In this document: piece by piece, positions 1 to 46,528 of the stretch
Numbering within the stretch: the first letter of the stretch is position 1
Layout of the letters: each line of letters begins with the position of its first letter
Origin: Actinomycetota bacterium
Lineage (GTDB): Bacteria; Actinomycetota; Acidimicrobiia; Acidimicrobiales; MedAcidi-G1
NCBI GenBank assembly: GCA_014381745.1
Contig: JACNLA010000031.1
Location: 1 to 46,528, forward strand
Length of the DNA stretch: 46,528 nt
Direction of reading: 5' to 3'
Program-made: the position numbers and the translations under genes
The notes under the pieces: model-generated
Databases searched by the model: none
Seen by the model: the letters and a program-made list of their open reading frames with translations, nothing else
What the model was told of the DNA's origin: nothing

Positions 1-885
1 CTGCGGCGATCCGTAGGGCAACATCGTGGTCAAGTCGATCGTGAAATCGAGGATCTGCGCAAGACCTCGACATCCGCCCAAGAAACCTTCGCCGAACAGT
101 CCAGCCTTGCAACCACTCGTGTCGCCGAACTCGAAGCTGAGGTGAACCGGCTCCGTGAAGAACTCAACCAGGTGCTGAACGCTGCGCGTGATCAAGCCAA
201 CCAGCAGCAGACCACCTTCTCGGCAGCTCAGGACCAGCGGAACGAGGCCTTCAGCAAACTGCTGGAGGACAAGAGAACCGATGCCGTGACAGCCATTGAG
301 ACCATCGAAGCTGACACCTCAGACGCTGCGTCCCAGATTGCGAAAATCCAGCAGGATCATGTCGAGGCAGCGGAGGCCGCCAAAGAACGCGTAGAGGACA
401 TACTCGGAATCGTCAGCGAGGAAGCTCTCGTCGGCGCGTACTCGAAGAACGCAGCCGAAGAAAAAGAGCAAGCAGATCGATGGCGATGGATCGCCATCGC
501 CCTGGTGCTTGGCTCGGTGGCCATCGGCGTTTGGATTGTAGGGTCAGCGGCCAACGACGGGACCGACTGGGATCAGCTCGCAGCGAAGACCCTGTTGGCA
601 CTGCCGATCGCTGCGGCAGCGACTTACGCCGGGAAGCAGTCAGGTGAGCATCGCCATGTTCAGCGAGAGGGCGAACACATGGCGCTTCAGCTTGCGGCGC
701 TCGGGCCGTACCTCAATGACCTCGTGGGCCCTGACGGCCGCGACGAACTCCTCACGGACATCGCCAAAAAGATCTTCGGTCAACCCCGTCGCAATGGTGG
801 GAGAGACCAAGACGCTGGCGATGCGCCGACCACCATCAGCCAGATGGCTGGCCTGGTTCAGGAGATCGGCAAGCTCCAACGCTGA
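1..885 (+). CDS. Coiled-coil membrane protein, 5' end outside the window
   Basis: The frame is open from base 1, so the gene very probably begins upstream; a GTG at 142 is the first start-like codon inside. The visible part begins with a long charged, Glu/Gln/Ala-rich stretch of coiled-coil character (roughly the first 150 codons from position 1). Two hydrophobic segments follow, one containing WIAIALVLGSVAIGVWIV and one containing TLLALPIAAAATYAGKQ, and a charged tail with ALQLAALGPYLNDLV. This arrangement suggests a cytoplasmic coiled coil anchored by a helical hairpin. I do not recognise a family with a known function. A strong hairpin terminator lies about 100 nt downstream. It could belong to an accessory island next to the tRNA, but no integrase or repeat is visible. 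Confidence 0.7.
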   Translation: MRRSVGQHRGQVDREIEDLRKTSTSAQETFAEQSSLATTRVAELEAEVNRLREELNQVLNAARDQANQQQTTFSAAQDQRNEAFSKLLEDKRTDAVTAIETIEADTSDAASQIAKIQQDHVEAAEAAKERVEDILGIVSEEALVGAYSKNAAEEKEQADRWRWIAIALVLGSVAIGVWIVGSAANDGTDWDQLAAKTLLALPIAAAATYAGKQSGEHRHVQREGEHMALQLAALGPYLNDLVGPDGRDELLTDIAKKIFGQPRRNGGRDQDAGDAPTTISQMAGLVQEIGKLQR

Positions 886-929
886 GCTGGAATCGACCGC
901 CCAGCAGCGGCAATCGCCACACCATGCCA

Positions 930-953
930 GATCATCCGTTAGAAGATCCGTTA
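930..953. repeat. Short tandem direct repeat, 2 x 12 nt
   Basis: ATCCGTTAGAAG occurs twice back to back in the spacer between the coiled-coil gene and the terminator. It is too short to assign a role; it may be replication slippage. Confidence 0.5.
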
Positions 954-988
954 GAAGAACGGCCTTTTTGGCCTGTGGACGAAAACGG

Positions 989-1024
989 AAAAACCCCGGA
1001 AACCGTTGAGTTTCCGGGGTTTTC
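989..1024 (-). terminator. Bidirectional intrinsic terminator
   Basis: A near-perfect hairpin with arms CCCCGGAAAC and GTTTCCGGGG around a 6-nt loop is flanked by AAAA on the left and TTTT on the right. On the minus strand the hairpin is followed by TTTTT, so it should end the initiator-tRNA transcript about 5 nt past the CCA end. On the plus strand TTTT follows, so it can also stop transcription from the coiled-coil gene. Confidence 0.85.
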
Positions 1025-1028
1025 TGAT

Positions 1029-1104
<76 letters not shown>

Positions 1105-1136
1105 GCGAGGAGGCTAACGGTCGGTGCGGTCGGCTC

Positions 1137-2288
1137 CTACCCGATAACGACGTCGCTCAGGCCCCTCGGGTGGTTGGTGATCTGCTCGTAGCCGTCCTCG
1201 GTGACGATGAAGCTGTCACCCACCTGTGCACGGAAGGTCCCTGAGACGCTGACCGAGCCGTCGACTGCCAGCACCATTCCCGGCTCCAGAACGGTGGTGT
1301 CGCCGAACACCAACTCTGGCCTCTCCAGGTAGCTGTGCCCGGTGGCCCGGCCGCAGCGGAACGGATAGTCGAATCCCGCCTCGCTGATCACCTCTGCGTA
1401 GGCCGCATGGACAGACTCTGCAGTCACCCCGGGACGGAGGGCGGCGAGGGCGGCAGCCTGGCTGGCGAGGGCCACCTCGTAGACATTGGCCTGCTCTGGA
1501 TCTGTGATCTCTCCGATCCAGAACGTCCGGTCGAAGCCCAGCTTGAAGCGGTGGAAGTTGGTCATTCCGCAGAAGCAGAGAAACACCGGCTCGCCCCACT
1601 GCATCACCCGGGTTGAGGCCCGGTGGTGCGGCTTGGTGATCTCGCTGCCCGAAGCCATGATCTGGAGGAAGTGCACGTTGGGCGACATGCAGGTGTCGTC
1701 GTAGTGGGCGTCGAGGAGTTCGGCCGCCCTACGGGTGCCGGCCTCGGATGTAGCGAGCGCCACCTCGAACTCGGGCACACCTGCTCCGATAGCGGCGCGG
1801 CCCGTATTCATCATTGCGTCGGCCACCTGGCCGGCATGGCGTGCCAACTGCAGTTCTTCGGGCGACTTGACCATCCGCATGGCGCAAACCACCGGAGTCA
1901 CATCGGCCAACCGGTCTCCATCGACCAGCGTCTCCACATAGTTCCGTACCAGAGGAGGCATGAGGTCCGGCTCGATCGCCACCCGACAGGCACCGCCGAT
2001 CGCCCCCCGAAGTTCCTGACGCCACTCGTTGCCGAGGCCGTCGTTCCACACAGCAATCCTGTCGACTCGGGCCGCCGCCTCTGCCATGTCGGCCTCCATG
2101 CTGGGCGTGATGAGCAGGCTCTCACCCTGCTGCAGCACGACCAGGACGGTCGGTCGACCGAACTCCATGTGCAGGTAGTCGTAGAAACCGGTCAGGTAGT
2201 AGACGGTGTCATCGTCGGTAATGAGCGCCACGTCGACCTCTTCGTCAGCCAGTCGGCTGCGAAACACGTTCATTCGCTCGGTGAACAT
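1137..2288 (-). CDS. M24-family (pita-bread fold) hydrolase, creatinase-like
   Basis: The protein has 383 aa: an N-terminal creatinase-type domain (about 1-140) and a C-terminal M24 domain (about 150-375). Family landmarks include a KSPEEL helix start, FDRTFWIG, GRATGHSYLERPEL, EPGMVLAVDG and FIVTEDG. In metal-dependent aminopeptidases P and prolidases five residues (D, D, H, E, E) bind two metals. Here the first Asp is replaced (FLCFCG), EPGMVLAVDG lacks the usual Glu-Pro, and the last Glu region reads FRAQVGDS. That pattern resembles metal-free creatinase, and the PHH motif (TKPHHRAS) may supply the catalytic His. Creatine, ectoine-type or other small amidino substrates are possible; the exact one is unknown. 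The ATG follows an AAGGGGG ribosome site, 16 nt after vapC, so it may be co-transcribed with vapBC. Confidence 0.8.
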   Translation of the reverse strand: MFTERMNVFRSRLADEEVDVALITDDDTVYYLTGFYDYLHMEFGRPTVLVVLQQGESLLITPSMEADMAEAAARVDRIAVWNDGLGNEWRQELRGAIGGACRVAIEPDLMPPLVRNYVETLVDGDRLADVTPVVCAMRMVKSPEELQLARHAGQVADAMMNTGRAAIGAGVPEFEVALATSEAGTRRAAELLDAHYDDTCMSPNVHFLQIMASGSEITKPHHRASTRVMQWGEPVFLCFCGMTNFHRFKLGFDRTFWIGEITDPEQANVYEVALASQAAALAALRPGVTAESVHAAYAEVISEAGFDYPFRCGRATGHSYLERPELVFGDTTVLEPGMVLAVDGSVSVSGTFRAQVGDSFIVTEDGYEQITNHPRGLSDVVIG

Positions 2289-2304
2289 CAGGACGACGCC
2301 CCCT

Positions 2305-2703
2305 TCAGCAGCCGATGACCGAGAGGCCGATTGAGCGTGCCGCCTGAGCCTGCCGCCTGTCGAACGTCAAAACCGTCGTGGCCGACCCGGCACGGCGTGC
2401 GGCAGCCAGGTGGATGGCGTCGAGCGACCGGCACAAGGTCTGCTCTGCAACCTTGGCGGCGTCATCGCAAACCTGTGCGTCCAGAGAGATCACGGCAAAG
2501 GCATCGAGGTCAACGCTGAAGCGGCCCCTCATCACCTCAAGATCGTCGGTCAGGATTCTCTTCAGGTTACGACGCACCTCAATCGCCGTCAGGGCCGATG
2601 TCACCAACACCGGATCGGAGGCCATGTGGGCGACCGCCTCCTCGGCACCATCCTCCTTGATGTAGCGCTTGATGAGAGCGCTCGAATCAACGTAGAGGGT
2701 CAC
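2305..2703 (-). CDS. vapC: VapC-type PIN-domain toxin ribonuclease
   Basis: The 132-aa protein covers a single PIN domain. The four acidic positions expected for Mg-dependent RNase activity can be seen: Asp6 in YVDSSALIK, Glu in AIEVRR (about 43), Asp in SLDAIHLAA (about 95) and Asp in LTFDRRQ (about 113). VapC proteins cut RNA, often tRNA, when their antitoxin is degraded. The GTG start overlaps the antitoxin stop by 4 nt (GTGA), the normal arrangement for translational coupling. Length and architecture are typical and nothing suggests inactivation. Confidence 0.9.
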   Translation of the reverse strand: MTLYVDSSALIKRYIKEDGAEEAVAHMASDPVLVTSALTAIEVRRNLKRILTDDLEVMRGRFSVDLDAFAVISLDAQVCDDAAKVAEQTLCRSLDAIHLAAARRAGSATTVLTFDRRQAQAARSIGLSVIGC

Positions 2704-2957
2704 CGACCACGGTCCTCGTCAAGCGCCTCTTCAGTGGTCATTGAGGAATGCACCCGCACGGATGGGAGCAGCCCGACCCGCAGGGGGGGCCGGATCCAGC
2801 CCTCGGCGATTCCCCGCTCAACAGCCGAACCATGGTCATACGGCACGAGGCGCGCCACCGGCCGACCTCGGTCGGTTACCACGACAGCCTCACCATCGGC
2901 AACGAGCCCTAGGTACTCGGACAACTTGGCCTTCAACTCACGGATTCCGACGTTCAT
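2700..2957 (-). CDS. vapB: VapB/Phd-family antitoxin
   Basis: The 85-aa protein begins with the Phd/YefM-type DNA-binding fold: IRELKAKLSEYL, then EAVVVTDRGRPVARLVP, the classic strand pair of this family (residues 1-40). The C-terminal half (about 41-85) is poorly conserved and acidic at its end (TTEEALDEDRGR), as expected for the part that wraps the toxin. It is the first gene of the pair, and its start codon lies inside a perfect inverted repeat, consistent with autorepression by the VapBC complex. Confidence 0.88.
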   Translation of the reverse strand: MNVGIRELKAKLSEYLGLVADGEAVVVTDRGRPVARLVPYDHGSAVERGIAEGWIRPPLRVGLLPSVRVHSSMTTEEALDEDRGR

Positions 2958-2989
2958 GTAGTCACAATAGCAACATCTAGTGACTACAT
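2956..2989. promoter_or_regulatory. Inverted-repeat operator over the vapB start
   Basis: ATGTAGTCAC (2956-2965) and GTGACTACAT (2980-2989) form a perfect 10-nt inverted repeat with a 14-nt spacer. The left arm overlaps the vapB start codon (2955-2957 on the minus strand). No Shine-Dalgarno sequence precedes the ATG, so the mRNA may be leaderless and the repeat would cover both promoter and start. It is inferred to be the VapBC autoregulatory operator. Confidence 0.7.
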
Positions 2990-3018
2990 AGTTTCAGGTT
3001 GTCCACGCTCCCGACTTC

Positions 3019-3840
3019 TCAGGCCACTACCGGGTATCCGGCTACCGCGGCCTCGGCCATACGGTCAGCCAGCACCTCGTAGTCGGCTGTCGACCCCACC
3101 CGGTAGCCGTACAGGTCAAGAGGTCGGCGCACCTCCGGGCCCAGTGCCGCCACCGCATCAGACACCGCCGAGTTGATGGTGTCCCTCAGCCCGGCGTGGG
3201 CCCAGCCCACGACAAGGGGCGGCGCCGGCCTGGGGTCCGTCCAGGCCATGACCCTCAGGTCATCGACTGCCGGTTCGTGGCTGACGGCAAGGCTCCAGAC
3301 GACGGCATCAATCGATGCCAGGTCGGCAAGGCCCTCGGCCACAGCACGAATCGACTCACGATGGGATCCTGTCTCGACCACGTCCCCGAAGAACCTTCCA
3401 CCGGTGGCAAGCGGTGTAACCAGGTCCACGAGAGCCGCATGTCCGGACTGCGATGTCCGCTCGTTGACCGCTACACGCCGGTCGCGAAATCCACTCAGAT
3501 CCCGACCACCCTCATCTGGCCTGCACACGAGCACAGATCGGTAGTCACCCGGGGTACATCCCTCGACGGCGTAGTCAAGCGCTCCGAGAACCTCCACCCG
3601 ACCGCGCAGGTCCCCGACGACGTTCATGCCACACGTCTGCCCGACCAGAAGGTCCGGGGTGTCCCAGAGGTTCTCCACTCGCTCCGGCCGCCAGAGCCCG
3701 GTGGGTGCATCCACCCCGGCCTCCCGGAGTCCTCCGGCGATCGCCGACCACAGGGCATCGACCTCCTCGCGCACCTCGGGCCAGTCGTACATGGGCAGCC
3801 CGGCAACCCAGCCGCCAACCGGGGCAGCGGAACGGATCAA
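3019..3840 (-). CDS. PhnD-like substrate-binding-fold protein, last gene of the hut operon
   Basis: The 273-aa protein resembles the PhnD / phosphonate-binding family (periplasmic-binding type II fold). Visible markers are [10 protein letters not shown] near the N-terminus, [35 protein letters not shown] (the usual hinge and ligand loop) and a D-A-V-V-W segment. There is no signal peptide or lipobox, so it is probably cytoplasmic, and no ABC permease or ATPase lies nearby. Its TTG start overlaps the hutI stop by 4 nt (TTGA), so it is translated with the histidine genes. Its role there is unknown: it may bind or sense a pathway compound, or have become an enzyme. The fold is fairly sure, the function is not. 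Confidence 0.72.
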
Positions 3841-4979
3841 CAGATCGTCTGTCGGATGAGCGGCACCCCCGGACGGTACGCCAGGTGGTGGTGGCTGGGG
3901 GCGTCCAGAATGACAAGGTGGCCCGCCGAGCCCGGGGTGATGCGCCCCACATCGGTTCGCCGCAATGCAGCTGCACCGCCGAGGGTTGCTGCCTGTACGG
4001 CCTCGTCGATGGTCATCCCCATGTCGCGTACCGCCAGGGCGATACAGAACGACATGGAGGTGGTGTAGCTGGACCCCGGGTTGCAGTTCGTGGCCAGGGC
4101 CACGGTTGCACCGGCGTCAACGACCCGGCGGGCGTCCGGATACGGCTGGCGGGTTGAAAAATCCGTGGCCGGGAGAAAGGTGGCAACGGTTTCGCTGCCG
4201 GCGAGTGCCTCGACGTCGGCGTCGGTCAGGTACGTGCAGTGGTCCACCGAGGCGCACCCGGACTCGACCGCCAACTGCACGCCCGGACCGTGCCCCAACT
4301 GGTTTCCGTGCAGGCGCAGACCCAGGCCTGCAGCCCGTCCGGCGTCAAGCACGGTCCGGCACTGGTCCTCGTCGAAGGCTCCCTCCTCGCAGAAGGCGTC
4401 GATCCAGCGGGAGTGCGGGGCGCACGCCTCGAGCATCGGGCCACACACCAGGTCGATGTAGTCATCGGCCCTACCCTCGTACTCTTTGGGCAGCAGGTGT
4501 GCCCCGAGAAACGTGGTCTCATCGGTGACCTCAGAGGCCAGACGCAGGCAGCGGGCCTCGTCGTCGACGTTCAGGCCGTAGCCGGACTTGACCTCGACGG
4601 TGGTCGTACCAGCCGACCGGACCTCGGCAATTCGGTCCGCCGTCAGCGACCGCAGTGCCTCGTCGGATGCTGTCCTCGTTGCCCCTGTGGTCACCCTGAT
4701 CCCGCCACCGTCATAGGGCCGACCGGCCATGCGTGCCGTGAACTCCTCGGCCCTGTCGCCGGCAAAGACAAGGTGGGTGTGGGAATCAACGAAACCAGGC
4801 AGCACACAGGCACCATCTGCATCTACTCGCTGGTCGGCCACCTGCCCCGCCGGCCCGACGGACACCACCTGGCCACCGGCGACAACCACCGAGGCGTCAC
4901 GCACGATCCCAAGTGGACCCTCACCCAGAGCCGGATCGTTGGTGACAAGCAGACCGATCCGGTCGACCACCAGGGTCAC
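3837..4979 (-). CDS. hutI: Imidazolonepropionase
   Basis: HutI hydrolyses 4-imidazolone-5-propionate to N-formimino-L-glutamate, the third step of histidine breakdown, in the cytoplasm. The 380-aa protein has the amidohydrolase layout: metal-binding [15 protein letters not shown], the substrate loop [13 protein letters not shown], then HGNQLG and SVDHCTYL. The motif around the C-terminal metal/catalytic acid reads ATNCNPGSS; in the characterised Bacillus enzyme, as I recall, an Asp stands where this protein has Asn. The rest matches well, so the assignment stands. The GTG start overlaps the hutF stop (GTGA) and the stop overlaps the PhnD-like start. Confidence 0.94.
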
Positions 4980-6319
4980 GAGGTGACCAGCCTGACCGCC
5001 TCCGCCAACTCGTTGGCGACATCCACCGACACGTGGGCCCTGTCGTGCACCACCACCTCACCAGCAACAACCAGATGCGTGACATCGGCCGCTGAGGCGG
5101 CAAACACGATCGACGCCATTGCGGTCTCTGCCTCGGCACCCGCCAACCGCACCGAATCCAGTGCCACGGTCACCATGTCGGCCAGTGCACCCGGCTCCAG
5201 CACCCCGCCACCGCTCCAGCCCAGCGACCGGTAACCGTTGACGGTAGCCATGGCCAAGAGGTCGTCGACCCCATGGTTGCCACGCTCCAGGCTCGCCAAC
5301 CGCTCGTCCAACTCGACCGCCCTCGCCTCCTCGAACATGTCGACGATGGCATGGCTGTCGGACCCCAGGCTGAGTGGAGATCCGGCGGCAACCAACGCCC
5401 CCGAAGGGCCGATGCCGTCAGCCAGGTCGCGCTCCGTGGTCGGACACATGCACACACCGGCCCCGGCGGTGCCCAGCAGGCCCACGTCGGCCGGTGTCAG
5501 GTGGGTGCCATGCACGGCCGTGAGCCCCTCTGTCAACACACCCAGCCCGGCCAGCAGACCGGTGGGGCTGCAGCCGTGGCCGGCAGCACACTGCTCGTTC
5601 TCCTCTGGCTGCTCCGAGAGGTGCACGTGCAGGGGTGCCTCGCGGCCTTGCGCCCATGCCGCCACCTCGGCAATCGCCGCCGGATCAACGGCGCGGACCG
5701 AGTGCACGGCCGCTCCTATCCGCGACCGTGTCCCCGACTGCAGCGCATCGACCCGCTGGGCCCAGCCATCAGCCGACTCGTCCCCAAAACGCCTCTGGTC
5801 ATCTCCGAGCGGAAGGTATCCGTGTGCCGACAGGCCACCGTGCAGGTAGCAACAATCCAGCAGGGTGATCCTGATGCCCACATCGGCTGCCGCCGCCAGG
5901 ATCGCCTCGCCCATGGCGTTCGGATTCGCATACGGCGTGCCGTCGGGCTGGTGGTGGAGGTAGTGGAACTCCCCAACGGCCGACACCCCGGACAGTGCCA
6001 TCTCGCCGTAGGTGGCCCTCGCAAGGGCGTAACAGGTGTCGGGATCCAAACGGCGGGCCACCTCATACATCTGCTCCCGCCAGGTCCAAAAGGTGCCGGC
6101 CCCTGCCTGGGTCCGCCCCCGCAGAGCCCGGTGGAAGGCGTGGCTGTGGGCATTGGCAAAGCCTGGAAGGGTGAGGCCCGTGAGCCGTTTTGCGCCCGGT
6201 GGTGGCGCTGCCACCCCGGCAACAACGGCGGACACGAAGCCATCCGTTGTATCTATGAGGATGCCGGGTTCCACCTGCCCCCGGCCCAGCCATGCCGCCT
6301 CGCACCAGTAGCTGTTCAC
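4976..6319 (-). CDS. hutF: Formimidoylglutamate deiminase
   Basis: HutF converts N-formimino-L-glutamate to N-formyl-L-glutamate plus ammonia, the branch that later needs a formylglutamate deformylase. The 447-aa product begins with [11 protein letters not shown] (after a GTG), typical of HutF. It carries amidohydrolase metal motifs in order: [17 protein letters not shown] (HxH), [20 protein letters not shown] and [16 protein letters not shown] longer frame extends upstream to 6469 but would run inside the deformylase gene. GTG at 6319 gives the normal family N-terminus and a 4-nt overlap with the def-like stop, so I prefer it. Its presence shows that this organism uses the formylglutamate route. 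Confidence 0.94.
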
Positions 6320-6888
6320 GAACCGACCCGGTCCACAAGAGCTGTGATGCGTTCCACAAAGGCGTCGCTCTGGTTGGCCTCGAACTCTTCCCAGGTGGAG
6401 AGGGTCGTCGGGTCGGCCACCCGGTCCACAAAGAGCACCCCGTCGAGGTGGTCGCACTCGTGCTGCCATGTCGCAGCCGTCAAGCCCCGGGCCACCTCGT
6501 CGTGGTGGTCGCCGTTGGGATCCCGATAGTGAACCCGGACGTTGACGTGCCGCTCCACCTCGCCACGTAGCGGTACCGACAGGCAGCCCTCGTTGTTCAC
6601 GAACACCTCGTCGTCAAGCGACTCGACCACGGGGTTGACCGCGACGGTCAGAGGGATCTGAGGCTTGTAGGGGTAGCGGGGGTTGTCGGTCACCTCCATG
6701 ACGATGACCCTGACGGCCTCACCTACCTGGTTGGCGGCGATGCCGGCCCCGTTGGCGTAGCGCATCGTCTCGACCATGTCGTCGATCAGTCGCTGCACCT
6801 CGGGGGATGCGATCTCATCATCGGTCAACGGACGTGCCACACTGCGAAGTACCGGGTGGCCGATCTGAAGGATCGGACGCACCGCCAC
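6316..6888 (-). CDS. def: Peptide-deformylase family protein inside the hut operon (candidate N-formylglutamate deformylase)
   Basis: The 190-aa protein has all three Def motifs: GAGIAANQVG (Gln54), EGCLS (Cys102, metal ligand) and HECDH (His143, Glu144, His147). It should be an active metal-dependent deformylase. Housekeeping Def removes formyl groups from nascent proteins and usually sits beside fmt or priA. Here it starts with GTG 3 nt after hutU and overlaps hutF by 4 nt. The route encoded by hutH-U-I-F ends at N-formylglutamate, and no HutG is present in the window. The sequence shows family and context; use of N-formylglutamate as substrate is my inference. The alternative is that it is the ordinary def carried along. 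Confidence 0.92.
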   Translation of the reverse strand: MAVRPILQIGHPVLRSVARPLTDDEIASPEVQRLIDDMVETMRYANGAGIAANQVGEAVRVIVMEVTDNPRYPYKPQIPLTVAVNPVVESLDDEVFVNNEGCLSVPLRGEVERHVNVRVHYRDPNGDHHDEVARGLTAATWQHECDHLDGVLFVDRVADPTTLSTWEEFEANQSDAFVERITALVDRVGS

Positions 6889-6891
6889 CGG

Positions 6892-8553
6892 TCAGGTTCC
6901 TTCCCGCATCGGAACCCTGACACCTCGCTCGTCGGCCACGTTGATCGCCTCCTCGTAGCCGGCGTCAACGTGGCGGATCACGCCCGTACCAGGGTCGTTC
7001 GTGAGAACACTCTCCAACTTGGCGGCGGCCAGATCCGTTCCATCGGCAACGCTGACCTGGCCGGCGTGGATAGACCGTCCGATGCCCACACCACCACCGT
7101 GGTGGATGCTCACCCAGGTGGCACCCGACGAGGTGTTGAGCATGGCGTTCAGAAGCGGCCAGTCGGCTACGGCGTCCGAGCCGTCGAGCATGTCCTCGGT
7201 TTCGCGGTAGGGGGAGGCAACCGACCCCGAGTCCAGATGGTCCCGACCGATGACAATCGGTGCCTTCAACTCGCCACTACGAACCATCTCGTTGAAGCGT
7301 AGGCCCAGGCGGTGACGCTCGCCGTAACCCAACCAGCAGATGCGGGCCGGCAGTCCCTGGAACGCAACGCGCTCACCGGCCAGTCGGATCCACCGGGCTA
7401 GGCCCTCGTCGTCGGGGAACTCCTCGAGCACCGCCCGGTCGGTTGCGGCTATGTCGGCCGGGTCGCCTGAGAGCGCCACCCAGCGAAACGGTCCCTTCCC
7501 CTCACAGAACAGTGGCCTGATGTAGGCGGGGAGGAACCCCGGGTAGGCGAAGGCCCGGTCGTATCCACCCAGCTCGGCTTCGGCACGCAGGCTGTTCCCG
7601 TAGTCGAACACCTCGGCACCGGCGTCCATGAAGCCGACCATGGCCTCGACGTGGGTGGCCATGGATGCCCTGGCCCGGCGTGTGAACTCGGCCGGGTCGT
7701 TGCGGCGAAGTTCGTCTGCTGCCGCCTCGGTGAGGTCGATGGGCAGGTAGCTGAGGGGGTCGTGGGCAGAGGTCTGGTCGGTGACTATGTCGGCCTCGAG
7801 CCCGTCAGCAAGCATGCGGGGCAGGAGGTCGGCGGCATTGCCGACAAGGCCGATCGACAGCGGCCGGCGGGCCGCCTTGGCCTCGAGGCAGCGCTTGACA
7901 GCATCGTCGTAGTCGTCGGCAACCTCGTCTAGGTAGCGGTGCTCAACCCGACGTTGTGCTCGCTCGGGGTCAACCTCGATACAGAGCGCCACACCGTCGT
8001 TCATCGTCACCGCCAGCGGTTGGGCCCCGCCCATACCGCCGAGCCCTGCGGTCACGGTGAGCGTGCCGGCAAGGGTGCCGCCAAAACGGAGGCGGGCAAT
8101 CTCAGCAAAGCACTCATAGGTCCCCTGGAGGATCCCCTGTGTGCCTATGTAGATCCATGACCCTGCGGTCATCTGGCCATACATCATCAGGCCTGCATCC
8201 TCTAGGCGCCTGAACTCGTCCCAGTCGGCCCAGTCGGGAACCAGGTTCGAGTTGGCGAGGAGCACCCTTGGAGCCCACTCGTGTGTCCGGAACACGCCGA
8301 CCGGCTTACCCGACTGCACGAGCATGGTCTCGTCGTCGGCAAGCGTCGTGAGGGTGGCCAACATGGCGTGGTAGGCGGGCCACGAACGGGCCGCCCTGCC
8401 GGTACCGCCGTAGACGACTAGGTCGTCGGGGCGTTCGGCGACCTCGGGGTCCAGGTTGTTCTGGAGCATCCGAAAGGCAGCCTCCTGGCCCCAGCCGCGA
8501 CAGGTCAGGTCGGTTCCGCGGGGCGCACGGATCTGGCTGGTGGGGCTGGTCAT
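6892..8553 (-). CDS. hutU: Urocanate hydratase
   Basis: HutU adds water to urocanate, using tightly bound NAD as electrophile, to give 4-imidazolone-5-propionate. The 553-aa length is normal. Diagnostic stretches are visible throughout: [14 protein letters not shown] and [19 protein letters not shown] near the N-terminus, [31 protein letters not shown] (NAD loop), [11 protein letters not shown] (the catalytic-region Cys) and the closing [16 protein letters not shown]. It is the first gene of the leftward hut operon, divergent from the IclR regulator, and is followed after 3 nt by the def-like gene. Confidence 0.97.
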
Positions 8554-8650
8554 CGGTGTTCCTCGGCCTGGGCGGTTATCGGTTGCAATGCTGCCTGATC
8601 GAACCTAAGTTGTCAACAGACGATATTCTCTTTCACCTAGTGAAATCACT
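8554..8650. promoter_or_regulatory. Divergent hut promoter region with IclR-type palindrome
   Basis: The 97-nt region separates hutU (leftward) from hutR-hutH (rightward). A perfect TTTCAC-CTA-GTGAAA palindrome lies at 8631-8645, 5 nt before the regulator's ATG, where a bound repressor would block its own expression. TTGACA occurs on the minus strand at 8611-8616 and could be the -35 of hutU; the matching -10 is weak. The palindrome is the best candidate binding site for the IclR regulator. That it controls both directions is inferred. Confidence 0.65.
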
Positions 8651-9319
8651 ATGACCTCATCGACACTCCACAAGTCCAGATCGGCCGAACGGGCGCTGCA
8701 CCTTCTCGACGCCGTGGTCACAGCCGGAAGCATCAGCCTCGGCGACGCCGCGAAGTCGCTCGACCTTCCCACCAGCACCGCCCTACGTCACCTCAAGGCG
8801 CTTGAACACGACGGTTACCTGGACCGCGACACCCACGGCATGTTCAGCGTCGGGCCCACCTTTCTGCGACTGGCCCTTACCTCGCTCCGGGAAGGTCCAG
8901 CGGCACACCTCACAACTGCCGCAAGGCCGCATCTGGACCGGCTGGCCGAGGCAACCGGCGAATCCGCCTACCTGGCGGTACGTGAACGGTCCAGGGCCGT
9001 GTACATCGCAACCGCCGAGAGCACCCGGGCCATCCGCCACGTCGGCTGGGTCGGAAGAACCGTTCCACTCAAGGGCACAGCCGTTGGCGCCACCCTCACA
9101 GGTGACGGAGAACCAGCCGTCCTACGCAACACCGGGAGCGTCGAACCAGACGTGGCAGCAGCCGTCGCACCGGTCATCGGCCCCGACGGAACGGTCATCG
9201 CAGCAATCTCGGTGCTCGGCCCCTCCTCCCGGCTCGACGACTCCTCAACCGACACCGTGACCACCGCTGTGCTGGCCGCAGCCGAGTCCCTCAGCCACGA
9301 CCTCCGAGGCCCCAAATGA
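8651..9319 (+). CDS. hutR: IclR-family regulator of histidine use
   Basis: The 222-aa protein has an N-terminal winged helix-turn-helix (SAERALHLLDAVV, then DAAKSLDLPTSTALRHLKALEHDGYL, about 10-60). An IclR effector-binding domain follows (RPHLDRLAEATGESAYLAVRERSRAVYIA, HVGWVGRTVPLKGTAVG). IclR proteins repress or activate catabolic genes in response to a pathway metabolite, here presumably urocanate or a related compound. The C-terminal domain is slightly short for the family (usual total about 250). The gene overlaps hutH by 4 nt (ATGA) and faces the hutU operon across a palindrome. The symbol reflects context only. Confidence 0.88.
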   Translation: MTSSTLHKSRSAERALHLLDAVVTAGSISLGDAAKSLDLPTSTALRHLKALEHDGYLDRDTHGMFSVGPTFLRLALTSLREGPAAHLTTAARPHLDRLAEATGESAYLAVRERSRAVYIATAESTRAIRHVGWVGRTVPLKGTAVGATLTGDGEPAVLRNTGSVEPDVAAAVAPVIGPDGTVIAAISVLGPSSRLDDSSTDTVTTAVLAAAESLSHDLRGPK

Positions 9320-10842
9320 CCATCAGCCTCGACGGCCCCGGCGTCACCATCGCCGACGTGGTGGCGGTGGCCCGCAACCACGAACCGGCAACCCTCACCG
9401 ACGGCGCCACCGCACGCATGACGGTGGCACGCGACATCGTCGAGACGCTCGCAGAAGGCGACCCCACCTACGGGGTGTCAACCGGCTTCGGCGCCCTGGC
9501 AACGATCACCATCGCACCAGAGCGACGGGCCGACCTGCAGGCCTCCCTAGTTCGCTCACATGCGGCAGGTATGGGCCCGACCATCGAACAAGAGGCCGTA
9601 AGGGCAATGGTCTTCCTGCGGGCACGAACCCTGGCGCTGGGCAACAGCGGCGCCCGACCAATCGTTGCCGAAGGTCTCCTAAACCTGATCAACGCCGGAA
9701 TCACACCGATCGTCCCCGAACACGGCTCCCTCGGGGCCAGCGGCGACCTGGCACCCCTAGCCCATGCAGCCCTGGCGCTGATGGGCGAAGGCGAGGTCGA
9801 GGTCAACGGAGCAGTTGTCCACGCCTCAGAGGCACTGGCGACCGCCGGCCTGTCGCCGGTCACGCTGGCCGACAAGGAGGGCCTCGCCCTGACCAACGGA
9901 ACCGACGGCATCCTCGGAATGCTCTGTCTTGCATGCCACGACGCCGGCCGCCTGCTCACCCAGGCCGACATAACCGCCGCCATGACGGTCGAAGGCCTGC
10001 TGGCTACCGACCGAGCCTTCGCCGCCGACCTGATCGCACTACGTCCCCACCCCGGGCAGACGGCAAGCGCAGCCAACCTGCGTTCCCTCCTGGCCGGCTC
10101 CCCGATAGTCGCCAGCCACCGCGACGACGACCTGAGGGTCCAGGACGCCTACTCGATCCGCTGCACTCCCCAGGTCAACGGGGCCGCACGCGACACCCTG
10201 GCCTTCGCAACGACCACCGCCACAACGGAGTTGGCGTCTGCCATTGACAACCCGATGGTCCTCCCGGACGGACGGGTTGAATCCTGTGGCAACTTCCATG
10301 GAGCACCCCTCGGGTTCGCTGCCGACTTCCTGACAATCGCCCTCGCCGAGGTGGGTGCCGTTGCCGAGCGACGCATCGACAGGCTGCTTGACCACACCAG
10401 GTCACACGGCCTGCCACCGTTCCTCGCAGACGACCCCGGCGTCGACAGCGGAATGATGATCGGCCAGTACACGGCTGCTGCAATGTGTGCCGAGAACCGC
10501 CGCCTGGCCGCCCCCGCCAGCGTCGACTCACTGCCCACGTCAGGCATGCAGGAGGACCACGTTTCCATGGCCTGGGGTGCGGTCAGGAAGCTACGACGCG
10601 TTGTCGACAACCTGCGCCGGATACTGGCGGTGGAGATGACGGTCAGCGCCAGGGCAATAGACCTGCGTCAGCCGCTCCTACCGGCAGCGGGAACAGGTGC
10701 AGCACTCGCAACACTCCGGAGCGAGGTCGCCGGTCCTGGACCCGATCGGTTCCTTGCTCCCGAGTTGGCCAGAGCAGAGAAACTCCTCGTCTCCGAGGGG
10801 CTGACGGCCACCGTCGAGATGGAGACGGGCCCACTGGCCTGA
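9316..10842 (+). CDS. hutH: Histidine ammonia-lyase
   Basis: HutH removes ammonia from L-histidine to give urocanate, the entry step of the pathway. The 508-aa protein contains the Ala141-Ser142-Gly143 triad in GSLGASGDLAPLAH, which cyclises by itself into the MIO electrophile. It also has Tyr52 in the YGVSTGFG loop, LTNGTDG and the QDAYSIRCTPQV motif. Length and order are typical. It is co-translated with the IclR regulator through an ATGA overlap, so the entry enzyme and the sensor are made together while the other enzymes lie on the opposite strand. The last residues (METGPLA) are normal for the family. Confidence 0.97.
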   Translation: MTISLDGPGVTIADVVAVARNHEPATLTDGATARMTVARDIVETLAEGDPTYGVSTGFGALATITIAPERRADLQASLVRSHAAGMGPTIEQEAVRAMVFLRARTLALGNSGARPIVAEGLLNLINAGITPIVPEHGSLGASGDLAPLAHAALALMGEGEVEVNGAVVHASEALATAGLSPVTLADKEGLALTNGTDGILGMLCLACHDAGRLLTQADITAAMTVEGLLATDRAFAADLIALRPHPGQTASAANLRSLLAGSPIVASHRDDDLRVQDAYSIRCTPQVNGAARDTLAFATTTATTELASAIDNPMVLPDGRVESCGNFHGAPLGFAADFLTIALAEVGAVAERRIDRLLDHTRSHGLPPFLADDPGVDSGMMIGQYTAAAMCAENRRLAAPASVDSLPTSGMQEDHVSMAWGAVRKLRRVVDNLRRILAVEMTVSARAIDLRQPLLPAAGTGAALATLRSEVAGPGPDRFLAPELARAEKLLVSEGLTATVEMETGPLA

Positions 10843-10894
10843 GTAGCGGGGTCCGAACCGGTCAGCCATCACAAGGCTCGCCTACGCTCCTTTG

Positions 10895-12145
10895 ATGGAC
10901 AAGAGGCCCCTCGTCCGCGACCACGTGGACGTCGACCTATGGGACCCGGCAACCTTCGCCGCAGGCATCCCCTACGACGACTTTGCCGTCCTCCGGGCCG
11001 AAGCGCCGGTCGCATGGCACGAAGAGCACCCCCGACGCGAGGGCGGAAGGTCTGGCCCGGGCTTCTGGTGCATTACGACCCACGCAGACATCCAGACCGT
11101 ATCGAGCCAGCCCGAAGTGTTCTCGTCGTGGCTGGGTGGCTTCACGGGAGCCGACATCGGCGGTGCAGTCCTCGACGAGACACGCCTCAACCTCATGGGC
11201 ATGGACCCACCCGACCACACGGCGTTTCGACGTTCCATCAGAGCCCCGTTCGGACCAAGGGTCACCAGCGACCTGGGCCGGGTGGTCGGCGAGTTCGCCA
11301 GCGGAATCATGGACGAGGTCGAACCCCTCGGAGAGGTCGACTTCGTGGAGGCCATCGCATCCGAGCTGCCGCTGCTGACCCTCTCCCACCTGTTGGGGGT
11401 ACCTGCCCGGGACCGAAGGCTTTTCTACGACTGGTCCAACCGCATCATCGGCAACCACGACCCCGACTACGGCGGAACGGTCGGGGACTTCCTCGAGGCA
11501 AAGGATGCCCTCTTCGCATACGGTCGCAGCGTCATCGCCGACAAGCGCCAGAACCCCGACGACGGCCTGGTCAGCACCTTCGTGCAGAGCAAGGTCGACG
11601 GTGTACCCCTGGACGACGAGCGAATCATCCTGCTCTGGTTCCTGCTGCTGATCGCCGGCAACGAGACGACCAGATCATCGCTTACCGGTGCAATGGAGAT
11701 GCTCGCCGCCTTCCCCGAACAACGCTCCGTGCTGATGGAGGACCTCGACGCAAAGCTGCCGGGCTTCATCGAGGAATCGCTGCGATTCACCAACCCCGTA
11801 CTGCACTTTCGGCGCACCGCCACCAGCGACGTGGAGTTGAACGGCGCCCCTATCAGCGCTGGCGACAAGGTCATCCTGTGGTATCCATCGGCAAACAGGG
11901 ATGAAGCGGTGTTCGACAAACCCGACCGGTTCGACCCCACCAGGTCACCGAACCTGCACGTCTCCTTTGGCTTTGGCACCCACTTCTGCCTTGGCGCAAG
12001 GGTTGGGCGCCTACAGGTCGAGGTGATGCTGCGCGAGATGCTCACGCGCATACCCGACATTGACGTCGTGGTGCCCGCTCGGCGGGCCCACTCGACCTTT
12101 TTGAACAGCCCCAAATCTCTCGGAGTCCGCTTCACGCCTGCCTAA
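10895..12145 (+). CDS. Cytochrome P450
   Basis: A 416-aa soluble bacterial P450. The I-helix oxygen-activation motif AGNETT, the K-helix EESLR (ExxR) and the haem-binding loop FGFGTHFCLGA with its Cys ligand are all present. The N-terminal MGMDPPDHTAFRRSI is also typical. It resembles actinobacterial P450s of the CYP125/142 type that act on sterol side chains and lipids, but I cannot assign a substrate. No ferredoxin or ferredoxin reductase gene lies beside it, so electron partners must come from elsewhere. The ATG at 10895 is preferred over a TTG one codon earlier. It stands 52 nt after hutH and 49 nt before the ATP-grasp gene. Confidence 0.92.
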   Translation: MDKRPLVRDHVDVDLWDPATFAAGIPYDDFAVLRAEAPVAWHEEHPRREGGRSGPGFWCITTHADIQTVSSQPEVFSSWLGGFTGADIGGAVLDETRLNLMGMDPPDHTAFRRSIRAPFGPRVTSDLGRVVGEFASGIMDEVEPLGEVDFVEAIASELPLLTLSHLLGVPARDRRLFYDWSNRIIGNHDPDYGGTVGDFLEAKDALFAYGRSVIADKRQNPDDGLVSTFVQSKVDGVPLDDERIILLWFLLLIAGNETTRSSLTGAMEMLAAFPEQRSVLMEDLDAKLPGFIEESLRFTNPVLHFRRTATSDVELNGAPISAGDKVILWYPSANRDEAVFDKPDRFDPTRSPNLHVSFGFGTHFCLGARVGRLQVEVMLREMLTRIPDIDVVVPARRAHSTFLNSPKSLGVRFTPA

Positions 12146-12194
12146 ACAGATCCGGCCCGAAGCCCGTCACCTGCATCTGGGCTACGTTCACCCT

Positions 12195-13664
12195 GTGACA
12201 GGCGGACTCTTCGGGGACTACGACAGGGGCGGGTTCTTTGACGAGGCCATAGGCGAAGACGGCGCCGCAAGGGAAGGCCAGGAAAACCTCGTCTCCTGGT
12301 TCGATGCCCTGACCGCTGACGACCTGCGCTACCACTCGACGCTCCGCGACGACCTCCTCTTGAGCCGTGGCATCACCTTCACCGTCTACGGGGAGTCCCA
12401 GGGCATCGAGAGAACCTGGCCCATGGACCTCTTCCCACGGGTAATCGCGTCCGACGAGTGGGCGGTACTCGAACAGGGTCTCGCCCAGAGAGTGAACGCC
12501 CTAAACCGCTTCCTCGAGGACCTCTACGTGGGCGAACAGGCAATCCTCGAGGACGGCGTCGTCCCACGCTGGCTGGTCATGTCATCAGCAGGCTTCGAGC
12601 GCGAGGCGTTCAACGTGGCCGTACCCAACGGTGCGCGCTGCCTCGTCTCGGGAATCGACATCGTGCGTGGAGGCGACGGCCAGTTCATCGTCCTCGAGGA
12701 CAACCTGCGCAACCCGTCAGGTGTCAGCTATGTACTGGAGAACCGGGCGACCATGGCCCGGGTGCTGACCGGTGCATTCGATGAGATGGCGATCCGCTCG
12801 GTCGACCACTACGGCCGATCCCTGGTAGCAGCGCTCAAGCATGCGGCTCCACCAGCAGCCGGTGACGACCCGGTTGTCTGCGTGCTCACCCCAGGGATCT
12901 ACAACTCCGCCTACTTCGAACACGCCTTTCTGGCCCGCCAGATGGGGGTCGAGTTGGTCGAGGGCCGAGACCTGGTCGTTGACGACCACGTCGTGGCTAT
13001 GCGAACTACTGGAGGTTTACGCAAGGTCGATGTCATCTACAGGCGCATCGACGACCACTTCCTTGACCCGGCCGTGTTCGACACGGGTTCCACGCTCGGC
13101 GTTCCGGGTCTCATGGCAGCCGTACGGGCCGGCACGGTCACCGTGTCCAACGCCGTCGGCAACGGCGTCGCCGACGACAAGGCCGTGTACCCGTACGTTC
13201 CAGCCATGATCGAGTACTACCTGGGCGAAGAGGCGATCCTGCCCAACGCCACCACCTACGTGCTCTGGGATGAAGACCAACGGGCTGCAGCCCTTGACCG
13301 GGCCGACGAGTTGGTCTGGAAACCGGTCGCAGAATCAGGTGGCTACGGCATCGTCATCGGCCCCTCGGCCACAGACGAGGAGTTGGCCGGCATCCGGACA
13401 ACGGTTGAGGCCGACCCCCGTGGGTGGATAGCCCAGGAGGTAGTGCAGCTGAGCCGTGTCCCCAGCTGTGTCGACGGTGGCCTCGAAGGCCGCCACGTGG
13501 ATCTACGCCCCTTCATCCTGACCGGTGAGTCCATCGAGGTGCTGCCAGGTGGTCTCACCCGGGTCGCCATGCGAAAGGGCTCGCTGATCGTGAACTCCTC
13601 CCAGGGTGGCGGTTCCAAGGACACATGGGTTCTCGACGACGAGCCCACCGGGGCCACAGGCTGA
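12195..13664 (+). CDS. Circularly permuted ATP-grasp type 2 protein
   Basis: The 489-aa protein belongs to the circularly permuted ATP-grasp group (DUF404/DUF407). Landmarks are LSRGITFTVYGESQGIERTWPMDLFPRVI at the N-terminus, RVNALNRFLEDLYVGEQ, IVLEDNLRNPSGVSYVLENR, LTPGIYNSAYFEH and VWKPVAESGGYG, and near the end RPFILTG and VAMRKGSLIVNSSQGGGSKDTWV. ATP-grasp enzymes ligate a carboxylate to an amine, so a peptide- or amide-forming role is likely; the substrate is unknown. The GTG start has almost no leader. The stop is fused to the next start as TGATG, so the three cassette genes are translated together. Confidence 0.93.
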   Translation: MTGGLFGDYDRGGFFDEAIGEDGAAREGQENLVSWFDALTADDLRYHSTLRDDLLLSRGITFTVYGESQGIERTWPMDLFPRVIASDEWAVLEQGLAQRVNALNRFLEDLYVGEQAILEDGVVPRWLVMSSAGFEREAFNVAVPNGARCLVSGIDIVRGGDGQFIVLEDNLRNPSGVSYVLENRATMARVLTGAFDEMAIRSVDHYGRSLVAALKHAAPPAAGDDPVVCVLTPGIYNSAYFEHAFLARQMGVELVEGRDLVVDDHVVAMRTTGGLRKVDVIYRRIDDHFLDPAVFDTGSTLGVPGLMAAVRAGTVTVSNAVGNGVADDKAVYPYVPAMIEYYLGEEAILPNATTYVLWDEDQRAAALDRADELVWKPVAESGGYGIVIGPSATDEELAGIRTTVEADPRGWIAQEVVQLSRVPSCVDGGLEGRHVDLRPFILTGESIEVLPGGLTRVAMRKGSLIVNSSQGGGSKDTWVLDDEPTGATG

Positions 13665-14629
13665 TGCTGGCCAGACACGCCGAGAGCCTCTTCTGGGCAG
13701 GCCGCTACCTGGAAAGGGCCGAGGACACCGCCAGAATTTTGGACGCCACCCAGCACGCCACCATCATCAGGCCCGACGCCGCAACACAGTGGGAAGACCT
13801 TCTCACCGTCCTGCGCATCAACAAGGAGTTCGAGGCCACCGGCAACGAGGTCGACTGGCGCGGGGTCGGCAACTTCCTGGTCGCAGATCCCGAGAACCCC
13901 GGATCCATCGCCTCGGCAGTCCAGACCGCCCGAGAAAACCTTCGAAGCGTCAGGGAACAGTTGCCGAGCGAGGTGTGGGAAACAGCCAACCGATTCCACC
14001 TGGAGTTGTCGTCACATGACCTGGCCGCCGACCTCGACGGTGAGCCCTACACCCTGTTCGACCTGATCAAGACCCACTGCCAGACGGTTTCAGGTGCCAT
14101 CGAGCAGAACATGCCCAGAAGCGACGGCTACCGGTTCCTCACCATCGGCGTCCTCATCGAGCGGGCGTTGATGACCTCGAGGCTGCTCAGCATCCGATGG
14201 GGACACATGGCATCGGGAGCCTTCGAGGATGCCATGCTCACCCTCTCCTCGGTTTCAGCGGTCGAGGCGTTCCGACGTCGCCATCAGTCCACGACGGATC
14301 CGGTGGCCATCTCGTCATTCCTGCTCCGTGACGCCCTGTTCCCAAGGAGCACCCTCTACTGCCTGTCCAGAGCCGAACTGCTGCTCGACAACCTGGTGGA
14401 CCGCGTTCCCGGTCGCGGTCGGACCGAGACCGTTCTCGGGCGTGTCAGATCCAGCCTCGAGTTCGCCGAACTCGACGAGGGCGCCGTCGATATCCCGGCC
14501 TTCTGCGCCGAGCTGGACGACGGAATCCGTCAGGTCGCCGATGTCATGGCCCGGCAGTATTTTCGCAACGTGGACCAGGTCAACATCAGGCCACAGGTCA
14601 CCGTGGTGTCGGTGGGAGGGAGACGGTGA
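13664..14629 (+). CDS. Alpha-E domain protein
   Basis: The product starts MLARHAESLFWAGRYLERAEDTARILD, which is the alpha-E domain signature, and is all-helical over about 321 aa. Later landmarks are RSVREQLPSEVWETANR, HDLYxLxxxIK-like FDLIKTHCQTVSGAIEQ and GRxIERALMTSRLL-like IGVLIERALMTSRLL. The frame is open further upstream, but the ATG at 13664 gives the conserved start and a TGATG junction with the ATP-grasp gene. Alpha-E proteins are regular partners of circularly permuted ATP-grasp and transglutaminase-like proteins; their biochemical role is unproven. The stop overlaps the next start by 4 nt. Confidence 0.92.
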   Translation: MLARHAESLFWAGRYLERAEDTARILDATQHATIIRPDAATQWEDLLTVLRINKEFEATGNEVDWRGVGNFLVADPENPGSIASAVQTARENLRSVREQLPSEVWETANRFHLELSSHDLAADLDGEPYTLFDLIKTHCQTVSGAIEQNMPRSDGYRFLTIGVLIERALMTSRLLSIRWGHMASGAFEDAMLTLSSVSAVEAFRRRHQSTTDPVAISSFLLRDALFPRSTLYCLSRAELLLDNLVDRVPGRGRTETVLGRVRSSLEFAELDEGAVDIPAFCAELDDGIRQVADVMARQYFRNVDQVNIRPQVTVVSVGGRR

Positions 14630-15567
14630 GGCTCGACATCTCCAACCGAACCCTCTACCGCTTCGACGACGTGGTCCGCGAGTCGCAAAACGAGGTCCGT
14701 ACCTGTCCCACCAGCGACAGCCGCCAACACCTCATCGCCTACCGGTTAAGCCTTGCCCCGTCCTGCCGGGCGCTGGCCTTCTACGACTACTGGGGGACCC
14801 GCGTCGATGCCTTCGGGATCCGCGAACCGCACATCTCCATGGAGATCGTCGCCGAAGCCGCCGTGGAGACCAGCGAAGCTGAGCCCCGGCCTGCACCGAG
14901 CCCATGGGATGGACTCGACGAGCCGGGCTTTCGGGAACTCCACCTCGAGTACCTGGAGAGGACACCCCACGCCGACTGGGGAGATCGTGTGGCCGAAGCC
15001 GGCATGGAGGCACGGGTGGGAGACGATCTGGTTGCCACGGTTGTCGGCGTCCACGACCTGGTCCGTGAACGCATGAAGTACGAGACCGGCTCGACCCACA
15101 TAGGCATCAACGTCGACAAGGTGCTGTCAGACGGACACGGGGTATGCCAGGACTTCGCGCACCTCTCGGTCTCCATCTGCCGGAGCCTCGAGATACCGGC
15201 ACGCTACGTGTCCGGCTACCTCTTCACGGCAAGCGACGACACCGGCGACGACGTGGACGGAGACGTTGTTGACGTAGAGACGCACGCTTGGTTCGAGGCC
15301 GCCATACCCGGGCAGGGCTGGATGGCGATGGACCCCACCAACGGCCATGCCGTCGGCCCGCGACACGTCAAGATCGGCCACGGCCGCGACTACGACGACG
15401 TACCACCACTACGGGGATCGGTGTCAGGCGAAGCCGGAACCGAGGTCGAGACCAGCGTCGAGATCCGACGGATGGATCCCTCACATCAGGCAACCGTGGT
15501 CCAGCCACCGCTGACCCACGCAGACATGGAACACCAGATGTTCCAGTCCCAGCAACAGCAGCAGTAG
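14626..15567 (+). CDS. Transglutaminase-like cysteine protease-fold protein
   Basis: The 313-aa protein has the bacterial transglutaminase-like N-terminal beta domain (MRLDISNRTLYRFDDVV..., about 1-100) and a transglutaminase core. The catalytic triad is visible: Cys in GHGVCQDFAH, His in VETHAWFEA and Asp in MAMDPTNG. In this cassette the protein is thought to act as a peptidase or transferase on the product of the ATP-grasp ligase. The GTG start overlaps the alpha-E stop. An unusual feature is the Gln-rich C-terminus (QSQQQQQ), which is not part of the domain. It ends 6 nt before a convergent SDR gene. Confidence 0.93.
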   Translation: MRLDISNRTLYRFDDVVRESQNEVRTCPTSDSRQHLIAYRLSLAPSCRALAFYDYWGTRVDAFGIREPHISMEIVAEAAVETSEAEPRPAPSPWDGLDEPGFRELHLEYLERTPHADWGDRVAEAGMEARVGDDLVATVVGVHDLVRERMKYETGSTHIGINVDKVLSDGHGVCQDFAHLSVSICRSLEIPARYVSGYLFTASDDTGDDVDGDVVDVETHAWFEAAIPGQGWMAMDPTNGHAVGPRHVKIGHGRDYDDVPPLRGSVSGEAGTEVETSVEIRRMDPSHQATVVQPPLTHADMEHQMFQSQQQQQ

Positions 15568-15573
15568 GGGCTG

Positions 15574-16329
15574 TCAGCGGGCGGTAAACCCACCGTCAAC
15601 CGGCACGATCGCGCCGGTCATGTAGCTGGCCTCGTCGGACGCAAGGAAGAGCACAACCCGTGCAATCTCCTCAGGTTGTGCCAGACGCTTCACCGGGATG
15701 GTCTCCTCGGCCAGCAGCACCAGGGCGGCCGGGGTCGGTGGCGTGTCGCGCCCCGAAGCAAGCATCGGTGTGTCCACCTCGCCGGGGGCAACGGCGTTGA
15801 CTCGGATTCCATCGTCGGCATGGTCGAGGGCCATCGCACGTGTCAGCTGGTGAACAGCGCCCTTGGACGCGCAGTAAGCGAGCACCCCACTTGCTCCTAC
15901 CCCACCCCAGATGGACCCGAAGTTGACTATCGAACCAGACCCCCTCTCGGCCATCGACCGGACCGCAGCGCGTGACATATAGAAGACGCCGTCCACGTTC
16001 ACCGACATGACCCGTCGCCAGTCGTCATCATCTGTGCCGGAAGCAGCCGCCCTGTGGATCACCCCCGCTGCGTTTACCAACACGTCAACGCAACCGTGTG
16101 TAGCCACCACGGCATCGACCGTGCCATCGCAGAACTCCGGATCGCTGACATCACCAACCAGGGCCGCCACCCCCGTCTCATGAGCCACTCGGCGTGCACC
16201 TGCCTCGTCCCGGTCGACCAGCGTGACCACCGCACCCGCCTCAGTGAACGCCCGTACGGTTGCGGCACCCATGCCGGATGCGCCCCCTGTTACCACGGCG
16301 ACCTTCCCGGCAAGCAAGCCGTCGTTCAC
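15574..16329 (-). CDS. SDR-family oxidoreductase (classical, with substrate loop)
   Basis: The 251-aa protein is a classical short-chain dehydrogenase. It has the nucleotide motif TGGASGMG, NAAG in VLVNAAGVIHR, the catalytic Ser in NFGSIWG, the YCASK form of YxxxK, and the closing SYMTGAIVPVDGGFTAR. The loop VDRDEAG after the second beta strand, with Asp at its end, suggests NAD rather than NADP. The substrate cannot be read from sequence. The GTG start overlaps the stop of the upstream SDR by 4 nt, so the two form an operon, divergent from the DMGDH-like/MttB operon, with which they may share a pathway. Confidence 0.9.
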   Translation of the reverse strand: MNDGLLAGKVAVVTGGASGMGAATVRAFTEAGAVVTLVDRDEAGARRVAHETGVAALVGDVSDPEFCDGTVDAVVATHGCVDVLVNAAGVIHRAAASGTDDDDWRRVMSVNVDGVFYMSRAAVRSMAERGSGSIVNFGSIWGGVGASGVLAYCASKGAVHQLTRAMALDHADDGIRVNAVAPGEVDTPMLASGRDTPPTPAALVLLAEETIPVKRLAQPEEIARVVLFLASDEASYMTGAIVPVDGGFTAR

Positions 16330-17078
16330 TGCTCGGGTCCCTCCACGGGATGGAAGTTGACGCTCCCGTAGGTCTGCTCGGTCGGCTGCAACTCCACCCT
16401 GGCCACGTTCACATACCAGGGTGCATCCAGGGCATACGAGATCGAGGCGGCAACGTCCTCGCTGGTTATCTCGGTGATACCGGTCTCTTTGAACCTGTGC
16501 CGAAGATCCGGGTCGTCGATGGCTGCGTCATAGAACTCTGTGGCAACGCGCCCCGGACAGATCTCGGTCACCCGAACACCGGTTCCGGCCAACTCGAGGC
16601 GGAGGTTCAGTGACAACAGGTGGATTGCGCCCTTGGATGCCCCGTACACACCCGACGTGAGGGGGTAGAGCCCAGCCACGGAACCCACGTTGACGATGTG
16701 CCCGCGTCCCCTCTCGATCATCGACGGCAGCACGGTGCGAACGGCGTGGAGGGCGGCGGTCACGTTGGTCCCAATCGTCTGGTCAACATCGGCGGGGTCG
16801 GCGTCGGTGAGCGACTGGATGGCCCTACCAACCCCGGCGTTGTTGACCAGAATGTCGACCCCCAGCGAACCGAACAGTTCCTCCATGGCGACCGTGTCCC
16901 GAACGTCAAGCACGTGGGTGGTGCAACCGGTAGCCGCGGCTAGGTCAACCAGCCTGTCTTGCCTCCGGGCGACAGCGTGCACGGTCAGACCCCGGGCACA
17001 CAGGTCGGAAACCACGGCGGCCCCGATGCCCGCCGATGCACCCGTCACGAGGGCCGATTCATAGTCACTGATCGTCAT
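16326..17078 (-). CDS. SDR-family oxidoreductase
   Basis: The product is about 250 aa from the ATG at 17078 (MTISDYESALVTGASAGIG). A longer frame reaches 17183 but adds a non-homologous N-terminus and would overlap the divergent DMGDH-like gene. Motifs are TGASAGIG, NNAGVG, NVGSVAG and YGASK, all those needed for catalysis. VARRQDR after strand 2 suggests NADP binding. The protein resembles the YdfG/serine-3-dehydrogenase-like SDRs (ICPGRVATEFYDAAI). The substrate is unknown. It is the first gene of a two-gene operon facing away from the methylamine genes. Confidence 0.88.
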   Translation of the reverse strand: MTISDYESALVTGASAGIGAAVVSDLCARGLTVHAVARRQDRLVDLAAATGCTTHVLDVRDTVAMEELFGSLGVDILVNNAGVGRAIQSLTDADPADVDQTIGTNVTAALHAVRTVLPSMIERGRGHIVNVGSVAGLYPLTSGVYGASKGAIHLLSLNLRLELAGTGVRVTEICPGRVATEFYDAAIDDPDLRHRFKETGITEITSEDVAASISYALDAPWYVNVARVELQPTEQTYGSVNFHPVEGPEQ

Positions 17079-17167
17079 GGACGACAACCGTAGACTGCCG
17101 GGAACAGCAACTTCCAAGGTCTGCCAAGGTGTACCTTCTCGCCCAGCGAAACACGTGGAGGTGACCC

Positions 17168-19609
17168 ATGCGCAGCGAGGCACAGTGTGTAATCGTCGGC
17201 GGCGGCGCCATGGGCGTCGGGCTCCTCTACCACCTGGCCCACGAGGGCTGGACCGACACCCTCCTCGTCGAGAAGGGCGAGCTCACCTCAGGCTCGACCT
17301 GGCACGCAGCCGGCCTCGTACCCAACTTCATCGGCAGCCTCAACATGGCCAAGGTCCACGCCTACGGCATAGACCTCTACAAGGCCCTCGAGGCCGAGAC
17401 CGGCATGTCCACCGGTTGGCACGGCTGCGGAGCGATCCGCCTCGCCGTCACCGAAGAACAGGCCGACTGGTACCGCTACGTCCAGGGCATCCTCGGCTCC
17501 CTGGGAGTCGAGTCGCACCTCATCAGCCCCGACGACGTCCGCCAGCGGGTGCCGCTAATGGAATCCACCGACGACATCATCCTCGGCTTTTGGACACCCA
17601 ACGATGGCTGGTCCGACCCCACCGGCTCCACCAACGCCATGGCCGTAGGTGCCCGCCAACTCGGTGCCGAGATCGCCCGCCACACGCTCGTCACCGCCGT
17701 GGACCAACTCCCCGACGGACGCTGGAAGGTAACCACAGACAAAGGTGAGGTCACCTGCGACCACGTAGTGAACGCCGCCGGCCACTACGCCCCCCAACTC
17801 GGCGCCATGTCCGGCATCGACGTACCAATCGTCTCGATGATCCACCAGTACCTGATCACAGAGTCACTCCCCGAAATTGCCGCCCAGGAAGTCGAGATGC
17901 CCGTAATCCGGGACCCCCGATCCTCCTGCTACTACCGCCGCGAGATCGACAGCCTCCTCATCGGCCCCTACGAGACCCGCAACTCCATCACCTACGGGGT
18001 GGACGGCATCGACTGGAACCTCCACTTCCACCTCACACCGCCAGACCTCGATCAACTCGCACCGTGGCTTGAAATATCCGCTGAACGATTCCCGCTGTTT
18101 GCAGAGGCAGGTATCAAACAGGTTGTCAGCGGCCCCATTACACACACACCAGACGGCGGCTACCTGATGGGGCCGGCACCGGGGGTGCGCAACTACTGGA
18201 TGTGCGCCGGAGCCTCAATCGGCATCACCCAGGGCCCCGGAGCCGGAAAGTTTCTGGCCCAGTGGATGGTCCACGGCCAGACCGAGATCAACGTCCGCGA
18301 GATGGATCCCCGCCGGTTCGGCCCCTGGTCCGACCTCGACTACACCATCGCCAAGTCAGTCGACGAATACCACGAGATGTACCAGGTGCGAATGCCCGGC
18401 GAGTACCGGTCTGCCGGGCGCCCGCTCAGGCGCACACCGATCGCGGAGCGACTCGATGCCCTCGGGGCACAATGGCAGGACGTCTGGGGATGGGAGCGGG
18501 CTCGCTACTACGGCCCGCCCGAGGAGTACTCGTGGCGCCGCTCAAACGCCTTTGACGCCGTAGGCGATGAATGCCGCGGCGTACGGGAACGGGTCGGTAT
18601 CTCCGACCTCAGCGCCTTTGCCAAGTTCGGCGTGGTAGGCCGCGATGCGGCTGCCCTGCTCGGCCGACTCTCAGCCAACCGGCTCCCCGCCAGGCCAGGT
18701 GGCATCCGGCTCGTACACATGCTCACCGACATGGGTGGCATCGAGTGCGAGATGACGGTCACCCGCATGAACGACGAGCGGTTCTACCTGAACTCCGCCA
18801 TTGCCGGAACCACCCACGACATCGACTGGCTCACACAGCACGTGCTGCCCAACGAGGACGTCACGGTCGAAAACTGGACCGACCAGATGGGCATTCTCGC
18901 CGTAACCGGCCCGCTGGCCCGCGACGTGCTCGCCTCGTGCAGTGACGCTGACCTCTCCAACGAGGCATTCCCGTGGCTGACCTGTGGCCAGGTCGAAATC
19001 GGGGGTGTGGGCTGCATTGCGCTCCGGGTCAGCTACGTGGGCGAGCTGGGCTGGGAGCTCCACCATCCCATCGAACAGATGCCCCAGTTGTACGAAGCTC
19101 TGATCGACGCCGGAGAACCCCACGGCATGGTCCACTTTGGCGCAATCGCCATGAACTCCATGCGCATGGAGAAGGCCTACAAGGCCTGGGGCGGAGAGCT
19201 CACCACCGAGATCACCCCCATCGAGGCCGGTCTCGACCGGTTCGTCGACCTGGACACACCCGGCCGCGACTTCATGGGCCGAGGCGCAACCATCGCCCGC
19301 CGTGACACCGCCGGAACCAACCGCTCAGGGCTCGACATGCTCCTCGCGTACTGCGAAGTCGATACCACCGACTCGGACTGCCGAGGCAACGAGCCCGTGT
19401 ACCAGGCCGGAACAGGCAACATCATCGGCATCACCACCGGGGGAGCCTGGGGCCACACCGTCAAGCAATCCCTGGCCTTTGCCTACGTGGAACCTGCATT
19501 CGCAGCACCGGGAACCACCTTTGAGATCGGCCTGTTCGGTGAGCGACACACAGCCACGGTGCTGGACCAGCCGGCCCACGACCCGACCAACGAACGGCTC
19601 AAAGCCTGA
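17168..19609 (+). CDS. Dimethylglycine/sarcosine dehydrogenase-like FAD-GcvT fusion
   Basis: The 813-aa protein has three parts. There is an FAD-dependent DAO domain (about 1-380) with CVIVGGGAMGVGLLYHLA and SGSTWHAAGLV, whose His is the usual covalent-FAD site. An FAO_M linker follows (about 380-440). The C-terminal GcvT-type tetrahydrofolate domain (about 440-810) contains VGISDLSAFAKF, GELGWELHHP, MRMEKAYKAWGGELT and the late ITTGGAWGH. Such proteins oxidatively demethylate dimethylglycine or sarcosine and pass the one-carbon unit to tetrahydrofolate. A GGAGGTG ribosome site precedes the ATG. An MttB-family gene follows 26 nt later. Dimethylglycine is the best-guess substrate; sarcosine or another N-methyl amine remains possible. 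Confidence 0.9.
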   Translation: MRSEAQCVIVGGGAMGVGLLYHLAHEGWTDTLLVEKGELTSGSTWHAAGLVPNFIGSLNMAKVHAYGIDLYKALEAETGMSTGWHGCGAIRLAVTEEQADWYRYVQGILGSLGVESHLISPDDVRQRVPLMESTDDIILGFWTPNDGWSDPTGSTNAMAVGARQLGAEIARHTLVTAVDQLPDGRWKVTTDKGEVTCDHVVNAAGHYAPQLGAMSGIDVPIVSMIHQYLITESLPEIAAQEVEMPVIRDPRSSCYYRREIDSLLIGPYETRNSITYGVDGIDWNLHFHLTPPDLDQLAPWLEISAERFPLFAEAGIKQVVSGPITHTPDGGYLMGPAPGVRNYWMCAGASIGITQGPGAGKFLAQWMVHGQTEINVREMDPRRFGPWSDLDYTIAKSVDEYHEMYQVRMPGEYRSAGRPLRRTPIAERLDALGAQWQDVWGWERARYYGPPEEYSWRRSNAFDAVGDECRGVRERVGISDLSAFAKFGVVGRDAAALLGRLSANRLPARPGGIRLVHMLTDMGGIECEMTVTRMNDERFYLNSAIAGTTHDIDWLTQHVLPNEDVTVENWTDQMGILAVTGPLARDVLASCSDADLSNEAFPWLTCGQVEIGGVGCIALRVSYVGELGWELHHPIEQMPQLYEALIDAGEPHGMVHFGAIAMNSMRMEKAYKAWGGELTTEITPIEAGLDRFVDLDTPGRDFMGRGATIARRDTAGTNRSGLDMLLAYCEVDTTDSDCRGNEPVYQAGTGNIIGITTGGAWGHTVKQSLAFAYVEPAFAAPGTTFEIGLFGERHTATVLDQPAHDPTNERLKA

Positions 19610-19635
19610 ACCACGATCAGACCTCCAGGGGGACA

Positions 19636-21216
19636 ATGAGCGACACCGCAACCACCGAAGGTTCACCACAGCGCCGGCCAGGTGGACGCGCCGCACGTAT
19701 AGCGGCCCGGGCAACCCGACCAACCGGCGACGCACGTCCAGTACGACCCGGAATGCCCGGCGGGAGATACGCACCGCTCAGCGAATCCGACTGCGAACAG
19801 GTCTACGAGGCTGCCCTCGTCCTCCTCGAGGAAATCGGAATGGGCAGCCCTATTCAGGAGTTCATCAACGTCATCACCGCTGCAGGCGGCCACGTCAACG
19901 GTGACCGACTCCACTTCCCCCGCTCGCTCGTCGAAGACGCCATCTCCACAGCCGCCAGGTCGTTCACGTGGTACGGATTCGACGACAACCGATCAATCGA
20001 CGTGGGTGGCGACAGGGTCCACTTCGGTACAGCCGGCGCAGCCGTATCGGTCTGGGACCACGAGACCCGCCGACACCGACCATCCAACCTGCTCGATGTC
20101 TACGACGTGGCCCGCCTCGTCGACACGCTTGAACACATCCACTTTCACGTTCGCACTCTCGTTCCCCGTGACATGGTCGACGCCCGCGACCTTGACTTGA
20201 ACACCGCCTACGCCGTGGCCATGGGAACAACCATGCCGATCGGCACATCGTTCTTCCAACCGGAACACGTGCTCGAGACCGTGGAGATGTTCGACCAGAT
20301 GCTCGGAGGCCGCCCCGGATCGTTTGCCGAACGACCGTTCTGCGTAGCGAACAACACGTTCGTCGTGCCGCCACTCCGCTATGCCGAAGACGCTGCCCAC
20401 TCGATGGTCGCTCAGGTTCGATCCGGCATGCCCATCAACCTCCTGTCTGCAGGACAGGCGGGCGCCACCTCACCAGCTGCCCTCGCAGGGTCACTGGCCC
20501 AGGCCCTGGCCGAGTGCCTCTCAGCGCTCACGTTCGTCAACCTCATGAAGCCCGGCCATCCGTGTGTGATGGGACTCTGGCCGTTCGTGTCGGACCTCCG
20601 AACCGGAGCCATGACCGGCGGGTCGGGTGCCGAAGCTGTGCTGACTGCGGCAGCGGCACAGATGGCCAACTGGTTGGACCTCCCATCGGGAGTACCAGCA
20701 GGCATGGCCGACTCAAAGATGCCCGACAACCAGGCCGGGCATGAGAAAGGCATGACCGTTGCCCTGGCAGGTAACGCCGGCGCAAACCTGGTCTACGAAT
20801 CGGCCGGGATGCTAGCCAGCCTTCTTGCCTGCTCGTTCGAGGGCCTGGTGATCGACAACGACATGTTGGGGGCAGTCAACCGGACCGTCCGCGGCATCGA
20901 GATAACCCCGGAGACGCTCTCCACGGAGGTAATCCGCGAAGTGGTCCACGGAGCAGGCCACTTCCTGGGCCAGGAACAGACCCTCTCGATAATGCAGACC
21001 GAGTACGTGTACCCCGAAATTGGTGACCGCCTCAGCCCCGAGGACTGGTTCGACGCAGGCGCCACCTCAGCTGACGAACGGGCCCGGGAACACGTAAAGA
21101 AGGTGCTCTCCACCCACTTCCCGTCCCACATCGGCCCCGATATCGACACGTCCATCCGGGAACGATTCGACATACTCCTTCCCGTAGAGGAGTTGACCAC
21201 CAACAGTCGCTGGTAG
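19636..21216 (+). CDS. MttB-superfamily (trimethylamine/betaine) methyltransferase, non-pyrrolysine
   Basis: The 526-aa protein belongs to the trimethylamine methyltransferase family: YAPLSESDCEQVYEAALVLLEEIGM near the N-terminus, VHFGTAGAAVSVWD, a GxPxxxxxAGqaGATSPAALAGSLAQ-type core, and FDIL at the end. There is no in-frame TAG, so it is the non-pyrrolysine type, whose studied members (MtgB) demethylate glycine betaine and similar quaternary amines onto a corrinoid protein. The first 45 residues are a disordered Arg/Pro-rich lead. No corrinoid-binding protein is encoded in this window. Together with the DMGDH-like neighbour, a glycine betaine to dimethylglycine to sarcosine path is plausible but inferred. 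Confidence 0.9.
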   Translation: MSDTATTEGSPQRRPGGRAARIAARATRPTGDARPVRPGMPGGRYAPLSESDCEQVYEAALVLLEEIGMGSPIQEFINVITAAGGHVNGDRLHFPRSLVEDAISTAARSFTWYGFDDNRSIDVGGDRVHFGTAGAAVSVWDHETRRHRPSNLLDVYDVARLVDTLEHIHFHVRTLVPRDMVDARDLDLNTAYAVAMGTTMPIGTSFFQPEHVLETVEMFDQMLGGRPGSFAERPFCVANNTFVVPPLRYAEDAAHSMVAQVRSGMPINLLSAGQAGATSPAALAGSLAQALAECLSALTFVNLMKPGHPCVMGLWPFVSDLRTGAMTGGSGAEAVLTAAAAQMANWLDLPSGVPAGMADSKMPDNQAGHEKGMTVALAGNAGANLVYESAGMLASLLACSFEGLVIDNDMLGAVNRTVRGIEITPETLSTEVIREVVHGAGHFLGQEQTLSIMQTEYVYPEIGDRLSPEDWFDAGATSADERAREHVKKVLSTHFPSHIGPDIDTSIRERFDILLPVEELTTNSRW

Positions 21217-21237
21217 TCGCCCACCGGACTTGGTGCC

Positions 21238-21915
21238 ATGCTTGGAGCCATGACATCTCCCACCGAACTTGAACTGGTGGCGCGCCTCGCCCTGGCCCTC
21301 GCCCTCGGGGCGGTTCTCGGACTCGAGCGCGAAACTCGACACAAGACGGCCGGCCTTCGCACCCACAGCCTCGTTGCCCTGGGATCTGCCCTGTTCACCA
21401 TCGCCGGAGCGTTCGCTGTCGTCGGCATCCAGGCCGACCCCTCCCGGGTAGCAGCGCAGGTGGTGACCGGAATCGGCTTCATCGGCGCCGGAGCCATGAT
21501 CCGCAGCGGCCTCACCATCACAGGCATCACAACGGCCGCCACCCTCTGGATGGCGGCAGCATTCGGCGTGGCCGCAGCCATGGGCATGTACATCGTGTCC
21601 GTGGCATCTGGGGCCATGGCGCTCTTCATAGTCCTGGCCTTCGGGCCGATGAAGCCCTACATGCTGTCCCCACGCTCACGAAGGCGCCTCGACATCAGCC
21701 ACCTGCCAGCCAACAACACGCTGGACGCCCTCGTCGCAGCCGTAGGTGGTGTCGGCGGCCGACTGAGCGTCATTGAGACAGGCGACGATGGCGACATGCG
21801 ACACACCAGTGTGGTCGTCTGGGGGATCGCCAAAGCTGAACTGGATGGCGTGCTGCGCAACCTGATCGACTGCGATGACGACGTCCAGATAAACCCGCCG
21901 CCGCCAGCCAACTAA
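21238..21915 (+). CDS. MgtC/SapB-family membrane protein
   Basis: The 225-aa protein has the MgtC pattern LALGAVLGLERETRHKTAGLRTHSLVALGSALFTIAG, followed by TGIGFIGAGAMIR and ITTAATLWMAAAFGVAAAMG. Together these give about four to five membrane helices in residues 10-140. A soluble C-terminal ACT-like domain (about 150-225) ends VQINPPPPAN. MgtC proteins affect growth at low Mg and inhibit F-type ATPase in pathogens; in environmental bacteria the role is unclear. The start may be 21238 or the ATG at 21250, which has a close GGAG. It lies 21 nt after the MttB-like gene and 5 nt before the sulfatase. Confidence 0.9.
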   Translation: MLGAMTSPTELELVARLALALALGAVLGLERETRHKTAGLRTHSLVALGSALFTIAGAFAVVGIQADPSRVAAQVVTGIGFIGAGAMIRSGLTITGITTAATLWMAAAFGVAAAMGMYIVSVASGAMALFIVLAFGPMKPYMLSPRSRRRLDISHLPANNTLDALVAAVGGVGGRLSVIETGDDGDMRHTSVVVWGIAKAELDGVLRNLIDCDDDVQINPPPPAN

Positions 21916-21920
21916 ACCCG

Positions 21921-23492
21921 GTGGCCGACCTGTACGAGACCCCGAAACCGAAGCCGTTCATCAACGGCTCTGGGCCACGCAACGTCGTGGTCATCCTCTT
22001 GGACAGCCTCAACCGGCACATGCTCGGCTGCTACGGGGGTACCGAGTTCGAAACACCAAACCTTGACCGTCTGGCGGCCCGCTCACTCCGCTTCGACCGC
22101 CACTACTCGGCCTCGCTGCCGTGCATGCCGGCACGCCACGACATCCTCTGTGGTGCGTGGGACTTTCTGTGGAGGCCATGGGGCTCCATCGAGGTGTGGG
22201 AATCCAACATCGCCCGTGAGATGAAGATGAGCGGCGTGGCCACCGGCATCATCACCGACCACCCCCACCTGTTCGAGACCGGCGGTGAGAACTACCACAC
22301 AGACTTCGGGATGTGGGACTACGTGCGAGGCCACGAAGACGACCCGTGGCGACTACGAGAGGACCCCTCCTGGGTTGGCACACCAGCGCTGCCGGCAACC
22401 GAGGGCTGGGTCCACCGCGGCTACGACACCTCCCGTACATGGTTCCGCGACGAGGCCGACTTTCCCGGACCGCGGACCATGCAAGCAACAGCCGACTGGC
22501 TGGACCGCAACGCCGGGCACCACGACAGGTTCTTCCTGTTCGTGGACGAGTTCGACCCCCACGAGCCCTTCGACACCCCTGAACGCTGGGCGTACCGCTA
22601 CCACGACCAGCATGACGAGCCGCTCGAGATATGGCCCCCCTACGGGCGCGACGTGATCAAAAAGGGGGTCATCACACCCCGTCAGGCAGAACAGCTGAGA
22701 GCCAACTACGGATCCAAGTTGTCCATGATCGACCACTGGCTCGGGAAGGTCCTCGACTCAATGGACGACAACAACCTGTGGGATGACACGGCCCTGTTCC
22801 TGGTCACGGACCATGGCCACTATCTGGGTGAACGCGACGACATGTTCGGCAAACCGATGTCTCCCATATACGACCTGCTCGGAGCCATCCCGATGCTCGT
22901 GGCGTGGCCAGGGGTTGAGGCAGGCACAAGAAGTGCCCTCTCAACCAGCGTTGACGTACACGCGACCCTCACCGACCTGTTCAACCTTGACATCGAGCAC
23001 CGCACCCACGGCGTGTCCCTACGCGAGGTGATCGAGGGAAGAGCCGATGCTGCCCGAGACCACCTCCTTCAGGGCTACTTCGGACGCGAGGTCAACGTCA
23101 TCGACTCCGCCGGAAAGTACATACGGGGCGTCCAGGGAGAACGGACCGACGTGAGCGTCTGGTCCAACCGCTGGTCGACGATGCCCGTGCACGCCTACCC
23201 ACGCCTCGGCCTGGCCAGGCCCGACGACAGGGCCGTGCTGGACCGGATGCCTGGGAGCGACGTGCCGGTCATCCGCCAACCGTTCACTGCCGACGACCTC
23301 GCCGGAGGCGCCGTGTTCATGGCCGGACGATCGGTGGGTGCCAGGTCCGAGTTGTATGACGTCTCTGACACCGACGAATCAGACGACCTTGTCGGATCAG
23401 CCCGCGAGGACCACTACGTGGACCTGCTCCACCACGCCCTCGCAGAGGTCGAGGCCCCCGAAGAACAGTTCGCGAGGCTTGGCCTCAGCTGA
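21921..23492 (+). CDS. Sulfatase (formylglycine type)
   Basis: The 523-aa alkaline-phosphatase-superfamily sulfatase begins its core with NVVVILLDSLNRHMLGCYGG (metal Asp) and TPNLDRLAARSLRFDRHY. CMPAR is the C-x-P-x-R sequence whose Cys is turned into formylglycine. LVTDHGHYLGERD provides the second metal-site Asp/His, and KxxR-like residues follow. No signal peptide is visible, so it is probably cytoplasmic and acts on an imported sulfate ester. Activity would need a formylglycine-generating enzyme encoded elsewhere. The GTG start is only 5 nt after mgtC. A choline-sulfate-type substrate would fit the neighbouring methylated-amine genes, but this is a guess. Confidence 0.92.
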   Translation: MADLYETPKPKPFINGSGPRNVVVILLDSLNRHMLGCYGGTEFETPNLDRLAARSLRFDRHYSASLPCMPARHDILCGAWDFLWRPWGSIEVWESNIAREMKMSGVATGIITDHPHLFETGGENYHTDFGMWDYVRGHEDDPWRLREDPSWVGTPALPATEGWVHRGYDTSRTWFRDEADFPGPRTMQATADWLDRNAGHHDRFFLFVDEFDPHEPFDTPERWAYRYHDQHDEPLEIWPPYGRDVIKKGVITPRQAEQLRANYGSKLSMIDHWLGKVLDSMDDNNLWDDTALFLVTDHGHYLGERDDMFGKPMSPIYDLLGAIPMLVAWPGVEAGTRSALSTSVDVHATLTDLFNLDIEHRTHGVSLREVIEGRADAARDHLLQGYFGREVNVIDSAGKYIRGVQGERTDVSVWSNRWSTMPVHAYPRLGLARPDDRAVLDRMPGSDVPVIRQPFTADDLAGGAVFMAGRSVGARSELYDVSDTDESDDLVGSAREDHYVDLLHHALAEVEAPEEQFARLGLS

Positions 23493-23503
23493 GGACACCG
23501 GAA

Positions 23504-24358
23504 TCAGCCGGCTACGAGATGCCCCACGGGGCCGTTCGGATCGATGAACACGCCAATCTCCGACCACGGGACCACCACCCTCGGTGCACCCAGGACACCA
23601 GGGCCAACCTGATACCGATCAAACAGCAAGATGACACCATCCTCGCTGAGCGCCAGGTTCTCGAAGTTGGCGACCTCGACCGCCAGACCATCGGGCCAGA
23701 CCACGTTCGCACCAAACCGTCCCTCCAGATCGGCCGTGGCCATCGCTGCGAGTGTCTCCAGCCACGGGCTGTCGTCGTAGAACAGGTCCAGTGGACCAAG
23801 CAGGCTCCCGTCGGCAAGATCCACGACGACCGCGTCAACCCACTGGTCGCCGCTGGCTGCACCGCCCCACTCGACGCTCAGGTCGTATTCGACGCTGACC
23901 ACCCGGGTATCAAGCAAGGACACGGCGCCGCCTCCGAACAGGTGGCTGGGCTCCAGCCCAGACGACTCATCCTCGAGAAGATCAGCCGCAAACAGGGCAC
24001 GAGCATGCTCGACGGGGGCACGCAACTGGGCATTGACCTCCAGGGCCAGCCCCGCCCCCTCGACGCGGGGAAAGTCCATGTCAAAAGTGCCGTCAGATGC
24101 GATCGCCCCGGTAATGCGTTCAGTTGAAACAGTCGGAACCTCCGGGAGAACAACCCACGAGCCAAACGGTGAGACTGCCGGCGGGACGAGCGGGACCGTG
24201 GGCTCCGGATCCGGTTGCACGGTGGTCTCGGTGCCATCCGGCAGGACCGGCTGAGGATCAGAGAGACCACGGCCGCCATCGGTCGCACAGCCGGCGACCG
24301 TGAACACCAGCCCTACGACGAACACTGTCAGAATCGACCTACAACGGTGGCTGCACAC
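23504..24358 (-). CDS. RsiV-like (DUF3298) lipoprotein
   Basis: With the GTG at 24358 the product is 284 aa: a short signal peptide (ILTVFVVGLVFTVAGC) with lipobox VAGC, a Pro/Thr/Glu-rich linker (about 25-70), then a globular domain. Its C-terminal part DGVILLFDRYQVGPGVLGAPRVVVPWSEIGVFID matches the DUF3298 domain found in RsiV-type anti-sigma factors and in some deacetylases. A longer frame to 24472 would put residues before the signal peptide. The family often faces the cell wall and binds lysozyme or peptidoglycan. No sigma factor is adjacent, so the role is unknown. It is convergent with the sulfatase, 11 nt apart. Confidence 0.78.
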   Translation of the reverse strand: MCSHRCRSILTVFVVGLVFTVAGCATDGGRGLSDPQPVLPDGTETTVQPDPEPTVPLVPPAVSPFGSWVVLPEVPTVSTERITGAIASDGTFDMDFPRVEGAGLALEVNAQLRAPVEHARALFAADLLEDESSGLEPSHLFGGGAVSLLDTRVVSVEYDLSVEWGGAASGDQWVDAVVVDLADGSLLGPLDLFYDDSPWLETLAAMATADLEGRFGANVVWPDGLAVEVANFENLALSEDGVILLFDRYQVGPGVLGAPRVVVPWSEIGVFIDPNGPVGHLVAG

Positions 24359-24475
24359 GGCCGCAGGGTACCCACCGGTCCATCTCCAAGGGGGTCGGCT
24401 CGATCCCCGACGACGATCCCCGGTTCCCCTCAGCCGCGCCACCAACCCGCAATGGGTGCTTAGTACCATCACAAT
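24359..24475. promoter_or_regulatory. Divergent promoter region
   Basis: This 117-nt gap separates the leftward lipoprotein gene from the rightward coiled-coil gene, so it must hold promoters for both. I see no convincing -10/-35 pair or palindrome. Confidence 0.4.
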
Positions 24476-24865
24476 GTGCGTAAGAAGAGAGACAAGACGA
24501 CATCGGGACCCGGCGCCGACCAGACGCTGCTGGACCTGGTGAACGGCATGCGCGATCTCGAAGACCGTGTCTCTGCTCTGGAAAGCCGCTTTGACTCGCT
24601 GGGAGACAGCGCCATCGGCAGCGACGAGGACGCCGTCATGGAACTACGCCTCCACGCCGCCCGGCTTTCAGCCGAGTTGTCGAGGGTTACCGTCGAACTA
24701 CGCGGCCGAATCGCCGAACTGGGAAACCAGGCCGGCCTCACATTCGATGACGAACCAGCCACCCCCGCCCTCGCAGACGACGAGGTCTTCGAGGACCTCA
24801 GCGCCGACTCGCCGGTACGGGCACCAGCCAGCAACCGAACCAGCGGCTGGCAACCAGCCAAGTAG
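24476..24865 (+). CDS. Small coiled-coil hypothetical protein
   Basis: A 129-aa soluble protein with GTG start. It has a Lys/Arg-rich N-terminus, a heptad-like helix (TLLDLVNGMRDLEDRVSALESRFDSLGD, about 17-45), a second amphipathic helix (ELRLHAARLSAELSRVTVELRGRIAELGNQAG, about 56-88) and an acidic, low-complexity tail. I do not recognise the family. The base composition and the convergent, non-overlapping position with UPF0182 support a real gene. It may be an oligomerising accessory protein; no partner is evident. Confidence 0.65.
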   Translation: MRKKRDKTTSGPGADQTLLDLVNGMRDLEDRVSALESRFDSLGDSAIGSDEDAVMELRLHAARLSAELSRVTVELRGRIAELGNQAGLTFDDEPATPALADDEVFEDLSADSPVRAPASNRTSGWQPAK

Positions 24866-24867
24866 AA

Positions 24868-24884
24868 AGCCCGTCGACCGGGCT
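24868..24884. terminator. Hairpin between convergent genes
   Basis: AGCCCG-TCGAC-CGGGCT forms a 6-bp stem with a 5-nt loop in the 21-nt gap between the coiled-coil gene and the UPF0182 gene. There is no T-tract, so it is at best a weak shared terminator. Confidence 0.4.
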
Positions 24885-24886
24885 AG

Positions 24887-27859
24887 TCAGCCCGCCTGAT
24901 CGGCAAGGGCGGTCACAAGTTCCTGGATTCGGGCCTGGATTCGCCCAAACTCCAGCCAGTCGGCCGGATCCTCGGACAACGCCCCGGCAGCGCCAACCTG
25001 AAGACGTTCGATCTCGGCGACGATTTCAGCCACACCACCCCCGGCCACAGAGGAAACATCGACCGGCTCGACCGCCGGCTGAGCAGACGTGGATACGTAG
25101 TCATCGCTGCCTTCAGTCTGTGACGACACCAGCACGGTGCCGAACACGTCGTTTAGATCTGCCCCGGTCAACTCCTCGAGGGCCTCCTGAAGCGAGTTGG
25201 CCATGACCACCCTCTCACCGACAGACGCAATGACCCGCTCCAACTCAGGCACGGTCCTGTCGCCCTCGGCCTGCACATAGAGAGGCCGCACGTAGAGAAT
25301 AGAGTTGTTGATCGGCACAAGCAGCAGCTCACCAAAGAGCACCGATGACCCACGCTGGCTGAGCAGTGTCTGGAGGCTCGCTACCTCTTCGTCATTGCGG
25401 ATCCGTTCCTCGGCAAGGGCCGGACCGTCGAAGTCGGATGTCGGGGGACGGAACACAACCGGCTCTCCGTAGTTTGCGCCCTCGCTGCGGCCCACCATGT
25501 AGGCCGCCAGTTCCTTACGGGCATCGTCTTCGTCCAACGGCACAAACGCCCGCATGATGACGAACTCGGCATCGTCGTCGACGTTGTCGAGATCGTCGGG
25601 AAGGTTGACCATCGTCCGGTACGGAGGCATCCGTGCATCGCGGGTTCCCAGCGGAATGCCCTGGGCATCCCTGACAGTCAGGTTTGCGGCACCCTGGCCG
25701 GTTCTCCCCGGGTCCTGGGAGACCGCCCACTCGGCTGCGCGCTGATAGAAGTTCTCGGTGTCGTCCACGTGGTAGGCGCCCCAGAGCTCCGTCTGGATCC
25801 GGAAGTAGTCCTCGGCGTAGCGAAGGTGTTCCACCAGCGAGTCGGGCATCTCCGAGATCGGGGTGAACAGACCTGAGAAGGCACCCTGATAGGCCCTGAC
25901 AAGCGGATCATCCGACTCAGAGACATAGAAGGTGACCTCGCCGCTGAAGGCATCGACCACCGCCTTCACCGAATTGCGCATGTAGTTGAACCGACGAGGA
26001 AGATCGGCACCAGCCGAAAGACCCTCGACCGGCGCCCGCTGTGAATACGGGTAGCGATCGGTGGTCGTGTAGCCATCGACCACGTAGACGATGCCGCCGT
26101 CGAGCAGAACCGGATACGGGTCTGCATCGAAGTGCAGGAAGGGAGCCAGCTTCTCGACCCGCTCACGAACGTCGCGCACGTACAGAACCCTGGAGTCATC
26201 GGTAATGAAATTGGAGATGAGAGGCTCTAACTGACCGAACCTGAGGGCAAAGGCCGCCTTGCGCAGCATCGATCCCATCTGGACGCCGCCCTCGCCACCG
26301 ATGTCTGAGTACCTGACGGGCCTAGTTACCTGATTCTCGTCGGTGAAGTCGACCTCGTCACGGCTGGCGCCGACCACCGCGTAGCCATCGAGGCCCTCGC
26401 CCACGTAGATCTGGGGAACATCCAGGACGACCTCGACACCTTCATCGATCGAGACAGGCAGATCACCGATCACAAAGTCGGGATCGCCGGAACCCTTCAC
26501 CTTGGCTACCGGTGCCATCGCTACGCCGTAGCCGTGGGTGAACGCCACGTGCTGGGCCTCCCAGGAACGGGTCGTGTTGAGGTCAAGTTCACGGGCGCCC
26601 AGAATCACCTGGGTGGTGTCACCATCGATCTGGTACCGGCCGTCGTCGAGCACCCCGCTGAACTGGTAGAACTCGCGTTCGCCCTGAAGGCGATCAAACG
26701 TGGCCTGGACGATGAGCGGATCCAGGATGCGGATGTTTCGAACCGTTGTGACGTTCGCCCGCAGGTCGGCAGCGGTGATCTCCGTATCGAAGTCGTCGAT
26801 CGTCACCTCCCTGATCCTGTCCAGCCCAAAGGCCTGCCGGGTCGCCTCGATGTTGCGCTCTATGTAGAGCGCCTCCTTTTCGGACTCAGCCGGCTGCACC
26901 CGGAGGCTCTGAATCACTGCCGGGTAGATGCCTCCCATTACGAGCGCCACGAACGACCACAGACCGACGGCGAGCGTCGGCAGCACCCAACCCCTTCGGC
27001 GGATGTTGACCAGCAGCAACACGACCGCCAGCAGCGAGATGAGGATCAACAGGTTGGTAGCAGGCAGTTCAGCGTTGACATCGGTGTAGGAGGCGCCGTC
27101 GACCACGCCCCGGGTGGAGGTGGTCAACTCGAATCGGGCCAGCCAGTAGTCGGCCGCCTTTACCAGGGCAATGGCACCCAGAAGCACCGAAAGATGGGCC
27201 TTGACCTGCGGCTTGACCCTCTCGCCGACAGTCTGGAACCTTATGCCGCCGTTCAGGTAGTGGGAGATGGACGTTACGACGAGGGTCACAACCAGGGTTG
27301 AAAAGAGCCAACCGACAACAAAGGAGAGGAGAGGCAGCTGGAATACGAAGAACCCGAGGTCGCGACCGAACAAGGCGTCCTGGATGCCGAAGTCAACACT
27401 GTTTGTGAACAGCAGCCACTCCTGCCACCTGCCCGACACGCCGAGACCGGCTATCAGGGCAAACAGGCCCGAAACCACCAACCGGAGCAGACGGCCCCGG
27501 CTTCCCACGATCAGGTGGTAGTGGACCAGAAGATCCTCTTCGGGGCCAGGCGGCCGAATGGGTGGGGCAAGGCGCTCCGCGATTACCAGGTTTCCGAAGA
27601 GGATCCCGAAGAACACCAGGGTGAAGAGAACAATCAGGACAACCTGGGCACCCAGAACCGACGTGAACACATCGCGGTGACCAAGAGAATCGAACCACAG
27701 AAAGTCTGTGTAGAAGCTGGCCAGCCCCCGCAACGAGACCGTGCCGATAAAGAACACCGCCACCCCGCCGAGGGCGATCGCACGGAACCGTCCTGTTCGA
27801 ACCGGTTGCCCTCTTCGGGGCATCGGTCGGGGCCGCTGTGGTCCATCCTCGAGGGGCAT
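24887..27859 (-). CDS. UPF0182-family large membrane protein
   Basis: The 990-aa protein matches UPF0182, a family common in Actinobacteria and cyanobacteria. The N-terminal third (about 25-320) holds some seven membrane helices: FRAIALGGVAVFFIGTVSL, SFYTDFLWFDSLGHRDVF (the family signature), VVLIVLFTLVFFGILFGNLVI, FVVGWLFSTLVVTLVV and others. The remaining 650 residues form a soluble domain with YVVDGYTTTDRYPYSQ and NYMRNSVKAVVDAFSGEVTFYV. The tail (about 910-990) is acidic. The function is not established. It is followed upstream, on the same strand and 60 nt away, by the Lon-like PDZ protein, its usual neighbour in mycobacteria. Confidence 0.93.
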   Translation of the reverse strand: MPLEDGPQRPRPMPRRGQPVRTGRFRAIALGGVAVFFIGTVSLRGLASFYTDFLWFDSLGHRDVFTSVLGAQVVLIVLFTLVFFGILFGNLVIAERLAPPIRPPGPEEDLLVHYHLIVGSRGRLLRLVVSGLFALIAGLGVSGRWQEWLLFTNSVDFGIQDALFGRDLGFFVFQLPLLSFVVGWLFSTLVVTLVVTSISHYLNGGIRFQTVGERVKPQVKAHLSVLLGAIALVKAADYWLARFELTTSTRGVVDGASYTDVNAELPATNLLILISLLAVVLLLVNIRRRGWVLPTLAVGLWSFVALVMGGIYPAVIQSLRVQPAESEKEALYIERNIEATRQAFGLDRIREVTIDDFDTEITAADLRANVTTVRNIRILDPLIVQATFDRLQGEREFYQFSGVLDDGRYQIDGDTTQVILGARELDLNTTRSWEAQHVAFTHGYGVAMAPVAKVKGSGDPDFVIGDLPVSIDEGVEVVLDVPQIYVGEGLDGYAVVGASRDEVDFTDENQVTRPVRYSDIGGEGGVQMGSMLRKAAFALRFGQLEPLISNFITDDSRVLYVRDVRERVEKLAPFLHFDADPYPVLLDGGIVYVVDGYTTTDRYPYSQRAPVEGLSAGADLPRRFNYMRNSVKAVVDAFSGEVTFYVSESDDPLVRAYQGAFSGLFTPISEMPDSLVEHLRYAEDYFRIQTELWGAYHVDDTENFYQRAAEWAVSQDPGRTGQGAANLTVRDAQGIPLGTRDARMPPYRTMVNLPDDLDNVDDDAEFVIMRAFVPLDEDDARKELAAYMVGRSEGANYGEPVVFRPPTSDFDGPALAEERIRNDEEVASLQTLLSQRGSSVLFGELLLVPINNSILYVRPLYVQAEGDRTVPELERVIASVGERVVMANSLQEALEELTGADLNDVFGTVLVSSQTEGSDDYVSTSAQPAVEPVDVSSVAGGGVAEIVAEIERLQVGAAGALSEDPADWLEFGRIQARIQELVTALADQAG

Positions 27860-27919
27860 CGCGGCAGCCTAACGGCGGTTCCCGACAGCCCTGCGACTGT
27901 CAGACAGGTGAATAGGCGC

Positions 27920-29026
27920 CTACGAGGTTCCAGACGGAAGTGCCATGGTGTTGGCATTCCCACCCAGGTCGGCCAACACGGCCAGGGCGCCATCAAGATC
28001 CACGACCCCCTCTACACGGAGGCCACCTGCCACGTCTCGTGCGTCGGACAACTCATTTTGGGGGACGATGAAGAGGTCCATTCCGGCCCGGCGAGCGGCA
28101 ACCACCTTCTGTCGGATACCGCCGATCGGGCCGACCACGCCATCGATGTCGATCGTGCCCGTGGTCGCCACCCGAAGCCCGGCCGTCAACTCACCCGGTG
28201 TCAGCATCTCGAGAATTGCAAGGGTCAAGGCCAAGCCCGCCGAATTGCCACCCACCTTGTCGGTCCGCACTCCCACATCCACCGGCAGATCGTCGACATC
28301 CTCCCAACGGGTCTGAGGTCCGATGCCGAGGAATCCCACCGTCGGGTCATCGTCCCGGGCAGCCAGTTCCAGCGACACGGTCCTCGGGTTGTCGCCATCA
28401 ACGTCCTCAACCCGCAACTCGATGACATCACCGGGAGATCGCCCCTGCACCAGAGCGACCAGTTCCCCGACACGCATGGTGGCGACACCGTCGATGGCAA
28501 CGATGACGTCATCGGTGGTGAGATGTGCCGCAGCCGGTTCACGGACGCTGGCCATTCCGACACCGGTCGCCACAAACGGATCCAGGCCGAGGCGTCTCAA
28601 GGCAACAGCCTCTGCAGTGGACTTTGAGACCCGCATCAAGTCGATGTTGAACTGGCGGTTTTCGTCCCTGGTCCGGTCACCGAGCACGGATTCCTGGTCG
28701 ATGAGCAGGTTCGAATCGTCGACATGTGCCCACAGGTACTCCCACCCGTTCACCGTGGAGTCCTGACGAACCGTCGTGAAATAGATTTCGCCGACCGCCT
28801 GGAAGCTCTCGCCCCGAAGCACCACTATCCGGTCAGACAGCGAGTTCACCGTTCCCGGCCGGAACACGAAGTACGGAAGCCGGACGAACGTTGCGGCCAG
28901 AACCGCAACGCCCAGCACCAGCAACCCAAGAACAACCATGGGATGACGCCGCAGGCGGGCGCCACCGGGCGGCTCAACGACCGGCGGTAGTGTGTCAGTT
29001 GCCGTGTTCACGCTGTTGGTAGCCAC
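27920..29026 (-). CDS. YlbL-type PDZ / Lon-like serine protease
   Basis: The product is about 368 aa with one N-terminal membrane helix (MVVLGLLVLGVAVLAATF), a PDZ domain (about 180-250, VATGVGMASVREPAAAHL and DDVIVAIDGVATMRVGELVALV) and a C-terminal Lon-type (S16) protease domain. The catalytic Ser is in GGNSAGLALTLAILEML and the Lys in GPIGGIRQKVVAARRAG. It is expected to be membrane-anchored with the protease outside the cytoplasm. GTG at 29026 has a GGGAG upstream; GTG at 29011 is equally possible, and the frame is open to 29191. The order PDZ protease then UPF0182 is conserved in Actinobacteria. Confidence 0.9.
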   Translation of the reverse strand: MATNSVNTATDTLPPVVEPPGGARLRRHPMVVLGLLVLGVAVLAATFVRLPYFVFRPGTVNSLSDRIVVLRGESFQAVGEIYFTTVRQDSTVNGWEYLWAHVDDSNLLIDQESVLGDRTRDENRQFNIDLMRVSKSTAEAVALRRLGLDPFVATGVGMASVREPAAAHLTTDDVIVAIDGVATMRVGELVALVQGRSPGDVIELRVEDVDGDNPRTVSLELAARDDDPTVGFLGIGPQTRWEDVDDLPVDVGVRTDKVGGNSAGLALTLAILEMLTPGELTAGLRVATTGTIDIDGVVGPIGGIRQKVVAARRAGMDLFIVPQNELSDARDVAGGLRVEGVVDLDGALAVLADLGGNANTMALPSGTS

Positions 29027-29174
29027 CCTGCTCCCGGGTCTAGTCCTCGTTGCCGTAGCGGTTCTGCGCGCCCAGATGGTCGACAGGTCGACCTTGCGGG
29101 CCGGAGCCACGCAACCGACGGGTCCGGTCCAGCCTGCCACGACGACAGACCGGTCATGGTGCAGCCAACCATGA
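28992..29174 (+). CDS. Possible small single-span membrane protein
   Basis: A 60-aa frame starting GTG has one strong hydrophobic segment (VFTLLVATLLPGLVLVAVAVL, residues 5-25) and a polar tail. Its TGA overlaps an ATG at 29171 (ATGA), the coupling pattern seen throughout this window. Against it, its first 35 nt overlap the 5' end of the divergent PDZ protease gene, and its ribosome site is weak. I regard it as plausible but unproven. Confidence 0.4.
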   Translation: MSVAVFTLLVATLLPGLVLVAVAVLRAQMVDRSTLRAGATQPTGPVQPATTTDRSWCSQP

Positions 29175-29419
29175 ACATGCAGCAGGACCACGAATACGCC
29201 GTCGACCGACCATGGGGGCCGGCAGCCCTTTCAGGCCTCTGGTTCCATCCGCCCCACAAGGTGGCAACCGGGAACCGGGCGAAAATTCGTTGGTGGCACA
29301 GGCTCAGATCCGTCATCTTGCTCACGGCGTTCGTAGTAGTCGGAGGGATCGCCCTGGCCACGCTCATCGGCCTGATGATCATCGGAGCCGGCTTCCTCCT
29401 CGAACAGGCCATCGGCTGA
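29171..29419 (+). CDS. Small membrane protein
   Basis: An 82-aa protein (87 aa if the ATG at 29156 is used) with a polar N-terminus containing WGPAALSGLWFHPPHKV and one long hydrophobic stretch (LRSVILLTAFVVVGGIALATLIGLMIIGAGFLLEQAIG). It thus has one or two membrane helices at the C-terminus. I do not recognise the family. It ends 3 nt before the HEAT-repeat gene, so the two are probably co-transcribed. Confidence 0.6.
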   Translation: MNMQQDHEYAVDRPWGPAALSGLWFHPPHKVATGNRAKIRWWHRLRSVILLTAFVVVGGIALATLIGLMIIGAGFLLEQAIG

Positions 29420-29422
29420 CCG

Positions 29423-30070
29423 GTGACGGGCCGCCACGAACACACTGAACCACCGCCGACCCCTGAGACTGCGCACCGTAGGCGCCAGGCGATTCTTGCC
29501 GGGCACTCGGGCAACGAGCCCGAGGCACGCAGGTTCCTGGACGACCACGACCCGTCGGTCCGATCAGCTGCAATCGGTGCCCTGGACCGTCTTGGCCTCA
29601 TGACAGACGACGAGCTTGGCGCAGCCCTCCAGGACCAGGCACCCCAGGTCCGCCAACGGGCCCTCGAGCTGGTCGCCACGGGCACCCACCCTGTCGGGGA
29701 GAACGGCCTCGTGTCCCTGTTGTCAGATGACAACTCAGGCGTCGCCGAGGTCGCATGCTGGGCCGCCGGCGAGCGAAGCGACCTGGCAGACCGGACCGTT
29801 GCCCTTCTCTGCGGCATCGCCGGTACACACGAGGACTCCCTGTGTCGTGAGGCAGCCGTGGCATCCCTCGGGTCCCTCGGCCACAAGGCCGGGCTGGCCG
29901 CGGTGCTGGACTGCCTCACCGACAAGCCGACCGTCAGACGGCGGGCGGTGCTGGCACTCGCAGCCTTTGAAGGACCCGAGGTGGAAAGAGCCCTCACACA
30001 GGCACTGGACGACCGGGACTGGCAGGTCAGCCAGGCAGCCGAGGACCTGCTCGCGGAATCGGCCCCCTAG
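29423..30070 (+). CDS. HEAT-repeat-like protein
   Basis: The 215-aa protein is built of tandem helical pairs of 30-35 residues: DHDPSVRSAAIGALDRLGL, DQAPQVRQRALELVATG, DDNSGVAEVACWAAGE, EDSLCREAAVASLGSLG, DKPTVRRRAVLALAAFEG and DDRDWQVSQAAEDLLAE. That is about six HEAT/PBS-lyase-like repeats. Such scaffolds mediate protein binding. There are no catalytic residues and no signal peptide. The GTG start lies directly after the small membrane protein, and the gene is convergent with mreB (10 nt apart). Its partner is unknown. Confidence 0.8.
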   Translation: MTGRHEHTEPPPTPETAHRRRQAILAGHSGNEPEARRFLDDHDPSVRSAAIGALDRLGLMTDDELGAALQDQAPQVRQRALELVATGTHPVGENGLVSLLSDDNSGVAEVACWAAGERSDLADRTVALLCGIAGTHEDSLCREAAVASLGSLGHKAGLAAVLDCLTDKPTVRRRAVLALAAFEGPEVERALTQALDDRDWQVSQAAEDLLAESAP

Positions 30071-30080
30071 CTCCCGCCGG

Positions 30081-31085
30081 CTAGCGCCGAGTATCCAGAA
30101 ACATTGCGCGCATGGCATCAAAGGACTCGATGCACTGACCGGCACCCATGACCACACATTCCATCGGAGCCTCTACGTGGGTTACCGGGATACCGGTCTC
30201 ATCGGAGAGGCGCTTGTCAAAACCACTCAACAGGCTGCCTCCGCCGACCAGGTGAAGGCCCTGGACGAGAAGATCCTGGGCAAGTTCGGCCGGTGCCTGC
30301 GCCAGGCACGAGACCACGGAGTCGATGATCGCCGAAACCGGCTCATCGATAGCCCCGCGGATCTCGGTCGGTGTGAGAACGATGGTCTTGGGCAGACCGC
30401 TTACAAGCTCACGGCCACGCACCTCGGCACGCATCTCGCCCGGGGTCTCGGAAGCGGACCCGCACACCAACTTGATTTCCTCGGCGGTTACCTCACCAAT
30501 GGCCACGCCGTACTCCCTGCGTACATGTGCCTGGATCGCCGCATCAATGTCAAACGACCCGACCCGCAGGGCCTCGAGCGCAACGACCCCTCCCAGCGAA
30601 AGAAGAGCCGACTCGGATGTGCCTCCGCCGATGTCGACGACCATGTTGCCGACCGGTTCGCTGATAGGCAGGTTGGCGCCGATCGCCGCCGCAAGCGGCT
30701 GCTCTATCAACTGTGCATCGGCTGCACCTGCACTCTTGGCCGCCTCGGTCACCGCACGCCTCTCCACAGCGGTGATGGCTGAAGGCACGCAGACAAGAAC
30801 CTTGGGACGGTTCACCCGGCTGACCCCGACCCGCTCAAGCAACAGCCTGACCATCCGCTGGGTCACATCGAAGTCCGTGATGGCACCCTTCCGGAGAGGC
30901 CTCACAGCCACAATGTGAGCCGGCGTCCGGCCAATCATCTTCCAGGCCTCGCGCCCCATGGCAAGGACCTCTCCAGAACGCTGGTTCATGGCAATCACCG
31001 AAGGCTCAGCCAGAACCACCCCCTCTCCACGAATGTAGACGAGGGTGTTGGCTGTCCCCAGATCTATGGCGAGGTCGCGGGCCAT
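30081..31085 (-). CDS. mreB: MreB-type actin-like protein
   Basis: The 334-aa protein has the actin/HSP70 ATPase layout of MreB: phosphate-1 loop DLGTANTLVYIRGEGVVLAEPSVIA, connect-1 around GAITDFDVTQRM, phosphate-2 VVDIGGGTSESALLSLGG, and the adenosine motif GLHLVGGGSLLSGFDKRL. MreB filaments guide side-wall synthesis in rods. Some positions differ from standard MreB (GGTSESALLS instead of the usual GGTTEVAVIS). No mreC, mreD, pbp2 or rodA lies nearby, which is the usual company. It may therefore be a second, Mbl-like paralogue. It starts 1 nt after the small membrane protein gene. Confidence 0.9.
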   Translation of the reverse strand: MARDLAIDLGTANTLVYIRGEGVVLAEPSVIAMNQRSGEVLAMGREAWKMIGRTPAHIVAVRPLRKGAITDFDVTQRMVRLLLERVGVSRVNRPKVLVCVPSAITAVERRAVTEAAKSAGAADAQLIEQPLAAAIGANLPISEPVGNMVVDIGGGTSESALLSLGGVVALEALRVGSFDIDAAIQAHVRREYGVAIGEVTAEEIKLVCGSASETPGEMRAEVRGRELVSGLPKTIVLTPTEIRGAIDEPVSAIIDSVVSCLAQAPAELAQDLLVQGLHLVGGGSLLSGFDKRLSDETGIPVTHVEAPMECVVMGAGQCIESFDAMRAMFLDTRR

Positions 31086-31086
31086 C

Positions 31087-31311
31087 TCAGGAAGGCCCCT
31101 CGGCAGCGCCGGCCTCGTCTTCGCCCATTATTCGGACAGCACTCGAACTGTGGGGACCTGGATGTTGATCGCGATTCAGGTGACGAAGGGTCTTTCGGAA
31201 CTCGTCAGGACCAGTGGTGTGCTTCCTCGGACGGCTCATCAGCCAGACGAGGGCCGATCCCAACCCCGCCATGATCACAGCGCCAAACAGGAACACGAGG
31301 CTTGAGTTCAT
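31087..31311 (-). CDS. Small single-span membrane protein between moaE and mreB
   Basis: A 74-aa protein starting MNSSLVFLFGAVIMAGLGSALVWLM, one membrane helix at the N-terminus, then a basic stretch (SRPRKHTTGPDEFRKTLRHLNR) and an acidic tail. The ATG at 31311 overlaps the moaE stop (ATGA) and the stop lies 1 nt before mreB, so all three are one transcript. The family is unknown; a membrane anchor for the neighbouring MreB would fit but is a guess. Confidence 0.65.
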   Translation of the reverse strand: MNSSLVFLFGAVIMAGLGSALVWLMSRPRKHTTGPDEFRKTLRHLNRDQHPGPHSSSAVRIMGEDEAGAAEGPS

Positions 31312-31847
31312 GCCGTCCCACCCGTGGCATCGGCAGAAACCGACGGGGCGGTACCAGAGGGCCACTCCAGATCATCCAGGTCGACCAGATGCTGGGCACC
31401 AGTCCCCCAGTGCTCGCCGCCATCCCATGTCTCCAACTTCCAGATGGGCACCGTGGCCTTCAACGCATCGATGCAAAACCTGCCAGCCGAGAAAGCCTCG
31501 CTGCGGTGCGGTGACGAGACGACCACCACCACCGCTGCCTCGCCGATCGGTACAGGGCCCACGCGGTGCAACATCACGACCCTTCTGACAGCCGGCCATC
31601 TGCGTCGGGCCTCGTCTGCGACACGCAGCAGCCTCGGTTGAGCAGCCTCGTCATAGGCCTCGTAGACAAGGCCGGTCACGTCTGCTCGACCTTCAGCGTG
31701 GTCACGTGCGTTCCCGCTGAAGAGGACCACGGCACCACAATCGGGTCGACCCGCCCAACGGAGGGCCTCCTCCACCGGGAGGGGTTCCTCGATGAGACCG
31801 AGCCATGTCTCGCCGTCGACTGGAGCCGTAGATGACATCGCCGTCAT
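31308..31847 (-). CDS. moaE: Molybdopterin synthase catalytic subunit MoaE
   Basis: The 179-aa product (start ATG 31847, or 31838) matches MoaE: GAVVLFSGNARDHAEGRADVTGLVYEAYDEAA, VVMLHRVGPVPIGEAAVVVVVSSPHRSEAFSAGRFCIDALKATVPIWKLE. The two lysines of the KxxxPIWK motif, which act in sulfur transfer to precursor Z, are both present. MoaE works with MoaD to make molybdopterin. No moaD or other cofactor gene is adjacent, so the partner is elsewhere. It is the first gene of a moaE / small membrane protein / mreB transcript and is divergent from the DUF2342 peptidase. Confidence 0.92.
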   Translation of the reverse strand: MTAMSSTAPVDGETWLGLIEEPLPVEEALRWAGRPDCGAVVLFSGNARDHAEGRADVTGLVYEAYDEAAQPRLLRVADEARRRWPAVRRVVMLHRVGPVPIGEAAVVVVVSSPHRSEAFSAGRFCIDALKATVPIWKLETWDGGEHWGTGAQHLVDLDDLEWPSGTAPSVSADATGGTA

Positions 31848-31950
31848 GGTACGACCACTGCCCGGTTGACCCACGGCAGCACGTCCTGTGAATTCAACTG
31901 GCCCACCGCACCGATGCGAGCGCCGACGAGCCTGCCTCTACGATGCCTCC

Positions 31951-33213
31951 GTGGACCTTCCCGAGACGCCAGAACCCGATGATGAGGATCCCTCTATAGA
32001 GGACCTGATGGGCAGCGTGTTCGGTGGCTCCTTCGGCGACATGTTCGGAGGTGCACTTGAGGCGATGAAAAAGCAGGGTGCAGACGGATCCGCCGCACGA
32101 CAACTGGCTATGACCATCGCAACCGGCGGGGAGAGCGAGCCAAACGTAGACCCCACGGTCCGCATGGAGTACGAAGCTCTGGCACGGGTCGCCGAACTGC
32201 ACGTCGCCGACCAGACCGGGCTCCCACCCAGCCGAACCGGGCCGGTAAGGGTCGAACCCGTTACCAGAGCCGTCTGGGCAGCCCGGAGGGTCGACGCGCT
32301 TGCGCCACTGCTCGGGCGGGTCTCAGGATCACTCCGATCTGATCCAAACTCTCGGGACCAATCCGGCCTTGGCGAAGACCCCAGCACGGCCTGGCTCTCA
32401 GGGCTGATGGACGCAATGGCCCCGCTGCTGTCGAACCTGACGACCGGCACGATGGTAGGTCGCCTCGCCGCCCGCAGCCTCGGCACCTACGACCTCCCGA
32501 TACCAAGCAACCCGATGGCTCCAGGCTCCGACCAGCTGATGCTGATAGTTCCCAACATCGAGGCCTTCGCCGCCGACTGGAGCATCCCCGCCGCCGACCT
32601 ACGGCTCTGGGTCTGCCTTCACGAGGTCACCCACCACACCGTGCTGACCATTCCCCACGTTGGCGACTCCCTAACGAACCTGCTCACGAACCATGCAGGC
32701 GCCTTCCGCAACGACCCCTCCGAACTCGAAGAACAACTCGGGGGAATCGACCCCCTGGCAGGGCCCGATGCAATAGCCCAACTCCAACAGATGCTCGACC
32801 CTGAGATGGTCCTCGGTGCTGTCAGGTCACCGGCCCAGGAGGCTCTGATACCCAGGATCGAATCACTTGTCGCCGTCATAATCGGCTACGTCGACCACGT
32901 AATGGACGAAATCGGAGGCCGCCTCATTGCCACCTACCCGATGGTCACCGAAGCATTGAGGCGACGCCGGCTAGAGGCAAGCAGCGCAGATCGCTTCGTC
33001 GAACGCATCCTGGGACTGAACCTCACCCAGGCACAGGTCGACCGAGGAAGCGCCTTTGTTGCAGGGGTTGTAGAGCGGGCCGGACCGGACGCCCCCAACC
33101 GACTCTGGTCAGACGAGACACACATACCCACCCCCAGCGAGGTAGATGCGCCGGGCCTCTGGCTTGCCCGAATCGATCTGGATACCACCGCTCCCGAGGT
33201 GGACGAGCCCTAG
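31951..33213 (+). CDS. DUF2342 zinc-metallopeptidase-like protein
   Basis: A 420-aa protein starting at GTG 31951 (VDLPETPEPDDEDPSIEDLMG); the frame is open upstream but the extra residues look non-homologous. It belongs to the actinobacterial DUF2342 family, with a zincin-like HEVTH motif in LWVCLHEVTHHTVL and the helical LIVPNIEAFAADWSIPAADLRLW. An early segment, GSVFGGSFGDMFGGALEAMKKQ, is Gly/Phe-rich. In mycobacteria a relative lies beside the same PDZ protease/UPF0182 pair. It is annotated as a putative zinc peptidase or coenzyme-F420-associated protein; the function is unproven. It is convergent with the MFS gene, separated by 2 nt. Confidence 0.88.
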   Translation: MDLPETPEPDDEDPSIEDLMGSVFGGSFGDMFGGALEAMKKQGADGSAARQLAMTIATGGESEPNVDPTVRMEYEALARVAELHVADQTGLPPSRTGPVRVEPVTRAVWAARRVDALAPLLGRVSGSLRSDPNSRDQSGLGEDPSTAWLSGLMDAMAPLLSNLTTGTMVGRLAARSLGTYDLPIPSNPMAPGSDQLMLIVPNIEAFAADWSIPAADLRLWVCLHEVTHHTVLTIPHVGDSLTNLLTNHAGAFRNDPSELEEQLGGIDPLAGPDAIAQLQQMLDPEMVLGAVRSPAQEALIPRIESLVAVIIGYVDHVMDEIGGRLIATYPMVTEALRRRRLEASSADRFVERILGLNLTQAQVDRGSAFVAGVVERAGPDAPNRLWSDETHIPTPSEVDAPGLWLARIDLDTTAPEVDEP

Positions 33214-33215
33214 GC

Positions 33216-34568
33216 CTAGCCGCCCCCGGGAGGCCTGTCGCCACCATCCCGGTTCCAAAAGCCGAGCTGACCATCAGGTCCGTCGGGGTCCACGGGAGTA
33301 TCCAACCTGTTGGCTGCCCTCGACCCTGCCAGGTACCAGACGAGGGCAAGACCCGTTCCAAGCGCGATCATCGCGTAACCGATCTCGAGGGGAAGGGGCA
33401 CCACCACCGCGACGAACGCCCCAACCGCCCAACTCAGCTGAAAGCGACCCTCGAACCGACTGAACGTACGACCGTGGTTCGCGTCGGGGGCATCGCGCTG
33501 GACGAGCGAATCGAACGCCAACTTGGCCGCTGCCGAAGCACCGGCCACCACCACCGCCAGGACCAGCGCCCCCCTGAGTGATCCCAACCAACTCGCCACC
33601 ACCCCGCCCAACATTGCCGCAACCAGGACACCGGTGATGATGCGTTCCTCGCCAGTTGTACGGCGGAGACGCGGCGCGAACCATGCCCCAAAAAGGGCGC
33701 CTGTGCCGGCACACACCAGAACAGCTCCGAAATGCCAGACGGGCGCCCCGGGGCTTCCCAAAATGTCTTGCCCACGCGCCACTCCCACGGCCGCTCCGAC
33801 CGCCCTGCCCGGACCTTCCAGGCTGAGGCCCTCGTCACCGCCCCTGAACTCAAATGCCAGCAGGAACGTCATGAAGCCGACCGACGCCCGCAACATCGCC
33901 ATTGCGGACGAGGCCATGAGGATCCCCGCCTGGCGAAGCTCGGCCCTCTCGTCGGCCGATGCCGGCTCTGCTGCAACAGTCACGCGCGGAAGTTGAACGG
34001 CGAAGAGGGCCGTCGTCACAAAACCCACCATCGCAGCGTTGGCAGCCCACGAGGAAGCACCAAGCATTGCCAGACCACCGATCCCGGCGCCGACCATGCC
34101 GCTGACAGCGCTCAACAGGGCCAGCTTGGAGTTGGCCTCCACCAACTCCAGATCGGACCTCACCAACTTGGGAACGACGGCGCTCTTCGCCACCGAATAG
34201 CCCTTCTGAAGAATCAGGAACCCAAACGCCTCGGGAAACAACAACAGGCCGTCAATGTGCCGCGCCATTAGGTAGGCCAAAACGGCACGGCCCAACACCG
34301 TGAACAGAATCATCCCCCTGCGACCCCCACGAATACGGTCCACGAGCGGACCGAGCAGCGGTGTCACAACGGCGAACGGTGCGATTGTGAGCACCAGATA
34401 GAGGCCCACACGCCACCGTGCTGCATCGGGATCGATGGAAAAGAAGATCGAACCGGCCAGAGCGACAGCGATCATGGCATCGGACATGGCACCCAGCGCA
34501 TGGGCCCGGGCCAGCCTCGTGAACGGGCTGGCTACCGGGCGAGATGCGGGGAGATCCGCTGAGTCCAC
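33216..34568 (-). CDS. MFS-type transporter
   Basis: The 450-aa membrane protein has roughly 10-12 hydrophobic helices. The loop GPLVDRIRGGRRG between helices 2 and 3 is the MFS motif A. The N-terminal half includes FGFLILQKGYSVAKSAVVPKLV, a pattern of the NreB/MFS-3 type exporters. The substrate is unknown. It follows the response regulator after 24 nt on the same strand, so it may be the last gene of the phosphate-stress operon, although its link to phosphate is not evident. The last 30 residues are a Gly/Asp-rich tail. Confidence 0.85.
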   Translation of the reverse strand: MDSADLPASRPVASPFTRLARAHALGAMSDAMIAVALAGSIFFSIDPDAARWRVGLYLVLTIAPFAVVTPLLGPLVDRIRGGRRGMILFTVLGRAVLAYLMARHIDGLLLFPEAFGFLILQKGYSVAKSAVVPKLVRSDLELVEANSKLALLSAVSGMVGAGIGGLAMLGASSWAANAAMVGFVTTALFAVQLPRVTVAAEPASADERAELRQAGILMASSAMAMLRASVGFMTFLLAFEFRGGDEGLSLEGPGRAVGAAVGVARGQDILGSPGAPVWHFGAVLVCAGTGALFGAWFAPRLRRTTGEERIITGVLVAAMLGGVVASWLGSLRGALVLAVVVAGASAAAKLAFDSLVQRDAPDANHGRTFSRFEGRFQLSWAVGAFVAVVVPLPLEIGYAMIALGTGLALVWYLAGSRAANRLDTPVDPDGPDGQLGFWNRDGGDRPPGGG

Positions 34569-34592
34569 GGCCCAAGGCTACGGGGCCTGCTG

Positions 34593-35309
34593 TCAGGGCC
34601 GCCCAAGTTCGTACTTGTAACCCAGACCCCTGATGGTGACAATGCGTTCAGGCTTCCTGGGATCCGGCTCGATCCGGCTCCGTACCCTCTTCACGTGGAC
34701 GTCAAGCGTCTTGGTGTCTCCCACGTAGTCGTCGCCCCAGATGCTGTCGATGAGCATGTCGCGGGTCAGCACACGACCGGCATTCTCGATCAGCAGGGCC
34801 AACAACTCGAACTCCCGTAGCGGCATGGTTACAACCTCACCGCGGACAATCACCTCATGACGGTCGGTGTCGACGCTCACATCACCGACAACGACCGCTG
34901 GAAGGTCGATCGGTTGCGGCAAGGATGTCGGACCCTTGAGGCTGCTTCGCCGTAGAACCGCCCGCATCCGGGCAACCAGTTCCCGCAGCCGGTACGGCTT
35001 GGTCACATAGTCATCGGCGCCGATCTCGAGGCCGACGACCGTGTCTATCTCGGCGCCCTTGGCCGTGACCATGATTATCGGGACGTCGGAGCGGGTACGA
35101 ATCTCACGGCACACGTCGACCCCAGAAATCCTCGGCAACATAAGGTCGAGGAGGATCAGGTCAGGTGGCTGCCGCGCGAACGCCTCAAGCGCCGCCACCC
35201 CGTCCGACACCACCTCAACTTCGAATCCCTCCCGACGCAACCCCACATCAAGGGCGTCGGCGAAGGACTCCTCGTCCTCGACCACCAGAACCCGGATGGC
35301 AGACGTCAT
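34593..35309 (-). CDS. regX3: OmpR/PhoB-type response regulator (RegX3-like)
   Basis: The 238-aa protein has a receiver domain (about 5-118) with acid pocket Glu11-Asp12, phospho-acceptor Asp55 in LILLDLMLP, Thr82 and Lys104 in VTKPY. A winged-helix DNA-binding domain follows (about 145-235) with LREFELLALLIENAGRVLTRDMLIDSIWG and a KTLDVHVKRVRSRIEPDPRKPERIVTIRGLGYKYE end. It is the RegX3/PhoP class that controls phosphate genes in Actinobacteria. The start overlaps the kinase stop by 4 nt. Context (phoU, nptA-like transporter, Pho-box-like operator) supports the phosphate role; the symbol is inferred from that context. Confidence 0.92.
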   Translation of the reverse strand: MTSAIRVLVVEDEESFADALDVGLRREGFEVEVVSDGVAALEAFARQPPDLILLDLMLPRISGVDVCREIRTRSDVPIIMVTAKGAEIDTVVGLEIGADDYVTKPYRLRELVARMRAVLRRSSLKGPTSLPQPIDLPAVVVGDVSVDTDRHEVIVRGEVVTMPLREFELLALLIENAGRVLTRDMLIDSIWGDDYVGDTKTLDVHVKRVRSRIEPDPRKPERIVTIRGLGYKYELGRP

Positions 35310-36448
35310 GCCACCACCCGCGACTCGGTCGGCAACCTGACCGTGACCGTTGTGCCACTGCCCTCGGTCGAGACGAGATCAACCTGACCACCGTGGGCAT
35401 GTACGACATTGCGGACGATGGACAGACCCAGGCCCGTTCCACCGGTCTCGCGGGTCCGGGCACGATCAACCCGGTAGAAGCGCTCAAACACCCGCTCCAT
35501 GTCGCCTGGGGGAACGCCTATCCCCTCATCGACCACCTCAAAGACGACACCGCCCCTGTCGGCCGCCACCCGAACAGTGACCCGACCCCCGTCGTCGGAG
35601 TACTTGACGGCATTCTCGACCAGGTTCCGCATCATGCTCACCATCTGGTTACGAATCGCCTCTAAGTGAACTCCGGACTTCGCCTCGGTGTCGATCCCCA
35701 CGCCCCGCTGGAAAGCCATCGGGAGAACCCGTTCAACGACGTCAGCGGCCAGGACCGTGAGGTCAAGGAGTTCCATCTGCTCACGAGACTCTCCCTCAAT
35801 CCGGCTGAGGTCCAGGAGGTCCTCGATGATCGAGCCGACCCGCTGCGACTCGGTCTCTATCCGAGTTGAGAGACGCCCCACAACCGCCGGATCGGTTTCA
35901 GCCACAAGGGTCTCAGCCAGGAGGCTGAGCGCCCCGATCGGGGTCTTGAGCTCATGGCTGACGTTGGCTACGAAGTCACGGCGAACCGACTCCTGCCGGC
36001 TCCTCTCGGTTATGTCCTCCAGGATCACGACGGCGCCCACACTGCCTTCCTCCGACCGCAGGGGTCTCGCCACCACCTCAAGGATCTTGGTGGCCGCACC
36101 CGGCGTACGTACCTGTTCCGAAGACGACCCGCCGGCAGCTGCTGCCGACAGGCGCTCCACCACAAGCCGACCCACAACCCCGTCCTCCCAGGAATCCACC
36201 AGGGCGTCGGCCGAGGTGTTGCGAAACACGGTTCTACCCGTGTCATCGGCGACGACGATCCCAAGGGGGATTACGTCGAGCACCGACTCGGTCACCCCCA
36301 ACGTAGACCCGACCGAGACGTCGCCCCCTCCGCCAACCAGACCCCTCGAAACAACGCGTCGCCCCAGGAGAACCCCGAGAACGAGGGCCACCAGCACGGC
36401 CGCTGCCGTCAGCACAGTCGTCAACGCCCCTCTGAGGAGGATCCCCAC
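35306..36448 (-). CDS. senX3: Sensor histidine kinase (SenX3/PhoR-like)
   Basis: The 380-aa kinase has one N-terminal membrane helix (about 7-35), a PAS-like domain (about 50-145, VLDVIPLGIVVADDTGRTVFRN), the phospho-acceptor His165 in FVANVSHELKTPIGAL, and a HATPase domain. The latter shows MRNLVENAVKYSD (N box), DEGIGVPPGD (G1) and ETGGTGLGLSIVRNVVHAHGG (G2). The single helix plus PAS is the SenX3 layout; such kinases sense Pi indirectly through the Pst/PhoU complex. Its GTG start lies 28 nt inside the end of surE. It is the cognate kinase of the downstream regulator. Confidence 0.92.
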   Translation of the reverse strand: MGILLRGALTTVLTAAAVLVALVLGVLLGRRVVSRGLVGGGGDVSVGSTLGVTESVLDVIPLGIVVADDTGRTVFRNTSADALVDSWEDGVVGRLVVERLSAAAAGGSSSEQVRTPGAATKILEVVARPLRSEEGSVGAVVILEDITERSRQESVRRDFVANVSHELKTPIGALSLLAETLVAETDPAVVGRLSTRIETESQRVGSIIEDLLDLSRIEGESREQMELLDLTVLAADVVERVLPMAFQRGVGIDTEAKSGVHLEAIRNQMVSMMRNLVENAVKYSDDGGRVTVRVAADRGGVVFEVVDEGIGVPPGDMERVFERFYRVDRARTRETGGTGLGLSIVRNVVHAHGGQVDLVSTEGSGTTVTVRLPTESRVVA

Positions 36449-37182
36449 CAGTTGTCGGTAGGCAGGTCCACATCAAGGGCGGTCGGCGGCGCCATGGCGC
36501 TCACGGTCGCATAGCCCTCTCGAAGCAGAGCAGAGTCGACACCGGGAGGAAGCACATCGGTCGTGGTCACCAGGTCGATGTCGATGCCAGCCGCATCGCG
36601 ACCCACGATCACCGTCTGCACCCCGCCGACACCGGCAAGGCCGGCCTGCCTCAGTCCAAGGACTTCACCATGCTCGGTGTTAGGGACATTTAGGTTCAAC
36701 AGCGTCGGCGTCGGCGCGTTGCCCAGCCATTCCAGCAGCGGCTCCGCAGCCCTCGTGGCCGTGGACCAGAGTTGGGGTCCGCCGACGACCTGGCTGACAG
36801 CCAGACCCGACCGGCCGAAGTACCCGCCCACCAACACAGCAGCCACGGTCGCAGAATGAAGCGTCGAACGACCCGTGTTGGGTCCGTTGTTCACCCCTGA
36901 CAGCACGAGATCGGGTGGGTCCCCGAAGCCTCCCAACATCGACAGCATCACGATGAGGGCAGTCGGCGCGTGAACCGAATGGGCACTCAGATCACCGAGC
37001 ATCACCTCATCGACGCTCACCCTGGAAGGGTCGGCCAGTGGGCCCAGGGCCGCCGCGGCACCACTGTGATCAAGGGCGGGCGCCGCCACCACCGGGGTCA
37101 TACCGGCATCGGCGACCATTGACGCCAGAGCTGCAAGACCAGGCGAAGCAATGCCGTCGTCGTTTGTGACAAGCACCCTCAT
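36421..37182 (-). CDS. surE: SurE-family 5'-nucleotidase
   Basis: The 253-aa protein begins MRVLVTNDDGIASPG, with the Asp-Asp metal pair, followed by VVAAPALDHSG (Ser metal/phosphate ligand) and DLVLSGVNNGPNTG (Asn ligand). These are the three SurE active-site motifs. SurE removes phosphate from 5'- and 3'-nucleotides and can degrade short polyphosphate. Part of the usual YSGTVAAA motif reads HSATVAAV here. Its position between phoU and the phosphate sensor suggests intracellular phosphate salvage under Pi limitation. Its 3' end overlaps the kinase start by 28 nt. Confidence 0.9.
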   Translation of the reverse strand: MRVLVTNDDGIASPGLAALASMVADAGMTPVVAAPALDHSGAAAALGPLADPSRVSVDEVMLGDLSAHSVHAPTALIVMLSMLGGFGDPPDLVLSGVNNGPNTGRSTLHSATVAAVLVGGYFGRSGLAVSQVVGGPQLWSTATRAAEPLLEWLGNAPTPTLLNLNVPNTEHGEVLGLRQAGLAGVGGVQTVIVGRDAAGIDIDLVTTTDVLPPGVDSALLREGYATVSAMAPPTALDVDLPTDNWWGSSSEGR

Positions 37183-37198
37183 GTGGACTCCGCGCGAC

Positions 37199-37867
37199 TC
37201 AGACCCGAGTGTCGTCGTCCTCGTCGAAGTAGTCGAGTCGGTCCACGGGCATGATCACGGCCGACGCCACGTTCAGCGAATGGGCCGTGACCCGCTTCAG
37301 GAACCGGTAGAGCAGGGCCCGGGGTACGGAGGTCAGAGCGGGTTCGGAGGAGTGGATCAGATCCCTGATGCGGCCATCGAACTCGCGTCGCAACTCGTCG
37401 CCACGCTGGATGTATGCGCGGGTGCGGTCCTCGTCTCGGACCGAGAGAATTTCGCCCAAGAGGGCAATTCGTGTCGATACCTCGTCACGGTAGGCGAGTA
37501 TCCGGTCAACGTCATCGGACCCGGCAAACGACACGCCCTCCTCGGCCATGTCGAAGATGTTCTTGTTGTAGTCGCCGATCCTCTCGAGGTCCTTGATCAT
37601 GTTCATGACGACCAGGACCTCAGGCGTGTCGCCACCACCGTGGACCGATGCGTGAACGACCAGGGCGCGCCTGATCTCCATCTCGGTGATGTTGATCTGA
37701 CGATCGGTTCGCCGCACATCCTCGGCGACGGTCTCAACGGCGCCGCCGGTCAGGGCGTTCATAGCCAGATCGAAGGTGTGGCGGGCATCGGTAACCATTC
37801 GCTGCACCTGGGCGTCAATGACATCGAAGCCGGACTCGCCGGAGCCACGAAAGAAGCTCATGACCAT
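37199..37867 (-). CDS. phoU: PhoU-family phosphate signalling protein
   Basis: The 222-aa all-helical protein has two PhoU repeats: the first around RMVTDARHTFDLAMNALTGG and VVMNMIKDLERIGDYNKNIFDMA, the second around RYxxRVTAHSLNVASAVIMP-like RALLYRFLKRVTAHSLNVASAVIMPVDRLDYFDED. The motif DLERIGDYNKN is the metal-binding ExxxD signature. PhoU links transporter state to the sensor kinase. Here it follows a Na/Pi-cotransporter gene rather than pstSCAB, and some Na/Pi proteins carry a fused PhoU domain, so this split pair may work together. The start may be 37867 or the second ATG at 37861. Confidence 0.9.
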   Translation of the reverse strand: MVMSFFRGSGESGFDVIDAQVQRMVTDARHTFDLAMNALTGGAVETVAEDVRRTDRQINITEMEIRRALVVHASVHGGGDTPEVLVVMNMIKDLERIGDYNKNIFDMAEEGVSFAGSDDVDRILAYRDEVSTRIALLGEILSVRDEDRTRAYIQRGDELRREFDGRIRDLIHSSEPALTSVPRALLYRFLKRVTAHSLNVASAVIMPVDRLDYFDEDDDTRV

Positions 37868-37904
37868 AGTTGTGTGTTCCTTCCCGGAAGGTTGGGTGTT
37901 GGGT

Positions 37905-39071
37905 TCATCGGAGGACCATTACGACCACGAGTGGCAACACCACGAACATGCCGATCGTATAGAGAAGGGCCGCACTGCGTCGTTCGGACGCCGCTTCGGC
38001 CAGGGCTATTGCCAGGCGAATCGGAATGTTCCGCAGTGCCGACACAGGGTAGAAGAGCAGGATCCCGCTGATGTTGAACAGGGTGTGCACCACTGCCACC
38101 GTGACCGCAGCGGGGCTACCGGTGGCGAGTGAGGCCAACAGGGCCGTGACGGTCGTACCAACGTTGGCACCGAGGGTGACCGGATAGATGTTCGGCAGGG
38201 TTAGGACACCTGATGCCGCCAGCGGCACGAGAACAGAGGTCGTGATCGAGGACGACTGGACCGAGACGGTGATGACCATTCCGATCATGATCGCCACGAA
38301 GCCTGAGCCGGCTCCCAGAGCCCTGTTTATGGCCACCTCGACACGGTCCGCCACGAGCAGGCGCATGTTCCTCGTGATGTAGGCCAACGCCAGGAAGATG
38401 AAGGCCAGGCCGACGACGATCATCAACGCACCCTTCAGGTCACCGTGGGCGCCGAGATCCGACAACCAACCCTTGACCCAACCCGCCGGCATCTTGACCG
38501 CTGTCTTGAGCGGGCTCTTGAACGATGCACCCGAACTGCCAATCATCCTGTCTGTTATCCAGCCGGCCGACCCGGACAGGAAGCCGGTAAGCAACTCGAT
38601 GGGCAGGAAGACGGCTACAGCCAGAATGTTGAAGAAATCGTGCACGGTTGCGGCGGCGAACGCCCGACGAAACTCATGGTCGCGACGCAGGTGACCCAGT
38701 GAGGCGAAGGTGTTGGTGACCGTCGTGCCCAGGTTGGCTCCCATGACCATGGGAACGGCGTCGTCGATCCCCACAACTCCGCTGGCTACCAGCCCGACGA
38801 TCACCGATGTCGACACAGACGAGGACTGGACCAGAACCGTCGCCAGAAGGCCGACGAAGAGGCCACCAAGTGGGTTTGAGACACCCTCGAACAGACCATC
38901 AACGAAGTCGCGACCGAGGTCCTTGAAGCCGCCACCCAGCAGGCTCACCCCGGTCAGGAAGAGGTAGAGGAGGAGCAGAACCACGACGGCACGGACCGCC
39001 GTCGGGATACCACCCTGAAGCCTCCCATCAGCACGGACCCCTGACGCTGGAATCTCACTCATCTGTGACAT
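37905..39071 (-). CDS. Na+/phosphate cotransporter (NptA/PNaS family)
   Basis: The product is about 388 aa from the ATG at 39071; the longer open frame to 39233 would cross the promoter. It shows the two inverted QSSS repeats that define the family: LVQSSSVSTSVIVGLVASGVVG with MGANLGTTVTNTFASLGH, and VQSSSITTSVLVPLAASGVL with LGANVGTTVTALLASL. There are some 8-9 membrane helices. It brings phosphate in with sodium, fitting a marine or brackish habitat. It is the first gene of the leftward Pho operon and lies 30 nt downstream of the Pho-box-like repeats. No C-terminal PhoU domain is fused; phoU is the next gene. Confidence 0.9.
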   Translation of the reverse strand: MSQMSEIPASGVRADGRLQGGIPTAVRAVVVLLLLYLFLTGVSLLGGGFKDLGRDFVDGLFEGVSNPLGGLFVGLLATVLVQSSSVSTSVIVGLVASGVVGIDDAVPMVMGANLGTTVTNTFASLGHLRRDHEFRRAFAAATVHDFFNILAVAVFLPIELLTGFLSGSAGWITDRMIGSSGASFKSPLKTAVKMPAGWVKGWLSDLGAHGDLKGALMIVVGLAFIFLALAYITRNMRLLVADRVEVAINRALGAGSGFVAIMIGMVITVSVQSSSITTSVLVPLAASGVLTLPNIYPVTLGANVGTTVTALLASLATGSPAAVTVAVVHTLFNISGILLFYPVSALRNIPIRLAIALAEAASERRSAALLYTIGMFVVLPLVVVMVLR

Positions 39072-39100
39072 CGCCGGCAACCTAGACACCCCATGTGGCC

Positions 39101-39133
39101 AAACCCTTAACGCGAGGTGAACAGAGCAGGAAC
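39101..39133 (-). promoter_or_regulatory. Pho-box-like operator, three 11-nt direct units
   Basis: On the minus strand three units follow each other without gaps: GTTCCTGCTCT (39133-39123), GTTCACCTCGC (39122-39112) and GTTAAGGGTTT (39111-39101). The middle one carries GTTCACC, the core of actinobacterial PHO boxes, and the 11-nt period equals the spacing of known PhoB/PhoP sites. It ends 29 nt before the transporter ATG, so the RegX3-like regulator of the same operon is the likely binder. Confidence 0.65.
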
Positions 39134-39225
39134 CTGAAGCTCCGGTACGGGCTTTACAGCACTTTTCGGTGATCTGTGAGAGAAATAGCGCACCAAGAGC
39201 GGGAACCAACAGATTCGGGGCCGAG

Positions 39226-39483
39226 ATGGACACGATCAGACTTCACGACAACTGGATGACCAGCGCCAGATGTGCAGACACCGATCCGTCGCACTTCTTC
39301 CCCAGCGACGGCGTAGGGGTCGCCCTGGCCAAACAAACCTGTGCCGACTGCCCGGTGGCCGAACCGTGCCTCGAGTACGCGCTCACCCACCGGGTTGAGC
39401 ACGGCGTCTGGGGCGGCTGCTCCGAGCGGCAGCGGCGTCGAATCCGTAGACAACGGCGGGAGATCGCAGCCACAGCAGCCTGA
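39226..39483 (+). CDS. WhiB-family transcriptional regulator
   Basis: The 85-aa protein (ATG 39226, MDTIRLHDNWMT) carries four cysteines in the order ARCADTD...QTCADCPVAEPC, which bind a [4Fe-4S] cluster. The GVWGG turn and a basic C-terminal helix (ERQRRRIRRQRREI) contact sigma factor and DNA. WhiB proteins occur only in Actinobacteria and their phages. The frame extends upstream to 39169, but the ATG chosen gives the normal length. It is divergent from the Pho operon and followed by a series of hairpins. It resembles the WhiB1/WhiB2 groups; which one is unclear. Confidence 0.92.
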   Translation: MDTIRLHDNWMTSARCADTDPSHFFPSDGVGVALAKQTCADCPVAEPCLEYALTHRVEHGVWGGCSERQRRRIRRQRREIAATAA

Positions 39484-39493
39484 ACCACAAACC

Positions 39494-39517
39494 GGGGGCG
39501 ATCCCCTCAACGCCCCC
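39494..39517 (+). terminator. Hairpin terminator of the first whiB gene
   Basis: GGGGGCG (39494-39500) and CGCCCCC (39511-39517) pair around a 10-nt loop, starting 10 nt after the stop codon and followed by ATTT. The T-run is short. It is the first of three stems in this gap. Confidence 0.65.
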
Positions 39518-39529
39518 ATTTCGGCAGTG

Positions 39530-39570
39530 GCCCCGACGTTGTCGGGGCTGCTGTCGCGCCGGGGCGACAG
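39530..39570. terminator. Two further tandem hairpins
   Basis: GCCCCGAC-GTT-GTCGGGGC (39530-39548) is a perfect 8-bp stem. CTGTCG (39551-39556) with CGACAG (39565-39570) forms a second stem 2 nt later. Both lie between the convergent whiB and small hypothetical genes and may end transcription from either side. Neither is followed by a clear T-tract. Confidence 0.5.
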
Positions 39571-39583
39571 TGGAACCGAAGGC

Positions 39584-39862
39584 TCAGGCCTCCGAGTCCT
39601 CCTCGTAGCCAAGGTCCCAGGCAACCAGCACATTCTCACGCTCGGCATCTCTGTTAATGCGCTCGCGGTTCCTGCGGAACTGGGGATCGTGTGGAGGCAG
39701 CAACATCAGCCGGGCGTTGATGCGATCACGGAACGACTCGATCAGGACACGATCGCCGAAGGTGGACCTGACCTCCCAGTGGGGGGCGACTGGTCCCAGG
39801 TAGACGACGGTGACATCGCCAACAGGTGGCTGGGGCTCAAGATCGACGGCGGCGTCGGTCAT
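39584..39862 (-). CDS. Small hypothetical protein coupled to tatA
   Basis: A 92-aa soluble protein. The N-terminal third contains VTVVYLGPVAPHWEV; the rest is rich in Arg and Asp/Glu (FRDRINARLMLLPPHDPQFRRNRERINRDAERENVLVAWDLGYEED) and is probably helical. The ATG overlaps the tatA stop (ATGA), so the two are made together. I do not recognise the family. Being translated with TatA could mean a role in Tat export, or simple operon sharing. Confidence 0.65.
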   Translation of the reverse strand: MTDAAVDLEPQPPVGDVTVVYLGPVAPHWEVRSTFGDRVLIESFRDRINARLMLLPPHDPQFRRNRERINRDAERENVLVAWDLGYEEDSEA

Positions 39863-40062
39863 GAGTCGGAGCTGGCCTCAGAATCGCCATCGGAGGCTGC
39901 ATCGACCTCTTTGGCTCCCTCTGCCAGACCCTTCTGGAGTTCCTTCTGGGCGCGACCAAGGTTGCGCGCCAACTTCGGAAGTTGGCTGCCACCAAAAAGC
40001 ACCACACCGACAATCAGGACGATCAGGAGTTCGTTGGTACTCAGAAATGCGAAGACGTTCAT
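39859..40062 (-). CDS. tatA: Sec-independent translocase TatA/E-type subunit
   Basis: A 67-aa protein with the TatA plan: a short N-terminal membrane helix (ELLIVLIVGVVLFGGSQLPKL), the FGxxxLPxLAR hinge, an amphipathic helix (RNLGRAQKELQKGLAEGAKEV) and an acidic tail (DGDSEASSDS). TatA oligomers form the pore that exports folded proteins. No tatC lies beside it. It is 33 nt downstream of the second whiB gene, on the same strand, and overlaps the small hypothetical gene. Confidence 0.92.
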   Translation of the reverse strand: MNVFAFLSTNELLIVLIVGVVLFGGSQLPKLARNLGRAQKELQKGLAEGAKEVDAASDGDSEASSDS

Positions 40063-40095
40063 GACGGCACTCTAACCGCCTCAGACGGAGGTCGG

Positions 40096-40374
40096 TCAGA
40101 CGGCCTGAGCAGCCGCGGCTGCGCGCTCGAGGGCACGCTGGCGACGAATGCGACGACGCTCCCGCTCGCTCATCCCACCCCAGATACCGAACTTCTCACC
40201 ATTTTGCAGAGCGAACTCGAGGCAATCTGTTCGAACCACGCACGCACGACAGACGTCCTTGGCCTCGCGGGTGCTCGCACCACGCTCGGGGAAGAAGAGA
40301 TCCGGATCAACACCAAGGCAGTTGGAATACTCCTGCCAATCGATGTCAAGGTCTGGTTTGGCGAATATGCCCAT
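40096..40374 (-). CDS. WhiB-family transcriptional regulator (WhiB2-like)
   Basis: The 92-aa protein has the four-cysteine cluster NCLGVDPDLFFPERG...DVCRACVVRTDCLEFAL, the FGIWGGMSERERRRIRRQR turn and basic helix, and an alanine-rich tail. The [4Fe-4S] cluster and the GIWGG motif are intact. WhiB2-type proteins act in cell division in Actinobacteria. A 10-nt palindrome lies about 87 nt upstream. It may share a transcript with tatA and the small hypothetical gene. Confidence 0.93.
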   Translation of the reverse strand: MGIFAKPDLDIDWQEYSNCLGVDPDLFFPERGASTREAKDVCRACVVRTDCLEFALQNGEKFGIWGGMSERERRRIRRQRALERAAAAAQAV

Positions 40375-40460
40375 CTTGTTCTGCCTTCCGTCGCCCGGTC
40401 GTTCGGACGGTTGCCTGAACCCCTGTATGTGGGCCTGGCAACCGAGAGCGGTGCCAGAGG

Positions 40461-40470
40461 TGTAATTACA
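40461..40470. promoter_or_regulatory. Palindrome upstream of the second whiB
   Basis: TGTAATTACA is a perfect 10-nt palindrome in the 162-nt leader between the phosphotransferase gene's terminator and the WhiB start. It is AT-rich in a GC-rich context and could be a regulator site or part of the promoter. It could also be chance. Confidence 0.4.
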
Positions 40471-40485
40471 ACACTGTCATTCCCC

Positions 40486-40516
40486 AAAAAGCAAGGGGTT
40501 TGGCAGAAAACCCTTG
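40486..40516 (-). terminator. Intrinsic terminator after the phosphotransferase gene
   Basis: On the minus strand CAAGGGTTTT and AAACCCCTTG pair (9 of 10) around a 5-nt loop and are followed by CTTTTT. It starts about 20 nt after the stop codon at 40537 and separates that gene from the whiB-tatA transcript. Confidence 0.8.
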
Positions 40517-40536
40517 GTTTCCCGCCTTAGGCAACC

Positions 40537-41577
40537 TCACCAGCCGGCGGCCTCTCCGATCAACTGTTCTGCACGGCCAACCAGATCAACTACCGCATCG
40601 GCCAGAAACGGCGTCTCCTCGCGGGTCGGATCATCAACCTGACGGACACGAACCCCCTCGAGCATGCACGCCAACTTGAAGGTGCTCATCACGGCGTACC
40701 AACCGAGCGACTCGGGCCGCCGACCCGTCCCACCCGACCAACGGGCCACCAGTTCCTCACGACCGGGGAGACCGGGGTCGTCGGGTCGCCACCCACTCAG
40801 CAGATAACCGAGGTCCATTAGCGGATCGCCGACCGTGGCGTTCTCCCAGTCCAGAACCGCCGCCAGACGCGTCGGCTGCTCTCTCGTGAACAACATGTTG
40901 TGACGGTTGAAGTCACCGTGCATGATCCCGGACTGCGTGCCGGTCGGCCGGTTCACCTCCAGCCAGCCCGCAACACCGTCTATGCCGGGAAGATCACGCC
41001 TCCGGTAACCCTCGAGTTGACTCCTCCAACGGCCCACCTGACGCTCGAGGAATCCCTCGGGCCTACCCAGGTCGGACACACCGACAGCGTCCGCATCAAC
41101 CATGGCCAACGCTGCAAGGGCGTCAACCATCTGCTCGGCCACACGACGACCGGCGGGAGGACCACCCACCTCGTCAGGCGGCGGATCCCCAACGACCACA
41201 CCATCCACAAACTCCATCACGTAGAAGAACGCACCGGTCACCTCGGTGTCAGAGCAGATGGCGAGCGGTCTCGCATGTGGAACACCCGAACCGGCCAACG
41301 CACCCTGAAACCGGTACTCACGGACCATTGTCCGGTTCGCGCCTTCGACTGAGAGCGGTACAGCCGACGGCCGCCGCAACACCCACGTGGACCCGCCACG
41401 CCGCACAATGAACACCTCGTTGGACTCACCCGCCGCCACCCGCTCGAAGCTGATGCCACCACCCGGGCCCAGACCGACACCGTCGAACCACTCCCGGAGA
41501 GGTCCCACACGGAGCAGGCCAGGATACGGATCGGCCAGATCATCGCTGCTCACCTCAGCCACCGCGTGCCGGAACAC
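40537..41577 (-). CDS. Aminoglycoside-phosphotransferase-fold kinase-like protein (ACAD10-type)
   Basis: The 346-aa protein has the APH/choline-kinase fold. The N-lobe shows FERVAAGESNEVFIVRRGGSTWVLRRP. The C-lobe has the catalytic HGDFNRHNMLF motif (Asp and Asn) and the metal motif LDWENATVGDPLMDLGYLL. Relatives accompany acyl-CoA dehydrogenases (ACAD10/FadE36) and are thought to phosphorylate hydroxylated acyl chains; antibiotic resistance is unlikely. No acyl-CoA dehydrogenase is adjacent, but a MaoC-type hydratase is divergently encoded next door, supporting a lipid role. GTG start. Confidence 0.87.
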   Translation of the reverse strand: MFRHAVAEVSSDDLADPYPGLLRVGPLREWFDGVGLGPGGGISFERVAAGESNEVFIVRRGGSTWVLRRPSAVPLSVEGANRTMVREYRFQGALAGSGVPHARPLAICSDTEVTGAFFYVMEFVDGVVVGDPPPDEVGGPPAGRRVAEQMVDALAALAMVDADAVGVSDLGRPEGFLERQVGRWRSQLEGYRRRDLPGIDGVAGWLEVNRPTGTQSGIMHGDFNRHNMLFTREQPTRLAAVLDWENATVGDPLMDLGYLLSGWRPDDPGLPGREELVARWSGGTGRRPESLGWYAVMSTFKLACMLEGVRVRQVDDPTREETPFLADAVVDLVGRAEQLIGEAAGW

Positions 41578-41678
41578 GTCATGGCGGAACCGTAGTCAGC
41601 AACGGACATCGACCCGCTGTTGGCTCCGACACACCGGGTCAAATAGCGTCACCGCCGACACCGAAACAGGAGCGTGAC
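41578..41678. promoter_or_regulatory. Divergent promoter region
   Basis: The 101-nt gap serves the phosphotransferase gene leftward and the MaoC gene rightward. Arms GACCCG and CGGGTC form an inverted repeat with an 18-nt spacer near its centre (about 41611-41640), and AGGAG lies 8 nt before the MaoC ATG. The repeat could be an operator for both. Confidence 0.45.
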
Positions 41679-42518
41679 ATGCCGATCAACCCGGATGCAG
41701 CAGGAACCACAGGTGAGCCAGCCGAGTTCTCCTGGACCTCCATGGACAGCCTCCTCTACTCGCTCGGGGTCGGAGCCGGAATAACCGACCCCACCGGCTT
41801 CGAGTTGGAGTTCACCACCGAAAACAGCAGCGAGGTGACCCAGACGGCCCTACCTACCCAGGTCGTCGTAATGGGTGGGGGCAACAGGCCCGGCTTCGGC
41901 GACTTCAACCTGGCCGCCCTATTGCACGCCGAACAACACATCACCCTTCACCAACCCCTCCCAGCGGAGGGAACTGCCGTCTCGACGGGAAAGGTCGCCG
42001 AAATCTACGACAAGGGCAAGGCTGCGCTCGTATACATCGAAGCCGACGTTGCCGACACCGACGGAAACCCACTCTGGTCGGTCAGGTCAGGTCTGTTCAT
42101 AGGCGGAGAAGGGGGCTGGGGAGGCGACCGCGGGCCATCCAACACCTGGGAACTACCTGACCGCCCCGCAGACCAGGTCATCTCCTACGGGACCCGTACC
42201 GACCAGGCCCTCCTCTACCGCCTCAACGGTGACCGGAACCCACTCCACTCAGATCCCACCTTTGCGGCGATGGCCGGATTCGACAAGCCGATACTCCATG
42301 GCCTGTGCACCTACGGCTTCACCGGTCGCGCTCTGCTGCACGGTGCCTGCGACTCCGACCCGAGTCGATTCATGAGCATGGGCGGACGCTTCAAGTCGCC
42401 CGTCATGCCGGGCGAGACCCTCGACGTCCACATCTGGACCGATGGCAACGACGTGTCGTTCCAGACAAGGGTCGGAGACAGGGTGGTGTTCGACAACGGC
42501 ACCATGACCCGGAGTTGA
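41679..42518 (+). CDS. MaoC-like enoyl-CoA hydratase (hydratase 2 type)
   Basis: The 279-aa double hot-dog protein has an N-terminal half with TQVVVMGGGNRPGFGDFNLAALLHAEQ and a C-terminal half carrying the hydratase 2 motif: YRLNGDRNPLHSDPTFAAMAGFDKPILHGLCTYGF (Asp and His catalytic, PILHG loop). Such enzymes add water to trans-2-enoyl-CoA with R stereochemistry in lipid or sterol side-chain oxidation. It is single-copy next to sdh, with its own AGGAG site. Actinobacterial relatives work on steroid CoA esters, which would fit the P450 elsewhere in this window, but that link is a guess. Confidence 0.92.
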   Translation: MPINPDAAGTTGEPAEFSWTSMDSLLYSLGVGAGITDPTGFELEFTTENSSEVTQTALPTQVVVMGGGNRPGFGDFNLAALLHAEQHITLHQPLPAEGTAVSTGKVAEIYDKGKAALVYIEADVADTDGNPLWSVRSGLFIGGEGGWGGDRGPSNTWELPDRPADQVISYGTRTDQALLYRLNGDRNPLHSDPTFAAMAGFDKPILHGLCTYGFTGRALLHGACDSDPSRFMSMGGRFKSPVMPGETLDVHIWTDGNDVSFQTRVGDRVVFDNGTMTRS

Positions 42519-42600
42519 CCAACCGTTCCAGGCCAGCCTGACCTCCTCAGCCCCTCCCGGAGCGCGCGGACACCAGATCTCCCCGCTACCTTCTGAGGCA

Positions 42601-42620
42601 GGTCGGGTAGCTGCCCGACC
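42601..42620. promoter_or_regulatory. 20-nt palindrome before sdhC
   Basis: GGTCGGG-TAGCTG-CCCGACC has perfect 7-nt arms and ends 22 nt before the sdhC ATG. As DNA it could be a repressor site for sdhCAB; as RNA a hairpin in the 5' leader. No T-tract follows, so it is unlikely to be only a terminator for the MaoC gene. Confidence 0.5.
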
Positions 42621-42642
42621 GTCCGAGAACCCGGAGAACGAA

Positions 42643-43482
42643 ATGGCGCAGAGCACCCGCGAGCGGTACCGGGTGGAACCGGTACGTTCCCGCAGGCGCA
42701 GTTGGCCGTTCCCGCTGAACATCTACCAGAGTGCCATCGGCCGCAAATGGGTCATGGCGCTCACCGGCATCGGCCTCGTCGGCTTCGTTCTCATCCACAT
42801 GATCGGCAACCTGCACGTCTATGAGGGCCCTGCCCGAATGTACGAATACGCCGAAACCCTCCGCACCCTCGGCGGAGGTCTCGTCCCCAAGAGCCTCATC
42901 CTGTGGCTCATGCGCCTCGGCCTCACCGGAATGTTCGCACTCCATCTGCACTCAGCTATAACCCTCAAAGACATGAGCCGCCACTCCAGCGAGGACGCCG
43001 GACTAGTGAGCGGCGCCAAGAAGTACGCCGGTGGACGTGACCACATCGCCGCCACCTACGCCAGCCGCACAATGCGCTGGACCGGCCCGATAATTGCCCT
43101 CTACCTGCTCTTCCATCTGGCCGACCTGACATGGGGCTGGTGGCTGGGGCCCGACTTCGTAAGAGGCGACCCCTACCACAACGTGGCAACATCGCTGGCA
43201 AGCCTCCCGGTGGCGATCCTCTACGTCGTCGCCAACATCGCTCTGGCCCTCCACATCTTCCACGGCGCCTGGTCGATCTTCCAGAGCCTCGGCGTAAACA
43301 ACCCCCGCTACAACCACCTGCGCCGTGGCCTCGCAACCGGCGTTGCAGGGCTGATCCTCATCGGCAACCTTTCGTTCCCGATACTCGCCCAGACGGGGAT
43401 AATCAACGAGGACGACCGGGCATGCCCAATCAACGACAGCACGGGCCTGACCTGCCTGGCTGAAGAGGCCGAGGGCCACTGA
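42643..43482 (+). CDS. sdhC: Succinate dehydrogenase cytochrome b558-type subunit
   Basis: The 279-aa membrane protein is the single-subunit, fused form of the anchor (b558 type, as in Bacillus and many Actinobacteria) rather than separate SdhC and SdhD. Helices include [25 protein letters not shown] (with a haem-ligand His), [71 protein letters not shown] and [21 protein letters not shown]. It holds two haems and passes electrons to menaquinone or ubiquinone. The stop joins the sdhA start as TGATG. Confidence 0.94.
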
Positions 43483-45422
43483 TGGATTCCCCAATCCCGT
43501 CCAACCCGGTGCTCGACTCCAAGGTCCCCGACGGACCCGTCGCCGACCTGTGGGAAAACCACAAGTTCTCCATGAACCTGGTCAACCCTTCCAACAAACG
43601 CAAGTTCGAGGTCATCGTCGTCGGTACCGGCCTCGCCGGCGCATCAGCCGCCGCGACCCTCGGCGAGCTCGGCTACAAGGTAAAGGCCTTCACATTCCAC
43701 GACAGCCCGCGCAGGGCCCACAGCATCGCCGCCCAGGGCGGAATCAACGCCGCAAAGAACTACCCAAACGACGGTGACTCGGTCCACCGTCTCTTCTACG
43801 ACACCGTCAAGGGTGGCGACTACCGGTCCAGAGAGGCCAACGTCCACCGCCTCGCTGAGGTGTCGGTCAACATCATCGACCAGGCCACCGCCCAGGGCGT
43901 GCCCTTCGCCCGCGACTACGGCGGCCTCCTCGACAACAGGTCCTTCGGCGGAGCCCAGGTTTCACGCACCTTCTACGCCCGTGGACAGACCGGCCAGCAA
44001 CTCCTCCTGGGTGCCTACTCCTCGCTCATGCGTCAGGTGGCAGCCGGAACCGTCGAACTCCACAACAGATCAGAACTGCTCGACGTTGTCGCAAAGGACG
44101 GCCGGGCATGCGGCATCGTCACCCGCGACCTTCTCTCCGGCGATGTCACAGCCCACTCGGCACACGCGGTGGTCCTGGCGACCGGCGGATACGGCAACGT
44201 CTACTTCCTGTCCACCAACGCCATGATGTGCAACGTGACCGCAGCCTGGCGGGCCCACCGTCGTGGCGCCTTCTTCGCCAACCCCTGCTACACGCAGATC
44301 CACCCGACCTGCATCCCCGCCGGCGACGACTTCCAGTCCAAGCTGACGCTCATGTCCGAATCGCTCCGCAACGACGGTCGAATTTGGGTGCCATCAGCCG
44401 CCGACGAGAACCGCTCCGCCGGCTCCATCCCCGAGGCCGAACGCGACTACTTCCTCGAGCGCAAGTACCCGGCCTTCGGAAACCTCGTCCCCAGGGACGT
44501 CGCATCGCGCAATGCCAAGACCGTCGTCGACGCCGGCCACGGGGTAGGCCCTCTCAAGAACGGCGTCTACCTGGACTTTGCCGCCGCCACCGAACGCGAG
44601 GGCCGCGAGGCCATCGCCGCCCGATACGGAAACCTCTTCGACATGTACCAGCGCATCACCGGAGAGAACCCGTACGAGACCCCGATGCGCATCTACCCCG
44701 CCAGCCACTACACCATGGGCGGGCTCTGGGTCGACTACCACCTGATGACCAACATCCCGGGCCTCTACGCCATTGGCGAAGCCAACTTCAGCGACCACGG
44801 TGCCAACCGACTGGGAGCCAGTGCCCTCATGCAGGGTCTGGCCGACGGCTACTTCGTGTTGCCCTACACGATCGGCGACGACCTGGCCGGTCTCCTGGGC
44901 GAACCTGTCGTACCCACAGACGACCCCGTCTTCACAGACGCCATCCGGGGAGTCGAGGACGAGGCACACAGGTGGCTGAGCATCAAGGGCACCAGATCCG
45001 TTGACCACTTCCACCGCGAGCTGGGCCGCATCGTGTGGGACAACATCGGCATGGCCAGGAACGAGAGCGGCCTCAAGCGGGCACTCTCAGACATTCCCGC
45101 TCTCCGCGAGGAGTTCAACAACGACGTCCGTGTGCTGGGAAGCGCCGACACCCTGAACCAGTCCCTGGAAAAGGCCGGCCGGGTCGACGACTTCTTCGAA
45201 CTTGCCGAGCTGATGGCGCACGATGCCCTGTTGCGTGAGGAATCCTGCGGTGGACACTTCAGGGAGGAACACCAGACCCCTGAGGGCGAAGCACAGCGGG
45301 ACGACGACAACTTTGCCCACGTTGCCGCCTGGGAGTGGAACGGTCCCGACGCCCCCCAGACCCGCCATACAGAAGAGCTCACCTTCGACAACGTTGCGCT
45401 CTCCCAGCGCTCCTACAAGTAG
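43482..45422 (+). CDS. sdhA: Succinate dehydrogenase / fumarate reductase flavoprotein
   Basis: The 646-aa subunit binds [25 protein letters not shown] (Rossmann), and [16 protein letters not shown], whose His carries the covalent FAD. The active site has HPTCIP, and [20 protein letters not shown] comes later in the FAD domain. The helical C-terminal domain (about 480-646) ends with [17 protein letters not shown]. It oxidises succinate in the TCA cycle, or reduces fumarate under low oxygen. It starts at the TGATG junction with sdhC. The first 30 residues are a polar lead that precedes the usual family start. Confidence 0.96.
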
Positions 45423-45431
45423 GAGGCAACC

Positions 45432-46202
45432 GTGACGAACACGATCTCCGTCACAATCAAGGTGTGGCGCCAGAACGGTCCCGACTCGCCCGGACGTTTC
45501 GAGACCCATGCGCAAGACGTCAGCACCGATGCCTCGTTCCTTGAGATGCTGGACCTGCTCAACGAGCAGCTGAACGACCGGGGAGACGAACCCATCGTCT
45601 TCGAGTCCGACTGCCGCGAAGGCATCTGCGGAACCTGTGGCGTGATGATCAACGGCCGCGCCCACGGACCCCAGAAGGCCACCGCCACATGCCAACTCCA
45701 CATGCGTGAGTTCGCCGACGGCGACGAGATCGTTATCGAGCCGTTCCGCGCAACCGGCTTTCCGGTCATACGCGATCTGGCCGTCGACCGGTCACCCCTG
45801 GACCACATCGTCGAGAGCGGCGGCTTCATATCCGTGGGGTCCGGAGCCGCACCCGACGCAAACCTCATACCGGTACCGAAGGAAGCCGCCGACGAGGCCT
45901 TCGACGCTGCCGCCTGCATCGGTTGCGGCGCATGTGTGGCCGCCTGCCCCAACTCGGCGGCACAGCTGTTCACATCGGCCAAGGTCGGCCACATGGCTCT
46001 TCTACCTCAGGGCCAACCAGAGCGGTGGAGCCGCACCGAGGCCATGGTCGAGGTCATGGAGTCCTACTTCGGATCCTGCACCAACCACGGCGAATGTCAC
46101 GAAGCCTGCCCCAAAGAGATCAGCCTCGACTTCATCGCTCTCTTGAACCGTGACTACGTGAAGGCCAAGGTCAAGAACCGGGCTCTCTCCGGCCAACGCT
46201 GA
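45432..46202 (+). CDS. sdhB: Succinate dehydrogenase iron-sulfur subunit
   Basis: The 256-aa protein has the [2Fe-2S] ferredoxin motif SDCREGICGTCGVMINGRA...TC in the N-terminal domain. Two Cys groups in the C-terminal domain, CIGCGACVAACPNSA and CTNHGECHEACPKEI, hold the [4Fe-4S] and [3Fe-4S] clusters. It relays electrons from SdhA to the haem anchor. The GTG start follows an ideal AGGAGG site that overlaps the sdhA stop (TAGGAGG). It completes sdhCAB; no sdhD is present, in keeping with the fused anchor. Confidence 0.96.
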   Translation: MTNTISVTIKVWRQNGPDSPGRFETHAQDVSTDASFLEMLDLLNEQLNDRGDEPIVFESDCREGICGTCGVMINGRAHGPQKATATCQLHMREFADGDEIVIEPFRATGFPVIRDLAVDRSPLDHIVESGGFISVGSGAAPDANLIPVPKEAADEAFDAAACIGCGACVAACPNSAAQLFTSAKVGHMALLPQGQPERWSRTEAMVEVMESYFGSCTNHGECHEACPKEISLDFIALLNRDYVKAKVKNRALSGQR

Positions 46203-46323
46203 CCCCCCGCTCTACCTACCGTCACACCTATCCGGCCCGGATCGCCGGCACGTCCTTCGCCTCACCAGACGTTCGGCTACGGACATACCGACACTCCTGC
46301 CCTCGCCTGTCACCGCTCCCCCG

Positions 46324-46349
46324 GAGGGTCCTGAATCCCCGGGACCCTC
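46324..46349 (+). terminator. Hairpin downstream of sdhB
   Basis: GAGGGTCC (46324-46331) pairs with GGACCCTC (46342-46349) around a 10-nt loop about 120 nt after sdhB. No T-run follows. It is the only terminator-like structure in the gene-free 326 nt at the right end. Confidence 0.5.
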
Positions 46350-46377
46350 TCTACGCCCAAAAGGCCAGCAGAACCGA

Positions 46378-46528
46378 AGGCCCCCCAGGTCAACCGAATC
46401 TGTTGTGACCGCCAGCCATTTCGTTCACCGGTTCACAAGAAACGGGCCTGCGGCTGGGTGTCGGGTATGGCGGAGGCCCCCCAGGTCAACCGAATCTGTT
46501 GTGACCGCCAGCCATTTCGTTCACCGGT
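46378..46528. repeat. Direct repeat, 96-nt period, second copy cut by the window end
   Basis: The 55 nt at 46378-46432 recur exactly at 46474-46528, 96 nt later, and the second copy stops at the last base. The 41 nt between contain no gene. This is the start of a tandem or nearby repeat array, or a graph loop in a short-read assembly; 55 is a common assembly k-mer length. I see no coding potential in it. Confidence 0.9.

Follow-up and report, generated by a model that had tools for sequence, protein, structure and literature searches.

Does a trimethylamine methyltransferase (MttB)-superfamily protein still depend on a corrinoid protein when its gene lies beside a flavin-GcvT gene and no corrinoid gene is found around it? 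The question is raised by a gene pair in the window, i.e. the whole stretch of 46,528 nucleotides analysed here, in which no corrinoid gene was found. A preliminary description of this DNA had proposed that the pair may demethylate a quaternary amine by a different, non-corrinoid acceptor route. Comparison of sequences points elsewhere, and we consider it highly probable that the pair of dimethylglycine dehydrogenase (DMGDH)-like protein and MttB forms a two-step N-demethylation module that uses a shared, remotely encoded corrinoid system. On this reading, the pair adds a branch to an established pathway and involves no new chemistry.

Both genes and both family assignments of the preliminary description were confirmed (Table 1). 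The two reading frames are open with zero internal stops, and the genes probably form one transcription unit.

Table 1. Features of the DMGDH-MttB locus, in positions of the window
Feature	Position	Strand	Description or basis
DMGDH-like protein, 813 aa	17168..19609	+	FAD-dependent oxidoreductase (DAO, FAO_M) fused to GcvT-type folate domain (GCV_T, GCV_T_C)
Intergenic gap, 26 bp	19610..19635	+	purine-rich stretch AGGGGGAC immediately 5' of the MttB ATG
MttB-superfamily methyltransferase, 526 aa, non-pyrrolysine, separate MttB branch	19636..21216	+	PF06253 372 bits, tree, predicted fold

For a survey of adjacency, 50 loci were gathered through MttB alone and not through DMGDH, and a DMGDH-like ORF adjoins the window-type MttB in 42 of them, so that the pairing exceeds chance. 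ORFs were taken from the first possible start when nearest-neighbour gaps were determined, and small negative gaps reflect over-long ORFs. Two loci (L056 and L058) carry sequence on both flanks of the MttB gene and no DMGDH-like neighbour, as would be expected if the two genes were independent and adjacent by accident, but this reading is very unlikely, because the neighbour is kept across Actinomycetota, Alpha- and Gammaproteobacteria and lies on the same strand as MttB in 41 of the 42 loci.

In the DMGDH-like protein all four domain profiles score above cut-off, in the order of the DMGDH/DMGO family. The best solved-structure matches are the mitochondrial dimethylglycine dehydrogenases 4pab (E 2.2e-186) and 5l46, and the bacterial DMGO 1pj5 follows at E 5e-96; the protein is alignable with these enzymes across almost its whole length and is nearer to DMGDH than to DMGO, whereas its gene differs from theirs in having MttB as a neighbour. 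With positions hand-counted on the alignment, H46 (in GSTWHAAGL) corresponds to the motif His of 1pj5, which we take to be the FAD-linking residue, and H226 and Y255 correspond to H225 and Y259, presumably the active-site His and Tyr of DMGO. At the position of DMGO Asp552, which we assume to be the acidic residue of the folate site, the window protein has E528, and the solved DMGDHs have Glu there too.

The window MttB covers positions 2-490 of the 500 of the PF06253 profile (cut-off 25 bits) and matches the MtgB structures 9yce/2qne at E 4e-56. Its AlphaFold model (pTM 0.78) resembles the pyrrolysine (Pyl) trimethylamine methyltransferase MttB 7xcl (Z 40.1, 408 residues, 3.4 A), MttB of the MttB-MttC complex 7xcn (Z 40.0) and MtgB 9yce (Z 38.7), and the next family, MtmB, follows at Z 22.4. 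Thus, the predicted fold is common to the window MttB and Pyl-MttB; the loops 358-365, 390-417 and 436-477 of the model have pLDDT <50, so that its active-site geometry is not assessable. A reading as a pyrrolysine enzyme was rejected: the gene has no amber codon, Met (M357) stands where Pyl-MttB has pyrrolysine, and the TIGR02369 score is 334 bits against a cut-off of 525.

Core residues of the family are conserved, as D364, Q366, E370, H442 and T449 are identical in all 45 aligned rows of the window-type branch and in all four canonical rows. At positions aligned with the corrinoid rim and active site of Pyl-MttB, the window-type branch differs from the canonical paralogues, with L396 for Gly, M392 for Trp and Y387 for Leu; Y387 is the equivalent of Tyr364 of Pyl-MttB and is retained in 36 of the 45 rows. 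We considered the loss of rim residues (Gly372 of Pyl-MttB to Leu396) as a sign of B12 independence and dropped this argument, because MtgB, a reported corrinoid enzyme, has Phe at the same position.

A tree was built from 50 rows, comprising 47 of 49 collected MttBs (L026 and L029 were dropped; short or broken MttBs were skipped during collection) and 3 references. By this tree, the window MttB, with 28% identity to MtgB 2qne, is outside the branch of characterised MtgB and sits in a well-supported branch of 43 rows. This branch is separate from the MttB paralogues on contigs C37, C4 and C20 of the source genome, of which the C37 copy clusters with 4yyc. Window-type MttBs occur in Acidimicrobiia, SAR116, roseobacters, rhizobia and Gammaproteobacteria, and no characterised member of the branch was found.

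The preliminary description had stated that the pair has no corrinoid partner. This holds for the neighbourhood, as the contig of the window (C40) has no B12-binding match (PF02310, PF02607), but it does not hold for the genome. In a profile search, B12-binding matches lie on contigs C37, C31 and C4, and C37 carries a full cassette that encodes an MtgC-like protein (B12-binding plus B12-binding_2; positions 5138-5845 of locus L016), DUF1638, a Pterin_bind methyltransferase, a RACo reactivase, a canonical MttB, FTHFS and MTHFR. A remotely encoded corrinoid protein is the first of two elements, co-regulation being the second, that the preliminary description had named as speaking against its idea. 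Genes for ETF alpha/beta and a DMGDH-like gene lie near this cassette, and sarcosine-oxidase-like subunits are encoded elsewhere in the genome. The matches on C31 (a 175-aa frame) and C4 (a 724-aa frame) are both without a PF02607 match.

In one relative, the cassette and the pair are physically joined. Locus L052 (genome G081) has, all on one strand and in this order, DMGDH, DMGDH, MttB, MtgC, DUF1638, pterin methyltransferase, RACo and a C37-type MttB. The second DMGDH and the adjoining MttB are 62% and 66% identical to those of the window, and the identities to C37 are 83% for MtgC, 81% for the pterin methyltransferase, 58% for RACo and 66% for the C37-type MttB. Hence, the orthologous pair lies directly upstream of mtgC in the gene run of the cassette.

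Moreover, window-type MttB and the corrinoid system tend to occur together. In the genomes behind 29 first-found loci out of 31 (L026 and L047, which come from a single MAG, were left out), RACo is present in 26/29, PF02607 in 26/29, and a short corrinoid protein together with RACo in 26/29. In 79 genomes of the order, RACo was found in 9 of the 10 with window-type MttB vs 5 of the 69 without it (Fisher p 9e-8). Exceptions exist: G009, G013 and G023 are without RACo and without a PF02607 corrinoid protein, and in G067 RACo is present and the sole corrinoid match is MetH-sized. In G053 (96% complete), which has two window-type MttBs, the genome search gave neither a RACo nor an MtgC match (the MtgC search covered 22 chosen genomes).

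The last genome would be the candidate case for a corrinoid-independent reaction, in which MttB passes the methyl directly to folate on the GcvT domain of its DMGDH partner. The near-constant folate-domain neighbour would suit such a transfer, as would the finding that the cassette is near window-type MttB in only 1/50 loci. However, genomes with window-type MttB mostly encode RACo and a corrinoid protein as well, and this co-occurrence, the linkage in L052 and the conserved core residues all argue against direct transfer; moreover, what the folate site of DMGDH accepts is a one-carbon unit at formaldehyde level rather than a methyl cation. The value of G053 as a natural B12-free case is itself weakened by its four canonical MttBs and by the closeness of MtgC and RACo in genomes in which both were seen on one contig, since one missing stretch could then take out both; a missing stretch seems likelier there than a B12-free route. 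We regard direct transfer to folate as extremely improbable, and the absence of a corrinoid route is rejected by the C37 cassette, the co-occurrence of reactivase and corrinoid protein, and the L052 gene run.

In support of the corrinoid reading we count the cassette, the L052 linkage, the co-occurrence of RACo and PF02607, the conserved core residues, the predicted 7xcn-like fold and the precedents in Ruegeria pomeroyi and Eubacterium limosum; against it we count the scarcity of nearby cassettes, the gaps in G053, G009, G013, G023 and G067, and the branch-specific rim residues. Demethylation of a quaternary amine by the pair, as originally suggested, is probable from the association of an MttB-superfamily enzyme with a flavin-GcvT partner. 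In the first step, a quaternary ammonium compound would lose one methyl, which the window MttB would transfer to Co(I) of the C37-encoded MtgC-like protein; RACo (with DUF1638) would maintain the cobalt of that protein in its reduced state, and the pterin methyltransferase would pass the methyl from the corrinoid protein to tetrahydrofolate (THF), giving methyl-THF. In the second step, the DMGDH-like protein would oxidise the resulting tertiary amine; ETF would receive the electrons, and THF would take up the one-carbon unit, giving methylene-THF. The sarcosine-oxidase-like subunits could complete the remaining demethylation.

The substrate may be other than glycine betaine. It is about an even chance that, with corrinoid chemistry kept, the C37 MttB takes betaine and the window MttB with its DMGDH partner(s) takes another amine stepwise, e.g. 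the betaine of a non-glycine amine; this would refine the corrinoid explanation and not replace its corrinoid step. The branch is distinct both from MtgB and from the paralogues on C37, C4 and C20, which is consistent with a different substrate, as is the presence of window-type and C37-type MttB within the one L052 run. Many loci also have two DMGDH-like genes, which would fit the oxidative removal of two methyls. Among plasmid copies of window-type MttB (6 records examined among 25 listed of 192 matched), the megaplasmid of R. pomeroyi DSS-3 has MttB (SPO_RS21400) in one run with genes for a class III aminotransferase, then two of the DMGDH-like type and a ThDP enzyme. This order would fit a pathway in which all N-methyls are removed, the primary amine so formed is transaminated and a C2 aldehyde is cleaved. 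On the other hand, the best NCBIfam models of the ThDP enzyme, those of sulfoacetaldehyde acetyltransferase (Xsc), are matched below the family cut-off (401 vs 620 bits), the best models of the aminotransferase are glutamate-1-semialdehyde aminomutases, likewise under cut-off, both genes belong to plasmid copies and not to the window, and a Mesorhizobium copy lies near ABC transporter genes for glycine betaine. The branch may also be wholly specific for betaine. A mere idea that the roseobacter copies act on N,N,N-trimethyltaurine was set aside, with the ThDP enzyme below the Xsc cut-off and the best aminotransferase models not being taurine aminotransferases. Among literature titles, nothing was found on bacterial degradation of taurobetaine/trimethyltaurine and nothing relevant on homarine operons.

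With the corrinoid reading, the pair ceases to be a possible exception to the corrinoid requirement of MttB enzymes. The genes suggest that marine Acidimicrobiia have an MtgBCD-type route, the B12 demand of which may be met by uptake, because CobS was not found in the source genome. The window-type MttB branch with its near-constant DMGDH partner is a candidate N-osmolyte demethylase.

Dispersed MttB paralogues served by one remote corrinoid protein, as proposed here, have a precedent in E. limosum, where MtpB, MtcB and MtyB (with MtqC, MtqA and RamQ) all use one MtqC encoded elsewhere (PMC8604678); E. limosum differs in being an anaerobic gut acetogen, and the passages drawn on describe no DMGDH partner for its MttB-superfamily enzymes. 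Another precedent is the MtgBCD glycine betaine methyltransferase, reported from marine aerobes that have several MttB (PF06253) paralogues and in which the genes are scattered (Mausz et al. 2025, PMC12478193). The window MttB differs from that system in being actinobacterial, only putatively MtgC-dependent and of a branch separate from MtgB. In R. pomeroyi, growth on betaine requires mtgC and mtgD, and the genes are dispersed (PMC12478193); the R. pomeroyi system and our source genome share a PF06253 methyltransferase, a free-standing corrinoid protein, a pterin methyltransferase, a RamA-type reactivase and DUF1638, as well as scattered genes, several PF06253 paralogues and genes of later demethylation that are often nearby.

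The window corresponds to contig C40 of a genome of 2.19 Mb (44 contigs, completeness 95.9%) whose closest kin, judged by MttB, are marine Acidimicrobiia. The DMGDH-like gene and the MttB gene are 26 bp apart, and the domains that the preliminary description named for them are present in both. Among solved structures, the DMGDH-like protein best matched dimethylglycine dehydrogenase (4pab, E = 2.2e-186), and the match to DMGO (1pj5, E = 5e-96) was weaker. The closest sequence to the window MttB was MtgB (9yce, 2qne; E ∼4e-56). Its predicted fold (mean pLDDT 73, pTM 0.78) matches MttB and the MttB–MttC complex (Z 40) and MtgB (Z 38.7), while the next family in this model-based comparison, MtmB, reached only Z 22.4.

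Features in the window and in related loci
Feature	Location	Orientation or position	Content
Gene row	window, 12195-15567		CP_ATPgrasp_2, Alpha-E, transglutaminase genes
Two short-chain dehydrogenases	window, 15574-17183	divergent from DMGDH-MttB pair	
DMGDH-like gene	window, 17168-19609	same strand as MttB	DMGDH-like domains
MttB gene	window, 19636-21216	same strand as DMGDH-like gene	MttB domain
Sulfatase-family gene	window, 21921-23492	downstream of MttB	CMPAR motif
Second MttB-DMGDH pair of the genome	contig C4, L017:3881-8657		MttB of a different branch
Tandem MttB	L023:6069-9497	behind DMGDH	two window-type copies (identity to the window MttB 74% and 89%)
Megaplasmid run, Ruegeria pomeroyi DSS-3	L070:9929-19249		MttB, class III aminotransferase, two DMGDH-like, Xsc-like ThDP enzyme

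The short-chain dehydrogenases are also kept in L021, L022, L023, L046 and L060, and the sulfatase-family gene, whose CMPAR motif is typical of formylglycine sulfatases, in L021-L025 and L047. SAR116-type loci (L039, L043, L044, L045, L050) have a different, PehA/choline-sulfatase-like gene after MttB, a call for which models were tried on L039 and L043 only and scored below cut-off. Such a sulfatase may free the amine substrate from an ester.

It had been proposed that the pair lacks a corrinoid partner; the MttB-DMGDH observation itself was right, but at genome level the proposed lack is wrong. Contig C37 carries, in order, IclR (on the opposite strand), a corrinoid protein, DUF1638, Pterin_bind, RACo reactivase, MttB, FTHFS and MTHFR, with ETF alpha and beta and a DMGDH-like gene upstream. 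This corrinoid protein (235 aa, carrying the two B12-binding domains) is the only PF02607 protein of the genome, which encodes four MttB proteins (C37, 731 bits; C4, 630; C20, 616; window, 372). IclR and M24 peptidase-family genes lie near the pair on C4, a further DMGDH-like gene lies on C16, and C22 encodes proteins with sarcosine oxidase alpha and beta subunit domains. CobS was not found in this genome, and thus, judged from the absence of this one gene, the corrinoid may be imported.

With the window MttB as query, 31 loci were recovered from genome_contigs, some on short or oddly binned contigs, with identities of mostly 79-92% in Acidimicrobiales, ∼47-53% in SAR116 and other Alphaproteobacteria and 52-53% in Gammaproteobacteria. 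For 29 of the loci the host genome was scanned: 26 contain a RACo domain and 26 a PF02607 match (frame 234-372 aa); the same three (G009, G013, G023), genomes without stated completeness, had neither match. In an order sample of 79 genomes (completeness ≥85%), window-type MttB (E ≤ 1e-60) occurred in 10 and RACo in 14, and RACo was present in 9/10 genomes with window-type MttB versus 5/69 without (Fisher p = 9e-8, a test that ignores shared ancestry). Excluding the window's own genome, 7/9 encode a short MtgC-like protein; none was found in G067 (86% complete), where RACo is present. In G053 neither RACo nor MtgC was matched, and no other fairly complete genome could favour a corrinoid-free route to a different acceptor; an assembly gap is likelier, because four canonical MttBs are present there besides two window-type ones.

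Across 50 loci (window, L021-L063, L070-L075), a DMGDH-like ORF adjoins window-type MttB in 42, at most 1.3 kb off and in 41 on the same strand. Six of the remaining eight (L031, L038, L047, L049, L050, L059) break off at a contig end on a flank that could have held the neighbour, which is truly absent at L056 and L058. Identity of the nearest partner to the window DMGDH is 62-89% for most Acidimicrobiia and order relatives and only ∼30-50% for most other groups, thus DMGDH-type proteins generally accompany window-type MttB, a pattern that successive demethylation steps would give. On plasmid loci L070 and L074 an aminotransferase separates the two genes; the L070 run recurs in Ruegeria sp. 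THAF33 (L074) and resembles a complete pathway for breaking down an N-methylated amine.

Only in L052 (G081), 1/50 loci, does the examined flank of window-type MttB include the cassette, therefore dispersal, as in the window, is the usual state. L052 encodes on a single strand two successive DMGDHs (the second sharing 62% identity with that of the window), then MttB (66%), MtgC (83% to C37), DUF1638 (58%), pterin methyltransferase (81%), RACo (58%) and C37-type MttB (66%). An IclR gene 36-39% identical to that of C37 is near DMGDH in 4/50 loci (L023, L029, L030, L060); none was seen near the window pair.

Maximum-likelihood analysis of 50 rows placed the window MttB within a 43-row branch with support of 100/99 and a stem of 1.53 changes per site; MtgB, S. 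meliloti 4yyc (a solved structure) and the paralogues on C37, C4 and C20 lie outside it, and Pyl-MttB is a very long row of unsure placement. The family core residues D364, Q366, E370, H442 and T449 are identical in 45/45 branch and 4/4 canonical rows. Y387 (36/45 branch rows) is Leu in 4/4 canonical rows, M392 (45/45) is Trp, and L396 (36/45, Ile in the remainder) is Gly. Y387 aligns with Tyr364 of Pyl-MttB, which is important for the rate of that enzyme (PMC9842639). These substitutions point to a different active site, therefore perhaps a different substrate. No literature on this branch was found among open-licence PMC papers; a paper on cold seeps was matched for 'MttB' together with 'dimethylglycine dehydrogenase'.

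Most likely, the window MttB would act by the known MtgC-dependent mechanism, and the DMGDH step would follow. In known systems, deletions showed that the aerobe Ruegeria pomeroyi requires mtgC and mtgD to grow on betaine and to synthesise methionine (Mausz et al. 2025, PMC12478193). Those authors described the mtg genes as scattered in this species and often clustered in others, counted as many as seven PF06253 genes in a genome, and suggested that the paralogues serve diverse methylated compounds. Three MttB paralogues of E. limosum use one separately encoded corrinoid protein (PMC8604678).
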